This document shows positions 1-64,000 of a stretch of DNA of 64,000 nt, piece by piece. Below the pieces are notes generated by a model that saw only the letters and a list, made by a program, of their open reading frames with translations, made no database searches and was not told where the DNA came from. Where the stretch lies: contig NZ_CP061281.1 in the NCBI RefSeq assembly GCF_014621695.1, positions 1,736,001-1,800,000 on the forward strand, read 5' to 3'. A program made the translations under genes and the position numbers. Every line of letters begins with the position of its first letter. The stretch's first letter is position 1. This DNA comes from Streptomyces xanthii (lineage in GTDB: Bacteria; Actinomycetota; Actinomycetes; Streptomycetales; Streptomycetaceae).

Positions 1-2
1 AG

Positions 3-383
3 GACCTGGCCCGCCTCCAGGTGTCCGGCACTGACCTCGACGACCCGGAGCCGCCGCCCGCCCCGGACCCCTCGGCGCCGGTCCTCTGGCTCAACCCCGA
101 CCTCGGGATGACGGCGGGCAAGGCGATGGCGCAGGCCGGGCACGGCGCGCAGCTGGCCTGGTGGGCGCTGTCCGAGCCGCAGCGCAAGGAGTGGCGCGAG
201 GCGGGCTTCCCGCTGGCGGTCCGTACCGCCGACCCGGCGCGCTGGGAGCCGCTGACCCGGGCCGGTCTGCCGGTGGTGCGGGACGCGGGCTTCACGGAGA
301 TCGCGCCGGGTTCCTGCACGGTGGTGTCGGAGGGCGGCACCCGGTACGCGCCGCTGGGCCGCGTGACGGGGCAGTACGGCTGA
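3..383 (+). CDS. Peptidyl-tRNA hydrolase 2-like protein, 5' truncated by window edge
   Basis: The frame is open to the left edge (codons from position 3 give DLARLQ before the first GTG at 21), so the true start is probably outside the window. The core MTAGKAMAQAGHGAQLAWW matches the Pth2 signature (M-x-x-GK-x-x-AQ-x-x-H), and the C-terminal part ends in a short beta segment (GSCTVVSEGG) typical of the fold. Pth2 enzymes release amino acids or peptides from tRNA. Streptomyces also carries the classical Pth, so this copy is probably accessory. Its substrate cannot be read from the sequence. Confidence 0.75.
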   Translation, partial: DLARLQVSGTDLDDPEPPPAPDPSAPVLWLNPDLGMTAGKAMAQAGHGAQLAWWALSEPQRKEWREAGFPLAVRTADPARWEPLTRAGLPVVRDAGFTEIAPGSCTVVSEGGTRYAPLGRVTGQYG

Positions 384-507
384 GGCAGGCCCTCGGGCCG
401 AACCTCAAATGTTGCTCTGAACGTCCTCGCTCGTGGATTCGGGCGCGCGCGGCGGGGCCATGACACCTGCACGCGGCAGCACGACCACGCGGCAGAGGGG
501 GACGGAC

Positions 508-1824
508 ATGGAGCGCCTGACAAGGCTGGGCACGGGGATCGGCTGGCGGCCGGAGATCGCGGAGATCGTCGAGGCGATGCCCGGCATCGACTGGGTCGAG
601 GCGGTCGCCGAGAACGTGTGCCCGGGTCATCTGCCCGAGTCGCTGGTGCGGCTGCGCGAGCGCGGCGTCACCGTCGTGCCGCACGGCGTCTCCCTCGGCC
701 TCGGCGGCGCGGACCGGCCCGACGAGGGGCGGCTCGCGGATCTGGCGTCCCGCGCGCAGGCGCTGGGCGCGCCGCTGGTCACCGAGCACATCGCGTTCGT
801 ACGGGCCGGTGGCGAGCGCACGGCGTCGCCGCTCCTGGAGGCCGGGCACCTGCTGCCGGTGCCGCGCACCCGGGACGCGCTCGACGTGCTGTGCGCGAAC
901 GTGCGGATCGCGCAGGACGCGCTGCCGGTGCCGCTCGCGGTGGAGAACATCGCGGCGCTGTTCTCCTGGCCGGGCGAGGAGATGACGGAGGGCCAGTTCC
1001 TGTACGAGCTGGTCGAGCGCACCGGGGTCCGGCTGCTGATCGATGTCGCGAACCTGCACACCAACCACGTGAACCGGGGCGAGGACCCGGCGAAGGCGCT
1101 GGCCGAGCTGCCGGTCGAGGCGATCGCGTACGTCCACATGGCGGGCGGCTTCGAGCGCGACGGCGTCTGGCACGACAGCCACGCCCACCCGGTTCCGCAG
1201 CCGGTCCTGGACATCCTGGCCGACCTGGCCTCCCGGGTGACCCCGCCCGGCGTCCTCCTGGAGCGCGACGAGAACTTCCCGGACGACACGGCGGAACTGG
1301 GCCGCGAGGTCGAGCGGATCCGCGAGGTGGTGGCAGCGGCCCCGGCCGCCCCGTCGGAGAGGACCGGCGCGCGCTCCCGGCCCGACGCCCCCGAACCCGT
1401 CGCCGAGTCCACCCGCGGCCGGGTCGCCCTCGCCCAGGCCGCGCTGCTGTCGGCGCTGGTGGCCGGGACGCCCGCCCCGGAGGGGTTCGACCGGGTGCGG
1501 CTCGGGGTGCAGGCGCGGGCGCTGGCGGGGAAGCGGGCCGATGTCGTCGCCAAGGTGGCGCCCGAACTGCCGGAGATCCTGGGCGGGGCCGCGTACCGTG
1601 CGGCGTTCCTGGGGTACGCGCAGCGGCGGCCCATGACGGGCGGCTACCGGCGGGACGCGCTGGACTTCGCCGAGGACCTGCTGCTCGGGCAGCGGGTCAC
1701 GGAGCCGGGGGCCCGGCGCCGGCTGACCGACTGGTGGCTGGAGCGGTCGGGCCCGGCCCCGCTCTCGGGACGCCCGGTGGCGCGGGCACTGCGGGCCGCC
1801 CGGTTCGCGCTGCGCCGGGGCTGA
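508..1824 (+). CDS. DUF692 / MNIO-family multinuclear iron oxidase with C-terminal extension
   Basis: A 438-residue protein starting at ATG 508 behind a GAGGGGGACGG ribosome site; the in-frame ATG at 433 lacks one. Residues about 1-280 form the DUF692 TIM barrel. Metal ligands typical of MbnB/TglH/ChrH enzymes are visible: H59 (VVPHGVS), E93-H94 (TEHIAF), E146-N147 (VENIA), D179 and N182 ([11 protein letters not shown]), H210 (YVHMAGG), D223 and H225 (WHDSHAH), E252 (LLERDENFP). MNIO enzymes oxidatively modify cysteine, often in ribosomal peptides. Residues about 315-438 form an extra helical domain of the kind I recall from SCO6045-like proteins, distantly reminiscent of the DUF2063 partner proteins of other MNIOs. 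The next gene is its usual actinobacterial partner, a TIGR04222 membrane protein. Confidence 0.88.
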
Positions 1825-2049
1825 ACCGGTGCACCGGTGGGCGGCCCGACCGGTCTCGTCGCCGGGTACGGCCCCGGTGGGGGCTGGTCGCGCCCCGCGG
1901 CGGAGCCGCTGATGGACAGAGCCCCGCGCCCCTGAGGCAGCCCCATGGGCGGTCCGCCCTGCCCCAGGCCACCCCCGCCCCGCGGAATTCTCGTCCGCAT
2001 ATTGAACGGGCCATAGCGGTTACCCGGAGTCCTGCCGTAGAAACTCCCC
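1825..2049. repeat. Intergenic copy of the Streptomyces GGGGCGCGGGG repeat family
   Basis: The 225-bp gap between the MNIO gene and the TIGR04222 gene has no open frame of note. It holds CCGGTGGGGGCTGGTCGCGC (1874-1893), then GCGGCGGAGCCGC and CCCGCGCCCCTGA. These are pieces of the repeat family also seen at 9.5-9.9, 53.1-53.2 and 61.2-61.3 kb. The segment at 1894-1913 is an exact reverse complement of 61315-61334. The arms could form a terminator-like hairpin. Confidence 0.6.
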
Positions 2050-2835
2050 ATGTTCTGGGTCCTGTTCCTTGTACTGGCCAGCGGCCTGGCCCTGGTCACG
2101 TGCGGGCGGCTGTGCCTCGCCGCCGTGCGGGCGGCCGACGCCGAGCGCGCCGCGGGCGACGGCGAGGGCCCGCACGAGCGGGTGCTGTCCCTGTACGAGA
2201 CGGCGTTCCTCTCGGGCGGCCCGCGCCGCGTCGCGGACGTGGCGCTCGTGTCGATGGCCCGCAGCCGCCGGCTGCTGCTCGCGCACACCGGCTGGGCGAC
2301 GGTCGTCGACCCGGTCGGCGGCGACGACATGGAGCGCTCGGTGATCGGCGCGATCGGCCCGCAGGGCCAGTCGCGGATAGCTCCGGTGCGCTCGGCCACG
2401 GCGTCGGGCGACGCCGTCCGCACGCTCACCGAACGTCTCGTGGCGGCCGGCCTCGCCACCCCGGACACGACCCGCACCACGGTCGCCTCCGGCGTGGCCC
2501 AGGTGAAGGCGGCGGCCGCGGCGATCGTGGTCCTGGCGGCGGTCGCGACGCTGATGCCGGGTCAGGAGCCGCCCAGGAACATGCCGGTGGCGCTGTGGTT
2601 CCTGCTGCCGCTGCTGCTCACCCTGTGCTGTTTGTTCGTCGCCCGGTTCGAGATCCACCCGTACACGCACTGGGCCTCCCCCACCGGTCAGCGCCTGCTC
2701 TCCGCGCTGCCCGACGGCACGGGCAGCCTGCTCGCGGTGGCGCTGCGCGGGGTGCCCGCGGTGGACGACCCGGCGCTGCGGTCCGCGTTCGCCCACCCGG
2801 CACGCGACCCGCTCGACCCCGAGGACCGGCTCTGA
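2050..2835 (+). CDS. TIGR04222-type membrane protein
   Basis: A 261-residue protein with an N-terminal membrane segment (residues 1-22, FWVLFLVLASGLALVTCG) and two further hydrophobic helices near residues 157-175 and 183-205. The middle part (ERVLSLYETAFLSGGPRRVADVAL, given here in two pieces: ERVLSLYETAFLSGG and PRRVADVAL) is the conserved TIGR04222 region. Members usually sit next to a DUF692 gene, as here, and as I recall many end in a Gly/Cys-rich tail. This one ends in PLDPEDRL; its only cysteines are near the first helix (C18, C22) and a CC pair in the last helix. A TAGAAA box lies six bases before the ATG and no ribosome site is obvious, so it may be leaderless. Confidence 0.8.
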   Translation: MFWVLFLVLASGLALVTCGRLCLAAVRAADAERAAGDGEGPHERVLSLYETAFLSGGPRRVADVALVSMARSRRLLLAHTGWATVVDPVGGDDMERSVIGAIGPQGQSRIAPVRSATASGDAVRTLTERLVAAGLATPDTTRTTVASGVAQVKAAAAAIVVLAAVATLMPGQEPPRNMPVALWFLLPLLLTLCCLFVARFEIHPYTHWASPTGQRLLSALPDGTGSLLAVALRGVPAVDDPALRSAFAHPARDPLDPEDRL

Positions 2836-2957
2836 GGCGTACGGGCGCGGCGGCGCATCGGGGTCATTGATCCGACACCGGCGACCCGGTGCTTTACTTC
2901 GCCAACTGCCGCCCCAAGGATCCCTTTTGTTCACGACGAAAGGGATGAGACCGAGCG

Positions 2958-4589
2958 ATGAGAGCAGCAGCGTCCGCCTCCGCCCGCTACGCCGCCGCGG
3001 GATCGCTGGTCCTGGCCGCGTTCGCGGCCGGCCCCGCCCCCGCCGCGGGTGCCCTGCCCGCGGGCCCCGACGACGCCCGCGCGCGGGGCACCGCGCTCGC
3101 CGCCGAGCGGGCCGCGGCCGCCGGCATCCGGTTCGGCGCCTGCCCCGCCGAGGAGAGCCTGCCGGAGGCGCTGACCTGCGGCACGGTCACCGTCCCGCTC
3201 GACTACGCCGACCCCGACGGCAAGAAGATCAAGCTGACCGTCAGCCGTGTGAAGGCGACGGGCAAGGCCGGCGGGAAGAAGGTGGCCCGGCAGGGCTCGT
3301 TCGTCTTCAACCCGGGCGGCCCCGGCGGCAACGGCATGTACTTCCCGCTCGCCGGGATGATGCCGGAGTGGAAGCGCATCGGCGCCGCGTACGACCTCGT
3401 CGGATACGCGCCGCGCGGCGTGGGCCGCTCCGCGCCGCTGTCCTGCCGGGACCCGAAGCAGCTCGGCAAGGGCCCCACGCTCGCGCCGACCCACCCCTCG
3501 GAGTCGTACAAGAAGGAGCGGATCGCCCGCGCGAAGTCGTACGCGCGGGGCTGTGCCGAGCGCAATCCGGACCTGGAGCACTTCACGACGCTGAACAACG
3601 CCCGGGACCTCGACGTCCTGCGGGCCGCGCTCGGCGAGCAGCGGCTCACGTACATGGGCGCCTCGTACGGGACCTACATCGGGGCCGTGTACGCGACGCT
3701 GTTCCCCTCGCACGTGCGCCGGATGGTGTTCGACTCGGCGGTCGACCCGTCGCCCGGGCGGGTCTGGTACCGGAACAACATGGCCCAGTCCGCCGCGTTC
3801 GAGCGCCGCTGGGCCGACTTCCGCACCTGGGTGGCCGAGCACGACGACACGTACGGTCTCGGCAGGACGGCGGAGGCCGTGCGGCGGTCCTACGAGGAGG
3901 TGCGGGCACAGCTCGCGCACACGCCGGCCGGGAAGAAGGTCGGACCGGGCGAGCTGCAGTCCGCGTTCCTCCAGGCCGGCTACTACGACGACTACTGGCC
4001 GATCCGGGCGCTGGCCCTGTCCGAGTACCGGGCGGGCAATCCGGAGCCGCTGATCGGGCAGGCCGCGCCGGTGGCGTCGCCGGTCGCGGCGAAGGAGAAC
4101 GAGAACGCGGGCGCGGTCTACACGGCCGTCGAGTGCAACGACGCGCCGTGGCCGGAGGACTTCCGCGTCTGGGACCGGGACAACACGCGGCTGGCGCGCG
4201 TGGCCCCGTTCGAGACGTGGGACAACGTGTGGACGAACCTGCCCTGCGCGTACTGGAGCGGGCCGCGTCAGCAGCCGCTCGACGTGCGGACGCTGCCGGG
4301 GGCGCTGCCGCCGACGCTGATCCTCGCCGCGGAGCGGGACGCGGCGACACCGTACGCGGGCGCGAAGGAGATGCACCGGCGCATCGCCGGGTCGGTGCTC
4401 GTGACCGAGCGGGACGCGGGCACGCACGGCGTGGGCGGCGGCCCCAACGCCTGCGTCAACGGGCATCTCGACGCGTACGTCCTGGACGGGCGGCTGCCCG
4501 AGCGGCGGTCGGCGTCCTGCGCGGCGCACGCGGCGCCCACACCGCTGGGCTCGGGCGGACCGCCGGAGAAGGCGCTGCGGGCCCGGTGA
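2958..4589 (+). CDS. Secreted alpha/beta hydrolase, tripeptidyl aminopeptidase (SlpD/SlpE/Tap type)
   Basis: A 543-residue exported serine peptidase. An N-terminal signal peptide (basic start, then AAGSLVLAAFAAGPAPAAG) precedes an alpha/beta hydrolase domain. The oxyanion segment is FNPGGPGGNG and the nucleophile elbow is GASYG with Ser236. The acidic residue is in AAERDAATPY and the histidine in DAGTHGVGG. The C-terminal cap-like domain with paired cysteines matches Streptomyces tripeptidyl aminopeptidases, which trim tripeptides from exported proteins and from medium peptides. It stands alone and converges on hemQ, with a shared terminator between them. Confidence 0.87.
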   Translation: MRAAASASARYAAAGSLVLAAFAAGPAPAAGALPAGPDDARARGTALAAERAAAAGIRFGACPAEESLPEALTCGTVTVPLDYADPDGKKIKLTVSRVKATGKAGGKKVARQGSFVFNPGGPGGNGMYFPLAGMMPEWKRIGAAYDLVGYAPRGVGRSAPLSCRDPKQLGKGPTLAPTHPSESYKKERIARAKSYARGCAERNPDLEHFTTLNNARDLDVLRAALGEQRLTYMGASYGTYIGAVYATLFPSHVRRMVFDSAVDPSPGRVWYRNNMAQSAAFERRWADFRTWVAEHDDTYGLGRTAEAVRRSYEEVRAQLAHTPAGKKVGPGELQSAFLQAGYYDDYWPIRALALSEYRAGNPEPLIGQAAPVASPVAAKENENAGAVYTAVECNDAPWPEDFRVWDRDNTRLARVAPFETWDNVWTNLPCAYWSGPRQQPLDVRTLPGALPPTLILAAERDAATPYAGAKEMHRRIAGSVLVTERDAGTHGVGGGPNACVNGHLDAYVLDGRLPERRSASCAAHAAPTPLGSGGPPEKALRAR

Positions 4590-4607
4590 CCCGCGCGTGA
4601 GAACGGC

Positions 4608-4639
4608 TGAGGGGCGGGGCCAGGCGGCCCCGCCCCTCA
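4608..4639. terminator. Bidirectional terminator between the peptidase gene and hemQ
   Basis: Perfect 14-bp stem TGAGGGGCGGGGCC / GGCCCCGCCCCTCA around a 4-base loop AGGC, placed between two convergent genes. Confidence 0.8.
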
Positions 4640-4658
4640 CTCATGCCTCACTCGTGCC

Positions 4659-5393
4659 TCAGGCGAGACCGGCGACCAGGTCGGCGACGCTCTTGCGGCG
4701 GCCCGTGTAGAACGGGACCTCCTCGCGCACGTGCCGGCGAGCCTCGGAGCCGCGCAGGTGACGCATCAGGTCGACGATGCGGTCCAGCTCGTCGGCCTCG
4801 AAGGCGAGGATCCACTCGTAGTCGCCGAGCGAGAACGAAGCGACCGTGTTGGCGCGCACGTCCGGGTAGCCGCGGGCCATCTTGCCGTGGTCGGCGAGCA
4901 TCTTGCGGCGCTCGTCGTCGGGCAGCAGGTACCACTCGTAGGAGCGCACGAACGGGTAGACGCTCACGTAGTTGCGGGGCGTCTCGTCGGCGAGGAACGC
5001 CGGGATGTGCGAGCGGTTGAACTCGGCGGGGCGGTGCAGCGCCATGTTCGACCACACCGGCTCCAGGGCCCGGCCCAGCTTGGTGCGGCGGAAGAGGTTG
5101 TACGCCTCCTGCAGCTGGTCGGCGGTCTCGGCGTGCCACCAGATCATGAGGTCGGCGTCGGCGCGCAGGCCGGACACGTCGTAGGTGCCGCGGATCGTGA
5201 CGTCCTTCGCGGCGAGCTGGTCGAACAGCTCCTGGACCTCGTCCGCGTAACCCGCGCGGTCCTCCGGCAGGACGTCCTTCAGCTTGAAGACGGACCAGAG
5301 GGTGTAGCGGATGACCTCGTTGAGGTCCTTGGCGAGCTTGCCCTTGTTCGGGATCCGGGCAGCCTCGGGGGTGGTCGTGGTGTCGTCGCTCAT
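4659..5393 (-). CDS. hemQ: Coproheme decarboxylase HemQ (chlorite-dismutase family)
   Basis: A 244-residue member of the chlorite dismutase-like family. It catalyses the last step of the coproporphyrin-dependent heme route, oxidative decarboxylation of coproheme III to heme b. Visible hallmarks are [14 protein letters not shown] near the start, [10 protein letters not shown] in the first ferredoxin-like half, the catalytic Tyr146 in [13 protein letters not shown], and the proximal heme His169 in ADHGKMARG. Length is normal. Only 4 bp separate it from the end of hemY, so the two are one operon. Confidence 0.95.
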
Positions 5394-5397
5394 GCCC

Positions 5398-6915
5398 TTA
5401 TTCTCCCGCTCCGCCGTGCAGGCTCTGCACCGGGTTCGCCTCCAGGGCCGCGCGGCCGCTCGCGTCGCCGCGCAGCTCGTCCACGGCGGCGTACGCGCTC
5501 GCGATGCAGGCGGGCACGCCGACGCCGTCGTACGCGGCGCCGCACACGGCGAGGCCGGGCAGCTGTCCGACGAAACCGCGGATCCGGGCGACCCGGTCCG
5601 TGTGCCCGACCGGGTACTGGGGCAGGCCGTCCTGCCAGCGCGTCACGTGCGAGGCGACGGGCGAGGCGTCCAGGCCGGTGGCCTCGCGCAGGTCGTGGCG
5701 GGCCACGCCGACGAGGTCGGCGTCGTCGCGGCCGAGGTCCTTCTCGTCGCCGTAGCGGCCGACGGAGGTGCGGACGATGTGCAGGTCCGGGTTCTCGCCC
5801 GCGATCCAGCCCCACTTCTGGGAGGCGAACGTGGCGGCCTTGATGGTGTGGCCGTCGACAGGCGGCACGAGGAAGCCGCTGCCCTCGGGGAGTTCGGCCG
5901 TCTTCTTGGCGTAGGCCAGGGTGATCAGGGCCATGGAGGCGTACTCGATGCCGCGGAGTTCCTGGGAGGCCATGGGGGCGGCCGTCCGCAGGAGGCCCGC
6001 GGCCGGCGTCGCGGGCAGGGCGATGACGACCTGGTCGGCCTCGAAGGTGCGGCCGGATTCGGTGACCACGCGCCACTGGGGTGCGGGGTGCGTGGCCGAG
6101 CGGGCGGCCCCCTGCGCCCCCAGGGTGACCGCGCGCTCCCCGAACACGATCTCGGCGCCCCTCGCGCGGACCGACTCGGCGACGGCGGTCGGAAGGGTTC
6201 CGATGCCGCCCTCGATGCCCATGAAGACCGGGCCCGTCTGCTGGGTGCGGGCCGTCTTGGCCTGGAGGGCCCGCACCGCCGAGGTGAGGGAGCGGTGGTG
6301 GCGGGCCTCGGCGAAGAGCTGGGGGACGGCGCTGCGCAGGGAGATCTTGTAGGCGTCGCCCGCGTAGACACCCCCGAGGAGCGGTTCGACGAGACGGTCG
6401 ACGACCTCGCGGCCGAGGCGGGCGGCGACGTACTCGCCGACGGCGACGTCCTCGCCCATCTCGGTGGGCGGCAGGTCGGCGTCGAGCTCGATACGGCGCA
6501 GGCCCTCGTCGGAGAGGACGCCGGCGAGCGCCTCCGCGGTGCCGGGGACGCCCATGACGTGGCCCTTGGGCATGGGGCGCAGCGCGCCGCGGGTCCACAG
6601 GGAGGCGGTGGCGGTGCCCGGTGGCTGGAGCCGGTCGCCGAGGCCGACCTCGCGGGCCAGGCCGACCGCCTCGGGGCGGCGGGCCAGGAGCGACTCGGCG
6701 CCGAGGTCGACGCGGGCGCCGGCGATCTCGCCCGCGCGGAGCTTTCCGCCGATCCGGTCGGAGGCCTCCAGGACGGTGACCCGTACCGGTTCGTCGCCGT
6801 CGAGCAGCCGGTGGGCCGCCGCGAGTCCGGTGATGCCGCCGCCGATGACGAGGACGTCCTTCTGCCGCCCGGTCGCCGTGGATGTGTCCGCTTCCGGTGT
6901 CTCCGCTTCGCGCAT
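5398..6915 (-). CDS. hemY: Coproporphyrinogen/protoporphyrinogen oxidase (HemY/CgoX)
   Basis: A 505-residue FAD enzyme that oxidises coproporphyrinogen III to coproporphyrin III in Gram-positive bacteria; it was formerly called HemG/HemY protoporphyrinogen oxidase. The dinucleotide site is [17 protein letters not shown] followed by the acidic [14 protein letters not shown] second conserved block is [15 protein letters not shown], and the C-terminal FAD contact is [18 protein letters not shown]. First gene of the hemY-hemQ operon, divergent from the DUF4349 lipoprotein gene with 148 bp between them. Confidence 0.94.
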
Positions 6916-7063
6916 GTCCCCACTCTCTCAGAAGGGCTCCGGCGCACCGACGTGTCCCTAACGTGACCGCTTCGGGACCGTGCGGCAACCACCCGAAGGG
7001 CGGCTCGCGCGTCGAAGGGGGCGTCCATGTCGGTTCCGTTCCACGGGTCCTGGGGGTACGTCC

Positions 7064-8029
7064 ATGCGTGCTGGTGCTGCACGACGGCTGCGGCCGGTTC
7101 ATGTTCTGGTGGTGCCGTTGCTCGGCGCCGTGCTGGCGGTCGCGGGCTGTTCCGGGGCCGGCGGTGACTCCGGCGGGTCGAGCAAGGCGGCCGCGGCCGA
7201 CGCCAAGTCCGGGGGCGGGGCCGCGCGGGACGGAGCGGCGGCCCCGTCCGGCGAGAAGGCGGCGCGCAAGGCGCCGAGGCTCAGCGGGGTCCACATCATC
7301 CGCACCGCGCATCTGACGGTCCGGGTGAAGGACGTGCCGCAGGCCCTGGACCGGGCGCGGTCGCTGGCCGAGGACGCGGGCGGCATCGTCGGCAGCGAGA
7401 CCACCGACCGCGACGGCCGCGGCCGTGAGCGCACGCTGGTCACGCTCCGGGTGCCGCAGGAGTCGTACGCGGACGTGCTGGAGCGGCTGTCGGGCAGCGG
7501 GAAGCTGCTGGAGCGGAACGTGACGGCGAAGGACGTCACCGACCAGGTCGTCGACGTGGACAGCCGGATCAGGTCGCAGCGGGCCAGTGTGGCGCGGGTG
7601 CGGGAGCTGATGGACCGGGCCACGAAGCTCAGCGACGTGGTCACGCTGGAAGGCGAGCTGAGCAACCGTCAGGCGGAGCTGGAGTCCCTGCTCGCGCAGC
7701 AGGCGTCACTGAAGGACCGCACGACGCTGGCCACCATCACGCTGCGGCTCACCGAGTCGGCGCCCGCGGGGGCCGGTGACGAGGACGACGGGCCGGGCTT
7801 CCTGGACGCGCTGGCGGGCGGCTGGGACGCGTTCGTGTCGGTGCTGCGCTGGATCGTGCTCGTCCTCGCGGCGGTGCTGCCGTTCGCGGCGGTCCTGGCG
7901 CTCGCCCTGTTCCTGTGGCTGCGGGTGCTGCGGCCCCGGCTGCCGCGCCGCCACCCCGTGCCGGTGGCACCGCGGCCGGGTCCGCTGCCCGCGCACCCGG
8001 AGCGCGGGTCCGACGACGAACGGGACTGA
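7064..8029 (+). CDS. DUF4349 lipoprotein with C-terminal membrane helix
   Basis: A 321-residue protein; ATG 7064 follows TGGGGGTACGTCC, a better start than the upstream in-frame ATG at 6980. Lipobox LAVAGC closes an N-terminal signal peptide. After a low-complexity Ala/Gly/Ser linker comes the DUF4349 domain (RTAHLTVRVKDVPQALDRA ... TLVTLRVPQESYADVLERL) and a coiled coil (about residues 175-235, RIRSQRASVARVRELMDRA, QAELESLLAQQASLKD). A hydrophobic helix (WIVLVLAAVLPFAAVLALALF) and a Pro/Arg-rich tail end the protein. Role unknown; the family is envelope-located. Confidence 0.85.
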   Translation: MRAGAARRLRPVHVLVVPLLGAVLAVAGCSGAGGDSGGSSKAAAADAKSGGGAARDGAAAPSGEKAARKAPRLSGVHIIRTAHLTVRVKDVPQALDRARSLAEDAGGIVGSETTDRDGRGRERTLVTLRVPQESYADVLERLSGSGKLLERNVTAKDVTDQVVDVDSRIRSQRASVARVRELMDRATKLSDVVTLEGELSNRQAELESLLAQQASLKDRTTLATITLRLTESAPAGAGDEDDGPGFLDALAGGWDAFVSVLRWIVLVLAAVLPFAAVLALALFLWLRVLRPRLPRRHPVPVAPRPGPLPAHPERGSDDERD

Positions 8030-8054
8030 CGGGACCCGGCGCGGTGCGCGCACG

Positions 8055-8069
8055 TAGCGTGGGCGCATG
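8055..8069 (+). promoter_or_regulatory. Leaderless promoter -10 box
   Basis: TAGCGT, six bases, then the ATG of the flavoprotein gene; no ribosome binding site fits. This spacing places the transcription start at or next to the start codon. Confidence 0.5.
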
Positions 8070-9455
8070 AGTGCTGGAGAACGTGTGCGTGAGCGGCTCG
8101 TGGTCATCGGCGGCGACGCGGCGGGCATGTCCGCCGCGTCGCAGGCCCGGCGGCTGCGCGGCCCCGACGAGCTGGAGATCGTGGCCTTCGAACGGGGGCA
8201 CTTCTCGTCGTACTCGGCGTGCGGCATCCCGTACTGGGTGGGCGGCGACGTCGAGGACCGCGACCAGCTGGTCGCGCGCTCGCCCGAGGAGCACCGCGAG
8301 CGCGGCATCGACCTGCGGATGCGGACCGAGGTCGTCGAGATCGACGTGACCGGCCGGCGGGTGCGGGCGCGCGCGGTGGACGGCGCGGGCGAGTACTGGA
8401 CCTCGTACGACAAGCTCGTGATCGCGACCGGGGCGCGCCCCGTGCGGCCGGAGTTGCCGGGGATCGACGCGGCGGGCGTGCACGGGGTGCAGACCCTGGA
8501 CGACGGGCAGGCGCTGCTCGACTCGCTGCGCGCGGCGACGGGGCGGCGGGCGGTCGTCGTCGGCGCCGGGTACATCGGGGTGGAGATGGCCGAGGCGCTG
8601 ATCCGCCGCGGTTACGAGGTGACGGTCGTGAACCGGGGCGCCGAACCCATGTCGACCCTGGACCCCGACATGGGGTGCCTGGTGCGCGAGGCGATGACCG
8701 GGCTCGGCATCACGATGGTCGACGACGCCGAGGTCACGAAGGTCGTCACGGGGGGCGACGGGCGCGTACGGGCGGTGGCCACGCGGGACGCCGAGTACCC
8801 GGCGGACGTGGTGGTGCTCGGCATCGGGGTGCGGCCCGAGACCTCCCTGGCCCGGGCCGCGGGGCTGCCGGTCGGCGCCTTCGGCGGGCTGCTCACGGAC
8901 CTGTCGATGCGGGTGCGCGGGCACGAGGACATCTGGGCGGGCGGCGACTGCGTCGAGGTGCTCGACCTCGTGTCGGGGCGCGAACGGCACATCGCGCTCG
9001 GCACGCACGCGAACAAGCACGGGCGGATCATCGGCACGAACGTGGGCGGCGGGTACGCGACGTTCCCCGGCGTCGTCGGCACGGCCGTCAGCAAGGTCTG
9101 CGACCTGGAGATCGCGCGGACCGGTCTGCGCGAGAAGGACGCGCGGCGCGCGGGCCTCCAGTACGTGACGGTGACCGTGGAGACGACGGGCCGGGCCCGG
9201 TACTACCCCGGGGCGGCGCCGATGACGGTGAAGATGCTGGCCGAACGGGACAGCGGGCGCCTGCTGGGGGTACAGATCGTCGGCCGCGAGGGAGCGGCGA
9301 AGCGGGTCGACATCGCGGCGGTGGCCCTGACCGCCGGCCTGACGGTGGAACAGGTGACGTCCCTCGACCTCGGCTACGCCCCACCCTTCTCCCCGGTCTG
9401 GGACCCCATCCAGGTCGCCTCCCGCAAGGCGGCGGGCGCGGTACGCAACGCCTGA
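8067..9455 (+). CDS. FAD-dependent pyridine nucleotide-disulfide reductase, CoA-disulfide reductase-like
   Basis: A 462-residue flavoprotein. FAD site LVVIGGDAAGMSAASQARRL at the N-terminus, then the single redox cysteine in SSYSACGIPYWVGGD, the arrangement of CoA-disulfide reductases and NADH oxidases/peroxidases of the Cys-SOH type. The NAD(P) site is AVVVGAGYIGVEMAEALIR, the second FAD contact is IWAGGDCVEV, and the dimerisation domain carries LGYAPPFSPVWDPI with the tyrosine expected in CoA-disulfide reductases. It probably reduces CoA disulfide or a persulfide. It lies between the DUF4349 gene and hemE and is preceded by its own leaderless-type promoter. Confidence 0.85.
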   Translation: MSAGERVRERLVVIGGDAAGMSAASQARRLRGPDELEIVAFERGHFSSYSACGIPYWVGGDVEDRDQLVARSPEEHRERGIDLRMRTEVVEIDVTGRRVRARAVDGAGEYWTSYDKLVIATGARPVRPELPGIDAAGVHGVQTLDDGQALLDSLRAATGRRAVVVGAGYIGVEMAEALIRRGYEVTVVNRGAEPMSTLDPDMGCLVREAMTGLGITMVDDAEVTKVVTGGDGRVRAVATRDAEYPADVVVLGIGVRPETSLARAAGLPVGAFGGLLTDLSMRVRGHEDIWAGGDCVEVLDLVSGRERHIALGTHANKHGRIIGTNVGGGYATFPGVVGTAVSKVCDLEIARTGLREKDARRAGLQYVTVTVETTGRARYYPGAAPMTVKMLAERDSGRLLGVQIVGREGAAKRVDIAAVALTAGLTVEQVTSLDLGYAPPFSPVWDPIQVASRKAAGAVRNA

Positions 9456-9504
9456 CGGACACCTTTGCCCTGTCGCATCCGCCCCAGCGCCTCCGTCGGG
9501 GGGG

Positions 9505-9630
9505 CACGAGCACCACGCCCCGGGAGCACGCGAAGCGTGCCTCCCAGGGGCGCGGGGAACTGCGCGAGAAGCCCCACCGTGCGGCACCCGGCGACGATCG
9601 TCAGCCCCTACGGCGGGGCGGGCCGGGGCC
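9505..9630. repeat. 126-bp direct repeat, copy 1
   Basis: Runs from CACGAGCACCACGCC to GGGCCGGGGCC and recurs at 9782-9907 with about five mismatches. It contains the hairpin GCACGC-GAA-GCGTGC and the core AGGGGCGCGGGGAACTGCG shared with repeats elsewhere in the window. No coding frame is convincing. Confidence 0.85.
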
Positions 9631-9781
9631 GACGCCGGCCCGAACGCGCGCCCGGCACCGCCACCCGTACCGCGCCGGGCCGAACGCCCCCGGAGGGGGC
9701 GGGTGGGTGGGAGCGGGGCCGGGGCAGACGTCCCCCGTCAGTGGCGCGCGACCGTGTCCGACCAGCAACCCCACCGCGGGG

Positions 9782-9907
9782 TACGAGCAGCACGCCCCCG
9801 GAGCACGCGAAGCGTGCCTACCAGGGGCGCGGGGAACTGCGCGAGAAGCCCCACCGTGCGGCACCCGGCGACGATCGTCAGCCCCTGCGGCGGGGCGGGC
9901 CGGGGCC
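9782..9907. repeat. 126-bp direct repeat, copy 2
   Basis: Second copy of the 9505-9630 element, ending 16 bp before the hemE stop codon. Together with the GC-rich spacer these repeats fill the whole 468-bp gap between the flavoprotein gene and hemE. The hairpin may serve as terminator for both converging genes. Confidence 0.85.
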
Positions 9908-9923
9908 GGCTGGAGCGTCGGGG

Positions 9924-11003
9924 CTACTTGGACGTCTGCGTGTGGACGTGGTCGACCAGACGGGTCAGGGCGTCGGGATTGGTGGTGGGGAGGACACCGT
10001 GGCCGAGATTGAAGACGTGGCCCTCGAGCCCCGCCGCCGCGTCGAGCACCTCACGGGTCTTGACCTCGACCGCCTCCGGCGTGGAGAAGAGGATCGCCGG
10101 GTCGAGGTTGCCCTGCAGCGCCTTGCCGGGCCCGACGCGGCGGGCGGCCTCGTCGAGCGGGACGCGCCAGTCGACGCCGACGACGTCCGCCCCGGCCTCG
10201 CCCATGAGCCCGAGCAGCTCACCGGTGCCGACACCGAAGTGGATGCGCGGCACCCCGTACCCGGCGACGGCGTCGAAGACCTTCTTCGAGGCCGGCATGA
10301 CGGAGCGGCGGTAGTCGGCCGGGGCGAGCGCGCCGACCCACGAGTCGAAGAGCTGTACGGCGCTGGCGCCGGCCTCGATCTGCACCTTCAGGAAGGCGGA
10401 GGTGATCTCGGCGAGCCGGTCGAGCAGGTCGGCCCACAGCTGCGGGTCGCCGTACATGAGGGCCTTGGTGTGCTCGTGGTTGCGCGACGGCCCGCCCTCG
10501 ACGAGGTAGCTGGCGAGGGTGAAGGGCGCGCCGGCGAAGCCGATGAGCGGGGTGGAGCCGAGCTCCGCGGTGAGCAGGCCGATGGCCTCGGTGACGTAGG
10601 AGACGTCGTCCGGGGTCAGGTCGCGCAGCTGCGCGAGGTCCGCGCGGGAGCGGATCGGGTTCGCGACGACGGGCCCGACACCGGGCTTGATGTCGAGGTC
10701 GATGCCGATGGCCTTGAGCGGCACGACGATGTCGCTGAAGTAGATCGCGGCGTCGACCTTGTGGCGGCGCACCGGCTGCAGGGTGATCTCGGCGACGAGT
10801 TCCGGCCGCATGCAGGACTCGAGCATGGGGATGCCCTCGCGCACCTTGAGGTACTCCGGCAGCGAGCGCCCGGCCTGCCGCATGAACCACACGGGGGTGT
10901 GCGGCACGGGCTCGCGCCTGCACGCCTTGATGAAGGCGGATTCCCTGGTGGCTTCGATCGTCGCTGACGGCTGCTGGCCCGTGGCCTCGGTGTTGGCACT
11001 CAC
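9924..11003 (-). CDS. hemE: Uroporphyrinogen III decarboxylase
   Basis: A 359-residue enzyme that removes four acetate carboxyls from uroporphyrinogen III to give coproporphyrinogen III, the substrate of HemY. Signatures are [15 protein letters not shown] (substrate-contacting Arg), [13 protein letters not shown] (catalytic Asp in FSD), [17 protein letters not shown] and the C-terminal FNLGHGVLP. Length is typical. Divergent from the DUF3000 gene with 98 bp between them; monocistronic here. Confidence 0.96.
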
Positions 11004-11088
11004 ACGGGAAAGTCTCGCACGGCCGCCCGGCGGGCCGAGACGGTGTCCTTGGCGGGTGTCCCTGCCTGCGCGCGGCGCGAGTTCCCCT

Positions 11089-11104
11089 TAATCTTCCCCG
11101 CATG
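11089..11104 (+). promoter_or_regulatory. Leaderless promoter -10 box
   Basis: TAATCT, seven bases, then the ATG at 11102. This is the reason for choosing that start for the DUF3000 gene over the internal ATGs at 11153 and 11192. Confidence 0.45.
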
Positions 11105-11815
11105 GCTGCGGCTCAGGGACGACGGTCCGACGGCCCGGACGGGCGGTCCGGGATGAGTGAATCGGTGCGGGAGGGGCAGAACGCTCGGGACATGAACGCT
11201 GCACACGAGGACGACCCCACCCCCCTTCCGTTCCGCACGGCGGTCGACGCCCTGCGCTCCGCGCGGCTGCGCCCGGAGATCGAGATCGACCCCACGCGCC
11301 CGCCGCAGCGCCTGGCCCCCTACTCGTACGCGCTGGAGGCGGCCGTCGTCGACGGCGAGGAGGATCTGGCCGACGGCCGGCTCGTCCTGCTGCACGACCC
11401 GGCCGGGCACGAGGCGTGGCACGGCACGTTCCGCCTGGTGACGCTGGTGCGCGCGGAGCTCGAGCCGGAGATGGCGGCCGATCCGCTGCTCCCCGACGTG
11501 TGCTGGTCGTGGCTGACCGGCGCGCTGCAGGCCCGCGGTCTGGGCTACGGCGAGCCGTCGGGCACGGTCACCCGGGCGAGTTCGCACTACTTCGGCGGGA
11601 TCGGCGACCGGCCGTCCGCTTCGCAGATCGAGATCCGGGCGTCGTGGACGCCGCGCGAGGGGCTCGGCGGGGTGCCGGACACGGCGGCGCACCTCGCGGC
11701 GTGGTGCGAGCTGCTGTGCCAGGTGGCGGGGCTCCCGCCGGTGCCGTCGGGTCCGCCCGGGTCGGACGGCTCGGTGGTGACGCTGCCTCAGCGCCGGGGG
11801 CCGCGCCCCTCCTGA
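11102..11815 (+). CDS. DUF3000 family protein
   Basis: A 237-residue actinobacterial protein of unknown function. The conserved part begins near residue 38 (PFRTAVDALRSARLRPEIEI) and contains APYSYALEAAV, LLHDPAGHEAWHGTFRLVTLVR and VCWSWLTGALQARGLGY. The first 35 residues are variable and the start could be internal. The gene is divergent from hemE and precedes a terminator; no enzymatic motif is evident. Confidence 0.82.
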   Translation: MAAAQGRRSDGPDGRSGMSESVREGQNARDMNAAHEDDPTPLPFRTAVDALRSARLRPEIEIDPTRPPQRLAPYSYALEAAVVDGEEDLADGRLVLLHDPAGHEAWHGTFRLVTLVRAELEPEMAADPLLPDVCWSWLTGALQARGLGYGEPSGTVTRASSHYFGGIGDRPSASQIEIRASWTPREGLGGVPDTAAHLAAWCELLCQVAGLPPVPSGPPGSDGSVVTLPQRRGPRPS

Positions 11816-11841
11816 AAGGTGTCGTGTGCAGGGGCTTTTTT

Positions 11842-11873
11842 CGGCCGCGTCGGGCGAGTGTCCGACGCGGCCG
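11842..11873 (+). terminator. Terminator after the DUF3000 gene
   Basis: Perfect 12-bp stem CGGCCGCGTCGG / CCGACGCGGCCG with an 8-base loop, directly downstream of a GGGGCTTTTTT tract. Confidence 0.75.
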
Positions 11874-12110
11874 TCGCTCGTTTGCCCCCACGGGACGATC
11901 ACGGCCGCTCCGGTTCGGATCGCTTCGATCTTCGTTCGATCTTCGGATGATCGATAGTGCGTCCGAATTGCGTGAATTGTTACTCACCAAATCGTGATCT
12001 TTCTCTAAAGGCAGGCAGGTTTGGTGCCGAAGACCTCTGTGACCTTGAAAGCACGGTTCATCCCGGCTTCATCCCCAGAGCCGGCTCCGTCCCGCACCCC
12101 AGGAGGCCTG
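11874..12110 (+). promoter_or_regulatory. Promoter region of the response regulator gene
   Basis: Unusually AT-rich for this genome. Holds a tandem TTCGATCTTCG repeat (about 11927-11947) and several TTACTC / TCTCTAAA stretches, consistent with a regulated promoter and a leader of about 100 nt. No gene is visible. Confidence 0.35.
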
Positions 12111-12773
12111 GTGTCCGTTCTCCTCGAGCAGCCCTCAAGCCTGGTCGCCTACCGCCCGAACAAGCCCACCGCGATGGTGGTCGTGGCCGACCCGCGCGTC
12201 CGCTCCACCGTCACCCGCCATCTGTGGGCGCTCGGTGTTCGCGACGTCATCGAGGCCTCGTCCGTCGCGGAGGCTCGTCCCCGCATCGGCAACCCCCGGG
12301 ACATCTGCGTCGCAGACGTCCACCTCCCCGACGGCTCCGGCCTCACCCTGCTCTCCGAGACCCGGGCGGCGGGCTGGCCCAACGGCCTGGCCCTGTCCGC
12401 CGCCGACGACATCGGCGCCGTGCGCAACGCCCTCGCGGGCGGTGTGAAGGGCTACGTCGTCACGGGCACCCGGACCAACGTCGGAATGCCCACCCGCCCC
12501 GGCGCCGCCCCGATCGGCTCTGCCGCCGCCCGTATGCACCGCCGCCCCCCGGGTGCCCCGAGCCACCCGGGCGGCTACCGGGAGCTGTCGGGCCGTGAGG
12601 TGGAGGTCCTGCGGCTCGTCGCCGAGGGCCAGTCGAACAAGGCGATCGGCGTCTCCATGGGCCTGTCCGCCCTGACCGTCAAGAGCCACCTCGCCCGGAT
12701 CGCACGCAAGCTCGGCACGGGCGACCGGGCCGGGATGGTGGCGGTGGCCCTGCGCACCGGAATCATCCACTGA
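12111..12773 (+). CDS. NarL/FixJ-type response regulator with LuxR DNA-binding domain (orphan)
   Basis: A 220-residue regulator; GTG 12111 follows AGGAGG at 12101-12106, preferred over the frame's upstream GTG at 12021. Residues about 15-135 form a receiver-like domain, with the phospho-acceptor aspartate probably in CVADVHLPDGSG and a Ser in LALSAADD at the Thr/Ser position. A basic, proline-rich linker follows, then a LuxR helix-turn-helix (ELSGREVEVLRLVAEGQSNK, VKSHLARIARKLGTGDRAGM). No histidine kinase gene lies nearby. The protein is very highly conserved in Streptomyces as I recall; targets are unknown. Confidence 0.88.
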   Translation: MSVLLEQPSSLVAYRPNKPTAMVVVADPRVRSTVTRHLWALGVRDVIEASSVAEARPRIGNPRDICVADVHLPDGSGLTLLSETRAAGWPNGLALSAADDIGAVRNALAGGVKGYVVTGTRTNVGMPTRPGAAPIGSAAARMHRRPPGAPSHPGGYRELSGREVEVLRLVAEGQSNKAIGVSMGLSALTVKSHLARIARKLGTGDRAGMVAVALRTGIIH

Positions 12774-12813
12774 TCGCAGACTGGCCGGATCCTTCCGTTT
12801 CACACCCCTTCAG

Positions 12814-12845
12814 CGCCCGTCGACGGAACGTTCCGTCGACGGGCG
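12814..12845. terminator. Perfect 32-bp palindrome after the response regulator gene
   Basis: Arms CGCCCGTCGACGGAAC and GTTCCGTCGACGGGCG abut with no loop. It lies 41 bp past the stop codon and just upstream of the RNase D promoter. It is probably a terminator, but the loopless symmetry also fits a protein-binding site. Confidence 0.6.
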
Positions 12846-12860
12846 TCGTCGGTTGACAGA

Positions 12861-12875
12861 TACCCTTGACAGGTG
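12861..12875 (+). promoter_or_regulatory. Leaderless promoter -10 box
   Basis: TACCCT, six bases, then the GTG start of the RNase D gene; no ribosome site is available. Confidence 0.5.
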
Positions 12876-14117
12876 ACAGACGCCCAAGAGACCGCAGCAG
12901 CCAGCACCCCGACCGAAGGGACAGCGGTCCCGCTGCTCGAGCCGCGCGAGGGCATCCCGCCGGTGATCGCCGACGAGGCCGCGCTCGCCGAGGTGGTCGC
13001 GGCCTTCGCCGCGGGCACCGGCCCGGTCGCCGTCGACGCCGAGCGCGCGTCCGGCTACCGCTACGGGCAGCGCGCGTACCTGGTGCAGCTGCGGCGCGAG
13101 GGCGCGGGCTCCGCGCTGATCGACCCCGTCGCCTGTCCCGACCTCTCCGCCTTCGGCGCCGCCGTCGCCGACGCCGAGTGGGTGCTGCACGCCGCGACGC
13201 AGGACCTGCCGTGTCTGCGCGAGATAGGCATGATCCCGTCGACGCTGTTCGACACCGAGCTGGCCGGGCGTCTCGCCGGGTTCCCCCGGGTGGGGCTCGG
13301 CGCGATGGTGGAGAACGTGCTGGGCTACGTGCTGGAGAAGGGCCACTCCGCGGTCGACTGGTCGACGCGGCCGCTGCCCGAGCCCTGGCTGCGCTACGCG
13401 GCCCTCGACGTGGAGCTCCTGGTCGACCTGCGCGACTCGCTGGAGAAGGAGCTCGACCGGCAGGGCAAGCTCGACTGGGCGCACCAGGAGTTCGACGCCA
13501 TCGCCTCGGCCCCGCCCGCTCCGCCCCGCAAGGACCCCTGGCGCCGCACCTCCGGCATGCACAAGGTGCGCCGGCGCCGGCAGATGGCGGTCGTACGGGA
13601 GCTGTGGACGGCGCGGGACAGGGTCGCGCAGCGGCGTGACGTGTCGCCGGGCAAGGTGCTGGGGGACGCGGCGATCGTCGAGGCGGCGCTCGCGCTGCCG
13701 CAGAACGTGCACGCGCTGACCGCGCTGCCGGGCTTCGGCCACCGGATGGGCCGCCGTCAGCTGGAGCAGTGGCAGGCCGCGGTGGACCGGGCGCGGGAGC
13801 TGCCCGAGTCGGAGCTGCCGCAGCCGGGCCAGCCGCTGACCGGTCCCCCGCCGCCGCGCGCCTGGGCGGACAAGGACCCGGCGGCCGCGGCGCGCCTGTC
13901 CGCGGCGCGGGCGGGGGTCTCGGCGCTGGCCGAGCAGCTGAACATGCCGCAGGAGAACCTGATCACGCCCGACACGGTGCGCCGCGTCTGCTGGGAGCCG
14001 CCGGTTCCCGCGGACCCGGACGCGGTGGCGGCGGCGCTGGCCTCGCACGGGGCGCGGCGCTGGCAGGTCGAGCAGGTGACCCCGCTCCTCGTGAAGGCGC
14101 TCGCGACGCGCGTGTGA
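12873..14117 (+). CDS. rnd: Ribonuclease D (DEDDy 3'-5' exonuclease with HRDC domain)
   Basis: A 414-residue nuclease. DEDD exonuclease motifs: VAVDAERASGYRYGQRAYLVQ (Exo I, split DAE), LHAATQDLPCL (Exo II Asp) and LRYAALDVELLVDL (Exo III Tyr and Asp). An HRDC domain follows near residues 225-310 (RQMAVVRELWTARDRVAQRR). RNase D matures tRNA and other stable RNA 3' ends. GTG start, apparently leaderless; longer at the N-terminus and C-terminus than the E. coli enzyme, as usual in actinobacteria. Confidence 0.92.
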   Translation: MTDAQETAAASTPTEGTAVPLLEPREGIPPVIADEAALAEVVAAFAAGTGPVAVDAERASGYRYGQRAYLVQLRREGAGSALIDPVACPDLSAFGAAVADAEWVLHAATQDLPCLREIGMIPSTLFDTELAGRLAGFPRVGLGAMVENVLGYVLEKGHSAVDWSTRPLPEPWLRYAALDVELLVDLRDSLEKELDRQGKLDWAHQEFDAIASAPPAPPRKDPWRRTSGMHKVRRRRQMAVVRELWTARDRVAQRRDVSPGKVLGDAAIVEAALALPQNVHALTALPGFGHRMGRRQLEQWQAAVDRARELPESELPQPGQPLTGPPPPRAWADKDPAAAARLSAARAGVSALAEQLNMPQENLITPDTVRRVCWEPPVPADPDAVAAALASHGARRWQVEQVTPLLVKALATRV

Positions 14118-14184
14118 GCGCTCCCGTCCGGCTCTGTTGCAGGATCCGGACATCGCCGCGGTGTCGGATCGGCTCGGAGATCAC

Positions 14185-14199
14185 TAGTTTCTGAGCATG
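14185..14199 (+). promoter_or_regulatory. Leaderless promoter -10 box
   Basis: TAGTTT, six bases, then the ATG of the ferritin-like gene; no ribosome site precedes it. Confidence 0.5.
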
Positions 14200-14988
14200 T
14201 TCAAAAACAGGCGGGGAGAGTTCCGGCAGGAGTACGCGGACTGGGTGCGGGACTTCGAGGAGGCGCGGGAGCGGCGGGCCGCGCTGGGTGACCCGGACTG
14301 GACGCGCGGAGCCACGCTCCCCCGCGCCCTCGTCCGCAGCGTGCAGCGCTTCCAGGTCGGGGAGGACGGCGACGGGGGCGCGCTGCTCGCGAAGGCGGCG
14401 CGGGCCGGGGACCCTTCGTACACACGGGCGGCGCGGCTGTTCGTGGCCGAGGAACAGAACCACGCGCGGCTGCTCGCCGAGGTGCTCGGCGCGGCCGGGG
14501 CCGGCACACTGCGCTCGCACTGGAGCGACGCGGTGTTCGTACGGCTGCGGCGCCTGCTCGGGCTGCGGCTCGAACTGCTGGTGCTGATGATCGCCGAGGT
14601 CGTGGCCCTCAGGTACTACCGGGCGCTGCGCGACGGCGCGCCCGATCCGCTGCTCGCCGAGGTGGCCGGCCGGATCCTGGCCGACGAGGAACGCCACGTG
14701 CCGTTCCACTGCCGGCGCCTGCAGGAGGGCTTCGCCGGGCTGCCGCGGCCCGCGGTGCGGCTGGTCGTCCGGGGCTGGCGGGTGCTCCTCGGCGCAGCCG
14801 CCTGGGTGGTCGCCGCCGATCACGGCGCGGCCCTGCGCCGCTGCGGCGTGACCCGCCGCGCGTTCGTCCACGAGGTCGTCGCCTCCTCGGCCCCGATGGC
14901 CGCGTACATGGCCGGAGCCGGTACGGGCGCCGCCGCGTCCGGTACGGGCGACACTCAGGTGCGGCAGCCCCTACGATCGCCCGCGTGA
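14197..14988 (+). CDS. Ferritin-like diiron protein of unknown function
   Basis: A 263-residue, largely helical protein. Two E-x-x-H-type metal motifs are visible: LFVAEEQNHARLLAEVL and RILADEERHVPFHCRRL, with a further Glu in LVLMIAEVVALRYYRAL. This is the four-helix diiron pattern of ferritin-like oxidases and rubrerythrins. The C-terminal part (VRGWRVLLGAAAWVVAADHG) could be a membrane-associated helix. No substrate is suggested. Its stop codon overlaps the next gene's GTG by four bases. Confidence 0.7.
   Translation: MFKNRRGEFRQEYADWVRDFEEARERRAALGDPDWTRGATLPRALVRSVQRFQVGEDGDGGALLAKAARAGDPSYTRAARLFVAEEQNHARLLAEVLGAAGAGTLRSHWSDAVFVRLRRLLGLRLELLVLMIAEVVALRYYRALRDGAPDPLLAEVAGRILADEERHVPFHCRRLQEGFAGLPRPAVRLVVRGWRVLLGAAAWVVAADHGAALRRCGVTRRAFVHEVVASSAPMAAYMAGAGTGAAASGTGDTQVRQPLRSPA
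14972..14987 (+). promoter_or_regulatory. Possible internal leaderless promoter
   Basis: TACGAT, seven bases, then GTG 14985. The box lies inside the end of the ferritin-like gene, so the downstream gene may have its own leaderless transcript as well as being coupled by the GTGA overlap. Confidence 0.35.
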
Positions 14989-16025
14989 CGGACGGCATGG
15001 CGGGGGCGTTCTCCGGCCTCTTCCGCAGACGCGGGCGCACGGCGCCGCACGGAGACGAACTGGCCCGGGTCGAGGCGGAGATCACCGCCTTCGGGGAGGC
15101 GCTCGCCGGGCATCCCTTCCGGCCGGACCATCAGGCGCACGGCTCCCGGCTCCTCGCCGACCACCAGCGCGCACTGGACGCGTACGAGCGGGCCAAGCGC
15201 GACTTCGCCGGCGACCGGACCCTGCGGGACGCCGCCGACGTGCTGCGCGCCCTCGACGAAGGGCGCCACGCACTGGCCTGCGTGGACGCCGCCGTCGCGG
15301 GCCGGCCGCGCCCGCACCGGCTTCCCCTCTGCTTCTTCGACCCCCGTCACGGGCCGTCGGCCCAGGAGGTCCGCTGGGCCCCGGCCGGGGGCGCCGCGCG
15401 GACGGTCGCCGTCTGCGCCGCCGATGCCGTGCGCCTGGCCGAGGGGCGGGCGCCGATCGAGAGCGGGCTGCGGGAGCGGACCCCGGACCCGCGGGCCGCG
15501 TCCCGCACGAAGCGGCGCCCCGCGCACGAACCCGCCCCGCCCGCCTCCGCCGGGGACCCGTACGGGACCTGCCCCCTGCCCGCGGGGACGCGGCAGCGCC
15601 GGGAGAACCGCGGCAGCGCGGAAGTGCAGCTGAGCCGCACCGACCGGCGCGCGCCCGCGCTGCTGGTGGTTCACCTGGAGCGGGCCGACGGCTCCTGGGC
15701 CGACCTGACCGGCCCGGCGGGCGCCGGCGGGCAGCGCCGGCAGCTCCTCACGCACGGCTCCGTGCTGACGCGGGCCGTCGTCCCGGTCCCCGCCGACGGC
15801 CGGGACACGATCCATCTGTCCCTGCACACCCGGCGCGGGTGGCGGATCTGGCTGCACCCGATGGAGGACATCCCGCTCCTGACGGGCGAGGTCAGCTCGA
15901 CCGGCACGTACGTCCTGCGGCATCCCGGCGGCCGGGAGCCGCTGCGTGTCACCCAGCACGAGGGGTCCGCCTTCTCGCTGCACGCCCTGCGGTCCGACTT
16001 CCGGCCCGGGGAACTCCTGTGCTAG
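14985..16025 (+). CDS. Uncharacterised actinobacterial protein with a CFFDPRHGPS motif
   Basis: A 346-residue protein I do not recognise. The N-terminal third is helical with a coiled-coil tendency (ELARVEAEITAFGEALAGH, DHQRALDAYERAKRDFAG). The middle carries LCFFDPRHGPSAQEVRWAPA ending in TVAVCAADAVRLAEGRAP, a Cys-containing motif I recall from several actinobacterial surface proteins. The C-terminal third is beta-rich (APALLVVHLERADG, TIHLSLHTRRGWRIWLHP). GTG start, overlapping the ferritin-like gene by four bases, so the two probably act together. Confidence 0.6.
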   Translation: MTDGMAGAFSGLFRRRGRTAPHGDELARVEAEITAFGEALAGHPFRPDHQAHGSRLLADHQRALDAYERAKRDFAGDRTLRDAADVLRALDEGRHALACVDAAVAGRPRPHRLPLCFFDPRHGPSAQEVRWAPAGGAARTVAVCAADAVRLAEGRAPIESGLRERTPDPRAASRTKRRPAHEPAPPASAGDPYGTCPLPAGTRQRRENRGSAEVQLSRTDRRAPALLVVHLERADGSWADLTGPAGAGGQRRQLLTHGSVLTRAVVPVPADGRDTIHLSLHTRRGWRIWLHPMEDIPLLTGEVSSTGTYVLRHPGGREPLRVTQHEGSAFSLHALRSDFRPGELLC

Positions 16026-16195
16026 GGGACCGGCGTGTTCACGGCCGCGGCCCTCGCGCCGAAGAAGCCCTGCCTGCTGTACGTCCGCTCGCGCGGCCCG
16101 TGGACGCTCGCCCCGACGGGGGCTCCCAATCGGCGCTGAGCCCTCTTTTGGAAGTGTGACGTTCGCCGCTCCGGGCGAGGGGGCTGGGCAGCATG

Positions 16196-16213
16196 GTTAC
16201 TCGCAAGTAGCAT
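16196..16213 (+). promoter_or_regulatory. Promoter and candidate operator of the fadAB operon
   Basis: GTTACTCGCAAGTAGC is an imperfect palindrome of the TACT-N4-AGTA type, overlapping a -10 box TAGCAT (16208-16213) about 69 bp before the fadA start. The arrangement suggests repression by a fatty-acid-responsive (TetR- or GntR-type) regulator, which is an inference. Confidence 0.4.
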
Positions 16214-16281
16214 GAAGGGGTGAGCGCGCGCTCAGGTGCGCGCCGCGGCAGTGCCGTCCCGCATCTTGGAGGAGAGCCATC

Positions 16282-17499
16282 GTGCCTCGTACCGTCAGGG
16301 ACGTCGTCTTCGTCGACGGCGTCCGCACCCCGTTCGGCAAGGCGGGCCCGAAGGGCATCTACCACGAGACCCGGGCCGACGACCTCGTCGTCAAGGCGAT
16401 CCGCGAGCTGCTGCGCCGCAACCCGGCCCTCGACCCGGCCAAGATCGACGAGGTCGCCATCGCCGCGACCACGCAGATCGGCGACCAGGGTCTGACCCTG
16501 GGCCGCACGGCCGGCATCCTGGCCGGGCTGCCGCAGTCCGTCCCCGGCTACTCGATCGACCGCATGTGCGCCGGCGCGCTGACCGCCGTGACGACGACCG
16601 CCGGCTCCATCGCGTTCGGCGCCTACGACGCCGTCATCGCCGGTGGCGTCGAGCACATGGGCCGCCACCCCATGGGTGAGGGCGTCGACCCGAACCCGCG
16701 CTTCGTCAGCGAGAAGCTGGTCGACGAGTCCGCCCTGTTCATGGGCATGACCGCCGAGAACCTGCACGACCGCTACCCGACCATCACCAAGAAGCGCGCC
16801 GACGAGTACGCCGTGCGCTCGCAGGAGAAGGCCGCGAAGGCGTACGCGAACGGCAAGATCCAGCAGGACCTGGTCCCGATCTCCGTGCGCAACACCAACG
16901 CCGAGGTCGGCGAGACGGGCTGGGGCCTGGTCACCGCCGACGAGCCGATGCGCCCGGGCACGACCCTGGAGAACCTCTCGGGTCTCAAGACGCCGTTCCG
17001 CACGCACGGCCGCGTCACGGCCGGCAACGCCGCGGGTCTCAACGACGGCGCCACCGCCTCGATCATCGCCTCCGAGGACTTCGCCCGGGAGAACAACCTC
17101 CCGGTCAAGATGCGCCTCGTCTCCTACGCCTTCGCCGGCGTCGAGCCCGAGGTCATGGGCTACGGCCCGATCCCGGCCACGGAGAAGGCCCTCGCCAAGG
17201 CCGGCCTGTCGATCTCGGACATCGGCCTGTTCGAGGTCAACGAGGCCTTCGCCGTGCAGGTGCTCGCCTTCCTGGAGCACTACGGCATCGCCGACGACGA
17301 CGCGCGCGTCAACCAGTACGGCGGCGCCATCGCGTTCGGTCACCCGCTCGCCTCCTCCGGCGTCCGTCTGATGACGCAGCTGGCCCGCCAGTTCGAGGAG
17401 CAGCCCGAGGTCCGTTACGGCCTCACCACCATGTGCGTCGGCTTCGGCATGGGCGCGACGGTCATCTGGGAAAACCCGCACTTCGAGGGGGACAAGTGA
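16282..17499 (+). CDS. fadA: Acetyl-CoA C-acyltransferase (beta-oxidation thiolase)
   Basis: A 405-residue thiolase; GTG 16282 follows TTGGAGGAGAGCC. It cleaves 3-ketoacyl-CoA with CoA to acetyl-CoA and a shortened acyl-CoA. The acylated cysteine is in SIDRMCAGALTAV, the HEAF-equivalent is EVNEAFAVQ, the histidine is in AIAFGHPLASSG, and the second catalytic cysteine is in TTMCVGFGMGA. Its stop codon overlaps the fadB start (GTGA), giving tight coupling of the two halves of the multienzyme complex. Confidence 0.94.
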   Translation: MPRTVRDVVFVDGVRTPFGKAGPKGIYHETRADDLVVKAIRELLRRNPALDPAKIDEVAIAATTQIGDQGLTLGRTAGILAGLPQSVPGYSIDRMCAGALTAVTTTAGSIAFGAYDAVIAGGVEHMGRHPMGEGVDPNPRFVSEKLVDESALFMGMTAENLHDRYPTITKKRADEYAVRSQEKAAKAYANGKIQQDLVPISVRNTNAEVGETGWGLVTADEPMRPGTTLENLSGLKTPFRTHGRVTAGNAAGLNDGATASIIASEDFARENNLPVKMRLVSYAFAGVEPEVMGYGPIPATEKALAKAGLSISDIGLFEVNEAFAVQVLAFLEHYGIADDDARVNQYGGAIAFGHPLASSGVRLMTQLARQFEEQPEVRYGLTTMCVGFGMGATVIWENPHFEGDK

Positions 17500-19625
17500 G
17501 CACCACCGCCGAGCTTCTGAAGGGTGCGGCCGAGCTGTTCCCCGGCGAGGTCGTCACGTCCGCGCACGTACGGCACCTCGAACTGCCCTACGGTGCGGGC
17601 CGCTTCGCCCTCATCACGCTGGACAACGGCTTCGACCACACCAAGCCGACCACGTTCGGCCCGGGTTCGCTCGCGAACCTGAACGTCGCGATCGACCAGG
17701 TCGAGGCGGAGGCCAAGGCCGGTGAGATCGTCGGTGTCGGCATCACCGGCAAGCCGTTCATCTTCGCCGTCGGCGCCGACCTCAAGGGCGTCGAGCTGCT
17801 GAAGAACCACGACGACGCGCTCGCCATCGGCAAGGGCGGCCACGAGGTCTTCAAGCGTCTGTCCGGCCTCGCCGTGCCGACGTTCGCGTACTACAACGGT
17901 GCCGCGATGGGCGGTGGCGTCGAGGTCGGTCTGCACTGCTCGTACCGCACCGTCTCCAAGGCGCTGCCCGCGTTCTCGCTGCCCGAGGTCTTCCTCGGTC
18001 TGGTCCCCGGCTGGGGCGGCTGCGCGCTGCTGCCGAACCTGATCGGCGCCGACAAGGCCGTCTCGGTCATCATCGAGAACAGCCTGAACCAGAACAAGCA
18101 GCTCAAGGGCAAGCAGGTCTTCGAACTCGGCATCGCGGACGCGCTGTTCGAGGGTGCGGACTTCCTGGAGCAGTCGCTGATCTGGACGGCGAACGTCCTC
18201 AAGGGCGATGTCGTGGTCGAGCGGGCCGGCATCGACCGCGGCGAGGCCTGGGACCAGGCCGTCGCGCGCGGCCGGTTCATCGCCGACTCCAAGGTGCACG
18301 GCGCGGCCCCGGCCGCCTACCGCGCCCTGGAGATCATCGCCGCCGCCAAGGACGGTGACCTGCAGGCCGGGTTCGACGCCGAGGACAAGGCGCTCGCCGA
18401 CCTCATCATGGGCGGCGAACTGCGCGCCGGCATCTACTCGTTCAACCTGGTGCAGAAGCGCGGCAAGCGTCCCGCCGGCGCCCCGGACAAGAACCTGGCG
18501 CGCCCGGTCACCAAGGTCGGCGTCGTCGGCGCCGGTCTGATGGCCTCGCAGCTCGCCCTGCTGTTCCTGCGCCGCCTGGAGGTGCCGGTCGTCCTGACCG
18601 ACATCGACCAGGAGCGCGTCGACAAGGGTGTGGGCTACGTCCACGCCGAGATCGACAAGCTGCTCGGCAAGGGCCGCATCAACCAGGACAAGGCCAACCG
18701 CCTGAAGGGCCTGGTCTCCGGTGTCCTGGACAAGGCCGAGGGCTTCGCGGACGCGGACTTCATCATCGAGGCCGTCTTCGAGGAGATCGGCGTCAAGCAG
18801 CAGGTGTTCGCCGAGGTCGAGGCCGTCGCCCCGGCGCACGCGATCCTCGCCACGAACACCTCGTCGCTGTCCGTCTCCGAGATGGCGTCGAAGCTGAAGC
18901 ACCCCGAGCGGGTCGTCGGCTTCCACTTCTTCAACCCGGTCGCGATCCTCCCGCTCCTGGAGATCGTGCGCGGCGAGCAGACGGACGACGCGGCGCTCGC
19001 CACGGCGTTCGGCGTCGCCAAGAAGCTGAAGAAGACCGCCGTTCTCGTGAAGGACGCCCCGGCGTTCGTCGTGAACCGCATCCTCACCCGCTTCATGGGC
19101 GAGATCCAGAACGTCATCGACGAGGGCACCCCGGTCGAGGTCGCGGAGAAGGCGGTGGAGCCCCTGGGCCTGCCGATGTCCCCGCTCGTCCTCCTCGAGC
19201 TGGTCGGCCCGGCCATCGGTCTGCACGTCTCGGAGACCCTGAACCGCGCCTTCCCGGAGCGCTTCACCGTCTCCCCGAACCTCGCGGCCGTCGTCAAGGC
19301 GGGCAAGCGCGGCTTCTACGTCTACGACTCCGGCAAGCCGGAGCTGGACCCCGAGGTCGCCGCGCTCCTGAAGCAGGGCGATGTCGTCCTGACCGAGGAG
19401 CAGGTCCGCGACCGCGTGCTCGACGCCGTCGCCCAGGAGATCGGGCTCATGCTCGACGAGGGTGTCGTCGCCGAGGCTCAGGACATCGACCTCTGCCTCA
19501 TCACCGGTGCGGGCTGGCCCTTCCACCTGGGCGGCATCACGCCGTACCTGGACCGCGAGGGCGTCTCCGAGCGGGTGAACGGCAAGAAGTTCCTCGAGGC
19601 GGGCGTGGCCAGCGTCCCCGCGTAG
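17496..19625 (+). CDS. fadB: Fatty acid oxidation complex alpha subunit (enoyl-CoA hydratase / 3-hydroxyacyl-CoA dehydrogenase)
   Basis: A 709-residue bifunctional enzyme starting at GTG 17496, four bases inside the thiolase stop. The crotonase domain (about 1-300) carries VGITGKPFIFAVGADLKGVE and YYNGAAMGGGVEVGLHCSY. The dehydrogenase half has the NAD site KVGVVGAGLMASQLALLFLR and the substrate/histidine segment VVGFHFFNPVAILPLLEIVR. Two C-terminal 3HCDH domains follow. With FadA it forms the trifunctional beta-oxidation complex. A terminator hairpin follows. Confidence 0.94.
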   Translation: MSTTAELLKGAAELFPGEVVTSAHVRHLELPYGAGRFALITLDNGFDHTKPTTFGPGSLANLNVAIDQVEAEAKAGEIVGVGITGKPFIFAVGADLKGVELLKNHDDALAIGKGGHEVFKRLSGLAVPTFAYYNGAAMGGGVEVGLHCSYRTVSKALPAFSLPEVFLGLVPGWGGCALLPNLIGADKAVSVIIENSLNQNKQLKGKQVFELGIADALFEGADFLEQSLIWTANVLKGDVVVERAGIDRGEAWDQAVARGRFIADSKVHGAAPAAYRALEIIAAAKDGDLQAGFDAEDKALADLIMGGELRAGIYSFNLVQKRGKRPAGAPDKNLARPVTKVGVVGAGLMASQLALLFLRRLEVPVVLTDIDQERVDKGVGYVHAEIDKLLGKGRINQDKANRLKGLVSGVLDKAEGFADADFIIEAVFEEIGVKQQVFAEVEAVAPAHAILATNTSSLSVSEMASKLKHPERVVGFHFFNPVAILPLLEIVRGEQTDDAALATAFGVAKKLKKTAVLVKDAPAFVVNRILTRFMGEIQNVIDEGTPVEVAEKAVEPLGLPMSPLVLLELVGPAIGLHVSETLNRAFPERFTVSPNLAAVVKAGKRGFYVYDSGKPELDPEVAALLKQGDVVLTEEQVRDRVLDAVAQEIGLMLDEGVVAEAQDIDLCLITGAGWPFHLGGITPYLDREGVSERVNGKKFLEAGVASVPA

Positions 19626-19669
19626 CGGAACGCACGGGCGGCTCGCCGCCCGACCACCTGTGTGACCGA

Positions 19670-19722
19670 GGGGCGCGGGTACGGCGGATCAGTTGGGGCT
19701 GATCCGCGGTTCCCCGCGCCCC
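19670..19722 (+). terminator. fadAB operon terminator
   Basis: Nested stem: outer arms GGGGCGCGGG / CCCGCGCCCC, inner arms GCGGATCAG / CTGATCCGC, followed by TTT. Confidence 0.75.
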
Positions 19723-19744
19723 TTTCGGCGTTCATCCTGGACCC

Positions 19745-20113
19745 ATGGACGATGTGCTCGTGGTCGACGGGGCCAATGTGGTGGGGTCGGTGCCCGACGG
19801 GTGGTGGCGGGACCGGTTCGGGGCCGCCGTGCGGTTGCGGGACAGTCTCGTCGCGTACGGGCAGCGGCACGGGGTCGAGGTCGTGCTGGTCGTCGAGGGG
19901 GCCGCGCGCGGGGTCGAGTCCGTGGTCGGGGTGCGGGTGGAGTCGGCCGCGGGCAGCGGGGACGATCACATCGTGGAGCTCGTGGGGCGGCTCGGGCGGC
20001 CCTGCACCGTCGTCACCGCCGATCGTGAACTGCGGGCCCGGGTCGAGGCCCTGGGGGCGCGGACGGTCGGGCCGCGTGCCGTGCGGTCCTCAGAGCCGCC
20101 GCCAGTCGGGTGA
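19745..20113 (+). CDS. Small NYN/PIN-like nuclease domain protein
   Basis: A 122-residue single-domain protein. VLVVDGANVVGSVPDGWW supplies the first acidic residue and Asn of the NYN/YacP-type PIN fold, GSGDDHIVELVGRL a second acidic cluster, and CTVVTADRELRARVEALG the TAD-type third acidic motif. Such domains cut RNA. It is often annotated as an NTP pyrophosphohydrolase, which the sequence does not support. The last 24 bp overlap the end of the convergent gene. Confidence 0.75.
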   Translation: MDDVLVVDGANVVGSVPDGWWRDRFGAAVRLRDSLVAYGQRHGVEVVLVVEGAARGVESVVGVRVESAAGSGDDHIVELVGRLGRPCTVVTADRELRARVEALGARTVGPRAVRSSEPPPVG

Positions 20114-21220
20114 GAGCGTGAGGCCGGGGCCGTCCGGGTCCTGCCGGGTCAGGCGCGGGGCCCCGTCGGCGCCGCGGATCGCGACGACGACACGGTCGAG
20201 GGCGTCGAGGGCGAGGGCCGGGTCGCCGGTGCAGGCCACGCCCGTGTCGGACCACCACATGCCGTGCCGCTCGGCCTCGGTGGCGCAGACGCCGAGCAGC
20301 AGGGTGCCGTCCGCTCCGCGCTGGGCGAGGACCGTGCAGTCCTGGCCGTCGACGCGGGCGCGCAGGGCCGCGAGGGCGCCGTCGCCGGGCGAGCCGCCGA
20401 TCGGCACGACGGGGCCGCCGCGCCGGTGGGCCACGACCGAGGCGGACTCCGGGTCGGTCCAGTAGTACGTGAGGCGCCCCGGAGCGGTCTCCAGGGCCGT
20501 GCCGGACCCGGCGAGCGCCCCGCACTCCAGCGGGGGTTCCACGGCGCTCAGGGCGCCGTCCGGGGCGTCCTGGGCCCAGAGCCGTACGCCCTGCTCCGAG
20601 GGCACGGCGACCTCCACGTGGCCGTCCGAGGTGGCCGCGGGGACGGGGCCGTCGCCGAGGCGGGAGCCGCGCAGGTCCTCCCAGCGCCCCCACTTGCCGT
20701 CCTTCTGCTCGCGGCGCAGCTGCAGCCCGCGCCCGGCGTTGCGCAGGAAGACGAAGACGGTGCCCTGTGTGTCGACGGCGGCGGTCGGCACGCCGGCCTT
20801 CCGGCCGTTCTCCGCGGTGCGGTACGGATTGCCGAGCGAGCGCCACTCGGTGACGGGGCGTCCGGACTGGTACTGGATGGCGTGCACGATCTCGACGCCG
20901 GGGTCGTCGGCGCGCGGGCGCCGGGCGAGGAGGTGCACGATCCCGTCGGCGCCCTGCGCGATCACGAGGTCGGTCAGGTGCTCGGCCGGGAAGAAGTCGG
21001 GGCCGGTCCACTCGGGGCCGCCGGGCCGTCGCTCGGTCCAGCGCAGCAGCCCGTCGTCGGAGGGCGCGTGGAGGGTGAGCCTGCCGTCCTTGCCGCGGGT
21101 GAGCCAGCGGCCGCGGGCCGTGCCCGAGAGCGGGTGCCCTATCGCGTCCCCGGTGTCCTCGGCGGGTGTGCCGCCGACGGCGCGGGCAAGGCCCGCGGAG
21201 TCCGTCCCCCTCCTCCGCAT
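20090..21220 (-). CDS. Uncharacterised repeat protein, possibly a beta-propeller or lectin fold
   Basis: A 376-residue protein starting at ATG 21220 behind GAAGGTGAA. No signal peptide or membrane helix is seen. Sequence blocks of about 45-50 residues recur with Trp and Gly spacing (GRLTLHAPSDDGLLRWTERR, GIVHLLARRP, GTVFVFLRNAGRGLQLRREQ, GHVEVAVPSEQGVRLWAQDA), suggesting repeated beta blades as in PLL/fucose-lectin-like propellers. That fold call is inferred from spacing only. The gene converges on the NYN gene with a 24-bp overlap. Confidence 0.6.
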   Translation of the reverse strand: MRRRGTDSAGLARAVGGTPAEDTGDAIGHPLSGTARGRWLTRGKDGRLTLHAPSDDGLLRWTERRPGGPEWTGPDFFPAEHLTDLVIAQGADGIVHLLARRPRADDPGVEIVHAIQYQSGRPVTEWRSLGNPYRTAENGRKAGVPTAAVDTQGTVFVFLRNAGRGLQLRREQKDGKWGRWEDLRGSRLGDGPVPAATSDGHVEVAVPSEQGVRLWAQDAPDGALSAVEPPLECGALAGSGTALETAPGRLTYYWTDPESASVVAHRRGGPVVPIGGSPGDGALAALRARVDGQDCTVLAQRGADGTLLLGVCATEAERHGMWWSDTGVACTGDPALALDALDRVVVAIRGADGAPRLTRQDPDGPGLTLSPDWRRL

Positions 21221-21312
21221 GGCTGGGTTCACCTTCCCGTTCCCGCCGCGTCGACTGCACGGCATCCACGCTCGACGCGCACATCATAGGCACGCGTCGA
21301 ACGCTTCTGCGA

Positions 21313-22821
21313 TCACTGCTTGGCGGGGTTCAGGCGGCTGTTGCGGCGCCCGTAGAGGAAGTAGACGACCATGCCGATGACCATCCACACGCCGAAGCGG
21401 AGCCAGGTCTCGCCGGGCAGGTTGAGCATCAGCCACAGGGACGCGGCGATGGAGACGATCGGCAGGACCGGGACCCACGGGGTGCGGAAGGCGCGGGGCA
21501 GGTCGGGGCGGGTGCGGCGCAGGACCATCACGCCGACCGCGACGACGACGAAGGCGAACAGGGTGCCGATGTTCACCAGCGTCGCCAGCTCGTTGATGCT
21601 GGTGAAGCCGGCCACGACCGAGATGATGACGCCGAGCAGGATGGTCGGCCGGTACGGGGTGCGGAACTTCGGGTGGGTCTTGGAGAAGAAGCGCGGCAGC
21701 AGTCCGTCGCGGCTCATCGCGAAGAAGACGCGGGTCTGCCCGAGCAGCAGGATCAGACAGACCGTGGTGAGGCCGACGGCGGCGCCGAAGCTGATGACGC
21801 CCGCGTAGAAGGGATGCCCGACGTCCTTGAACGCGTCGGCGAGCGGGGCGCTGACGGACAGTTTCGTGTAGTGCTGCATGCCGGTGACGACGAGGGCGAC
21901 GGCCACGTACAGGATCGTGCAGATGAGGAGCGAGCCGAGGATGCCGCGGGGCATGTCGCGCTGCGGCAGCTTGGTCTCCTCGGCGGCGGTGGCCACGACG
22001 TCGAAGCCGATGAAGGCGAAGAAGACGATGGACGCGGCCGTGAAGATGCCCATGAGGCCGAAGTTGGTGGCCTCGTAGCCGAACATCAGCTGGACCAGGG
22101 GCGCGGTCTCCCAGCCGCCGCCGCTCTCCGGGGTCACCGGGTCGGGGATGAACGGCTTGTAGTTGTCGCCCACGATGAAGAACAGGCCGGCGACGATCAC
22201 GATCATCACGACGGTGACCTTGATGGCGACGACCAGCGCGGTGATCCGGGCGGACAGCTTCATGCCGAGGACCAGGACGGCGGTCAGCACGAGGACGAGG
22301 AGGAAGGACAGGATGTCGAAGGTGCCGCCCGGCACGTCCGGCCCTTCCAGGGACACCGGTAGGTGCCAGCCGATGTTGTCCATCAGCGACCGCACGTAGC
22401 CCGACCAGCCGACGGCGACCACCGCCGTGCCGAGCGCGAACTCGAGGACCAGGTCCCAGCCGATGATCCAGGCGGGCAGCTCGCCGATGGAGGCGTACGC
22501 GAAGGTGTACGCCGATCCGGCGACCGGCACGGTGGACGCGAACTCCGCGTAGCACAGCGCGGCGAGCGCGCAGACGATGCCGGCGGCGACGAAGGCGAGC
22601 GCGGTCGCGGGGCCCGCGTTCTCCTTGGCGACCTTGCCGGTGAGGACGAAGATGCCGGTGCCGATGATGACGCCGACGCCGAAGACGGTGAGGTCCCAGG
22701 CGGAGAGGGACTTCCTGAGGGCGTGCTCCGGTTCCTCGGTGTCCCGGATCGACTGCTCGACCGTCTTGGTCCGGAACAGGGACTGGTTCCCGTTCCCGTT
22801 CGACTGCTGGTCGACGCTCAT
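21313..22821 (-). CDS. APC-family amino acid permease (cationic amino acid transporter type)
   Basis: A 502-residue integral membrane protein with about 12 helices. The first carries VFGVGVIIGTGIFVLTGKVA, the APC substrate-backbone-binding G-x-G-I-F signature. FAFIGFDVVATAAEETKLPQ is the conserved helix 6-loop region, and the C-terminus is FLYGRRNSRLN. The start follows GGAGGTACGCCG. A paralogue with the same C-terminal signature lies at 57233-58663. Substrate is not determined by sequence; cationic or branched-chain amino acids are likely. Confidence 0.88.
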   Translation of the reverse strand: MSVDQQSNGNGNQSLFRTKTVEQSIRDTEEPEHALRKSLSAWDLTVFGVGVIIGTGIFVLTGKVAKENAGPATALAFVAAGIVCALAALCYAEFASTVPVAGSAYTFAYASIGELPAWIIGWDLVLEFALGTAVVAVGWSGYVRSLMDNIGWHLPVSLEGPDVPGGTFDILSFLLVLVLTAVLVLGMKLSARITALVVAIKVTVVMIVIVAGLFFIVGDNYKPFIPDPVTPESGGGWETAPLVQLMFGYEATNFGLMGIFTAASIVFFAFIGFDVVATAAEETKLPQRDMPRGILGSLLICTILYVAVALVVTGMQHYTKLSVSAPLADAFKDVGHPFYAGVISFGAAVGLTTVCLILLLGQTRVFFAMSRDGLLPRFFSKTHPKFRTPYRPTILLGVIISVVAGFTSINELATLVNIGTLFAFVVVAVGVMVLRRTRPDLPRAFRTPWVPVLPIVSIAASLWLMLNLPGETWLRFGVWMVIGMVVYFLYGRRNSRLNPAKQ

Positions 22822-22909
22822 CGGCGTACCTCCGTAGCCATGGCCGTACGCCCATGATTCAGGCAGTCGGCTGCGGGCGCGCGTCGAGACCGGGTCCTTT
22901 CACACGATC

Positions 22910-22947
22910 GGGCCGGTCGTGACCTCCTGTGGAGGTCCGGCCGGCCC
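22910..22947 (-). terminator. dxs terminator
   Basis: Two stacked stems, GGGCCGG / CCGGCCC outside and GACCTCC / GGAGGTC inside, starting 23 bp past the dxs stop codon. Confidence 0.6.
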
Positions 22948-22969
22948 GGAGGCGTGCGCGGGGTGCGGG

Positions 22970-24892
22970 TCAGTCGCGGGCGGGCTCCACGGCGGCGGCC
23001 GTCTCGCGCTCGTAGCGGCCGTCCAGCTTCGCCACCAGGCCGGTGACCTGGCGGGCGATGTCCGGGGCGGTCAGGCCGATCTCGGCCATGATCTCCTTGC
23101 GGGAGGCGTGGTCGAGGAAGCGCGGCGGGATGCCGAAGTCGCGCAGCGGGACGTCGACGCCCGCGTCGCGCAGCGCCTGGGCGATCGCGGAGCCGACGCC
23201 GCCGACCCGCGAGTTGTCCTCGACGGTGACGACGACGCGGTGGCGCTCGGCCAGCGGGGCGAGGGCCTCGTCGACCGGCTTGACCCAGCGGGGGTCGACG
23301 ACGGTCGTGGTGATGCCCTGTTTGTCGAGCAGATCGGCGATCTCCAGGCACATCGGGGCGAGCGCGCCGACGGAGACGAGCAGCACGTCGGGGCGGTCGC
23401 TGCCGGGCTCGCGCAGGACGTCCATGCCGCCGGCCTTGCCGACGCCCTCGACGGCGGGGCCGACCGCGCCCTTGGAGTAGCGCACGACGGTCGGGGCGTC
23501 CTCGACCTGGACGGCCTCGCGCAGCTGGGCGCGGACCTGGTCGGCGTCGCGCGGCGCCGCGATGCGGATGCCGGGCACGACCTGGAGGATCGACATGTCC
23601 CACATGCCGTTGTGCGAGGCGCCGTCCGTGCCGGTGATGCCGGCCCGGTCCAGGACGAAGGTGACGCCGCACTTGTGCAGGGCCACGTCCATGAGGAGCT
23701 GGTCGAAGGCGCGGTTGAGGAAGGTCGCGTAGACGGCGAAGACCGGGTGCAGGCCGCCCGCGGCGAGGCCGGCCGCCGAGGTGGCGGCGTGCTGCTCGGC
23801 GATGCCCACGTCGTAGACCCGCTCGGGGAACTCCTCGGCGAACTTCTTCAGGCCGACGGGCTGGAGCATCGCGGCGGTGATCGCGACGATGTCCTCGCGC
23901 TCGCGGCCGAGGCGGACCATCTCGTCGCCGAAGACGGAGGTCCAGTCGGCGCCGGAGGCCTTGACGGGCAGGCCGGTGTCGGGGTGGATGGGGCCGATGC
24001 CGTGGAAGCGGTCCGCCTCGTCCTCGACGGCCGGGCGGTAGCCGCGGCCCTTCTCGGTGAGGCAGTGCACGATCACGGGGCCGCCGAAGCGCTTGGCGCG
24101 GGTCAGCGCGGACTCCAGGGCCTCGACGTCGTGGCCGTCGATCGGGCCGACGTACTTGAGGCCGAGGTCCTCGAACATGCCCTGGGGCGAGATGAAGTCC
24201 TTGAGGCCCTTCTTGGCGCCGTGCAGGGTCTCGTAGAGCGGCCGTCCGACGACGGGGGTGCGCTCCAGGATGTCCTTGCCGCGGGCCAGGAAGCGCTCGT
24301 AGCCGTTCGTGGTGCGCAGGGTCGCCAGGTGGTTGGCGAGGCCGCCGATCGTGGGGGCGTAGGAGCGCTCGTTGTCGTTGACGACGATGACGAGCGGGCG
24401 GTCCTTGGCGGCCGCGATGTTGTTGAGCGCCTCCCAGGCCATGCCGCCGGTGAGGGCGCCGTCGCCGATCACGGCGACGACGTGGTCGTCGCTGCGGCGC
24501 AGCTCGTTGGCCTTGGCGAGGCCGTCGGCCCAGCCGAGGACGGTGGAGGCGTGCGAGTTCTCGATGAGGTCGTGCTCGGACTCCGCCTGCGCGGGGTAGC
24601 CGGACAGTCCGCCCTTCATCTTCAGCTTCGAGAAGTCCTGGCGGCCGGTGAGCAGCTTGTGCACGTAGGACTGGTGGCCGGTGTCCCACAGGACCTTGTC
24701 CTTGGGGGACTCGAAGACGCGGTGCAGGGCGATCGTCAGCTCGACGACGCCGAGGTTGGGGCCGAGGTGGCCGCCGGTCTTCGAAACCGCGTCCACGAGG
24801 AAGGTCCGGATCTCTCCCGCCAGCTGGTCCAGCTGCTCCAGGCTGAGCCGGTCCAGATCGCGCGGTCCCGTGATGCGGGTCAGCAGCGGCAC
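22970..24892 (-). CDS. dxs: 1-Deoxy-D-xylulose-5-phosphate synthase
   Basis: A 640-residue thiamine diphosphate enzyme, the first step of the MEP isoprenoid pathway (pyruvate + glyceraldehyde 3-phosphate to DXP). Start region [20 protein letters not shown]. The catalytic His is in [16 protein letters not shown], the ThDP/Mg motif is [16 protein letters not shown] ending in [10 protein letters not shown], the glutamate region is [18 protein letters not shown], and the transketolase C-domain follows. Length is normal. It stands alone between the permease and the xylFGH operon. Confidence 0.96.
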
Positions 24893-25026
24893 CCGTGCCT
24901 CCTTGCAATAGAGCGGTGTGTAGCTGGCAGGCCTGTCCGAGCTTGCCGGGTCCGTCGAGTCTAATGTTCCGCCGCCGGGGGTGGCGGGCGGGCCGGGCGT
25001 TCGGGGGGTGTCCCCCGGACGCGACG

Positions 25027-25056
25027 GTGCCCGGCGTCCTCGTCGACGCCGGGCAC
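25027..25056 (-). terminator. xylFGH operon terminator
   Basis: Perfect 12-bp stem GTGCCCGGCGTC / GACGCCGGGCAC with a 6-base loop, 20 bp past the permease stop codon. Confidence 0.8.
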
Positions 25057-25075
25057 GGTCTGCCAGGTCAGGCGG

Positions 25076-26377
25076 TCAGGCGCGACCGGCCGACTTCTGG
25101 GTCTTGCGGGTGATCGAGTCGATGACGACCGTGGCGAGAAGCACACCACCGGTGATCATGTACTGGATCGGCGTGGCGATGCCCTGGAGGGCGAGGCCGT
25201 ACTGGATCGAGGTGATGACGAGGACACCGAGCAGCGCGTTCCAGGTGCGGCCGCGGCCGCCGAAGAGGCTGGTGCCGCCGATGACGGCCGCCGCGATGAC
25301 GTTCATCAGGAGGTCGCCGGAGCCGGCGCTCTGGTTGGCCGCCGCGATCTTGGAGGCCCAGAAGAGGCCGCCGACCGCCGCGAACAGGCCCGCGATGGCG
25401 AACACGGAGATCCGTACCGCCGTGACGTTGATACCGGCGCGGCGGGAGGCCTCGACGCTGCCGCCGAGCGCGAAGACCTTACGGCCGTACGCGGTGCGGC
25501 GCAGCAGGAAGTCGCTGCCGACCAGGACGATGCCGAAGAGCAGCACCGCGAGCGGCAGGCCCTTGTACTGGTTGAAGATCACCGCGACACCGAAGACGCC
25601 GATCGCGAGGAGCACGGTGCGCATCAGGATGTCGCTGAGCGGCCGGGACGGGATGCCCGCGAGGGCGCGCCGGCGGTTGCCGAGGTACGTCGGCACGAAG
25701 TAGCCGAGGACCGCGACGACGGCCAGGCCGTAGGCGGCGGCGACGTCGGAGAAGTAGTAGCTGGTGAGCTTGCCGACGACGCCTTCGCTGTCGATGTTGA
25801 TCGTGCCGTTGGAGCCCAGGATCTGGAGCATGAAGCCGTTCCAGAACAGCAGGCCGGCCAGCGTCACGGCGAAGGCGGGGGCGCCCACGCGGGCGAAGAA
25901 GAAGCCGTGCAGGGCTCCGATGACGGCGCCCGCCGCGAGGGCGGTGAGCACGGCGAGCCACTCGTTGACGCCGTGGGTGATGCTCATCACGGCCATGATC
26001 GCCGAGGAGACACCGGAGACGGAGCCGACCGAGAGGTCGATCTCGCCGAGCAGCAGCACGAAGATGATGCCGACGGACATCATGCCCGTGGCGACCATGG
26101 CGACGAAGATGTTGTTGAGGTTCTCCGCGCCCAGGAACGCCGAGTTCAGGCTCTGGAAGATCGCGCAGATGACGATCAGGCCGATGACGACCGGTATGGC
26201 GCCGAGGTCGCCGCCCTTGATCTTCCGCTTGAACTCGCTCAGGTAGCCGGCGAAGCCCTGCTCGCGCACGAGCAGGCGGGGGTCGACGGCCGCGACGGAC
26301 GCCCCGGCGGCCGCCGGGGCCGCGTCCACGGTCCCCTGGGTCTTGTCGAGGCTCGGGTTGGTCTTGTCGACGCTCAC
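25076..26377 (-). CDS. xylH: Sugar ABC transporter permease, XylH type
   Basis: A 433-residue membrane protein of the BPD_transp_2 (ribose/xylose) family. GTG 26377 overlaps the ATPase stop codon as GTGA. After a hydrophilic N-terminus of about 55 residues come roughly ten helices; VGIIFVLLLGEIDLSVGSVS is the family hallmark, and IAAAVIGGTSLFGGRGRTWN the conserved coupling region near the C-terminus. Third gene of the xylF-xylG-xylH unit and likely a D-xylose importer by gene order and the adjacent ROK regulator. Confidence 0.88.
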   Translation of the reverse strand: MSVDKTNPSLDKTQGTVDAAPAAAGASVAAVDPRLLVREQGFAGYLSEFKRKIKGGDLGAIPVVIGLIVICAIFQSLNSAFLGAENLNNIFVAMVATGMMSVGIIFVLLLGEIDLSVGSVSGVSSAIMAVMSITHGVNEWLAVLTALAAGAVIGALHGFFFARVGAPAFAVTLAGLLFWNGFMLQILGSNGTINIDSEGVVGKLTSYYFSDVAAAYGLAVVAVLGYFVPTYLGNRRRALAGIPSRPLSDILMRTVLLAIGVFGVAVIFNQYKGLPLAVLLFGIVLVGSDFLLRRTAYGRKVFALGGSVEASRRAGINVTAVRISVFAIAGLFAAVGGLFWASKIAAANQSAGSGDLLMNVIAAAVIGGTSLFGGRGRTWNALLGVLVITSIQYGLALQGIATPIQYMITGGVLLATVVIDSITRKTQKSAGRA

Positions 26378-27156
26378 TTCTGAGCCTCCCCGTTGGTGCG
26401 CGCCGCACGTCGGGTCACCGCGTTGTCCGTGGCGCCGGTGATGGCGGAGATGATCTCTTCCTGCGAGGTGTTCTTCACCTCGAAGACGCCGTTGTTGCGC
26501 CCGAGGCGCAGCACGGCGACCTTGTCGGCCACGGCCTTCACGTCGGCCATGTTGTGGCTGATGAGGATGACCGCGTGGCCGCGCTCGCGCAGCCGCTCCA
26601 CGAGGTCGAGCACCTGTGCGGTCTGCTCGACGCCGAGGGCGGCGGTGGGCTCGTCCAGGATCACCAGCTTGGGCTCGCCGAGCATGGAGCGGGCGATGGC
26701 CACGACCTGGCGCTGACCGCCGGAGAGCGAGGCGATCGGGATGCGCACGCTGGGGATGCGGATCGACAGGGTCTCGAGCAGCTCGCGGGAGCGGCGCTCC
26801 ATCTCGACCTCGTCGAGGACGCCGCGGCGCTTGATCTCCCGGCCCAGGAACAGGTTGCCGACGACGTCGATGTTGTCGCAGAGCGCGAGGTCCTGGTAGA
26901 CGGTCGCGATGCCCAGACCCTGGGCGTCCTGCGGCTTGTTGACCGCGACGGCCTTGCCGTCCCACTCGATGACGCCGTCATCGATGGGGTGCACGCCTGC
27001 GATCGTCTTGACCAGGGTGGACTTTCCGGCACCGTTGTCGCCGACCAGGGCGACCACCTCACCGGCGTGGACCTCAAGCTCTACGTCGGTGAGCGCCTGG
27101 ACGGCACCGAATCGCTTGGAGACCCCGCGCAACGCCAGCACGGGCGTAGCGGACAC
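26374..27156 (-). CDS. xylG: Sugar ABC transporter ATP-binding protein, XylG type
   Basis: A 260-residue single ABC domain. I chose GTG 27156 because AAGGAGA sits nine bases upstream; the earlier in-frame ATG at 27165 touches that site and 27180 has none. Walker A is GDNGAGKSTLVK, signature LSGGQRQVVAIARSML, Walker B LVILDEPTAAL, H-loop ILISHNM. Unlike RbsA/XylG of E. coli, which hold two ABC domains, this is a half-size protein, the FrcA/half-size form seen in some actinobacterial sugar importers. Confidence 0.88.
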   Translation of the reverse strand: MSATPVLALRGVSKRFGAVQALTDVELEVHAGEVVALVGDNGAGKSTLVKTIAGVHPIDDGVIEWDGKAVAVNKPQDAQGLGIATVYQDLALCDNIDVVGNLFLGREIKRRGVLDEVEMERRSRELLETLSIRIPSVRIPIASLSGGQRQVVAIARSMLGEPKLVILDEPTAALGVEQTAQVLDLVERLRERGHAVILISHNMADVKAVADKVAVLRLGRNNGVFEVKNTSQEEIISAITGATDNAVTRRAARTNGEAQK

Positions 27157-27234
27157 GTGAACCATCTCCTTCGCCGCCAAAGGCCTGACCCGGCGGGAGG
27201 TTTGAACAGAAGTGAAGTCTGAGGGGGGGTGTTC

Positions 27235-27287
27235 GTCCGGCGCCCCGCCGTTAGCTTTGCGGGGCTGTCGGCGGCGGGGCGCCGGAC
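27235..27287 (-). promoter_or_regulatory. Intercistronic hairpin between xylF and xylG
   Basis: Perfect 15-bp stem GTCCGGCGCCCCGCC / GGCGGGGCGCCGGAC with a 23-base loop between the binding-protein gene and the ATPase gene. It is likely an attenuator or mRNA-stabilising element that keeps the binding protein in excess, a common arrangement in ABC operons. Confidence 0.6.
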
Positions 27288-27316
27288 GTTCGGGGGGCGC
27301 GTGGGCGCCGGACCGA

Positions 27317-28441
27317 CTACTTCAGGCCGATCTTGTCGCAGGCGGCCTTGTACTTGGCCGTGCAGATCTCGTCGAGGGTGTAGTACCCCTCCTTGACGAC
27401 CGTGTCCTTGATGTTGTCCTGGGTCAGGGAGACGACCGGGACGATGACCGACGGGATGCCCTTGTCGGTGCCGCTGTCGACGGTGCTGGTCTGCAGGGAG
27501 CTGTCGACCTTGCCGGTCTTCGCGATGGAGACGGCCATCTTGGCGACGGTCTCGGCCTCCTGCGGGTACGACTTGAAGACGCTCATGTACTGGTCGCCGG
27601 TGACGATGCGCTGCACGCCGGCGAGCTCGGCGTCCTGGCCGGTGACCGGGGGGAGCTTCTTGAGGCCCGCGGCCTTGAGGGCGGTGATGATGCCGCCCGC
27701 CATGCCGTCGTTGGCCGAGTAGACGCCCTTGATCTTGTCCTTGCCGATCGCGGAGATGGCGCCTTCCATGTTGGCGTTGGCGTTCTCCGGCTTCCACTCC
27801 TTGGTGTCGTAGGACTTGGCGATGTCCACCTTGCCCTTGAGCACCGAGAGCGCGCCGTCCTTGAACTGCTTCGCGTTCGGGTCGGTGATCGCGCCGTTCA
27901 TCATGACGATCTTGCTGCTCGCCTTGGCGTCGGAGCCCATGGCCTTGAGCAGGGCCTCGCCCTGGGTCTTGCCGACCTCGGTGTTGTCGAACGAGGTGTA
28001 GGCGGAGATCGGACCCTCGGCCAGGCGGTCGTACGCGACGACGGGGATGCCCGCGTCCTTGGCCTTCTTCACGCCGCCGGCGACCGCCTTGTAGTCGACC
28101 GCGTCCAGGATCAGCACGTCGACCTTCTTGGTGATCATCGTGTCGATCTGCTGCGACTGCAGGGTCGCGTCCTGCTTGGCGTTGAGGTACTCGACCTTGC
28201 CCTTGCCGTTGGTCAGATCGCTGATCTGCTTCTCGATGATCGGCTTGTCGAACTTCTCGTAGCGAGCCGTCTGGTTCTCCGGCAGCAGCAGGCCGACGGT
28301 TATCGCGTCGCCCTTCTTGCCGGCGGTCTTCTCGGTGTCGCTCTTGTCGCCCGACTCCTTCGCGCTGCCACAGGCGGCGAGGGACACGGCCATGGCGGTG
28401 GCACAGAACGCAACGGCGGCACGACGCATACGCGTGTTCAC
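27317..28441 (-). CDS. xylF: Sugar ABC transporter substrate-binding lipoprotein, XylF type
   Basis: A 374-residue lipoprotein: signal peptide with lipobox SLAACGS, then a periplasmic-binding-protein type I fold of the ribose/xylose family (TVGLLLPENQTARYEKFDKP, VDVLILDAVDYKAVAGGVKK, AGIPVVAYDRLAEGPISAYT, GVYSANDGMAGGIITALKAA, PVTGQDAELAGVQRIVTGDQ). Lys/Asp-rich surface. The gene lies directly downstream of the ROK regulator on the same strand, with its own promoter region in between. Confidence 0.9.
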   Translation of the reverse strand: MNTRMRRAAVAFCATAMAVSLAACGSAKESGDKSDTEKTAGKKGDAITVGLLLPENQTARYEKFDKPIIEKQISDLTNGKGKVEYLNAKQDATLQSQQIDTMITKKVDVLILDAVDYKAVAGGVKKAKDAGIPVVAYDRLAEGPISAYTSFDNTEVGKTQGEALLKAMGSDAKASSKIVMMNGAITDPNAKQFKDGALSVLKGKVDIAKSYDTKEWKPENANANMEGAISAIGKDKIKGVYSANDGMAGGIITALKAAGLKKLPPVTGQDAELAGVQRIVTGDQYMSVFKSYPQEAETVAKMAVSIAKTGKVDSSLQTSTVDSGTDKGIPSVIVPVVSLTQDNIKDTVVKEGYYTLDEICTAKYKAACDKIGLK

Positions 28442-28470
28442 TTCAGAAACCTCCCTGACGAGGCCGCGAC

Positions 28471-28533
28471 GTTGCGGCCGAGGTAGCCGGAAGTCAACTC
28501 GGCCGCAACCCCATCGTCAAGGAGTAAATCCTT
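28471..28533 (-). promoter_or_regulatory. xylF leader/operator region with two inverted repeats
   Basis: GTTGCGGCCGA (28471-28481) pairs with TCGGCCGCAAC (28499-28509) at 17-base spacing. AAGGA-GTAAA-TCCTT (28519-28533) is a second palindrome. Both lie 30-92 bp upstream of xylF, where the adjacent ROK protein would be expected to bind. Assignment to that protein is an inference. Confidence 0.4.
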
Positions 28534-28562
28534 AACGAGATGGCAACGGTGTCATGCGTTCT

Positions 28563-29762
28563 CTAAGTGAAGACAGGTGTGGGCGCGGACGCGGTGCCGT
28601 CCAAAAGGGTTGAATCCCCCATCTCGCTGAGGGCCAGGGCGAGCGCCCCGAGGACCTCCGCGCGACCGCCCAACGCCCCTGGCAGGACCGAGAGTTGACG
28701 CGCCGCGCTGGGGATCGCGTAGCGGCTCACGGACTCCCTTATGGGGCCGAGGACGAGCTCTCCGGCCTCCGCCAGGTCGCCGCCGAGGACCACCCGGGAG
28801 GGGTTCAGCAGGTTGCACAGATTCGCGACGCCGGAGCCGATGTGACGGCCCACGTCGGCGATGACCCGGCGGCAGCCCGGATCGCCGTCCCTGGCGAGCC
28901 GTACGACGCCCTCCATGGTCAGATCGGTGCCGTGGCTCGACTGGAGCAGCTGGAGCACGTAGCGGGCCGCCGTGAAGGTCTCCAGGCAGCCGCGGTTGCC
29001 GCAGCGGCAGACCGGGCCCGACTCGTCCAGCGTGATGTGCCCGATCTCGCCCGCCGTGCCGCCCGGGCCCCGGTAGATCGAGCCGTCGATGACCAGGCCG
29101 GCGCCGACACCGCTGGCGACCTTGATGTACGCCAGGTCCCGCACCCCGCGCCCGCTGCCCCAGACCAGCTCGCCGAGGGCGCCCAGGTTCGCGTCGTTGT
29201 CGACGTGCACCGGGACGCCGAGACGGCGGCCCAGCTCCTCGGCGGGCTTGGCGCCGGTCCAGCCCGGCAGGATGGACGTGGAGCCGAGCGTGCCGCTCTC
29301 CACGTCGATCGGGCCCGGGACGCCGAGTCCGACGCCCGCGACCTTGGAGCGGTCCACGCCGGTCGCCGCGACCAGGCGCTCCACCAGCTGCTCGGCACGG
29401 TCGAAGCCCTGCGCGGCGCTGGCGTCCACGTCCAGCGGCTCGGCCTCCTCGGCGAGGACCTGGTGGGCCAGGTTGCCGATCGCGACGCGCAGGTGCGTGT
29501 GGCCGAAGTCGACGCCGATGACGATGCCCGCGTCGCCGCTGAGCGACACGCTGCGGGCCCTGCGCCCGCCGGCCGAGGTGGGCGTGACCTCGACCGTCCC
29601 CCCGTCCTTGAGCTCCCGGACGATGTTGGAGACGGTCGCCGCCGACAGACCCGTCGTGCGGGCGATCTCGGCCTGTGTGAGCGATCCGGCGAGGCGCACG
29701 GCGCGCACGACCCGCTCCAGATTGGCCCGGTGCAGCGACGACTGCGACCCCGGAGTCTCCAT
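28563..29762 (-). CDS. rok7B7: ROK-family transcriptional regulator (Rok7B7 type)
   Basis: A 399-residue regulator. An N-terminal winged helix (LTQAEIARTTGLSAATVSNI) is followed by a ROK/actin-like domain with the sugar-kinase-type phosphate motif VIGVDFGHTHLRVAIGN and the zinc-binding motif PVCRCGNRGCLETFTAARY. The start follows GGAGAGAGTCA. Position between the NgcEFG-type and xylFGH-type importers matches, from memory, SCO6008 Rok7B7, described as affecting xylose use, carbon catabolite repression and antibiotics. It probably controls xylFGH. Confidence 0.88.
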   Translation of the reverse strand: METPGSQSSLHRANLERVVRAVRLAGSLTQAEIARTTGLSAATVSNIVRELKDGGTVEVTPTSAGGRRARSVSLSGDAGIVIGVDFGHTHLRVAIGNLAHQVLAEEAEPLDVDASAAQGFDRAEQLVERLVAATGVDRSKVAGVGLGVPGPIDVESGTLGSTSILPGWTGAKPAEELGRRLGVPVHVDNDANLGALGELVWGSGRGVRDLAYIKVASGVGAGLVIDGSIYRGPGGTAGEIGHITLDESGPVCRCGNRGCLETFTAARYVLQLLQSSHGTDLTMEGVVRLARDGDPGCRRVIADVGRHIGSGVANLCNLLNPSRVVLGGDLAEAGELVLGPIRESVSRYAIPSAARQLSVLPGALGGRAEVLGALALALSEMGDSTLLDGTASAPTPVFT

Positions 29763-29952
29763 TGACTCTCTCCACCCTTAGCCCTATGGCGGGCGGCCCC
29801 CGTAAATGAGCCGTCCGTGGCCCGCGTCACACGGACAGTGACCGGGCCTTGTACAAGTTATGAACTCCAAGCTCCGCTGAAGGGGCCTCTGGCGTCAAGC
29901 CCTTGACAGAAATCGGTTCCTACGACGCAACGCGCGCGGGCCGCACACGCGG

Positions 29953-30000
29953 ACAGGGGCCGGGCCCCGGAGAGCGGTCTCTCCGGGGCCCGGCCCCTGT
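29953..30000 (-). terminator. Terminator of the ngcEFG-type operon
   Basis: Perfect 22-bp stem (arms 29953-29974 and 29979-30000, starting ACAGGGGCCGGG) closed by the tetraloop CGGT, 30 bp past the last permease stop. One of the strongest hairpins in the window. Confidence 0.85.
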
Positions 30001-30029
30001 GGCACGCGGGTGCGGCGCGACGGTGTGCG

Positions 30030-30938
30030 TCAGCGGAAGGTGCCCTGCGACACCGAACCGGCGATCCGCCGCTGGAAGATGATGTACACGATCAGCACGG
30101 GCACGACCGTGACCACGATGGCCGCGAACAGGCCGCCGTAGTCGATGTCGTAGACCTGCGAGGACGCGTAGGCGGACATTCCCTGGGTCAGCACCCATTT
30201 GTCCTGGTCGGTGTTGAGTGCCACCGGCAGGAGGAACTGGTTCCACAGGCCCAGGAAGTTGAAGATCGCCACCGCGGCCATGCCCGGCTTGGCCATCGGC
30301 AGCATCACCTGGAAGAACGCCCGCCAGTCACCGGCGCCGTCGATCAGCGCGGCCTCGTAGACGTCGTGCGGCAGCGACCGGAAGAACGAGTACAGGAAGA
30401 ACATCGTGAACGGCAGCGCGAACGCGACGTACGTGAGGACGAGACCGGGCCGCGTGTTCAGCAGACCGAAGTTCTGCAGCTGGAAGAAGAGCGGCACGAT
30501 CGCCAGGAAGACCGGGAAGGTCAGCCCGGCGAGCATCACGTAGTAGATCAGCCGGCGGCCGGGGAACTCGAACCTGGCCAGGACGTAGGCGCACATCGCG
30601 CCCAGCAGCATGACCAGGACCAGCGCGGAGACGACGATGATCACCGAGTTGAGGAAGTACTTCCCGATGTTCGCGTCGGTCCACGCGTGCGCGTAGTTCT
30701 CGAACCGCCAGCGCTTCGGCAGCTTGAACGGCGACGACAGGATCTCGCTGGTGGACTTGAACGAGGACACCAGCACCCACAGCATGGGCACGATCACGAT
30801 CACGGACCACAGGATCAGCAGCGTGTGCGAGATCACCGCGAACCGGCGGTCGCTGCTCGCGGCGGCTCTCGTCAGCTTCCGGTCACGCGCCGGCTTGCGG
30901 TCCGTCGTCTGTTCCCGGTCGGCAACAATGGCGCTCAC
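30030..30938 (-). CDS. ngcG: Carbohydrate ABC transporter permease, NgcG type (MalG family)
   Basis: A 302-residue permease with six helices. GTG 30938 overlaps the upstream permease stop as GTGA. The EAA loop is YEAALIDGAGDWRAFFQVMLP and the first helix is LLILWSVIVIVPMLWVLVSS. N-terminal 35 residues are hydrophilic and charged. Third gene of a binding protein-permease-permease unit with no ATPase gene; in Streptomyces the shared ATPase MsiK usually energises such CUT1 importers. Confidence 0.85.
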   Translation of the reverse strand: MSAIVADREQTTDRKPARDRKLTRAAASSDRRFAVISHTLLILWSVIVIVPMLWVLVSSFKSTSEILSSPFKLPKRWRFENYAHAWTDANIGKYFLNSVIIVVSALVLVMLLGAMCAYVLARFEFPGRRLIYYVMLAGLTFPVFLAIVPLFFQLQNFGLLNTRPGLVLTYVAFALPFTMFFLYSFFRSLPHDVYEAALIDGAGDWRAFFQVMLPMAKPGMAAVAIFNFLGLWNQFLLPVALNTDQDKWVLTQGMSAYASSQVYDIDYGGLFAAIVVTVVPVLIVYIIFQRRIAGSVSQGTFR

Positions 30939-31993
30939 CGAGCACCTCCCTTGACCGCGCCACGACGGGCCTTGGCCCCGGGCGCTTTCTTTCTGCCCTC
31001 GCCCTCGCCGCCGCCCGTCAGACGGTTGACGAGGAACACGAGTGCCGCGAACACGAGGGTCACGACGGCGAGCACGACACCCATGGCGGTGGCGAGTCCG
31101 AACTGCTGCTTCGCGAAAGCGACGTTGAACAGCCGCTGGCTGATCGTCAGGGTCGAGTTGTTCGGGCCACCGCCCGGCAGCATCGCCTGGACGTAGACGA
31201 ACGAGTCGAGCGCGGCGATGCCCAGGTAGATGTAGCCCGTCTGCACGGTGTCCCGGATCGACGGCAGGGTGACCGAGAGGGTCATCCGCAGCCGGCCGGC
31301 CCCGTCGATCCTCGCCGCCTCGTACAGCTCCGCGGGGACGCCCTTGATCGCGGCGATGAAGAGCACCGCGTAGAAGCCGACGAGCCCCCAGACGATGACG
31401 AACATCAGGGACGGCATCGCGCTCGCCGTCTCGCCCAGCCAGGCGAACTTGTCGAACCCGTCGAGGCCGAGGCCCGTGAGGATGCCGTTGACCAGGCCTG
31501 CGTTCGGGTCGTACATCTGCGCCCACACCAGGCCGACGATGATCGCCGGCACGACGTAGGGGAAGAACGAGACGATCCGGTAGAACGACGCTCCCTTGAT
31601 GCCCCGGACGGGGCCCCTGCTGGGACCGCCCAGGGTGACGGCCACCGCGACCCCCAGGGCGAGCGTCAACGTCACCAGCGGCACGCAGACCGCGAGGATC
31701 GCGATGTTGCGCAACGCCTTCATGAAGACGTCGTCCTGGAACATCTTGGTGAAGTTGTCCAGGCCGACGAACTCGTAGTCCGGGCTGAAGCCGCGCCAGT
31801 CGGTCATCGCCCAGAAGATCGCCTGGACGAACGGGTACAGGACGAAGAGCACGAAGATGGCCAGCGGGACGCCGAGGAACGCGAGGAAGAACGTCACCCG
31901 GTCGAAGGTGAGCTTGCGGCGCCGGGGCCGCCCACCGCGAGCGGCCGGCGCCGGCCGGCGGCTCGCGGTGTCGGAGATGGTCGTTTCTTTCAT
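30935..31993 (-). CDS. ngcF: Carbohydrate ABC transporter permease, NgcF type (MalF family)
   Basis: A 352-residue permease, six helices, with an EAA loop ELYEAARIDGAGRLRMTLSV and a long Arg-rich N-terminus. The C-terminus is unusually basic (GEGEGRKKAPGAKARRGAVK). It starts eight bases before the binding-protein stop and overlaps the next permease by four bases, so the three genes are one transcript. Confidence 0.85.
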   Translation of the reverse strand: MKETTISDTASRRPAPAARGGRPRRRKLTFDRVTFFLAFLGVPLAIFVLFVLYPFVQAIFWAMTDWRGFSPDYEFVGLDNFTKMFQDDVFMKALRNIAILAVCVPLVTLTLALGVAVAVTLGGPSRGPVRGIKGASFYRIVSFFPYVVPAIIVGLVWAQMYDPNAGLVNGILTGLGLDGFDKFAWLGETASAMPSLMFVIVWGLVGFYAVLFIAAIKGVPAELYEAARIDGAGRLRMTLSVTLPSIRDTVQTGYIYLGIAALDSFVYVQAMLPGGGPNNSTLTISQRLFNVAFAKQQFGLATAMGVVLAVVTLVFAALVFLVNRLTGGGEGEGRKKAPGAKARRGAVKGGAR

Positions 31994-32000
31994 CGCGGTG

Positions 32001-33407
32001 CTAGCTGACCTTGATCTTGTCGACGGAGTCGTCTTCCCGGATCTTGTCGGAGATCTTCTGCAGCGCCGAGGTCAGCCCCTTGCCGTCGATGTCGCCGGAG
32101 AGGAACGAGTTGAACGGCACCAGCTGGTCCGTGTTCATCCCGTAGGCCTCGACGAAGTTGTAGGTGAAGATGTTGGTGCCCGCGGCCTCCAGCATCTTCG
32201 TCTGCGAGACGAGGGCCGACGAGCCGTAACCGTCGGCGGGCACGGTGCCCTTGACGATCGTCGGGGCCAGCTTCGTCTTCGAGAAGTTGGCGGCCGCCTT
32301 CTCGGACAGCATCGCCCGCAGGACCTCCTTGCCGCCGGCCGGGTTCTTGCCCTGCTTGGGCACGATGTACGGCTCGCCCGCGGCCGCGCGGATCGCCTCG
32401 TAGGGCAGCTTCGGCTTGTCGGTGAGCGTCATCGACGGGAAACCGGTCATCTGGAAGTCGGCCTTCGTGGCCTTCTTCATCTCGTTCTCGATCCAGCCGC
32501 CGGACGGGTAGAGCAGCGCCTTCTGGTCGTTGCTCCAGATCGCCTGCGCCTTCTGGAACTGGGTGCCGGAGCCGCCGGGGACGAACATCTTCTGCTTGAC
32601 CATGGTCTCCATGACCTTGATCACGCCCTGGACGGCCGGGTGCGACCAACAGCCCTTCTCCAGGTTCTCCAGCGCGAGCCGGACCTCGTCGCCGCCCTCC
32701 TTGATCGCCGAGTCGATCAGGAGCGTGCGGTAGTAGGTCGCCGCCTCCTTGCCGTGGACGAAGAGGTACTTGCCCTTCTTCTTCGCCTTCTGGCCGAGGT
32801 CGAGCGCCTCGTCCCACGTCTTCGGCGGGGTCCAGCCGTTCGCCTCGAACAGCGTCTTCGAGTACCAGACGCCGTAGACCGTCATCACGTAGTTGAGCGC
32901 GACGAACTTGTCCTTGAACGTGCCGGGGTCCTTGACGCCGGGGTAGACGATGTCGGCGATCTTCTTGCCCTCGTAGGTGTTGGCCTCGAAGACGTCGTCG
33001 AGCTCCTCGAGCTGGTCGAGGATGCCGAGGAAGCCGATCTGGTCCTCACCGGAATTGTCGATGAGGTCCGGCGGGTTGCCGCCGACGAAGCGGGGCTGGA
33101 GCTCCGGGGCGATGTCGACGACCGGCTTGACCTGGACCTTGAGGCCCTTGACCTGGCTGCCGACGACCTGGTTGGTGTAGTCGACGTAGTCGGTGCCGTA
33201 GCCGCCGTCGAAGATGGCCGCGTCGACCTTGGAGTTCTTGGCGACGCCGAACGGGTTCGTGGCGCTCTTCTCGCCCTTCGGACCGCCACCTCCGTCGCCC
33301 TTGCCCGAGGGAGAGCCACACGCCACCGCGAACGAACCCATCGCCGCGGTTGCGATCGCTCCGCGCAGGAGCGTCCGCCTGTCAAGAGAGCCGGCACGAA
33401 TGGTCAT
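32001..33407 (-). CDS. ngcE: Extracellular solute-binding lipoprotein, NgcE type (GlcNAc/chitobiose)
   Basis: A 468-residue CUT1 binding protein. The N-terminus combines a twin-arginine motif (SLDRRTLLRGAIA) with a lipobox ending in FAVACGS, so it is probably a Tat-exported lipoprotein. ATG 33407 follows GAGGATGCAGAG. Segments LYPSGGWIENEMKKAT and AAAGEPYIVPKQGKNPAGG resemble NgcE of the N-acetylglucosamine/chitobiose importer. From memory, this locus equals SCO6005-6007, reported to import (GlcNAc)2. Substrate is inferred from that resemblance and from the DasR-like site upstream. Confidence 0.82.
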   Translation of the reverse strand: MTIRAGSLDRRTLLRGAIATAAMGSFAVACGSPSGKGDGGGGPKGEKSATNPFGVAKNSKVDAAIFDGGYGTDYVDYTNQVVGSQVKGLKVQVKPVVDIAPELQPRFVGGNPPDLIDNSGEDQIGFLGILDQLEELDDVFEANTYEGKKIADIVYPGVKDPGTFKDKFVALNYVMTVYGVWYSKTLFEANGWTPPKTWDEALDLGQKAKKKGKYLFVHGKEAATYYRTLLIDSAIKEGGDEVRLALENLEKGCWSHPAVQGVIKVMETMVKQKMFVPGGSGTQFQKAQAIWSNDQKALLYPSGGWIENEMKKATKADFQMTGFPSMTLTDKPKLPYEAIRAAAGEPYIVPKQGKNPAGGKEVLRAMLSEKAAANFSKTKLAPTIVKGTVPADGYGSSALVSQTKMLEAAGTNIFTYNFVEAYGMNTDQLVPFNSFLSGDIDGKGLTSALQKISDKIREDDSVDKIKVS

Positions 33408-33940
33408 CTCTGCATCCTCACTGATCGGTTGGAGCTGTACGGATGTGCTGCGTGTGCGGCCGGCGGGCCGGGTCGGCCGGGCCCTTGCCGCACTTCTCTT
33501 GGAGCGCGCCCCAGGTGCGGGTCTCCGCCAGAGGGGTCCGCGGAGCTGCGTGCCGGGGCGTTTCGCCGTCGTCCCGGTGCCGCGCGGCGGCACCGAGGGT
33601 GATCAGCTGAGCGATGCCGGAAAAGCGGTCACCGGGGCCGCGGCCGGAGCGACGGTCGCGCCCCGCTCGATCAGATCGCGATGGCGTACGCCGGGGGTGG
33701 ATCCCATGCTCAAGTCCTCGCCTTCTCCAGGACTCAGGCGGTGAACCGGATCCTCCCCGGCACCGCGGTGATGTGCTGTGTCGTCCCCTCACCGAGGGGG
33801 AACGCAGGTGGAGCTGGGTGCTGCGATGAGAACCGGCGGCAAGGGGGAATCCGACGGGCCGCGCGCTCGCGCCCCCGCCGCTCTCCCCCCGTTCCCCGGG
33901 TCCGTCCTCGGCCGGTTCGCACCGGCCGGGCCAGACGCCG

Positions 33941-33956
33941 ACAGGTATAGTCCACT
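33941..33956. promoter_or_regulatory. Candidate DasR-responsive element (dre)
   Basis: ACAGGTATAGTCCACT matches the dre consensus ACTGGTCTAGACCACT at 13 of 16 positions. It overlaps a leftward promoter TTGCCC-N18-TATACC (33944-33973 read on the minus strand). DasR is the GlcNAc-responsive GntR regulator of chitin/GlcNAc genes in Streptomyces. Confidence 0.6.
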
Positions 33957-34218
33957 TCCCGCGGGGTGGGCAAGATCGAATGCAGGTTTGGACGTCGGTC
34001 TTTTCCGAGTTGAGACCTCACGGAAACCAGCCACGGCATCGCCCCGGCCCGCATTCCCCCGCGCCGCCGGCTTTCCCGCGTTCGGAGGTCGAACGCGGGG
34101 CGCGTTTCCGTGCCCCGTACACCCGAGCGAGTCGGCACCCGGTGCGGGTGCCCGTACGGCCCAACACCCTTGACACCCTTGACCACTTGCCGCACTACTG
34201 GACCCTGCGCACCAAGTT

Positions 34219-34230
34219 GACAACGTTGTC
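34219..34230. promoter_or_regulatory. LacI-type palindrome before the GH92 gene
   Basis: GACAACGTTGTC, a perfect 12-bp palindrome with central ACGT, 25 bp upstream of the GH92 start codon and overlapping a TTGACA. The shape fits a LacI/GalR-family operator; no such regulator is encoded in the window. Confidence 0.4.
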
Positions 34231-34254
34231 CGAGCGCGCCGGGAGGGTGCAGGG

Positions 34255-37200
34255 ATGCAGGGCGGAAGCAGGGGAAGCACGGGTCACAGAACGGGCCGGT
34301 ACAGAACCGGCCGGAGCCGGCGACGGCTCGGCGTCACGGCGGTACTGGGGGCGGCCGCCCTGGTCCTGACCACTGCGGGGCAGGGCGCGGCGGCCCCGCG
34401 GCCCGACCGGGAAGGGGACGCGGCGCAGGGGTTCAGCTCCTCCTTCGAGGCGGGCCAGCCCGCGCCGGACTGGCTGAACACGGTCGACACGGACGCGGAC
34501 GGGAAGAAGCGCGCGAGCGGGGTCGACGGCGGCTACGTCGCGGGCATCCCCGGCAATGTGAACGGGCACGTCACCGAGGTCCGGGCCAGCGCCGAGAACG
34601 CGGGCGGCGGGGAGACCAAGGAGAACCTGGTCGACGGGGAGGCCGGCACGAAGTGGCTGGCCTTCGCGCCGACGGCCTGGGTCGAGTACGACCTCGACTC
34701 GCCCGTCGAGGTCCGCAAGTACGCGCTGACCTCGGCGAACGACCACGACGAGCGCGACCCGAAGGACTGGGTCCTCAAGGGCTCGGCGGACGGCACGACC
34801 TGGACCACGCTGGACAGCCGTACCGGGGAAAGCTTCGGGGCGCGGTTCGAGACGAAGACGTACGCGATCGAGAAGCCGGCCGCGTACGCGCACTTCCGGA
34901 TCGAGTTCACGAAGAACAACGGCGCCCCGGACATCACCCAGCTCGCCGACCTCCAGCTGTCCACGGGCGACGAGCAGGCCCCGGCCCCCGAGGACATGCT
35001 CTCGCTCGTCGACAAGGGTCCGGGCGGCTCGCCGACGGCGAAGGCGGGCGCGGGCTTCACGGGAGTGCGCGCGCTGCGCTACGCCGGCACCCACAAGACG
35101 GACGGGCGCGCGTACTCGTACAACAAGGTGTTCGACGTCAACGTGGCGGTGGAGAAGGACACCGAGCTGTCCTACAAGATCTTCCCGCAGATGGCCGACA
35201 AGGATCTCGACTACGACGCCACGAACGTCTCCGTCGACCTGGCCTTCACCGACGGCACGTACCTGAGCGACCTCAAGGCCGTCGACTCCCACGGCGGGCT
35301 CCTCACGCCGCAGGGGCAGGGCGCGGCGAAGCGGCTCTATGTGAACCAGTGGAACGCGGTGCGCTCCGGGATCGGCTCGGTCGCCGCCGGGAAGACCGTC
35401 GACCGGATCCTCGTCGCCTACGACTCCCCCAAGGGTCCGGCGAAGTTCCGCGGCTGGATCGACGACCTCGGCATCGAGCGGGCGAAGCCCGCGGAGCCTA
35501 AGGCGCACCTGAGCGACTACGCGTCGACGACCCGCGGTACGAACTCCAGCGGCGGCTTCTCGCGCGGCAACACCTTCCCGGCGACGGCCGTCCCGCACGG
35601 CTTCAACTTCTGGACGCCGGTCACCAACGCGGGCTCGCTGAGCTGGCTCTACGACTACGCCCGGGACAACGACAAGGACAACCTGCCCACGATGGAGGCG
35701 CTGGCGGCGAGCCACGAGCCGAGTCCGTGGATGGGTGACCGCCAGACGTTCCAGATGATGCCGTCGGCGGCGAAGACGGTCGACACGTCCCGCGCGGGGC
35801 GCGCGCTGCCCTTCCGGCACGAGAACGAGACGGCCCGCCCCTACTACTACGGGGTGACGTTCGAGAACGGTGTGAAGGCCGAGATGGCCCCCACCGACCA
35901 CGCGGCGGCGCTGCGCTTCACCTATCCGGGCGACGACGCGAGCGTGATCTTCGACAACGTCTCCGAGCAGGGCGGCCTCACCCTCGACCGGGACAAGGGG
36001 GTCGTCACCGGCTACTCGGACGTGAAGTCGGGGCTGTCGACGGGCGCGACGCGGCTGTTCGTGTACGGCGTCTTCGACAGGCCGGTGAAGGAGGCCGCGT
36101 CGGCGGGCGTGAAGGGGCACTTCACGTTCGACGCCGGCAAGGACCGCACGGTGACGCTGCGCCTGGCGACCTCGCTCATCAGCATCGACCAGGCGGCCGA
36201 CAACCTGGCGCAGGAGGTGCCGGAGCGGCGGTCGTTCACGCAGGTGCGGGACGCGGCGCGGGCCCAGTGGGACACGCTGATGCGGAAGGTGGAGGTCGAG
36301 GGCGCGACGCAGGACCAGCTCACCTCGCTCTACTCCTCGCTGTACCGGCTGTACCTGTACCCCAACTCGGGCTTCGAGAAGGTCCGTTCGGCGGGCGGCA
36401 AGGGCACGTACAAGTACGCCTCGCCGTTCTCCCCGATGCCGGGTCCGGACACCCCGACGCACACCGGCGCGAAGATCGTGGAGGGGAAGCCGTACGTCAA
36501 CAACGGCTTCTGGGACACCTACCGGACGACCTGGCCCGCGTACACGCTGCTCACTCCGGGGAAGGCGGGTGAGCTGGTCGACGGGTTCGTGCAGCAGTAC
36601 CGGGACGGCGGCTGGATCTCTCGGTGGTCCTCGCCCGGGTACGCGGACCTGATGACGGGCACGTCGTCGGACGTGGCGTTCGCCGACGCGTACGTGAAGG
36701 GCGTCAAGGGCTTCGACGCCGAGGCGGCGTACAAGGCGGCGGTCAAGAACGCGACCGTGGTGCCGCCGTCGTCGGGCGTCGGCCGCAAGGGCATGGAGAC
36801 CTCTCCGTTCCTCGGCTACACGTCGACGGACACGCACGAGGGCCTGTCGTGGGCGCTGGAGGGCTACCTCAACGACTACGGCATCGCGCGGATGGGCCAG
36901 GCGCTCTACAAGAAGACGGGCGAGAAGAAGTACAAGGAGGAGTCGGAGTACTTCCTGAACCGCGCCCGTGACTACGTGAACATGTTCGACGGCAAGGCGG
37001 CCGGCACCGGCTTCTTCCAGGGCAAGGACGCCCAGGGCGACTGGCGCGTGAAGTCGGAGGACTTCGACCCGCGCATCTGGGGTCACGACTACACGGAGAC
37101 CAACGCCTGGGGCTACGCGTTCACGGCGGTCCAGGACAGCCGGGGCCTCGCCAATCTGTACGGCGGCCGCGACGGTCTCGCGAAGAAGCTCGACACGTAC

Positions 37201-38136
37201 TTCGCGACGCCCGAGACGGGTTCGGCGGAGGTCGCCGGCTCGTACGGCGGGGTCATCCACGAGATGACGGAGGCCCGGGACGTGCGGATGGGCATGTACG
37301 GGCACTCCAACCAGGTCGCGCACCACGTCACGTACATGTACGACGCGGCCGGGCAGCCCTGGAAGACGCAGGAGAAGGTCCGCGAGGTGCTCTCGCGCCT
37401 CTACACGGGCAGCGAGATCGGTCAGGGCTACCACGGTGACGAGGACAACGGCGAGCAGTCCGCCTGGTACCTCTTCTCCTCGCTCGGCTTCTATCCGCTC
37501 GTCATGGGAAGCGGCGAGTACGCCATCGGTTCCCCGCAGTTCACGAAGATGACGCTGCACCTGGAGAACGGCGAGGACCTCGTCGTGAAGGCGCCGGAGA
37601 ACAGCGCGAAGAACGTGTACGTGCAGGGTGTGAAGGTCAACGGCCGGACCTGGTCGAAGACTTCGCTGCCTCACTCGCTCGTGTCGAAGGGCGGCGTCAT
37701 CGAGTTCGCGATGGGCGACAAGCCGTCGGCGTGGGGGGCGGGCAAGGACGCGGCACCGACCTCGATCACGCAGGATGACAAGGTGCCGGCCCCGCGCCAC
37801 GACGTCACGACGGGCTCGGGCCCGCTGTTCGACAACTCCTCGGCCACCTCGGCGCGTGCGGAGTCGGTGGAGCTGCCGGTCGGCGCGGACGGAGCGAAGG
37901 CGGTGCAGTACACGCTGACCTCCGAGGACCGGGCGAAGGCCCCGGCGGGCTGGAAGCTGGAGGCGTCGGACGACGGGACGTCCTGGAAGACGCTCGACTC
38001 GCGCTCCGGTGAGTCCTTCGCCTGGGACCGGCAGACGCGCGTGTTCGGCGTGAGCGACCCGGGCGAACACCGGCACTACCGGCTGGTGTTCGCGGGTGGC
38101 GCGGCGACGGTGGCGGAGGTGGAACTGCTCGGCTAG
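34255..38136 (+). CDS. Secreted GH92 alpha-mannosidase with two CBM32-like domains
   Basis: A 1293-residue exported enzyme; the start follows GGGAGGGTGCAGGG. A long signal peptide (basic to residue 24, then LGVTAVLGAAALVLTTAGQG) leads to a galactose-binding/F5-8C domain (about 85-230). The GH92 N-domain and catalytic barrel follow, with GGFSRGNTFPATAVPHGFNF, STDTHEGLSWALEGYLNDYG and the family-defining YHGDEDNGEQSAWYLFSSLG. A second F5-8C domain closes the protein; the two carry near-identical segments WTTLDSRTGESF and WKTLDSRSGESF. GH92 enzymes are calcium-dependent exo-alpha-mannosidases. Divergence from ngcEFG suggests use of mannosylated, GlcNAc-containing glycans. Confidence 0.92.
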   Translation: MQGGSRGSTGHRTGRYRTGRSRRRLGVTAVLGAAALVLTTAGQGAAAPRPDREGDAAQGFSSSFEAGQPAPDWLNTVDTDADGKKRASGVDGGYVAGIPGNVNGHVTEVRASAENAGGGETKENLVDGEAGTKWLAFAPTAWVEYDLDSPVEVRKYALTSANDHDERDPKDWVLKGSADGTTWTTLDSRTGESFGARFETKTYAIEKPAAYAHFRIEFTKNNGAPDITQLADLQLSTGDEQAPAPEDMLSLVDKGPGGSPTAKAGAGFTGVRALRYAGTHKTDGRAYSYNKVFDVNVAVEKDTELSYKIFPQMADKDLDYDATNVSVDLAFTDGTYLSDLKAVDSHGGLLTPQGQGAAKRLYVNQWNAVRSGIGSVAAGKTVDRILVAYDSPKGPAKFRGWIDDLGIERAKPAEPKAHLSDYASTTRGTNSSGGFSRGNTFPATAVPHGFNFWTPVTNAGSLSWLYDYARDNDKDNLPTMEALAASHEPSPWMGDRQTFQMMPSAAKTVDTSRAGRALPFRHENETARPYYYGVTFENGVKAEMAPTDHAAALRFTYPGDDASVIFDNVSEQGGLTLDRDKGVVTGYSDVKSGLSTGATRLFVYGVFDRPVKEAASAGVKGHFTFDAGKDRTVTLRLATSLISIDQAADNLAQEVPERRSFTQVRDAARAQWDTLMRKVEVEGATQDQLTSLYSSLYRLYLYPNSGFEKVRSAGGKGTYKYASPFSPMPGPDTPTHTGAKIVEGKPYVNNGFWDTYRTTWPAYTLLTPGKAGELVDGFVQQYRDGGWISRWSSPGYADLMTGTSSDVAFADAYVKGVKGFDAEAAYKAAVKNATVVPPSSGVGRKGMETSPFLGYTSTDTHEGLSWALEGYLNDYGIARMGQALYKKTGEKKYKEESEYFLNRARDYVNMFDGKAAGTGFFQGKDAQGDWRVKSEDFDPRIWGHDYTETNAWGYAFTAVQDSRGLANLYGGRDGLAKKLDTYFATPETGSAEVAGSYGGVIHEMTEARDVRMGMYGHSNQVAHHVTYMYDAAGQPWKTQEKVREVLSRLYTGSEIGQGYHGDEDNGEQSAWYLFSSLGFYPLVMGSGEYAIGSPQFTKMTLHLENGEDLVVKAPENSAKNVYVQGVKVNGRTWSKTSLPHSLVSKGGVIEFAMGDKPSAWGAGKDAAPTSITQDDKVPAPRHDVTTGSGPLFDNSSATSARAESVELPVGADGAKAVQYTLTSEDRAKAPAGWKLEASDDGTSWKTLDSRSGESFAWDRQTRVFGVSDPGEHRHYRLVFAGGAATVAEVELLG

Positions 38137-38159
38137 TTCCCTGAATCAATTCGTTGGAC

Positions 38160-38209
38160 AGGGCCGCGGCACGGTGCGTACCTTCGGGGACGAACCGTGA
38201 CGCGGCCCT
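38160..38209 (+). terminator. GH92 terminator or attenuator hairpin
   Basis: AGGGCCGCG / CGCGGCCCT outer arms with CACGGT / ACCGTG inside, one mismatch between them, about 15 bp of stem. It ends immediately before TTGGAGG, the ribosome site of a 17-codon ORF, so it may also act as a leader structure for the GNAT-infA pair. Confidence 0.55.
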
Positions 38210-38223
38210 TGGAGGTGAGACCC

Positions 38224-38277
38224 ATGTACAGAGAAGGCAAGTGGGTGCTCCTCCTTTCCCCACGGTCAGGCGATTGA
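38224..38277 (+). CDS. Possible 17-residue leader peptide ORF
   Basis: ATG 38224 has a strong ribosome site (TTGGAGGTGAGACCC) and reads MYREGKWVLLLSPRSGD to a TGA. Codon use (AGA, GAA, CTT, TCA) is atypical for the genome. A palindrome GACCTAGGTC spans its end. It could be an upstream leader of the GNAT-IF-1 operon, or chance. Only the start context supports it. Confidence 0.25.
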   Translation: MYREGKWVLLLSPRSGD

Positions 38278-38331
38278 CCTAGGTCGCCCGGGAGCGCTTT
38301 CGACATGGCGATCCCGAAAAGGTGAAGACCT

Positions 38332-39114
38332 ATGGAATCAACAGAACTGACCGGTTCAGCGGTGATCACGCGCGTCGCCGATCACGAGTGGCACGCGCTG
38401 GTGGACGACCTGGTGGTCGGCCGCGGTGAGGCCTGGCGGCGGCACGACGGGCGGCTCTTCCTGAGCATCGACGTCTGGCAGGACGCGCTCTTCGACCCCC
38501 TGGTCGCGGCCCTGCTCGCGGCACTCCCCCGCCCCCTGTACACGGTGGTCGACGAGGCCGACTCCGCACTCATGTCCCGCTGGGAGCACGCCGGTTTCAC
38601 CGTCGCGCGCCGCGAGGGCGTGTATATCGTTCCCACCGACCCGCGGGTCACGGGCCTCGGCCCGGTCCGTCCGCCGTCGGGCGTGACGATCCTCCCGTTC
38701 GGCGCGCCGGAGCGGAACCCCCTGCGCGATCTGGACCGCGCGGTCCGCGCCGAGGTGGAGGCCTCGCTCGGCCGGCGGGAGATGCCGGCCGAGGTGCTGC
38801 CCCGCCTCGACGACGCCGTCGTGACGGATCCGACGAAGTACACGGTGGCCGAGGAGTCCGGGCGCTACGTCGGACTGCTCCGGCTCGCGCCCGTGCCGCG
38901 GCAGCCGCGCATCGGGCTCCTCGCGGTCCGGTCCGACCGGCAGCGCGGGGGTGTCGCGCGGGCGCTGCTCGCCGATGTGCTCGGCTCCCTCCACACCTCC
39001 GGGACCAGGGCGGTGTCCGCCGAGGTCGGCGAGCGCAACGAGGCGGCCCTGGCCCTGTTCGAGACCGTCGGCGCCGAGCGCGCCGGCGGCAACGCGGAGC
39101 TGGTGATCCTCTGA
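38332..39114 (+). CDS. GNAT-family N-acetyltransferase
   Basis: A 260-residue protein with ribosome site AAAAGGTGAAG. The N-terminal half (1-110) looks like a degenerate GNAT or DUF-type domain. The C-terminal half is a canonical GNAT fold: the beta4/acetyl-CoA loop is [20 protein letters not shown] (the R-x-x-G-x-A motif) and motif B is [20 protein letters not shown]. The acceptor is unknown. The stop codon overlaps the start of a second IF-1 gene by one base, an arrangement that suggests a translation-related target. Confidence 0.85.
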
Positions 39115-39335
39115 TGCCGAAGACGAACCGCGGTATCGAGATGGAGGGCACCGTCGTGGAGTGCCTGCGGGACGCCAGGTTCCAGGTGGAGCTGAAGAGC
39201 GGGCACAAGGTGCTGGCGCACATCAGCGGCAAGATCCGGAAGAACTACATCAAGATCGTGCCGTTCGACCGGGTGCTCGTGGAGGTCAGCCCGTACGACC
39301 TGACGCGCGGCCGGATCGTCTACCGGTACCGCTGA
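39114..39335 (+). CDS. infA: Translation initiation factor IF-1, divergent second copy
   Basis: A 73-residue S1/OB-fold protein with the IF-1 landmarks [37 protein letters not shown] and [17 protein letters not shown]-1 binds the 30S A site during initiation. The housekeeping actinobacterial copy sits in the ribosomal-protein region near rpmJ; this one lies beside a GNAT gene with a TGATG overlap and differs at many surface positions ([11 protein letters not shown] rather than AKKQGAIEIEG), so it is a paralogue with a possibly conditional role. Confidence 0.92.
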
Positions 39336-39343
39336 CCAAGGCG

Positions 39344-39379
39344 GAGGGCCGCACCCCCGTCACCGGGGATGCGGCCCTC
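39344..39379. terminator. Bidirectional terminator between infA and acnA
   Basis: Stem GAGGGCCGC / GCGGCCCTC with an inner CCCC/GGGG pairing, lying between convergent genes. Confidence 0.75.
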
Positions 39380-39410
39380 ACCTGCCCTGCTGTACCGCTT
39401 GCTCGACCGC

Positions 39411-42191
<2,781 letters not shown>

Positions 42192-42192
42192 C

Positions 42193-42211
42193 TAAGGTAA
42201 GGCTTAGTTAG
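42193..42211. promoter_or_regulatory. Candidate iron box (DmdR/IdeR type) upstream of acnA
   Basis: The 19-bp segment beginning TAAGGTAAGGCTTAG matches the actinobacterial iron-box consensus TWAGGTWAGSCTWACCTWA at 16 of 19 positions. A second inverted pair GGTAAGG (42196) / CCTTACC (42217) overlaps it. It lies 68-86 bp upstream of the acnA start, a promoter position. Confidence 0.5.
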
Positions 42212-42266
42212 GTAACCCTTACCGTCGAAGCGGCGAGGTCGCGCGACTGCGGCACGCCTCGGCAGA

Positions 42267-42287
42267 TATCTCGATGTCGAGATAACT
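42267..42287. promoter_or_regulatory. Perfect palindrome upstream of acnA, shared with the XRE-MurA promoter
   Basis: TATCTCGATGTCGAGATA (42267-42284) followed by AC. The pattern ATCTC-N6-GAGATAAC recurs at 43667-43684 directly before the XRE-MurA gene. Confidence 0.6.
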
Positions 42288-42395
42288 CTAGTACATCACC
42301 GAGCGGTGCCATCAAGCGGCGCCACCCGGCCCTTCACCGCGCGCCCACCCGCCCAGCCTTCCCATCGTCGTACGGCACCTCGCGCTCCACCAGTG

Positions 42396-43064
42396 CTACG
42401 GCCCGGACGTCGCCTTCAGGCCGCCGTCATCGGCGCAACGGAGCCGCTTGGCGAGGGCCAGCGAGAAGGAGTGAGCGACGGTGACGTAGGCACGCTTCAG
42501 CCGCTTCGGGTCGCCATCGGACTCGTGGATCATGTCCGGGTTCTCGACGTCGACAGTGACGTGGGCCGCCCCGGAGGCGGGCTCGCCCTCGGCGCGGCAG
42601 GCGAAGGAGACGAAGGCGCCGTCGGTCGCGCCGCCGGCCTGCTCGCCCATCGGGAACAGGGTGTACTTCGAGGCGGGGGGCCCGTCCGGGGCGGTGTCCC
42701 ACGTCCACCAGGTGACGCGTAGCTCGTCGACGGGGGAATCGTCCGGCGGGTAGATCCGGCAGATGTCGCCCTTCGCTCTGGCCGTGGAGAGGACCGTGCC
42801 GGACAGCTCCGCGGCGGCGGCCGCCACTGTGGTCTTCTTGTTCGTGGGTTCGAACCGGTCGGAACCGGTGATCGCTTCGAGGGCCTCGCCGGCGCCCTTC
42901 GACAGCGCCGAGCCGCCGCACAGCTGCTCCGCACTCGCGACGTAGCCGGGTGTCGGCGCCGCGGCCCCGTCGCCGCCCGAACCGCAGCCCGCGGCGGCGA
43001 GCGCGAACCCGCAGGCCACGAGTACGCCACGGCGCCCACGCGCCCGAGCACCTCTGCTCACCAT
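42396..43064 (-). CDS. Uncharacterised lipoprotein
   Basis: A 222-residue lipoprotein; ATG 43064 follows GGAAGGACTTCG. Signal peptide with lipobox LAAAGCGS, then a globular domain with three further cysteines (EQLCGGSAL, GDICRIYPP, FACRAEG), and one near the end (RLRCADDG), likely two disulfides. Similar DUF3558-like lipoproteins are common in Streptomyces; I am not sure of the family. It lies upstream of acnA on the same strand with a 270-bp gap. Confidence 0.72.
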   Translation of the reverse strand: MVSRGARARGRRGVLVACGFALAAAGCGSGGDGAAAPTPGYVASAEQLCGGSALSKGAGEALEAITGSDRFEPTNKKTTVAAAAAELSGTVLSTARAKGDICRIYPPDDSPVDELRVTWWTWDTAPDGPPASKYTLFPMGEQAGGATDGAFVSFACRAEGEPASGAAHVTVDVENPDMIHESDGDPKRLKRAYVTVAHSFSLALAKRLRCADDGGLKATSGP

Positions 43065-43159
43065 CGAAGTCCTTCCGCGTGCGGACACGTGCGTGGGGCC
43101 GAGAGATTGACGACCGAGAGACATACGACAGGGCTACCCTCCCCCGCAGGGGGTGGACC

Positions 43160-43507
43160 GTGAATGTGACGCTCGGCGCACTCGTGGCCGCCGCGGGAAT
43201 CGCGCTCGCCGCGCTCGGGCTGCCGGCCGGCGGGCGGGTGAGGCGGCCCTTCCATGCGCGGCGCGCGCACGCGGCAGAACGGCGACGGTATCCGGTGGCG
43301 CTGAGGCGGGCCTGCGACATGGCGATCGCCGAGGCGCGGCGGCGGGCGGGGGCCGGGGAGCCGGCGATCGTGCGGACGGACGCGGTGCTGGAGCTGATGC
43401 GGGGGCACTTCGGGTTTCCGTACGCGCGGCGGGAGGATGCGGCGGTGGCGCTGTACGGGCGGTTCCGGGAGCGAGGGTGCGCGGTGGACTGCGTGACGGA
43501 CGCCTGA
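43160..43507 (+). CDS. Small membrane-anchored protein of unknown function
   Basis: A 115-residue protein starting at GTG 43160 behind a CAGGGGGTGGACC ribosome site. One N-terminal helix (LGALVAAAGIALAALGLPAGG) is followed by an Arg-rich cytoplasmic domain (RRACDMAIAEARRRAGAGEP, MRGHFGFPYARREDAAVAL). Divergent from the lipoprotein gene and upstream of the XRE-MurA gene. No family recognised. Confidence 0.6.
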   Translation: MNVTLGALVAAAGIALAALGLPAGGRVRRPFHARRAHAAERRRYPVALRRACDMAIAEARRRAGAGEPAIVRTDAVLELMRGHFGFPYARREDAAVALYGRFRERGCAVDCVTDA

Positions 43508-43666
43508 CGCCACCCCCTCCGACCGGCGATGGCGGGCGCGACACTCCATCAGATCCGCATATGACCGGAATCAACCACTTCCGCCACTAAGGTCACACCG
43601 GTCACGAGTGCGGTCGCTGAGCCTCCGTCAAGCCCCTTCACCCGAACGGGCCCCACGGAATGCGTC

Positions 43667-43684
43667 ATCTCATATCTGAGATAA
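43667..43684. promoter_or_regulatory. Operator-like palindrome overlapping the XRE-MurA promoter
   Basis: ATCTCATATCTGAGAT (43667-43682) followed by AAC. It overlaps the first base of the -10 box TAACCT (43682-43687) and ends 11 bp before the ATG, a classical repressor position. The same ATCTC-N6-GAGATAAC pattern occurs upstream of acnA. Confidence 0.6.
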
Positions 43685-43696
43685 CCTGCCGCTATG
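43682..43696 (+). promoter_or_regulatory. Leaderless promoter -10 box
   Basis: TAACCT, six bases, then ATG 43694; no ribosome site is present. Confidence 0.5.
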
Positions 43697-45223
43697 GCAG
43701 ACGACTACCTCGTACGCATCGGCAAGCTCATCCGTGACGCCCGGCAGCACCGGGGCTGGACGCAGGCACAGTTGGCCGAGGCACTCGGAACCAGCCAGAG
43801 CGCAGTCAACCGCATCGAACGCGGCAACCAGAACATCAGCCTTGAGATGATCGCCCGCATCGGCGAGGCACTCGACAGCGAGATCGTGTCGCTCGGCTAC
43901 TCCGGCCCGATGCACCTGCGGGTCGTCGGCGGCCGCCGCCTGTCCGGCGCCATCGACGTCAAGACGAGCAAGAACGCGTGCGTGGCGCTGCTCTGCGCCT
44001 CCCTCCTGAACAAGGGCCGCACGGTGCTGCGCCGCGTCGCCCGCATCGAGGAGGTCTACCGCCTGCTCGAGGTCCTCAACTCCATCGGTGTCCGCACCCG
44101 CTGGATCAACGACGGCGTCGACCTGGAGATCGTGCCGCCGGCCACGATCGACATGGGGTCGATCGACGCGGAGGCGGCCCGCCGCACCCGCTCGATCATC
44201 ATGTTCCTCGGCCCGCTGCTGCACCGCCTGGACCACTTCAAGCTGCCGTACGCGGGCGGCTGCGACCTCGGCACCCGCACGATCGAGCCGCACATGATCG
44301 CGCTGCGCCGCTTCGGCCTCGACATCACGGCGACCGAGGGGCTCTACCACGCCGAGGTGCAGCCGGACGTGGCCCCGGACCGCCCGATCGTGCTGACCGA
44401 GCGCGGCGACACCGTGACGGAGAACGCGCTGCTCGCCGCGGCCCGCCACGACGGCACGACCGTCATCCGCAACGCCTCGTCCAACTACATGGTCCAGGAC
44501 CTCTGCTTCTTCCTGGAGGCGCTCGGCGTCCGCGTCGACGGCATCGGCACGACCACGCTGACCGTGCACGGCGTCCCGCACATCGACGTCGACGTCGACT
44601 ACTCCCCCTCCGAGGACCCGGTCGAGGCGATGAGCCTGCTGGCCGCGGCCGTCGTCACCGAGTCCGAACTCACCGTGCGCCGCGTGCCGATCGAGTTCCT
44701 GGAGATCGAGCTGGCCGTCCTGGAGGAGATGGGCCTCGACCACGACCGCTCCACGGAGTACGTCGCCGACAACGGCCGTACGCGCCTGGTCGACCTGACG
44801 GTCCGCCCCTCCAAGCTGGAGGCGCCGATCGACAAGATCCACCCGATGCCGTTCCCGGGCCTGAACATCGACAACGTCCCGTTCTTCGCGGCGATCGCGG
44901 CCGCCGCCCAGGGGCAGACCCTCATCCACGACTGGGTCTACGACAACCGCGCGATCTACCTCACCGACCTCAACCGCCTCGGCGGCCGCCTCCAGCTCCT
45001 CGACCCCCACCGCGTCCTGGTCGAGGGCCCGACCCGCTGGCGCGCCGCCGAGATGATGTGCCCGCCGGCCCTGCGCCCCGCGGTCGTCGTCCTCCTCGCC
45101 ATGATGGCGGCGGACGGCACGTCGGTGCTGCGCAACGTGTATGTCATCAACCGGGGTTACGAGGATCTGGCGGAGCGGCTCAACTCGGTGGGGGCGCAGA
45201 TCGAGATCTTCCGGGACATCTGA
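43694..45223 (+). CDS. murA2: XRE helix-turn-helix / UDP-GlcNAc 1-carboxyvinyltransferase fusion (MurA2)
   Basis: A 509-residue protein. Residues about 8-63 are an XRE helix-turn-helix (GWTQAQLAEALGTSQSAVNR). Residues about 72-509 are a MurA/EPSP-type domain: substrate Lys-Asn pair K93-N94 (KTSKNACVALL) and the catalytic Cys190 in PYAGGCDLGTRTIEPH, at the position of E. coli Cys115. MurA transfers enolpyruvate to UDP-GlcNAc, the first step of peptidoglycan synthesis. Retention of the active-site residues suggests it is catalytic; the DNA-binding domain suggests regulation as well. Apparently leaderless, with an operator-like palindrome on its promoter. Confidence 0.92.
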   Translation: MADDYLVRIGKLIRDARQHRGWTQAQLAEALGTSQSAVNRIERGNQNISLEMIARIGEALDSEIVSLGYSGPMHLRVVGGRRLSGAIDVKTSKNACVALLCASLLNKGRTVLRRVARIEEVYRLLEVLNSIGVRTRWINDGVDLEIVPPATIDMGSIDAEAARRTRSIIMFLGPLLHRLDHFKLPYAGGCDLGTRTIEPHMIALRRFGLDITATEGLYHAEVQPDVAPDRPIVLTERGDTVTENALLAAARHDGTTVIRNASSNYMVQDLCFFLEALGVRVDGIGTTTLTVHGVPHIDVDVDYSPSEDPVEAMSLLAAAVVTESELTVRRVPIEFLEIELAVLEEMGLDHDRSTEYVADNGRTRLVDLTVRPSKLEAPIDKIHPMPFPGLNIDNVPFFAAIAAAAQGQTLIHDWVYDNRAIYLTDLNRLGGRLQLLDPHRVLVEGPTRWRAAEMMCPPALRPAVVVLLAMMAADGTSVLRNVYVINRGYEDLAERLNSVGAQIEIFRDI

Positions 45224-45249
45224 GGCCGTCGGTTCCGGCCGCGCCCGGG

Positions 45250-46368
45250 CTAGAACAGGCCGTGGCTCCGCCCGCGTTCCGCGCGGTGCTCGATCACCTC
45301 GCGGAACCACGGGTGGCGCGCGGCCGGCAGCCGGGCCGCGGTGCGCCGGAACATCCACCGGTCCACCCAGAAGTGCCCGCGCCCGCCCGGCGGGATCGGG
45401 TAGTCGCACCGTACGAGCGGGGGCAGTCCGCCCGAGACGGGTTCCGGCACCGGGCCGCGCGGCTGCGGGCGGACCAGAGTCAGCCACAGGTCGGCGGGCA
45501 GCGGCACCCGGTACGCGGAGTGGGCGGCACCGGGCGGGTCCCATGGTTCGCCGGTCTGCGGATGGACCGGGACGAGGAGCACGTCCGCGCCGTCGGCCGC
45601 CACGGGCAGCCCGGGGCCGGCCAGTACGGCGCGGCGCCGGGGCGGACCGTCGGGCAGCAGCGCGTCGAGGGCACGCTGGAAGACCTGCGCGGTGAGCCCG
45701 TCGGGCACCGTCAGCGGCTGCCCCTCGGAGGCCGCGACCAGGTGGGCCAGAGCCTGCCCCGCTGCGGCTTCCCATCGGGGGCTCCACGACCAGTAGTGGC
45801 CCGTTCCGTACCGTCCGCCGCCCCACGTCGCGATCGGCTCGAACGGCGCCGACGGCTGTACCTGGTCCACCACTTGCTCCCAGGCCAGCGGGTCTGCGGC
45901 GTCCCCGTCGGTGGGCATCCGGCGCACGGCGTCCGGCGCGAACCACACCGCCTGCCAGAGCGAGCAGTCGTCCACCCGGGTCGCGACGGGGGACGCGCAG
46001 GAGGCACACGCCATGTTGGGGCCGTCCCGTCCGTCCATGCCGCAGCAGGCTCCGTCGCTCTGCTCGGGGACCAGCCGGGTTCCGCGGACGTCACCAGGCG
46101 CGATGACGACCGCACCGGCCGGGGCGTCCGACAGCCGCGGCACCGGCAGAAACACACCGCGCCGCGCGGCCTCCCCCGGGGCGAGCTCGTCCCACGTCCG
46201 CCACGGCGGCCCCCACGGCTCCGGATCCACGGCGTACGTCCCCGCCTCCATCAGCACGGGCAGCTGGATGCCGTTCCCGTAACTGGCATGCGCGTGGGCC
46301 GGCAACGCGACCCGGAGGACATCCGTGGTGAGCCTGCCACCACACTCCGCACAGACGAATACGGCCAA
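45250..46368 (-). CDS. Uncharacterised Cys-rich actinobacterial protein
   Basis: A 372-residue soluble protein. I chose TTG 46368 because GGGGGAGGGG precedes it and homologues I recall begin AVFVCAECGG; an ATG at 46398 is the alternative. Cysteine clusters suggest a zinc-binding start: VCAECGG near residue 5, then GACCGMDG and MACASCASPVATR in the first third. The rest is Trp/Pro-rich (DPEPWGPPWRTWDELAPGE, WGGGRYGTGHYWSWSPRW). Function unknown. Convergent with murA2, 26 bp apart. Confidence 0.7.
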   Translation of the reverse strand: MAVFVCAECGGRLTTDVLRVALPAHAHASYGNGIQLPVLMEAGTYAVDPEPWGPPWRTWDELAPGEAARRGVFLPVPRLSDAPAGAVVIAPGDVRGTRLVPEQSDGACCGMDGRDGPNMACASCASPVATRVDDCSLWQAVWFAPDAVRRMPTDGDAADPLAWEQVVDQVQPSAPFEPIATWGGGRYGTGHYWSWSPRWEAAAGQALAHLVAASEGQPLTVPDGLTAQVFQRALDALLPDGPPRRRAVLAGPGLPVAADGADVLLVPVHPQTGEPWDPPGAAHSAYRVPLPADLWLTLVRPQPRGPVPEPVSGGLPPLVRCDYPIPPGGRGHFWVDRWMFRRTAARLPAARHPWFREVIEHRAERGRSHGLF

Positions 46369-46609
46369 TACCCCTCCCCCTGAGAGAAACCCCCGCATCC
46401 TCGCACCGGCCCACCCACCGGACAATCGAATTCGGGAGCGGGGCGGCGGCTCGGGTGGTGCGGCCGCCGAAGGTGGAGCTGACGATGAGCCGTCAGCTCT
46501 TCAGGTCCCTGCCGCCACGTAGGCAGCGCCCTGGGGCGGAACCGTCCTTCCCCGCTTGTTCGTTGGCCACTGCGGAGAGGACGAAAGCCGGCGAGGGGCA
46601 GGGGACCGC

Positions 46610-47053
46610 ATGACGCTGACGTACAACTTCCGGGCGCACCGGGGTGGGTTCGGGTTCGCTGCCGATCTCACGGGTGAGGTGGTGCCTCGGGATGTGGCGT
46701 CGCAGGGTGGCGGGCTGATCGTGCACGGGAAGGTCTCGCTCGCGCTGCCCGCCGTGCCTCTGTACTGGGAGGACTGTGCCTGGCTCGCTTTCGGGGCGGC
46801 GTTGCACGCCTCCGAGATGGTGGCGCTGCACCCGGACGGACTGGTTGTCGCGGTGCATGAACTGCGGTATCCGGGGGCCGACTACCGGTGCGAGGTCGCC
46901 GCTCTGGCGATGAGCGGGTTTCTGCGTGAGGCGCTCGGGCTCCGGGGCGCCGCGCCCTCGGTGTCGTTCGCGAAGGAGGGTGGCGGCGCCCCGGTGTTCG
47001 ACTGGGGTGCGGGGTCGGTCAGCCCGCCCCCGGTGGTCCCGCGCCTCCCTTGA
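46610..47053 (+). CDS. Hypothetical protein
   Basis: A 147-residue protein starting at ATG 46610 behind GGCAGGGGACCGC. No motif, signal peptide or membrane helix is evident (MTLTYNFRAHRGGFGFAADL at the start). The 3' end overlaps the end of the convergent DHA2 exporter gene by 35 bp. I do not recognise a family. Confidence 0.5.
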   Translation: MTLTYNFRAHRGGFGFAADLTGEVVPRDVASQGGGLIVHGKVSLALPAVPLYWEDCAWLAFGAALHASEMVALHPDGLVVAVHELRYPGADYRCEVAALAMSGFLREALGLRGAAPSVSFAKEGGGAPVFDWGAGSVSPPPVVPRLP

Positions 47054-48569
47054 GGCGTTCGATGTCGGACGGCCGGACCTGGATGGCCGTGAGGGAGATG
47101 ATCAGGGCCACGACCGCGAACGCGGCGGCCACGATGAAGCCGGCGGAAACACCCGCGGTGAGCACCTCGTCGCCCCAGGGCGAGGGCAGGCGGCCGGTCC
47201 GGGCGAACTGGGCCTTCTCCAGTGGGGTCGCCTGCGCGAGGAACGCGGGGACCTGGGTGTGGGCTTCGTTGTTGCTCGCCGTGCCGAAGACGGTGACGAG
47301 GATGGACAGGCCGAGCGAACCGCCCACCTGCTGGGTCGCGTTGAGCAGGCCGGACGCGGCGCCCACCTCCTGCGGCGCGACGTTCGACAGCGCCATCAGG
47401 GTCAGCGACACGAAGAGCAGGCCCATGCCGAGGCTGAACACCAGCATCGGGCCGAGGATGGAGCCGGCGTACGTCGAATGCACGTCGGTGAACGTCAGCC
47501 AGGACAGCCCGGCCGCCAGGAACAGCGAGCCGAACGCCATGAACGGTTTCGGCCCGTACTTGGGCAGCCCCTGCGAGGTGAACCCGGCCGCCACCGCGAC
47601 CACCGCGCTGACCGGCAGGAACGCCAGGCCGGCCTGGAGCGGGCTGAAGTCGAGGACGCTCTGCACGAACAGGGTCAGGAAGAAGAACATCCCGAAGAGC
47701 GCCGCGGCGAGGCAGAGCATGATGCCGTACGTGCCCGCGCGGTTGCGGTCGGCGAACATGTGCAGCGGGGTGATGGGCTGCCGCGATCTGCGCTCGACCA
47801 GGATGAACACGATCAGCAGGACCACCGCGACGCCGAACGACGTGAGGGTCAGCGCGTCCCGCCAGCCCTCCTGCGCGGCACGGATGAAGCCGTAGACCAG
47901 CGCCACCATGCCGAGGGTGGACGTGAGTGCGCCCAGGAAGTCGAAGTGGCCGGGATGCCGCTCGGACTCCTTGACGTGCCGCGGGGTGAGGAAGGCGATG
48001 AGCAGGGCGATCGGCACATTGACGAAGAAGATCCAGCGCCAGTCGAGCCATTCGACGAGGATGCCGCCGGCGAGGAGGCCGATCGCGCCGCCGGCGGCCG
48101 AGACACCCGCGAACACACCGAAGGCCCGGTTGCGTTCGGGCCCTTCGTCGAAGTTCGTGGTGATCAGCGACAGCGAGGTCGGCGAGGCGATGGCGCCGCC
48201 GACCCCCTGCAAGGCGCGGGCGGCGAGCAGTTGCCACTCGGCCTGCGCGACGCCGCAGAGCAGCGAGGCGAGCCCGAACAGCAGAACGCCGAAGATGAAG
48301 ACGCGGCGCCGCCCGAGGATGTCACCGGTGCGGCCCCCGAGCAGCAGCAGTCCGCCGAAGGTCAGCGTGTACGCGTTGACCACCCAGGACAGGTTCGTGG
48401 TCGAGAAGTCGAGCGCGTCCTGGATGTGCGGGAGCGCGATGTTCACGATCGTGATGTCGAGCACGACCATGAGCTGACAGGAGGCGATCACGAACAGGGT
48501 GATGGCCTTGCCGTCGCCCTTCGGTGGGGCGGCGGTCGCTGCTGGTGTCGCGGGCTCGGGATGTGTCAT
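47019..48569 (-). CDS. MFS drug exporter, DHA2 (EmrB/QacA) family
   Basis: A 516-residue protein with about 14 membrane helices. DHA2 signatures are MVVLDITIVNIALPHIQ (motif D1 region, with the acidic residue in helix 1), LLLGGRTGDILGRRRVFIFG (motif A) and LQGVGGAIASPTSLSLI (motif B/C region), plus a second-half PITPLHMFADRNRAGTYGIM. These proton-driven pumps export hydrophobic drugs or metabolites. No TetR or MarR gene is adjacent, so regulation is not evident. Confidence 0.9.
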   Translation of the reverse strand: MTHPEPATPAATAAPPKGDGKAITLFVIASCQLMVVLDITIVNIALPHIQDALDFSTTNLSWVVNAYTLTFGGLLLLGGRTGDILGRRRVFIFGVLLFGLASLLCGVAQAEWQLLAARALQGVGGAIASPTSLSLITTNFDEGPERNRAFGVFAGVSAAGGAIGLLAGGILVEWLDWRWIFFVNVPIALLIAFLTPRHVKESERHPGHFDFLGALTSTLGMVALVYGFIRAAQEGWRDALTLTSFGVAVVLLIVFILVERRSRQPITPLHMFADRNRAGTYGIMLCLAAALFGMFFFLTLFVQSVLDFSPLQAGLAFLPVSAVVAVAAGFTSQGLPKYGPKPFMAFGSLFLAAGLSWLTFTDVHSTYAGSILGPMLVFSLGMGLLFVSLTLMALSNVAPQEVGAASGLLNATQQVGGSLGLSILVTVFGTASNNEAHTQVPAFLAQATPLEKAQFARTGRLPSPWGDEVLTAGVSAGFIVAAAFAVVALIISLTAIQVRPSDIERLKGGAGPPGAG

Positions 48570-48699
48570 CGCGCATCGCCCTCGTGTGAGGACCCGTGGG
48601 CCGTTCAGCCCACCCCTCGAAAATAAGCCCGCACCCCGACAGCCACCAGTCGATCAAGGTCCCCCGAACGGCCTCGGATCTGCTCGGGACGGCGCCGTC

Positions 48700-49113
48700 T
48701 CAGGGCAGCATCGCCATCCCGTCGATCTCGACCAGCGCCTCCTCGTCCCAGAGGCGGACGACGCCGATGACGGCCATCGCCGGGTAGTCCCGGCCGGCCA
48801 GGTCGCGCCAGATGTGGCCCAGTTCGCGGGCGTGGGTGCGGTAGGCGGCCACGTCGGTCGTGTAGATGGTGACGCGGGCCAGGTCGGCGGGGGTGCCGCC
48901 GGTGGTGTGGAGGGCGGTGAGGAGGTTGGTGAGGGCCTGGGTGAACTGGGCGGGGAGGGTGTCGCCGACGATCTTGCCGTCCGTGTCCAGGGCCGTCTGG
49001 CCGGCGAGGAGGACCAGGCGGGTGCCGGTGGCGACGACCGCGTGGGAGAAGCCGGTGGGCGGGGAGAGGGTGGGCGGGTTGACGCGGTCGACGTGCGGCC
49101 GGGCATCCGTCAT
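48700..49113 (-). CDS. RidA-family enamine/imine deaminase
   Basis: A 137-residue single-domain protein. Typical RidA segments: GFSHAVVATGTRLVLLAGQT, FTQALTNLLTALHTTGGTPA and VIGVVRLWDEEALVEIDGMA, the last with the conserved active-site Arg and the VEI strand. RidA proteins hydrolyse reactive imines and enamines to keto compounds and ammonia. The ATG overlaps the stop of the acyl-CoA dehydrogenase gene (ATGA), tying it to the aromatic-CoA cluster, where it would deaminate an amino-ring intermediate. Confidence 0.88.
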   Translation of the reverse strand: MTDARPHVDRVNPPTLSPPTGFSHAVVATGTRLVLLAGQTALDTDGKIVGDTLPAQFTQALTNLLTALHTTGGTPADLARVTIYTTDVAAYRTHARELGHIWRDLAGRDYPAMAVIGVVRLWDEEALVEIDGMAMLP

Positions 49114-50243
49114 GGGCGGGCCTTTCGGAGAGGGGCGTACAACTCCTTGGCGATGATGGCCCGTTGGACCTCGGAGGCACCCTCGTAGATGCGGGGGGCG
49201 CGGACCTCGCGGTAGAGGTGTTCGAGGAGGTGGCCGCGGCGCAGGGCGCGGGCGCCGTGGAGCTGGACGGCCGTGTCGACGACGTGCTGGGCCGTGTCCG
49301 TGGCGAGCAGCTTGGCCATGGCGGCGGTGCGGGGGACGTCGGGCGAGCCCTCGTCGTAGGAGGCGGCGGCCGCGTAGACCATCAGGCGGGCCGATTCGAC
49401 GCGCAGCGCCATGTCGGCGACCTGGTGGGCGACGGTCTGGAGGTCGGAGAGGGTGCCGCCGAAGGCCTGGCGGGAGGCCGTGTGGGCGAGCGTCGCGTCC
49501 AGGGCGGCCTGGGCCATGCCGACGGCGAAGGCGCCGACGCTGGGGCGGAAGAGGTTCAGGGTGCCCATCGCGACGCGGAATCCGGCGTCGACCTCGCCGA
49601 GCAGGTCGGCGCGGGTGACGGGGACGCCATCGAAGGCGAGGGCGCCGATCGGGTGCGGGGAGAGCATGTCGAGGGGTTCGCCGGTCAGGCCGGGGCGGTC
49701 GGCGGGGACGAGGAACGCGGTGACGCCGCGGGCGCCGGCTCCCTGGGTGGTGCGGGCGAAGACCGTGTAGAGGTCGGCCTCCGGGGCGTTCGAGATCCAG
49801 CACTTCTCGCCGGTCAGGCGCCAGGAGTCCGGGCCGTCCGGTTCGGCGGTGAGGGAGAGCGCGGCCGCGTCCGACCCGGCGCCGGGCTCGCTCAGCGCGA
49901 AGGCGGCGACGGCGCGGCCCGCCGTCACCTCGGGCAGCCAGCGCTCGCGCAGCTCCGCGCTGCCGTGGGCGTGCACGGGGTGGGCGCCGAGTCCCTGCAG
50001 GGCGAGGGCGGTCTCGGCCTCCGTGCAGACCCGGGCCAGGGACTCGCGCATCAGGCACAGGTCGAGCGCGCCGGAGGTGAAGAGGCGGTCCAGCAGACCC
50101 AGGCGGCCCAGTTCGGCGACGAGCGGGCGGTTGATGCGGCCCGGTTCGGCCTTCTCCGCGAGCGGGACGAGATGCCGCGCGGCCAGCTCGCGGATCTCGG
50201 CGCACCAGGCGACCTGTGACGGTTCGAGTGAGAATGACCCCAT
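49110..50243 (-). CDS. Acyl-CoA dehydrogenase of the aromatic-CoA cluster
   Basis: A 377-residue FAD enzyme; ATG 50243 follows GGGAGGAGCAAGGCC. Conserved blocks are FALSEPGAGSDAAALSLTAE (FAD loop), WRLTGEKCWISNAPEADLYT, RQAFGGTLSDLQTVAHQVAD and the C-terminal APRIYEGASEVQRAIIAKEL with the catalytic Glu region. It would oxidise a cyclohexane-carboxyl-CoA type intermediate produced by the monooxygenase/reductase. Divergent from the CoA ligase gene across 191 bp. Confidence 0.9.
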   Translation of the reverse strand: MGSFSLEPSQVAWCAEIRELAARHLVPLAEKAEPGRINRPLVAELGRLGLLDRLFTSGALDLCLMRESLARVCTEAETALALQGLGAHPVHAHGSAELRERWLPEVTAGRAVAAFALSEPGAGSDAAALSLTAEPDGPDSWRLTGEKCWISNAPEADLYTVFARTTQGAGARGVTAFLVPADRPGLTGEPLDMLSPHPIGALAFDGVPVTRADLLGEVDAGFRVAMGTLNLFRPSVGAFAVGMAQAALDATLAHTASRQAFGGTLSDLQTVAHQVADMALRVESARLMVYAAAASYDEGSPDVPRTAAMAKLLATDTAQHVVDTAVQLHGARALRRGHLLEHLYREVRAPRIYEGASEVQRAIIAKELYAPLRKARP

Positions 50244-50303
50244 ACGGCCTTGCTCCTCCCGGTCGAGCACCCTCGGCTTCCCGGGAACCGTATCGCGCCC
50301 CGT

Positions 50304-50316
50304 TGACTGTCGTCAC
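50304..50316. promoter_or_regulatory. Candidate PaaX-type operator, site 1
   Basis: TGACTGTCGTCAC in the divergent promoter between the dehydrogenase and ligase genes, 61 bp from the dehydrogenase start. The same 13-mer with one change occurs at 56455. A wider pair CGTATCG / CGATACG brackets it. Confidence 0.5.
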
Positions 50317-50434
50317 CATCACGATACGCTCGATGTGCGACCAACCGACATCCGGCCATCAGCAGTCGCGTGAACGCGACGGCCCGGCGCGCCCATCCGG
50401 CGCGCGGGCCCATACGGCAAGGGGGCGCCCGGCG

Positions 50435-52123
50435 ATGACCTCACCGTCCGCACCGCACGATCCGCAGTCCGGCCCGTCCACCGCTCCGCCCCCGCTGTCG
50501 CCCTCGGCGCACACGGACACGTTCGCCCGCGACCACCTGCCGGCGGCCGAGCTGTGGCCGGGGCTCGTCTTCGAACTGCCCGAGCTCCGGTACCCGCAGC
50601 GCGTGAACTGCGGGGCCGAACTGCTCGACGCGACGGTGGAGCGGTTCGGGGCGGACCGGCCGGCCTTCCACTCCCCCGGCGAACCGCCGTGGACGTACGG
50701 GGAGTTGAAGGCGACCGTAGACCGGATCGCGCACGTCCTGACCGACGACCTCGGTGTCGTCCCGGGCAACCGGGTGCTGCTGCGCGGCCCCACCACCCGT
50801 CATCTGGCGGCCTGTTGGCTCGCCGTGATGAAGGCGGGCGGGGTGGCCGTCACGGTGCTGGCGCAGCAGCGGTCCGCCGAGCTGGCCACGATGTGCGAGA
50901 TCGCGCGGGTCGGCCACGCGCTGTGCGACGCCCGCGTGGTGGACGACCTGCTCAAGGCCGGGGTGCCGGGGCTGCGGATCGCGACGTTCGGCGGGGACGA
51001 CCCCGACGACCTGCTGAGCCTGGCCGCCGGGAAGCCAGACACGTACGAGGCGGTGGAGACGGCGGCGGACGACGTCGCGCTCATCGCGTTCACGTCCGGG
51101 ACGACGGGCCGGCCCAAGGGCTGCATGCACTTCCACCGGGACGTCCTCGCGATCGCGGACACGTTCTCGCGGCACGTGCTGCGGCCGATGCCCGACGACG
51201 TGTTCGCGGGAAGCCCGCCGCTCGGCTTCACCTTCGGACTCGGCGGCCTCGTGATCTTCCCGCTGCGGGCGGGCGCGAGCGCGCTGCTGCTCGAACAGGC
51301 GGGCCCGCGCCAGCTGTTGCCCGCGATCGCCGAGCACCGGGTGTCCGTGCTGTTCACCGCCCCGACCGCGTACCGCGCGATGCTCGCCGAGAGGTCCGAC
51401 GGCGCCTTTGACGTCTCCTCGCTGCGGCGCTGCGTCTCCGCCGGGGAGAACCTCCCGGCGGCCACGTGGGAGGCCTGGCACGAGGCGACCGGGCTGCGGA
51501 TCATCAACGGGATCGGCGCCACCGAACTCCTGCACATCTTCATCTCGGCGGCCGACGAGGCGATCCGGCCCGGCACCACGGGCCTGCCCGTGCCCGGCTG
51601 GCAGGCCCGGATCGTCGACGAGTCGGGTGCCGAACTCCCGGACGGCGAGCCCGGCTTGCTCGCCGTGCGCGGTCCGGTCGGCTGCCGCTATCTCGCCGAC
51701 GAACGGCAGACCACGTACGTACGGCACGGGTGGAACGTCACCGGGGACACCTATGTCCGCGAGCCCGACGGCTACTTCCGCTATCTCGCCCGCGCCGACG
51801 ACATGATCATCTCGGCGGGGTACAACATCCCGGGCCCCGAGGTCGAGGACGCGCTGCTCAAACATCCCGACGTCACGGAGGTGGCGGTCGTGGCGCGGCC
51901 CGACGAGGCGCGCGGACAGATCGCCGTCGCGCACGTCGTGCTGCGGCCGGGCGCGCGCCGGGATCCGGAGGCGCTGCGCGAATTCGTGAAGGCGGAACTG
52001 GTGCCGTACAAGTGCCCGCGCGTCATCGAGTTCCTGGACGCGCTGCCGCGTACGGCGACGGGGAAGCTGCAGCGGTTCCGGCTGCGGGAGCCGGGCGGCG
52101 GGGCGGCCCCGGCCGCGGGGTGA
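50435..52123 (+). CDS. Aryl-CoA ligase, benzoate/2-aminobenzoate-CoA ligase family
   Basis: A 562-residue ANL-superfamily ligase. Core motifs are A3 IAFTSGTTGRPKGCMHFHRD, A5 NGIGATELLHIFISA, A7/A8 NVTGDTYVREPDGYFRYLAR then ADDMIISAGYNIPGPEVED, and the A10 lysine in LPRTATGKLQRFRLR. It forms an acyl-AMP and then the CoA thioester. The ATELLHIF segment and the length are those of benzoate-CoA ligases. Context points to 2-aminobenzoate as substrate, with salicylate or benzoate as alternatives. Confidence 0.88.
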   Translation: MTSPSAPHDPQSGPSTAPPPLSPSAHTDTFARDHLPAAELWPGLVFELPELRYPQRVNCGAELLDATVERFGADRPAFHSPGEPPWTYGELKATVDRIAHVLTDDLGVVPGNRVLLRGPTTRHLAACWLAVMKAGGVAVTVLAQQRSAELATMCEIARVGHALCDARVVDDLLKAGVPGLRIATFGGDDPDDLLSLAAGKPDTYEAVETAADDVALIAFTSGTTGRPKGCMHFHRDVLAIADTFSRHVLRPMPDDVFAGSPPLGFTFGLGGLVIFPLRAGASALLLEQAGPRQLLPAIAEHRVSVLFTAPTAYRAMLAERSDGAFDVSSLRRCVSAGENLPAATWEAWHEATGLRIINGIGATELLHIFISAADEAIRPGTTGLPVPGWQARIVDESGAELPDGEPGLLAVRGPVGCRYLADERQTTYVRHGWNVTGDTYVREPDGYFRYLARADDMIISAGYNIPGPEVEDALLKHPDVTEVAVVARPDEARGQIAVAHVVLRPGARRDPEALREFVKAELVPYKCPRVIEFLDALPRTATGKLQRFRLREPGGGAAPAAG

Positions 52124-52151
52124 TCCCGGGGTGCGCGCGCAGGGCGGACCG

Positions 52152-52166
52152 TACAGTGATCACGTG
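52152..52166 (+). promoter_or_regulatory. Leaderless promoter -10 box
   Basis: TACAGT, six bases, then GTG 52164, the chosen start of the PaaX-type gene. Confidence 0.5.
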
Positions 52167-52979
52167 TCCGAGCAGCCCATCCACACCCCCCGGTCCCTGA
52201 TCGTCACGCTCTACGGAGCGCACGGGCGGGACTTTCCCGGGCCCGTGCCCGTCGCCGAACTGATCCGGCTGCTCGGCGCGGCCGGGGTCGACGCGCCGTC
52301 GGTCCGCTCGGCGGTCTCCCGGCTCAAGCGGCGCGGGCTCCTTGTGCCAGCCCGCACCGAGGCCGGCGCCGCCGCGTACGCCCTGTCCGGCGACGCCCGC
52401 CAGCTCCTCGACGACGGCGACCGGCGGGTCTACGGGGCGCCGGCCGCGGGCGAGGGCTGGGTCCTGGCGGTGTTCTCCGTGCCGGAGTCCGAGCGGGCGC
52501 GGCGGCACGTGCTGCGGTCGACGCTCAGCGGGCTGGGGTTCGGCACGGCGGCGCCCGGCGTGTGGCTGGCCCCCGCCGGGCTGTACGACGAGACCCGGCA
52601 CACGCTCGAACGGATCGGCTGCGCCGGGTACGTCGACCTGTTCCGGGGCGAACATCTGGGGTTCGCGGCGACGGCCGAGGCGGTGGCCCGCTGGTGGGAC
52701 CTGCCGGCCCTCGCGAAGCTGTACGAGGCGTTCCTGGACGAGCACGAAGGGGTGCTGCGGGCCTGGGAGGGGCGGCCCGTCGCCGACCCGCGCCTCGCCT
52801 ACCGGGATCATCTGCTGGCCGTGGACTCCTGGCGGCATCTTCCCTACGCGGATCCCGGGCTGCCGCGGGAACTGTTGCCGGTGGACTGGCCCGGGGTCCG
52901 GGCGTTCGAGGTCTTCCGGGCGCTGGACGGGCTCCTACGGGGTGCGGCGGCGGGATACGTGCGCGCCGCGGGGGGCTAG
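52164..52979 (+). CDS. PaaX-family transcriptional regulator
   Basis: A 271-residue regulator. The N-terminal winged helix reads TPRSLIVTLYGAHGRDFPGP, then VAELIRLLGAAGVDAPSVRS and AVSRLKRRGLLVPARTEAGA, as in PaaX. The central ferredoxin-like domain and the C-terminal domain (DHLLAVDSWRHLPYADPGLP ahead of ELLPVDWPG) also match. PaaX-type proteins repress aromatic catabolic genes and are released by an aryl-CoA ester. It lies downstream of the CoA ligase gene and probably controls both arms of the cluster, and itself, from an internal leaderless promoter. Confidence 0.88.
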   Translation: MSEQPIHTPRSLIVTLYGAHGRDFPGPVPVAELIRLLGAAGVDAPSVRSAVSRLKRRGLLVPARTEAGAAAYALSGDARQLLDDGDRRVYGAPAAGEGWVLAVFSVPESERARRHVLRSTLSGLGFGTAAPGVWLAPAGLYDETRHTLERIGCAGYVDLFRGEHLGFAATAEAVARWWDLPALAKLYEAFLDEHEGVLRAWEGRPVADPRLAYRDHLLAVDSWRHLPYADPGLPRELLPVDWPGVRAFEVFRALDGLLRGAAAGYVRAAGG

Positions 52980-53018
52980 GCCTCGCCCGCGCCGCGGAGG
53001 GTTACGCGTCGTCGCGGG

Positions 53019-53096
53019 CCACCGGCCGGTGGGGGCGGGACCCGACCACTCGCCGTGGTCCCACCGGCCGCGTGTCGACCACCGGCCGGTGGGGGC
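53019..53096. repeat. Direct repeat of a CCACCGGCCGGTGG palindrome
   Basis: CCACCGGCCGGTGGGGGC occurs at 53019-53036 and again at 53079-53096, leading into the long inverted repeat that follows. Confidence 0.7.
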
Positions 53097-53235
53097 TGGT
53101 CGCGCAGTTCCCCGCGCCCCTGAAATGCAGACGCTTCGCGTCGCATTTCCCCGACGGGGCGCCGCCCCGATGGAGATCGCGCACGAAGTGCGCATCTCCA
53201 GGGGCGCGGGGAACTGCGCGACCAGCCCCCACCGG
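53086..53235. repeat. Cruciform-like element: perfect 37-bp inverted repeat with nested hairpins
   Basis: The left arm (53086-53122, ends TTCCCCGCGCCCCTG) is the exact reverse complement of the right arm (53199-53235, starts CAGGGGCGCGGGGAA). Inside are two more hairpins: AAATGC..GCATTT (53123-53148) and GGAGAT..ATCTCC (53172-53199). It sits between the convergent PaaX and monooxygenase genes and belongs to the GGGGCGCGGGGAACTGCGCG repeat family. Likely a bidirectional terminator. Confidence 0.85.
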
Positions 53236-53268
53236 AGCCGCGGACGAACGACCGCCCGCGACGGAGCG

Positions 53269-55563
53269 TCAGCTGGGCAGGACCAGACGGGGCTTGGGCG
53301 CGTCCAGGCGGCCCGTCTGGGGGCGCCGGCTACCGGCACGGTACGGGGCGGGCCACACCGCGCCGGGCCCCGCATACCCCTGCTCCGCGGCAGCGTGCAG
53401 CGTCCAGTGCGGGTCGTACAGATGCGGCCGCCCCAGCGCGCACAGATCCGTCCGCCCCGCGAGGACCAGCGAGTTCACGTCGTCCCAGGAGGAGATCGCC
53501 CCGACGGCGATGACGGGAACGCCCGCCTCGTTGCGGATGCGGTCCGCGTAGGGCACCTGGTAGGAGCGCCCGTACGCGGGGCGTTCCTCCGCGACGACCT
53601 GCCCCGTGGAGACGTCGATCGCGTCGGCCCCGTGCGCGGCGAAGGCCCGCGCGACGGCGACGGCGTCGTCCCCGTCGAGTCCCCCTTCGGCCCAGTCCGT
53701 CGCGGAGATCCGGACGGTCATGGGCCGGTCCTCGGGCCAGACCTCGCGCACCGCGTCGAAGACCTCCAGCGGGAACTTCAGCCGGGCCTCCGGGGAACCT
53801 CCGTAGGCGTCCGTGCGCCGGTTCGTGAGCGGCGACAGGAAGCTCGACAGCAGGTAGCCGTGGGCGCAGTGGAGTTCGAGGAGGTCGAATCCGGCACGGG
53901 CCGCGCGCCGGGCGGCGGCGGTGAACTCCTGACGGATCGCGGCGAGTTCGGGGAGGGACAGTTCGCGCGGGAGCTGGTTGTCCGGCTTGTAGCGCAGGGC
54001 GGAGGGGGCCACCACGGGCCAGTTGGCGTCCGGGTCGGGCAGGGGCTCGTCCATGCCCTCCCACATGAGGCGGGTGGAGCCCTTGCGTCCGGAGTGGCCG
54101 AGCTGGAGGCCGATCCCGGTGCCGGGCGACTGCGCGTGCACGAAGTCGGCGATCCGGGTCCAGGCGGCGGCCTGTTCGTCGGTGTAGAGGCCCGCGCAGC
54201 CGGGGGTGATGCGGCCCTCGGGGCTGACGCACACCATCTCCGTCATGACGAGCCCCGCGCCGCCGAGCGCCCGCGCGCCGAGGTGGACGAGGTGGAAGTC
54301 GCCGGGGACGCCGTCGACCGCCGAGTACATGTCCATGGGCGAGACGACGACCCGGTTGCGCAGTGCGAGGCCGCGCAGCCGGAAGGGGGTGAACATCGGG
54401 GGCGTGCCCTCGGGGCAGCCGAACTCGCGCTCGACGGACTCGGTGAAGCCGGGGTCGCGCAGCCGCAGGTTGTCGTGCGTGACGCGGCGGCTGCGGGTGA
54501 GCAGGTTGAAGGCGAACTGGCGCGGCGGCTGGTCGAGATAGCGGCCGAGCTCCTCGAACCAGGCGAGGCTGGCCCGCGCCGCACGCTGCGTGGAGGCGAC
54601 GACGGGCCGCCGCTCGGCCTCGTACTCCTTCAGGGCCGCCTCGGTCGTGGGGTGTTCGTGGAGGCAGGCGGCGAGGGCGAGCGCGTCCTCGACGGCGAGC
54701 TTGGTGCCGGAGCCGATGGAGAAGTGCGCGGTGTGCGCGGCGTCGCCGATGAGGACGACGTTGCCGTGCGACCACCGGTCGTTGACGACGGTGCGGAAGG
54801 TGAGCCAGGCGGAGTTGTTGGAGGTCAGGCCGCGGCCGCCGAGCGCGTCCGCGAAGATCTTGGCGCAGGTGTCGATGGAATCGCGTACGTCGGCGTCCGC
54901 GAACCCGGCGGCTCGCCACACCTCCTCGCGCATCTCGACGATGACGGTGGAGCGCTCCGCGTCGAAGGGGTAGCCGTGCAGCTGCATGACGCCGTGCCCG
55001 GTCTCCGCGATCTCGAAGCGGAAGGCGTCGAAGGCGAAGTCGGCGGCGAGCCAGATGTAGCGGTTGCGGTGCTCCTCGATGTGCGGTCCGAACGCGTCGG
55101 CGTGGGCGGCGCGGGTGCGGCTGTTCACCCCGTCGGCGGCGACGACCAGGTCGTACGAGGCGCTGAGCTCGGCGGCCGGGGGCGCCTCGGTGCGGAAGCG
55201 GAGGTCGACGCCGAGCCCGCGGCAGCGGCTCTGCAGGATCTCCAGGAGGCGGCGCCGGCCGAGTGCGGCGAAGCCGTGGCCGCCGGACGTGTGCCGGAGG
55301 CCGCGGTGCACGATGTCGATGTCGTCCCAGCGCACGAACTCGTCCTGGAGCGCCGCGTACACGGCGGGGTCGGCGTGCTCGATGCCGCCGAGGGTCTCGT
55401 CGGACAGGACGACACCGAAGCCGAAGGTGTCGTCCGGTGCGTTGCGCTCCCAGACCGTGATCTCACGGCCGGGGTCGAGGCGCTTGAGGAGGGCGGCCGC
55501 GTACAGGCCGCCGGGGCCGCCGCCGATCACGGCGATGCGCTGAGCGGGCACGGCCGCGCTCAC
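53269..55563 (-). CDS. Flavin monooxygenase / old-yellow-enzyme fusion (2-aminobenzoyl-CoA monooxygenase/reductase type)
   Basis: A 764-residue two-domain flavoprotein from GTG 55563, overlapping the hydratase stop (GTGA). Domain 1 (about 1-375) is a PHBH-type monooxygenase: [55 protein letters not shown]. Domain 2 (about 395-764) is an OYE-type FMN reductase: [37 protein letters not shown], and [20 protein letters not shown] with the active-site histidine pair. This fusion is known from 2-aminobenzoyl-CoA monooxygenase/reductase, which hydroxylates and then reduces the ring; salicylyl-CoA 5-hydroxylases are relatives. Confidence 0.88.
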
Positions 55564-56390
55564 CTCCCCTGCCACTTCGGGGGGCGCTTCTCGGTGAAGG
55601 ACGCGTGGAACTCGGCGTAGTCCTCGCCGTTCATCAGCAGCGCCTGCGTCGCGGCGTCCAGCTCGACGGACGCCGCGAGCGGCATGTCGAGCTCGGAGGT
55701 GAGCAGTGCCTTGGTCTGCGCGTACGCGAGCGCGGGGCCCTCGGCGAGGCGCTGGGCGAGGGCCTGGGCGGCCGTGTCGGCGTCGCCCTCCTCGGTGAGC
55801 TGGCTGATCAGGCCGATCCGCTCGGCCTCGGGGGCGCGCACGAGGTCGCCGAGCATGAGCAGCCGGGTGGCGTGGCCGAGGCCGACGACGCGGGGCAGCA
55901 GGTAGGCGGCGCCCATGTCGCCGCCGGACAGTCCGACCTTCGTGAACAGGAAGGCGAAGCGGGTGCTGGGGTCGGCGACGCGGAAGTCGGCGGCGAGCGC
56001 GAGGACGGCTCCGGCGCCCGCGGCGACCCCGTGCAGGGCGGCGACCACGGGGAACGGGGCCTCGCGCAGGGCGCGCACGACCTGGCCCGTCATCCGGTTG
56101 AAGTCCAAGAGCTGGGCGGTGTCCATGCCGAGCGTGGCGCCGATGATCTCGTCGACGTCGCCGCCGGAGCAGAATCCGCGGCCCTCTCCGGCCAGGACGA
56201 GGACGCGTACGGACTTCTCGCGGGACAGCTCGGCGAGCAGGTCGCGCAGGTCGGCGTAGGCGCCGAAGGTGAGCGCGTTGAGCTTCTCGGGCCGGGCGAG
56301 GGTGACCGTGGCGACGCCGTGCGCGTCCACGGCGTAGTCCAGGTGGCGCCACTTCTCGGTGCGGGGGGCGGATCCGGTGAAGGGACTCAT
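55560..56390 (-). CDS. Enoyl-CoA hydratase of the aromatic-CoA cluster
   Basis: A 276-residue crotonase; ATG 56390 follows GGAGG at ten bases. Signatures: [20 protein letters not shown], the oxyanion loop [17 protein letters not shown], and [20 protein letters not shown] with the second oxyanion Gly. The Asp in the CSGGD loop is typical of the family. It is the first gene of the hydratase-monooxygenase operon and would hydrate a ring-derived enoyl-CoA. Confidence 0.9.
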
Positions 56391-56770
56391 GCGCGTGCGG
56401 CCTCCTACGGCGGGGTTCCCGGCGGCTCCTCCCCTCGAAGTTATCACCGCTTCGTGACTGCCGTCACGAGTGCGCGATAGAACGGCGGGGTGCTGGGCAT
56501 GATGAGAGTGCCGGGCCCCGCACCGCACGGGCGACGGCCCGGGGACGAAGGGCCCGGGAGACCGCCGCCAGGAGACCCTGGCGCACACGCCGTACCATTC
56601 ATACGGTCGAAAGCAGGACAGTCACCCCGAGCCGCCCGGCAGCTCGGCCGCCGGACCGGTGGAGCAGCCGCCGAACCGGCAGAGACGAGCCGACCGAGAG
56701 AACGAGCCGCCCGCCCCGCAGACCCCAGCCCGAGTCGCCAGCCCCGAGACCCCCGCCCTCAGGACCCGCC
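56391..56770. promoter_or_regulatory. Divergent intergenic region with candidate PaaX-type operator, site 2
   Basis: CGTGACTGCCGTCACG (56453-56468), a palindrome containing TGACTGCCGTCAC, lies 63-78 bp upstream of the hydratase start. Further right, CCGTA / TACGG (56590-56606) flanks an AT-rich CATTCA and may belong to the rightward promoter. No gene is seen in the rest. Confidence 0.5.
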
Positions 56771-57217
56771 TTGCCCAGTCCCTCCACCCCCATGTCGTGG
56801 CGTATCGCCCTGCCGCACACGGCTGCCGCCGTGCCGGTCGCGCGCGCCCTCGTCCGTACCGCCCTGGGGGACATCGAGCCGCCGGGCGCCGACACGGACA
56901 CCGCCGAGCTGCTGACGGCGGAGCTGGTGGCGAACGCGGTGGAGCACACCACGGGGGACGCGCCGATCGAGCTGGTCGTGGAGCTCCTGGAGACCGGCTG
57001 TCAGGTGGAGGTGCACGATCCGGACCCGGCGCCGCCCTCGGACCTCACGAACCCGGACGACGCCGAGGAGCCGGACCCCTGGCAGGAGCACGGGCGGGGC
57101 CTGCTGCTGATCCGGACGCTGTCGGCCTCGTGCGGGCACCGCCCCACCGATTCCGGCAAGGCGGTGTGGTTCACGCTCCCCGCGGTGCCGCGCCAGCGCC
57201 CCGCCTCCGAGGACTAG
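56771..57217 (+). CDS. ATP-binding anti-sigma-factor-like protein (HATPase_c)
   Basis: A 148-residue single-domain GHKL ATPase of the RsbW/SpoIIAB type, very abundant in Streptomyces. N box ELLTAELVANAVEHT, G boxes VEVHDPDP and HGRGLLLIRTLSASCG. Such proteins bind and inhibit sigma factors or phosphorylate anti-anti-sigma factors; no partner is nearby. TTG 56771 is used, but ATG 56792 (SWRIALPHT) is equally plausible because neither has a good ribosome site. Confidence 0.8.
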   Translation: MPSPSTPMSWRIALPHTAAAVPVARALVRTALGDIEPPGADTDTAELLTAELVANAVEHTTGDAPIELVVELLETGCQVEVHDPDPAPPSDLTNPDDAEEPDPWQEHGRGLLLIRTLSASCGHRPTDSGKAVWFTLPAVPRQRPASED

Positions 57218-57232
57218 CGCCTTTCTTTCGAA

Positions 57233-58663
57233 TCAGGCTGCCTGTGCCTGTGCGGCCCCGAGCCGGGAGTTGCGGCGCCCGTAGAACGCGTAGACGAGCG
57301 CGCCGACGACGAGGAACACGGCGAACTGGACCCACGTCGTCCAGCCCGTCCCCCAGATCAGGTACATGCAGAAGCCGACGCCCAGGACCGGGCTGAGCGG
57401 GTACAGCGGCACCCGGAACGAGCGCTTCAGGTCGGGGCGCGAGCGGCGCAGCGCGACGACCGCGATGTTGACGACGACCATGGTGGCGAGGGTGCCGATG
57501 GTCGTGAGGTTCACGACGACGTCGAGCGAGGAGAACGCGGCCGGCACCGCGAAGACCGACGCCACGATCAGCGTGCCGCGCACCGGCGTGGAGGTCTTCG
57601 GCGAGACGCGCTCGAACACGCGCGGGATCAGCCCGTCGCGGGACATCGACATCAGGATGCGGGTCTGCCCGTACATCACGGCGAGGACGACGGACGCGAT
57701 GGCGACGACCGCGCCGAAGGCGACGATGCCGCCGCCGACCGTGGAGTCGGTGACCTGGTCGACGACGAGGGAGAGCGCGGCGGGCTTGTCGCCGACGGCG
57801 TCGGCGCCGAGCGCGCCGATGGCCGCGACGGCGACCGCGCAGTACAGCAGCGTGACGAGCCCGATGCAGATCATGATCGCGAGCGGGATGTTCCGCCGCG
57901 GGTTCTTGACCTCCTCACCGGCGGTGGTGACGGCGTCGAAGCCGATGTACGAGAAGAAGGCCAGCGAAGCGCCCGAGGTGATGCCGCCGGCGCCCTCCTT
58001 CAGGAACGGCGTGAGGTTGCCTTCCTGGAAGGCGCTGAAGGCGATCGCGCAGAAGGCCAGCAGGATGCCGATCTTGAGGACGGCCATGAAGGCCGTGGCG
58101 CGGGCGCTCTCGCGGATGCCGCGCACGAGGAGAGCGGCCGCCATCGCCATGACGACGACGGCGGGCAGGTTGATCACGCCGCCGTCGGCGGGTCCCGCGG
58201 ACAGCGCGGTGGGCAGCTGGACGCCGAACACGCTGTCGAGCAGTTCGTTGAGGTACTGGCTCCAGCCGACGGCGACGGCCGACACGGAGATGCCGTACTC
58301 CAGGAGCAGGCACCAGCCGACGAGGAACGCGACGCGCTCGCCGAGGGCGGCGTAGGCGAAGGAGTACGAGGAGCCGGAGACGGGGATCGCGCCGCCCAGC
58401 TCGGCGAAGGAGAACGCCGTGAAGACGCAGGTGATCGCGGCGAGGACGAAGGAGACGATCACGGCGGGTCCGGCCTCGGCGACCGTGTCGGACAGGCCGA
58501 CGAAGATGCCGGTGCCGACGATCGCGCCGACGCCGAAGCACACGAGCTGGAACAGCCCCATGGTGCGCTTGAGGCCGTGGCCTTCCAGGTCGGCGCCCGA
58601 TTCGGCGATGAGGGTCTCGGGCGACTTGATGCGCGGGCCGGTGGGGGTCGGCGACGGCGGCAT
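57233..58663 (-). CDS. APC-family amino acid permease near arginine deiminase genes
   Basis: A 476-residue protein with 12 predicted helices. Helix 1 has CFGVGAIVGTGIFVGLSDTV, the helix 6 region is FSYIGFDAVTTAGEEVKNPR, and the end is AFYGRRNSRLG, as in its paralogue at 21313-22821. It is close to the ornithine carbamoyltransferase and arginine deiminase genes on the same strand, so it may carry arginine or ornithine. A 176-bp gap separates it from argF. Confidence 0.88.
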   Translation of the reverse strand: MPPSPTPTGPRIKSPETLIAESGADLEGHGLKRTMGLFQLVCFGVGAIVGTGIFVGLSDTVAEAGPAVIVSFVLAAITCVFTAFSFAELGGAIPVSGSSYSFAYAALGERVAFLVGWCLLLEYGISVSAVAVGWSQYLNELLDSVFGVQLPTALSAGPADGGVINLPAVVVMAMAAALLVRGIRESARATAFMAVLKIGILLAFCAIAFSAFQEGNLTPFLKEGAGGITSGASLAFFSYIGFDAVTTAGEEVKNPRRNIPLAIMICIGLVTLLYCAVAVAAIGALGADAVGDKPAALSLVVDQVTDSTVGGGIVAFGAVVAIASVVLAVMYGQTRILMSMSRDGLIPRVFERVSPKTSTPVRGTLIVASVFAVPAAFSSLDVVVNLTTIGTLATMVVVNIAVVALRRSRPDLKRSFRVPLYPLSPVLGVGFCMYLIWGTGWTTWVQFAVFLVVGALVYAFYGRRNSRLGAAQAQAA

Positions 58664-58839
58664 GGGGTGGTGCTCTTTTCTGGTGGTGCGGGCGCGGCGG
58701 GGTGGGCCGCATGCCGGTGGGGCCGGAGAGGTGGTCCGGCCCCATCAGTGTGAACGGGTGCTGGTGTTCTACGGGGGTTCGGGCTGCCGTACGAAGGTGC
58801 GGGCTGTCCTGCCCGGGGGCGCGGGCGCTCCCGGTGGGC

Positions 58840-59847
58840 TCAGGCGCCCGGGGTGCGGCCGAGGGTGGCGACCATGACGGCCTTGATGGTGTGCATCCGG
58901 TTCTCCGCCTCGTCGAAGACGACGGAGTGCTCGGACTCGAAGACCTCGTCGGTGACCTCGAGGGACTCCAGGCCGTACTTCTCGTGGATCTCGCGCCCGA
59001 CCTTGGTGCCGAGGTCGTGGAAGGCGGGGAGACAGTGCAGGAACTTCACGTCGGCGGTCCCCGTGGCGCGCAGGACGTCCATCGTGACGGCGTACGGGGT
59101 GAGGGCCTTGATGCGCTCGTCCCAGATCTCCGCGGGCTCGCCCATCGACACCCACACGTCGGTGACGACGAAGTCGGCGCCGAGTACGCCCTCCTCGACC
59201 GTCTCGGTGAGGGTGATCCGCGCGCCGCTGGCCGCCGCGAGCTCACGGGCCTTCGCGACGATCTCCTCGGCCGGCCAGTAGGCCTTCGGCGCGACGATCC
59301 GCACGTCCATGCCGAGGAGGGCGCCGGTGACCAGGTACGAGTTCCCCATGTTGAACCGGGCGTCGCCCAGGTACGCGAAGGCGATGTCCGTGAGCGGCTT
59401 GGCGCTGTGCTCGGTCATGGTGAGCACGTCGGCGAGCATCTGGGTGGGGTGCCAGTCGTCCGTCAGGCCGTTGTAGACCGGCACGCCCGCGTGGGCCGCG
59501 AGCGTCTCGACGGTCTCCTGGGCGTCGCCCCGGAACTCGATCGCGTCGAACATCCGGCCGAGGACCCGCGCAGTGTCCTTGCTCGACTCCTTCTTGCCGA
59601 TGTGGGAGCCGCTCGGGTCGATGTACGTCGTCGAGGCGCCCTGGTCGGCGGCCGCCACCTCGAAGGAGCAGCGGGTGCGGGTGGAGGGCTTCTCGAAGAT
59701 CAGGGCGATGTTCCTGCCCTTGAGGTACTGGATCTCCGTCCCCGCCTTCTTGGCGGCCTTGAGCTCGGCGGCCAGCTCCACCAGACCGCGGAACTCCTCG
59801 GCGGTGAAGTCCAGCTCCTTGAGGAAGTGGCGGCCGGTGAGATTCAT
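58840..59847 (-). CDS. argF: Ornithine carbamoyltransferase, probably catabolic
   Basis: A 335-residue transcarbamylase from ATG 59847. Carbamoyl-phosphate site [24 protein letters not shown] in [19 protein letters not shown], ornithine/SMG loop in [13 protein letters not shown], and the catalytic cysteine in [10 protein letters not shown]. The FHD ending (rather than RG-type) and pairing with arginine deiminase favour the catabolic direction, citrulline to ornithine and carbamoyl phosphate. No carbamate kinase gene lies in the window. Confidence 0.92.
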
Positions 59848-59901
59848 GGGGGTGCTCCTGGCAGGCTGAGGGACGGCATCACAACACTGGAAGTCTATAC
59901 G

Positions 59902-59912
59902 ATGTTCCACAT
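59902..59912. promoter_or_regulatory. AT-rich argF promoter with ATGT-N3-ACAT palindrome
   Basis: ATGTTCCACAT sits in an AT-rich stretch (TCTATACG to TTTATATAC) 55-65 bp upstream of argF, between it and arcA. Such AT-rich sequence is rare here and marks a promoter; the regulator is unknown. Confidence 0.35.
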
Positions 59913-59947
59913 TTATATACAGCGCCCCGGTCCTGGTGCGGCCGCCG

Positions 59948-61177
59948 TCAGCCGGACACCGGGTCCCGCTCCACCGGGCAGCTCATGCAGCGCGGGCCGC
60001 CCCGCCCGCGGCCGAGCTCGCTGCCGGGGATCTCGATCACCTCGACGCCCTGCTTGCGCAGGAAGGTGTTCGTGGTCGCGTTCCGCTCGTACGCGACGAC
60101 GACGCCGGGCTCGACGGCCAGCACGTTGCACCCGTCGTCCCACTGCTCGCGCTCGGCGGCGTGCACGTCCTGGGTCGCCGTGAGCACCCGGATCTCGTTC
60201 AGCCCGAGCGCGGCGGCGATCGCCCGGTGCATGTGCTCCGGCGGATGGTCGGTGACCTTCAGCTCCCGCGCCGAGGTGCCCGGTTCGATCGTGTAGGAGC
60301 GCAGCATGCCGAGCCCCGCGTACTGCGTGAACGTGTCGCCGTCGACCATCGTCATGACCGTGTCCAGGTGCATGAACGCCCGCCGCTTGGGCATGTCGAG
60401 CGCCACGATGGTGCGGGCCGAACCGGCCTCGAACAGCTTGTGCGCGAGCATCTCCACGGCCTGCGGGGTCGTGCGCTCGCTCATGCCGATGAGGACGGCG
60501 CCCTCGCCGATGACGAGGACGTCGCCGCCCTCGATCGTCGACGGGTAGTCGGCCTGCCCCTGCGACCACAGCCGGAAGTCCTCGTCCCGGAAGAGCGGGT
60601 GGTGGCGGTAGATCGCCTCGAAGTGGACCGTCTCGCGCTGCCGTGCGGGCAGCCGCATCGCGTTGATGGACACCCCGTCGTAGATCCACGCGGAGGTGTC
60701 GCGGGTGAACAGGTGGTTGGGCAGTGGCCGGAGCAGGAAGTCGTCCAGCTCCATCGCGTGGAAGCGCACGGAGGTCGGCTCCGGGTGCGCCTCGAGGAAC
60801 TCGCGCTTGGTCATGCCGCCGATCAGCGCGGTCGCCAGCTCCTGCTCCGGCAGCGTCTCGAAGGCGGCCCGCAGATGGTCGGTGGCCAGCGGCCCGTACT
60901 CCTTCTCGTCGAAGACGCGGTCCAGGACGAGGGCGCGGGCGGGGGCGACGCCCAGCGTCTCGGTGAGCAGGTCACCGAAGAGGTGCACGGTGACACCGCG
61001 GTCGCGCAGCACGTCGGCGAAGCCGTCGTGTTCCTGACGTGCCCTGCGTACCCAGAGCACGTCGTCGAAGAGCAGCTGGTCCTTGTTGCTCGGCGTCAGG
61101 CGCTTCAGCTCCAGATCGGGCCGGTGCAAGATGACGCGGCGCAGCCGCCCGGCCTCGGAGTCGACGTGGAATCCCAT
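59948..61177 (-). CDS. arcA: Arginine deiminase
   Basis: A 409-residue guanidino hydrolase, arginine to citrulline and ammonia. Conserved segments: [20 protein letters not shown] (substrate Asp), [54 protein letters not shown] (catalytic Glu/His region; here HLDT) and the catalytic cysteine near the end in [14 protein letters not shown]. First gene of the arcA-argF pair; together they run two steps of the arginine deiminase pathway. Confidence 0.94.
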
Positions 61178-61260
61178 GGGGTCATCTTTCCCCCGCGGGG
61201 GCCGCTCGCGCGCGGGTTGTGGACGCTCGGTTCCGGTGGGGCACGGCCGCACAGCGGCCG

Positions 61261-61302
61261 CGCCCCTGAGATGCCACCCGAGGGGTGTGCGTCTCAGGGG
61301 CG
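61261..61302 (-). terminator. Pnkp terminator within a repeat-family element
   Basis: Arms CGCCCCTGAGA (61261-61271) and TCTCAGGGGCG (61292-61302) are perfect 11-mers. The flanking ATCAGCGGCTCCGCCGCGGG (61315-61334) is the reverse complement of 1894-1913. The 240-bp gap between Pnkp and arcA holds nothing else visible. Confidence 0.65.
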
Positions 61303-61417
61303 CGGGGCGTGTCGATCAGCGGCTCCGCCGCGGGGCGCGAGAAGCCTCAACGGGCCGCGCTCGCCCGGCGGGCGCACCCGGCGGACGAGCAGGCGCGCCA
61401 TCGGACCCCCGCCCCCG

Positions 61418-64000
61418 TCACAGCCGGGGGTCGACCGGCTCCGACTCCAGGGCCAGCACCCCGAACACCGCCTCGTGCACCCGCCACAGCGGCTCGCCCC
61501 CGGCCAGTCGCTCGACGGCCTCGAGCCCCAGCGCGTACTCCCGGATCGCCAGCGACCGCTTGTGCCCGAGGAACCGCTGCCGCAGCTTCGCGAGGTTCTC
61601 CGGCCGCGTGTACTCGGGCCCGTAGATGATCCGGAGGTACTCGCGGCCGCGGCACTTGATGCCGGGCTGCACGAGCCGCCCCTTCCCGTCACGGACGAGC
61701 CCCCCGAGGGGCTTCACGACCATGCCCTCGCCGCCGCGCCCGGTCATCTCCAGCCACCAGTCGACCCCGGCCCGCACGGATGCGGCGTCCCCGGTGTCGA
61801 CGAACAGCCGCCGCGTCGTCTGCAGCAGTCCCGTCCCGTCGTGCTCGACGACCCGGTCGATGAGCGCGAGCAGCTCGTCGTGCGGCAGCCCGGCCAGCGA
61901 CCGGCCGCGCACGGCGAGGATCTGGAACGGGGCGAACCGCACCCCGTCGAGGCCGTCCGTGGTCCAGCAGTAACGCCGGTACGCGTCGGTGAACGCGGCC
62001 GCGTCGACGGCGCGGCCGCGCTGCCGCTCCAGCAGGTCGCCCACGTCGACCCCGCGCGCGGCGGCCGTCTCCAGCGCCGCGAGAACTCCGGGGAACGCCG
62101 CGCCGGAGGCCGCGCCGACCGCCGCGTACTGGGAGCGCAGCAGCCCGGACGCCTTGAGCGACCAGGGCATCAGCTCGCCGTCCAGGAGCAGCCAGTCGGT
62201 GTCGAGCTCCTCCCACAGCCCGGCCGCGGTGACCGCGTCCCGCACCCGGGCGAGGACCGCCTCGGTGGTCTCGGCGTCGTCGAAGAACGGCCGGCCGGTC
62301 CGCGTGTAGAGCGAGCCGGTGACCGACCCGTCGTCCACGCCGAACCGCTCGCGCGCGGCCTCCGCGTCGCGGCACACGAGCGCCACGGCCCGCGAGCCCA
62401 TGTGCTTCTCCTCGCACACGACCCGGGCGACGCCGTCCGCCGCGTACTGGGCGAAGGCCTCCGTCGGGTGCTCCAGGAAGTCTCCGGCAGCGGCTCCGCC
62501 GCGGGCCTCCACCCCGGACGTGGCGGTGGGCGCCATGGTCGGCGGCAGGTAGGGCACGAGCCGCGGGTCGACGGCGAAGCGGCTCATGACCTCCAGGGCC
62601 GCCGCCGCGTTCTCCTCGCGCACGGCGACGCGACCGGCGTGCCGGGTCTCGACGGTGCGGCGCCCGTGCACGTCGGCGAGGTCGAGCGGCCGGCCCTGGT
62701 GCCCGCCGGGCGCCTCCGTGGCGAGCGGCCGCACCGGCTCGTACCAGACCTGCTCGGCCGGTACGTCGACGAGTTCGCGCTCCGGCCAGCGCAGCGCGGT
62801 GAGCTTGCCGCCGAAGACGACGCCGGTGTCGAGGCAGATGGTGTTGTTGAGCCAGGTGGCGTTCGGCACGGGGGTGTGGCCGTAGACGACGGCCGCCTTG
62901 CCGCGGTAGTCCTCCGCCCACGGGTAGCGCACGGGCAGCCCGAACTCGTCGGTCTCCCCGGTGGTGTCCCCGTACAGCGCGTGCGAGCGCACCCGGCCAG
63001 AGGTGCGGCCGTGGTACTGCTCGGGCAGGCCCGCGTGGCACACGACGAGCTTGCCGCCGTCGAGGACGTAGTGGCTGACGAGGCCGTGCACGAACTCACG
63101 GACCTCGGTGCGGAACTCCTCGCTCTCCTTCTCCAGCTGCTGGATCGTCTCGGCGAGACCGTGCGTGTGCTGCACGTTGCGGCCCTTGAGCCAGCGCTCC
63201 AGCTTGTTCTCGTGGTTGCCGGGCACGCACAGCGCGGTGCCCGCCTTCACCATGCCCATGACGCGGCGCAGGACGCCGGGGGTGTCGGGGCCGCGGTCGA
63301 CGAGGTCGCCGACGAACACAGCGGTACGCCCTTCGGGGTGTGCGCCGTCCACATAGCCCAACTCGGCGAGCAGGGTCTCCAGTTCGGCCGCGCAGCCGTG
63401 GATGTCGCCGATGATGTCGAAGGGGCCGGTGAGGTGGGTCAGGTCGTTGTACCGCTTCTCGCGCACGACGCCCGCGTGCTCGATCTCCTCGGCTCCGCGC
63501 AGCACGTGCACCTTGCGGAACCCTTCGCGCTCCAGGTGGCGCAGGGAGCGGCGCAGTTCGCGGGTGTGCCGGGTGATGACGCGGCGGGGCATGTCGGCGC
63601 GGTCGGTGCGGGCGGCGTTCCGCGCCGCGCAGACGTCCTCGGGCACGTCGAGGACGATCGCGATGGGCAGCACGTCGTGCTTGCGGGCCAGCTCGACCAG
63701 CTGACGGCGGCTCTCCTGCTGCACGTTGGTCGCGTCGACGACGGTGAGCCGTCCCGCGGCGAGCCGCTTGCCGGCGATGTAGTGGAGCACGTCGAACGCG
63801 TCGCGGCTGGCGCTCTGGTCGTTCTCGTCGTCGGCGACCAGGCCCCGGCAGAAGTCGCTGGAGATGATCTCGGTCGCCTTGAAGTGGGCGCGGGCGAAGG
63901 TGGACTTGCCCGATCCCGACGCGCCGATGAGCACGACGAGGCTCAGGTCGGTGACGGGCAGCGTCCGTCCGCTCTCCCGGTTGTCGATGTCGGTCCCGCT
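61418..64000 (-). CDS. pnkp: Polynucleotide kinase-phosphatase-ligase Pnkp, 5' truncated by window edge
   Basis: 860 residues are visible and the frame is open to the right edge (SGTDIDNRESGRTLPVTDLS precedes the P-loop), so the start is outside. Three modules: kinase (LIGASGSGKSTFARAHF); metallophosphatase (DIIGDIHGCAAELETLL, FVGDLVDRGPDTPGVLR, CVPGNHENKLERWL); ligase/adenylyltransferase with the nucleotidyl lysine in VVCEEKHMGSRAVAL (near 62407). Bacterial Pnkp works with the methyltransferase Hen1 to repair ribotoxin-cut RNA; hen1 is normally the adjacent upstream gene and would lie past the edge. Confidence 0.94.
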   Translation of the reverse strand, partial: SGTDIDNRESGRTLPVTDLSLVVLIGASGSGKSTFARAHFKATEIISSDFCRGLVADDENDQSASRDAFDVLHYIAGKRLAAGRLTVVDATNVQQESRRQLVELARKHDVLPIAIVLDVPEDVCAARNAARTDRADMPRRVITRHTRELRRSLRHLEREGFRKVHVLRGAEEIEHAGVVREKRYNDLTHLTGPFDIIGDIHGCAAELETLLAELGYVDGAHPEGRTAVFVGDLVDRGPDTPGVLRRVMGMVKAGTALCVPGNHENKLERWLKGRNVQHTHGLAETIQQLEKESEEFRTEVREFVHGLVSHYVLDGGKLVVCHAGLPEQYHGRTSGRVRSHALYGDTTGETDEFGLPVRYPWAEDYRGKAAVVYGHTPVPNATWLNNTICLDTGVVFGGKLTALRWPERELVDVPAEQVWYEPVRPLATEAPGGHQGRPLDLADVHGRRTVETRHAGRVAVREENAAAALEVMSRFAVDPRLVPYLPPTMAPTATSGVEARGGAAAGDFLEHPTEAFAQYAADGVARVVCEEKHMGSRAVALVCRDAEAARERFGVDDGSVTGSLYTRTGRPFFDDAETTEAVLARVRDAVTAAGLWEELDTDWLLLDGELMPWSLKASGLLRSQYAAVGAASGAAFPGVLAALETAAARGVDVGDLLERQRGRAVDAAAFTDAYRRYCWTTDGLDGVRFAPFQILAVRGRSLAGLPHDELLALIDRVVEHDGTGLLQTTRRLFVDTGDAASVRAGVDWWLEMTGRGGEGMVVKPLGGLVRDGKGRLVQPGIKCRGREYLRIIYGPEYTRPENLAKLRQRFLGHKRSLAIREYALGLEAVERLAGGEPLWRVHEAVFGVLALESEPVDPRL

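Follow-up and report, generated by a model that had tools for sequence, protein, structure and literature searches.

The window, that is, the whole 64-kb stretch of DNA analyzed here, carries the aconitase gene acnA on its minus strand and, on its plus strand, the gene murA2, which encodes XRE-MurA, a protein in which an N-terminal helix-turn-helix (HTH) is joined to a MurA domain. A palindrome lies upstream of each of the two genes. The features of this region are as follows.

39411..42125, minus strand: acnA, aconitase (Pfam PF00330/PF00694; TIGR01341; start codon deduced from its distance to AAGGAG).
42193..42224, no strand assigned: partly conserved block flanked by the TamR site and acnA, possibly a DmdR1 iron box region.
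42267..42284, minus strand: TamR-type operator of acnA, TATCTCGACATCGAGATA, an 18-mer of the type of the tamR/tam intergenic site, adjoining the probable –10 region.
42285..42290, minus strand: probable acnA –10 hexamer TAGAGT, in a conserved block (TACTAGAGT) beside the operator; function inferred.
43638..43653, no strand assigned: BldM-WhiI-type activator site, TCACCCGAACGGGCCC on the plus strand; read as its reverse complement, the published Group II motif is matched at 11 of its 12 specified bases.
43667..43682, plus strand: predicted XRE-MurA operator, ATCTCATATCTGAGAT, recognized by its conservation and by co-variation with the HTH.
43682..43687, plus strand: TAACCT, the –10 hexamer of a promoter predicted to be leaderless, with 6 bases separating it from the ATG.
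43694..45223, plus strand: XRE-MurA (murA2), with a Cro/C1-type HTH (residues ~8–66) and a MurA domain (~75–505).
43796..43819, plus strand: predicted recognition helix QSAVNRIE (codons 35–42), containing the co-varying Ser36 and placed by a structure model.

The XRE-MurA protein is 93–96% identical to named Streptomyces records and matches the Pfam families HTH_3 (1.6e-15) and EPSP_synthase; its matches of known structure (PDB) include MurA, C.AhdI, and HipB, the HTH being similar to HipB and to controller proteins. It falls below the threshold of the MurA equivalog TIGR01072 (306 versus 392.7 bits) and passes that of the subfamily NF006873 (318.1 versus 297). MurA is the target of fosfomycin, and its catalytic residues are Lys22, Cys115, Arg120, Asp305, Arg331, and Arg397 (E. 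coli numbering). The main catalytic positions are kept in XRE-MurA when it is aligned with solved MurA chains, and the motifs are found in all 80 Streptomyces loci. In 72 genes from the family of genome G131, the Lys and Arg331 are present in all 72, the Asp in 71, the Cys loop in 65, and a strict Arg397 in 20. One gene of the XRE-MurA family, in G496 (L412, L451), has neither the HTH part nor the operator, both of which its relative G178 keeps.

The two palindromes follow the pattern ATCTC-N6-GAGAT, with ATCTCGATGTCGAGAT at 42268–42283 on the acnA side and ATCTCATATCTGAGAT on the murA2 side. These are the only two exact matches in the window, compared with a mean of 0.03 expected from 100 shuffles, a single one of which contained two matches. 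A previous interpretation of this DNA, the sequence-only reading, had placed a palindrome upstream of both genes and about 140 bp from acnA, and on both points it holds: acnA probably starts with the GTG at 42125, following the AAGGAG, and this start is 141 bp from the palindrome. It had also treated the two sites as copies of one operator. While the ten arm bases are indeed identical, the inner six bases read GATGTC at acnA and ATATCT at murA2, each inner sequence is conserved separately among the Streptomyces loci, and the two never swap places in the exact sites listed for 80 named loci. The trailing AAC, formerly counted as a shared part of the operator, has a separate origin at each gene: at murA2 it is the start of the –10 hexamer, whose third base is variable, and at acnA it belongs to the complement of a conserved, –10-like TAGAGT on the opposite strand. 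Given their different and separately conserved inner bases, the two similar palindromes most likely serve two different regulators. The bare arm pattern was discarded as a genome-wide search pattern. It occurs at 8 exact places in the whole 8.35-Mb genome, and the six remaining places contain neither the acnA nor the murA2 inner sequence, four of them (L001, L004, L005, L006) lying inside high-GC3 open frames; as such, the pattern is uninformative and pools unrelated sites.

Based on the sequence comparisons described below, we propose with a probability of roughly 0.82 that the palindromes are separate operators sharing their outer arm bases, with TamR acting at acnA and XRE-MurA binding at murA2 and repressing its own gene.

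The acnA site reads in full TATCTCGATGTCGAGATA. Its pattern, TATCTYGAN{0,4}TCRAGATA, is found at two places in the genome, upstream of acnA and in the ~90-bp divergent promoter region between genes for a MarR-family protein and a methyltransferase, where the site (L010) is TATCTTGACGTCGAGATA, a palindrome of the same type. From this layout and from a review (PMC5487221), we take these genes to be tamR and tam. TamR of S. coelicolor is a MarR-family protein that acts as a repressor of aconitase and of further genes of the citric acid cycle. The review describes its repression of aconitase and states that citrate and trans-aconitate release it; that TamR controls aconitase is already known. As in that system, a MarR-type gene diverges here from a presumed tam gene, with the same type of palindrome in between and at acnA. 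In layout and palindrome type, the features compared, we found no difference. In an alignment of 62 Streptomyces loci and the window, the block TACTAGAGT is conserved beside the operator.

Within flanks of up to 5 kb, 62 of the 80 named Streptomyces loci contain an exact copy of the TamR-type 18-mer, and the 18-mer is present in 55 of 61 genomes; in the other 18 loci the exact copy may be absent or may lie beyond this flank. Outside the genus the picture is less tidy, since only 32 of the 74 XRE-MurA genomes were found to have the exact 18-mer although 72 have a TamR-like gene. By tblastn, acnA was found next to 38 of 62 TamR-type sites, tamR plus tam next to 12, tam alone next to two, and none of these next to 10, in a sample that includes the window and the tam locus and represents part of the matches, usually the first place per genome. 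In seven genomes (G037, G040, G044, G045, G056, G058, and G059), all of which contain TamR, acnA is located beside a TamR-type site and the nearest MurA is only 30–34% identical to XRE-MurA, although the best match in G056 begins at residue 17, which leaves room for a very distant HTH-MurA there. Since these seven genomes carry the site without a close XRE-MurA, the latter is not needed for it.

These results bear directly on the idea that XRE-MurA binds both sites and thereby couples aconitase to cell-wall precursor supply, as the sequence-only reading had suggested. The common arms ATCTC/GAGAT and the proximity of the two sites in Streptomyces speak for such a coupling. It is nevertheless very improbable, given the TamR-type site at acnA in the seven genomes without close XRE-MurA and the inner sequences that do not swap. 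Moreover, the two sites lie as close as ~190 bp in some of the named Streptomyces loci and more than 4.6 kb apart in others. In G228, finally, the murA2 site (AACTCATATATGAGTT) has changed to AACTCA on both arms, whereas the acnA site (TATCTTGACGTCAAGATA) keeps TATCTTGA and does not track the altered operator, which argues against XRE-MurA as its binder. The acnA site thus belongs to the TamR set, and the proposed tuning of aconitase by XRE-MurA is not supported. Binding by a different regulator had been named beforehand as a finding that would speak against a single binder, and for the acnA site the comparisons point to precisely such a regulator.

At murA2, the operator was found in all 80 named Streptomyces loci, as ATCTCATATCTGAGAT in 68, as ATCTCATATGTGAGAT in six, and as four other variants in the remaining six. 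In each of these 80 loci it runs into a TANNNT hexamer that is followed, after 6 or 7 bases, by the start codon (TAACCT in 34, TAGCCT in 21, TAACGT in 11, TACGGT in 10, and others in four). Because of this short distance between hexamer and start codon, the murA2 mRNA is predicted to be leaderless. Within one mismatch, 33 of 37 Streptomyces genomes contain the operator at one place only, always at the XRE-MurA gene. For the remaining genomes, variants are present at this gene in G024 and G008 and a two-mismatch site in G028, while G017, where the gene begins in a stretch of N and no site was seen, was left unjudged. Elsewhere in the 37 genomes there are nine murA2-type sites with two mismatches. 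G041 (L166) and G049 (L161), two f3 genomes that lack a close XRE-MurA, also contain exact copies of the 16-mer ATCTCATATCTGAGAT, and the 16-mer alone is therefore not diagnostic.

We also examined the conservation of the murA2 operator outside the genus. Of 394 genomes in the class, 114 encode XRE-MurA (E<=1e-90), and the upstream regions compared were those of all 74 XRE-MurA genomes outside the genus of the window, supplemented by a further 69 in the family of G131. When a site is counted as an operator if it matches in 11 or more of 16 positions, 72 of the 74 genomes have one, as do 137 of 143 overall, so that together with the Streptomyces loci 217 of the 223 XRE-MurA genes counted are preceded by it. 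In a control test, this level was reached by 136 of 142 genes, compared with 1.5% of 5680 shuffles and none of 74 far-upstream stretches. If the flanking bases are included, 115 of 136 non-Streptomyces sites show the geometry TATCT-N8-AGATA. In Streptomyces, the first T of this geometry precedes the operator in only six of 80 loci; a C is found in 65, and also in the window.

Within a set of 74 genes from the family of G131, the HTH and the operator change together. The recognition helix is disrupted or missing in five genes, those of G461, G510, G323, G131, and G496, and no operator precedes any of them (G510, G323, and G131 belong to one genus). Of the 69 genes with an intact TSQ[SG] helix, only that of G448 lacks it, and the operator of its sister G493 is degenerate. 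A second change affects Ser36: its replacement by Gly is accompanied by AACTCA..TGAGTT, a T-to-A change on both arms, in 11 of 11 cases, compared with two of 57 with Ser (G450 and G488). On a quick tree of the MurA domain, there are three helix changes and four operator losses, with two supported independent pairs, both concordant. For the Ser/Gly and arm changes, which number six each, there are four supported independent pairs; the two change together in 3.7 of these on average and never in opposite directions. The Fisher values of 5e-11 and 4e-7 ignore kinship, and the independent pairs are too few for significance in a sign test. Outside the family of G131 there are exceptions, in which AACTCA occurs together with Ser36: on the left arm in all 20 f21 genomes, G313, and G331, and on both arms in G140. 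The joint loss in G496 could reflect the decay of one region. Taken together, autoregulation of XRE-MurA is well supported by comparative sequence evidence. The sequence-only reading is supported in part: autoregulation is supported by the operator in 80 of 80 and 137 of 143 cases and by the coupled changes of helix and operator in one family, and the scheme of one operator, one regulator, and two targets, with its link to acnA, is not supported.

If TamR bound both palindromes, murA2 would be part of the TamR regulon. The outer bases are common to the two sites, and a TamR-like gene (E<=1e-30) accompanies XRE-MurA in 72 of 74 non-Streptomyces genomes; those of G440 and G280, at only 46% and 55% identity, are perhaps paralogues. 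This possibility is remote nonetheless, because G053 and G331, with neither TamR (E<=1e-30) nor a TamR-type 18-mer, retain AGCTCATATCTGATAT and AACTCATTAATGATAT, respectively, before XRE-MurA. The sequence CTTGAYRTC, found in 28 of 30 tamR/tam intergenic regions, is absent from the murA2 sites; the murA2 core CTCAYA, in turn, occurs in none of these regions on one strand and in three of 30 on both strands. The co-variation with the helix likewise points to XRE-MurA.

A third regulator, conserved across actinobacteria, could also be the protein that binds at murA2. Binding by XRE-MurA is a prediction, the pattern is broken in G448, and the exact 16-mer occurs in two genomes without a close XRE-MurA. 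We nevertheless consider such a regulator unlikely, though less so than the two common binders discussed above. With up to one mismatch allowed, 33 of 37 Streptomyces genomes have the site just once, as befits a local autoregulator, and the site is lost and varies together with the HTH encoded by the same gene.

Least probable of all, and hardly credible, is that the murA2 palindrome is a σ factor or promoter element and not an operator. Its fixed spacing to the abutting –10 region would fit this explanation, as would the listing of the gene (SCO5998) as SigB-dependent in S. coelicolor (PMC8346170). However, a σ element would be neither a palindrome nor almost confined to a single gene, as this site is. 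In G323, G131, and G510, where the HTH has changed, the palindrome is gone and TACGAT is still located 7 bases before the start. We also rejected the SigB promoter of SCO5998 as the promoter described here, because the sequence printed for it in that article is a different one.

A second input to murA2 is suggested upstream of the predicted XRE-MurA operator, where the Group II motif TGnnCCGnnCGGGTGA of BldM-WhiI is matched at 11 of 12 bases (43638–43653). A match of at least 9 of 12 bases was found in 69 of 80 Streptomyces loci and lies between –56 and –60 in 67 of these; shuffles reach this level in 10.6% of cases and random segments in 7%. Of the 74 other genomes, seven reach 9 of 12 and none reaches 10, which is no more than expected by chance. 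In S. venezuelae, a DNase I footprint of BldM-WhiI has been published for murA2 (sven5810; PMC4125116), and from its name we take sven5810 to be XRE-MurA. The murA2 promoter is probably a target of the BldM-WhiI Group II regulon here as well, with the difference that the BldM-WhiI site is found in Streptomyces, whereas the XRE-MurA operator is also present in other genomes. Overexpression of murA2 had no whiI-like effect on exploratory growth in a later study (PMC11005364).

Outside Streptomyces, the predicted XRE-MurA operator mostly resembles that of HipB, which likewise has a Cro/C1-type HTH and a site over its own promoter. The geometry TATCY-N8-RGATA is seen in most XRE-MurA sites outside Streptomyces, while most Streptomyces sites lack the first T; the HipB consensus given in PMC3376134 is TATCC-N8-GGATA. 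In contrast to HipBA, the HTH of XRE-MurA is fused to MurA and not paired with a HipA kinase, and there is one operator compared with four for HipBA (PMC3920265). Since XRE-MurA scores below the HipB family cut-offs (58.2 versus 71.65 bits for TIGR03070 and 20.1 versus 79 for NF007271), we suggest by analogy only that it works like HipB, and do not assign it as HipB. The helix at residues 35–42 was taken from a model predicted from a single sequence (mean pLDDT 74). A fold search with the HTH model gave no E value below 0.007, weakly supporting a HipB-like HTH, and a search for HipB contact residues found nothing.

PutA, NadR, and BirA are fusions of an enzyme with an HTH that control their own genes. 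XRE-MurA likewise combines a metabolic enzyme and a DNA-binding domain in one chain; it differs in that its enzyme domain is a peptidoglycan precursor enzyme, for which a sensing role is hypothetical. Neither an HTH-MurA fusion nor its autoregulation was reported in the titles and abstract openings searched, the subscription literature being mostly outside this search, and within the same literature we did not find the murA2 operator in print.

The following model would combine these observations. TamR would bind the acnA site and keep aconitase repressed until citrate or aconitate accumulates. At murA2, a dimer of XRE-MurA would bind via its HipB-like HTH and cover the promoter spacer as far as the –10 box, thereby repressing its own leaderless promoter; both the binding by XRE-MurA and the repression through it are predicted from sequence. 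In Streptomyces, murA2 would be switched on in the course of development through the BldM-WhiI site just upstream and kept to a limited level through the XRE-MurA site. The MurA domain might modulate operator binding. An attractive single-regulator link between the cell wall and the TCA cycle is thereby replaced by two links that can each be tested, and we note as a caution that nearby palindromes with common arms need not share one regulator. Since the operator appears to be recognized by a DNA-binding domain that is part of the same chain as MurA, it becomes directly testable what the second MurA does in actinobacteria.

Some further observations were made in the course of this analysis. Perfect ATCTCATATATGAGAT palindromes precede open frames in the f3 genomes G038, G046, and G043 (L158, L164, and L165, around position 1501), which are without a close XRE-MurA. 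They are possibly a look-alike operator of another regulator and were set aside as such. Most genomes with these palindromes contain nothing close to XRE-MurA; in G051, a small contig does encode one. TamR-type 18-mers of the sequence TATCTTGAGGTCGAGATA at L133–L138, likewise in f3 genomes and around position 1501, may mark a further TamR target, and searches with acnA, TamR, Tam, and XRE-MurA as queries found none of these adjacent. Between the two palindromes of the window lies an open frame of 242 amino acids with a lipoprotein-like start (42396–43124, minus strand), which has no Pfam or NCBIfam match at E<=0.001. The partly conserved block at 42193–42224 matches a DmdR1 iron-box consensus weakly at best (13 of 19), and a DmdR1 site is predicted between SCO5998 (MurA2) and SCO5999 (acnA) in PMC12161575.
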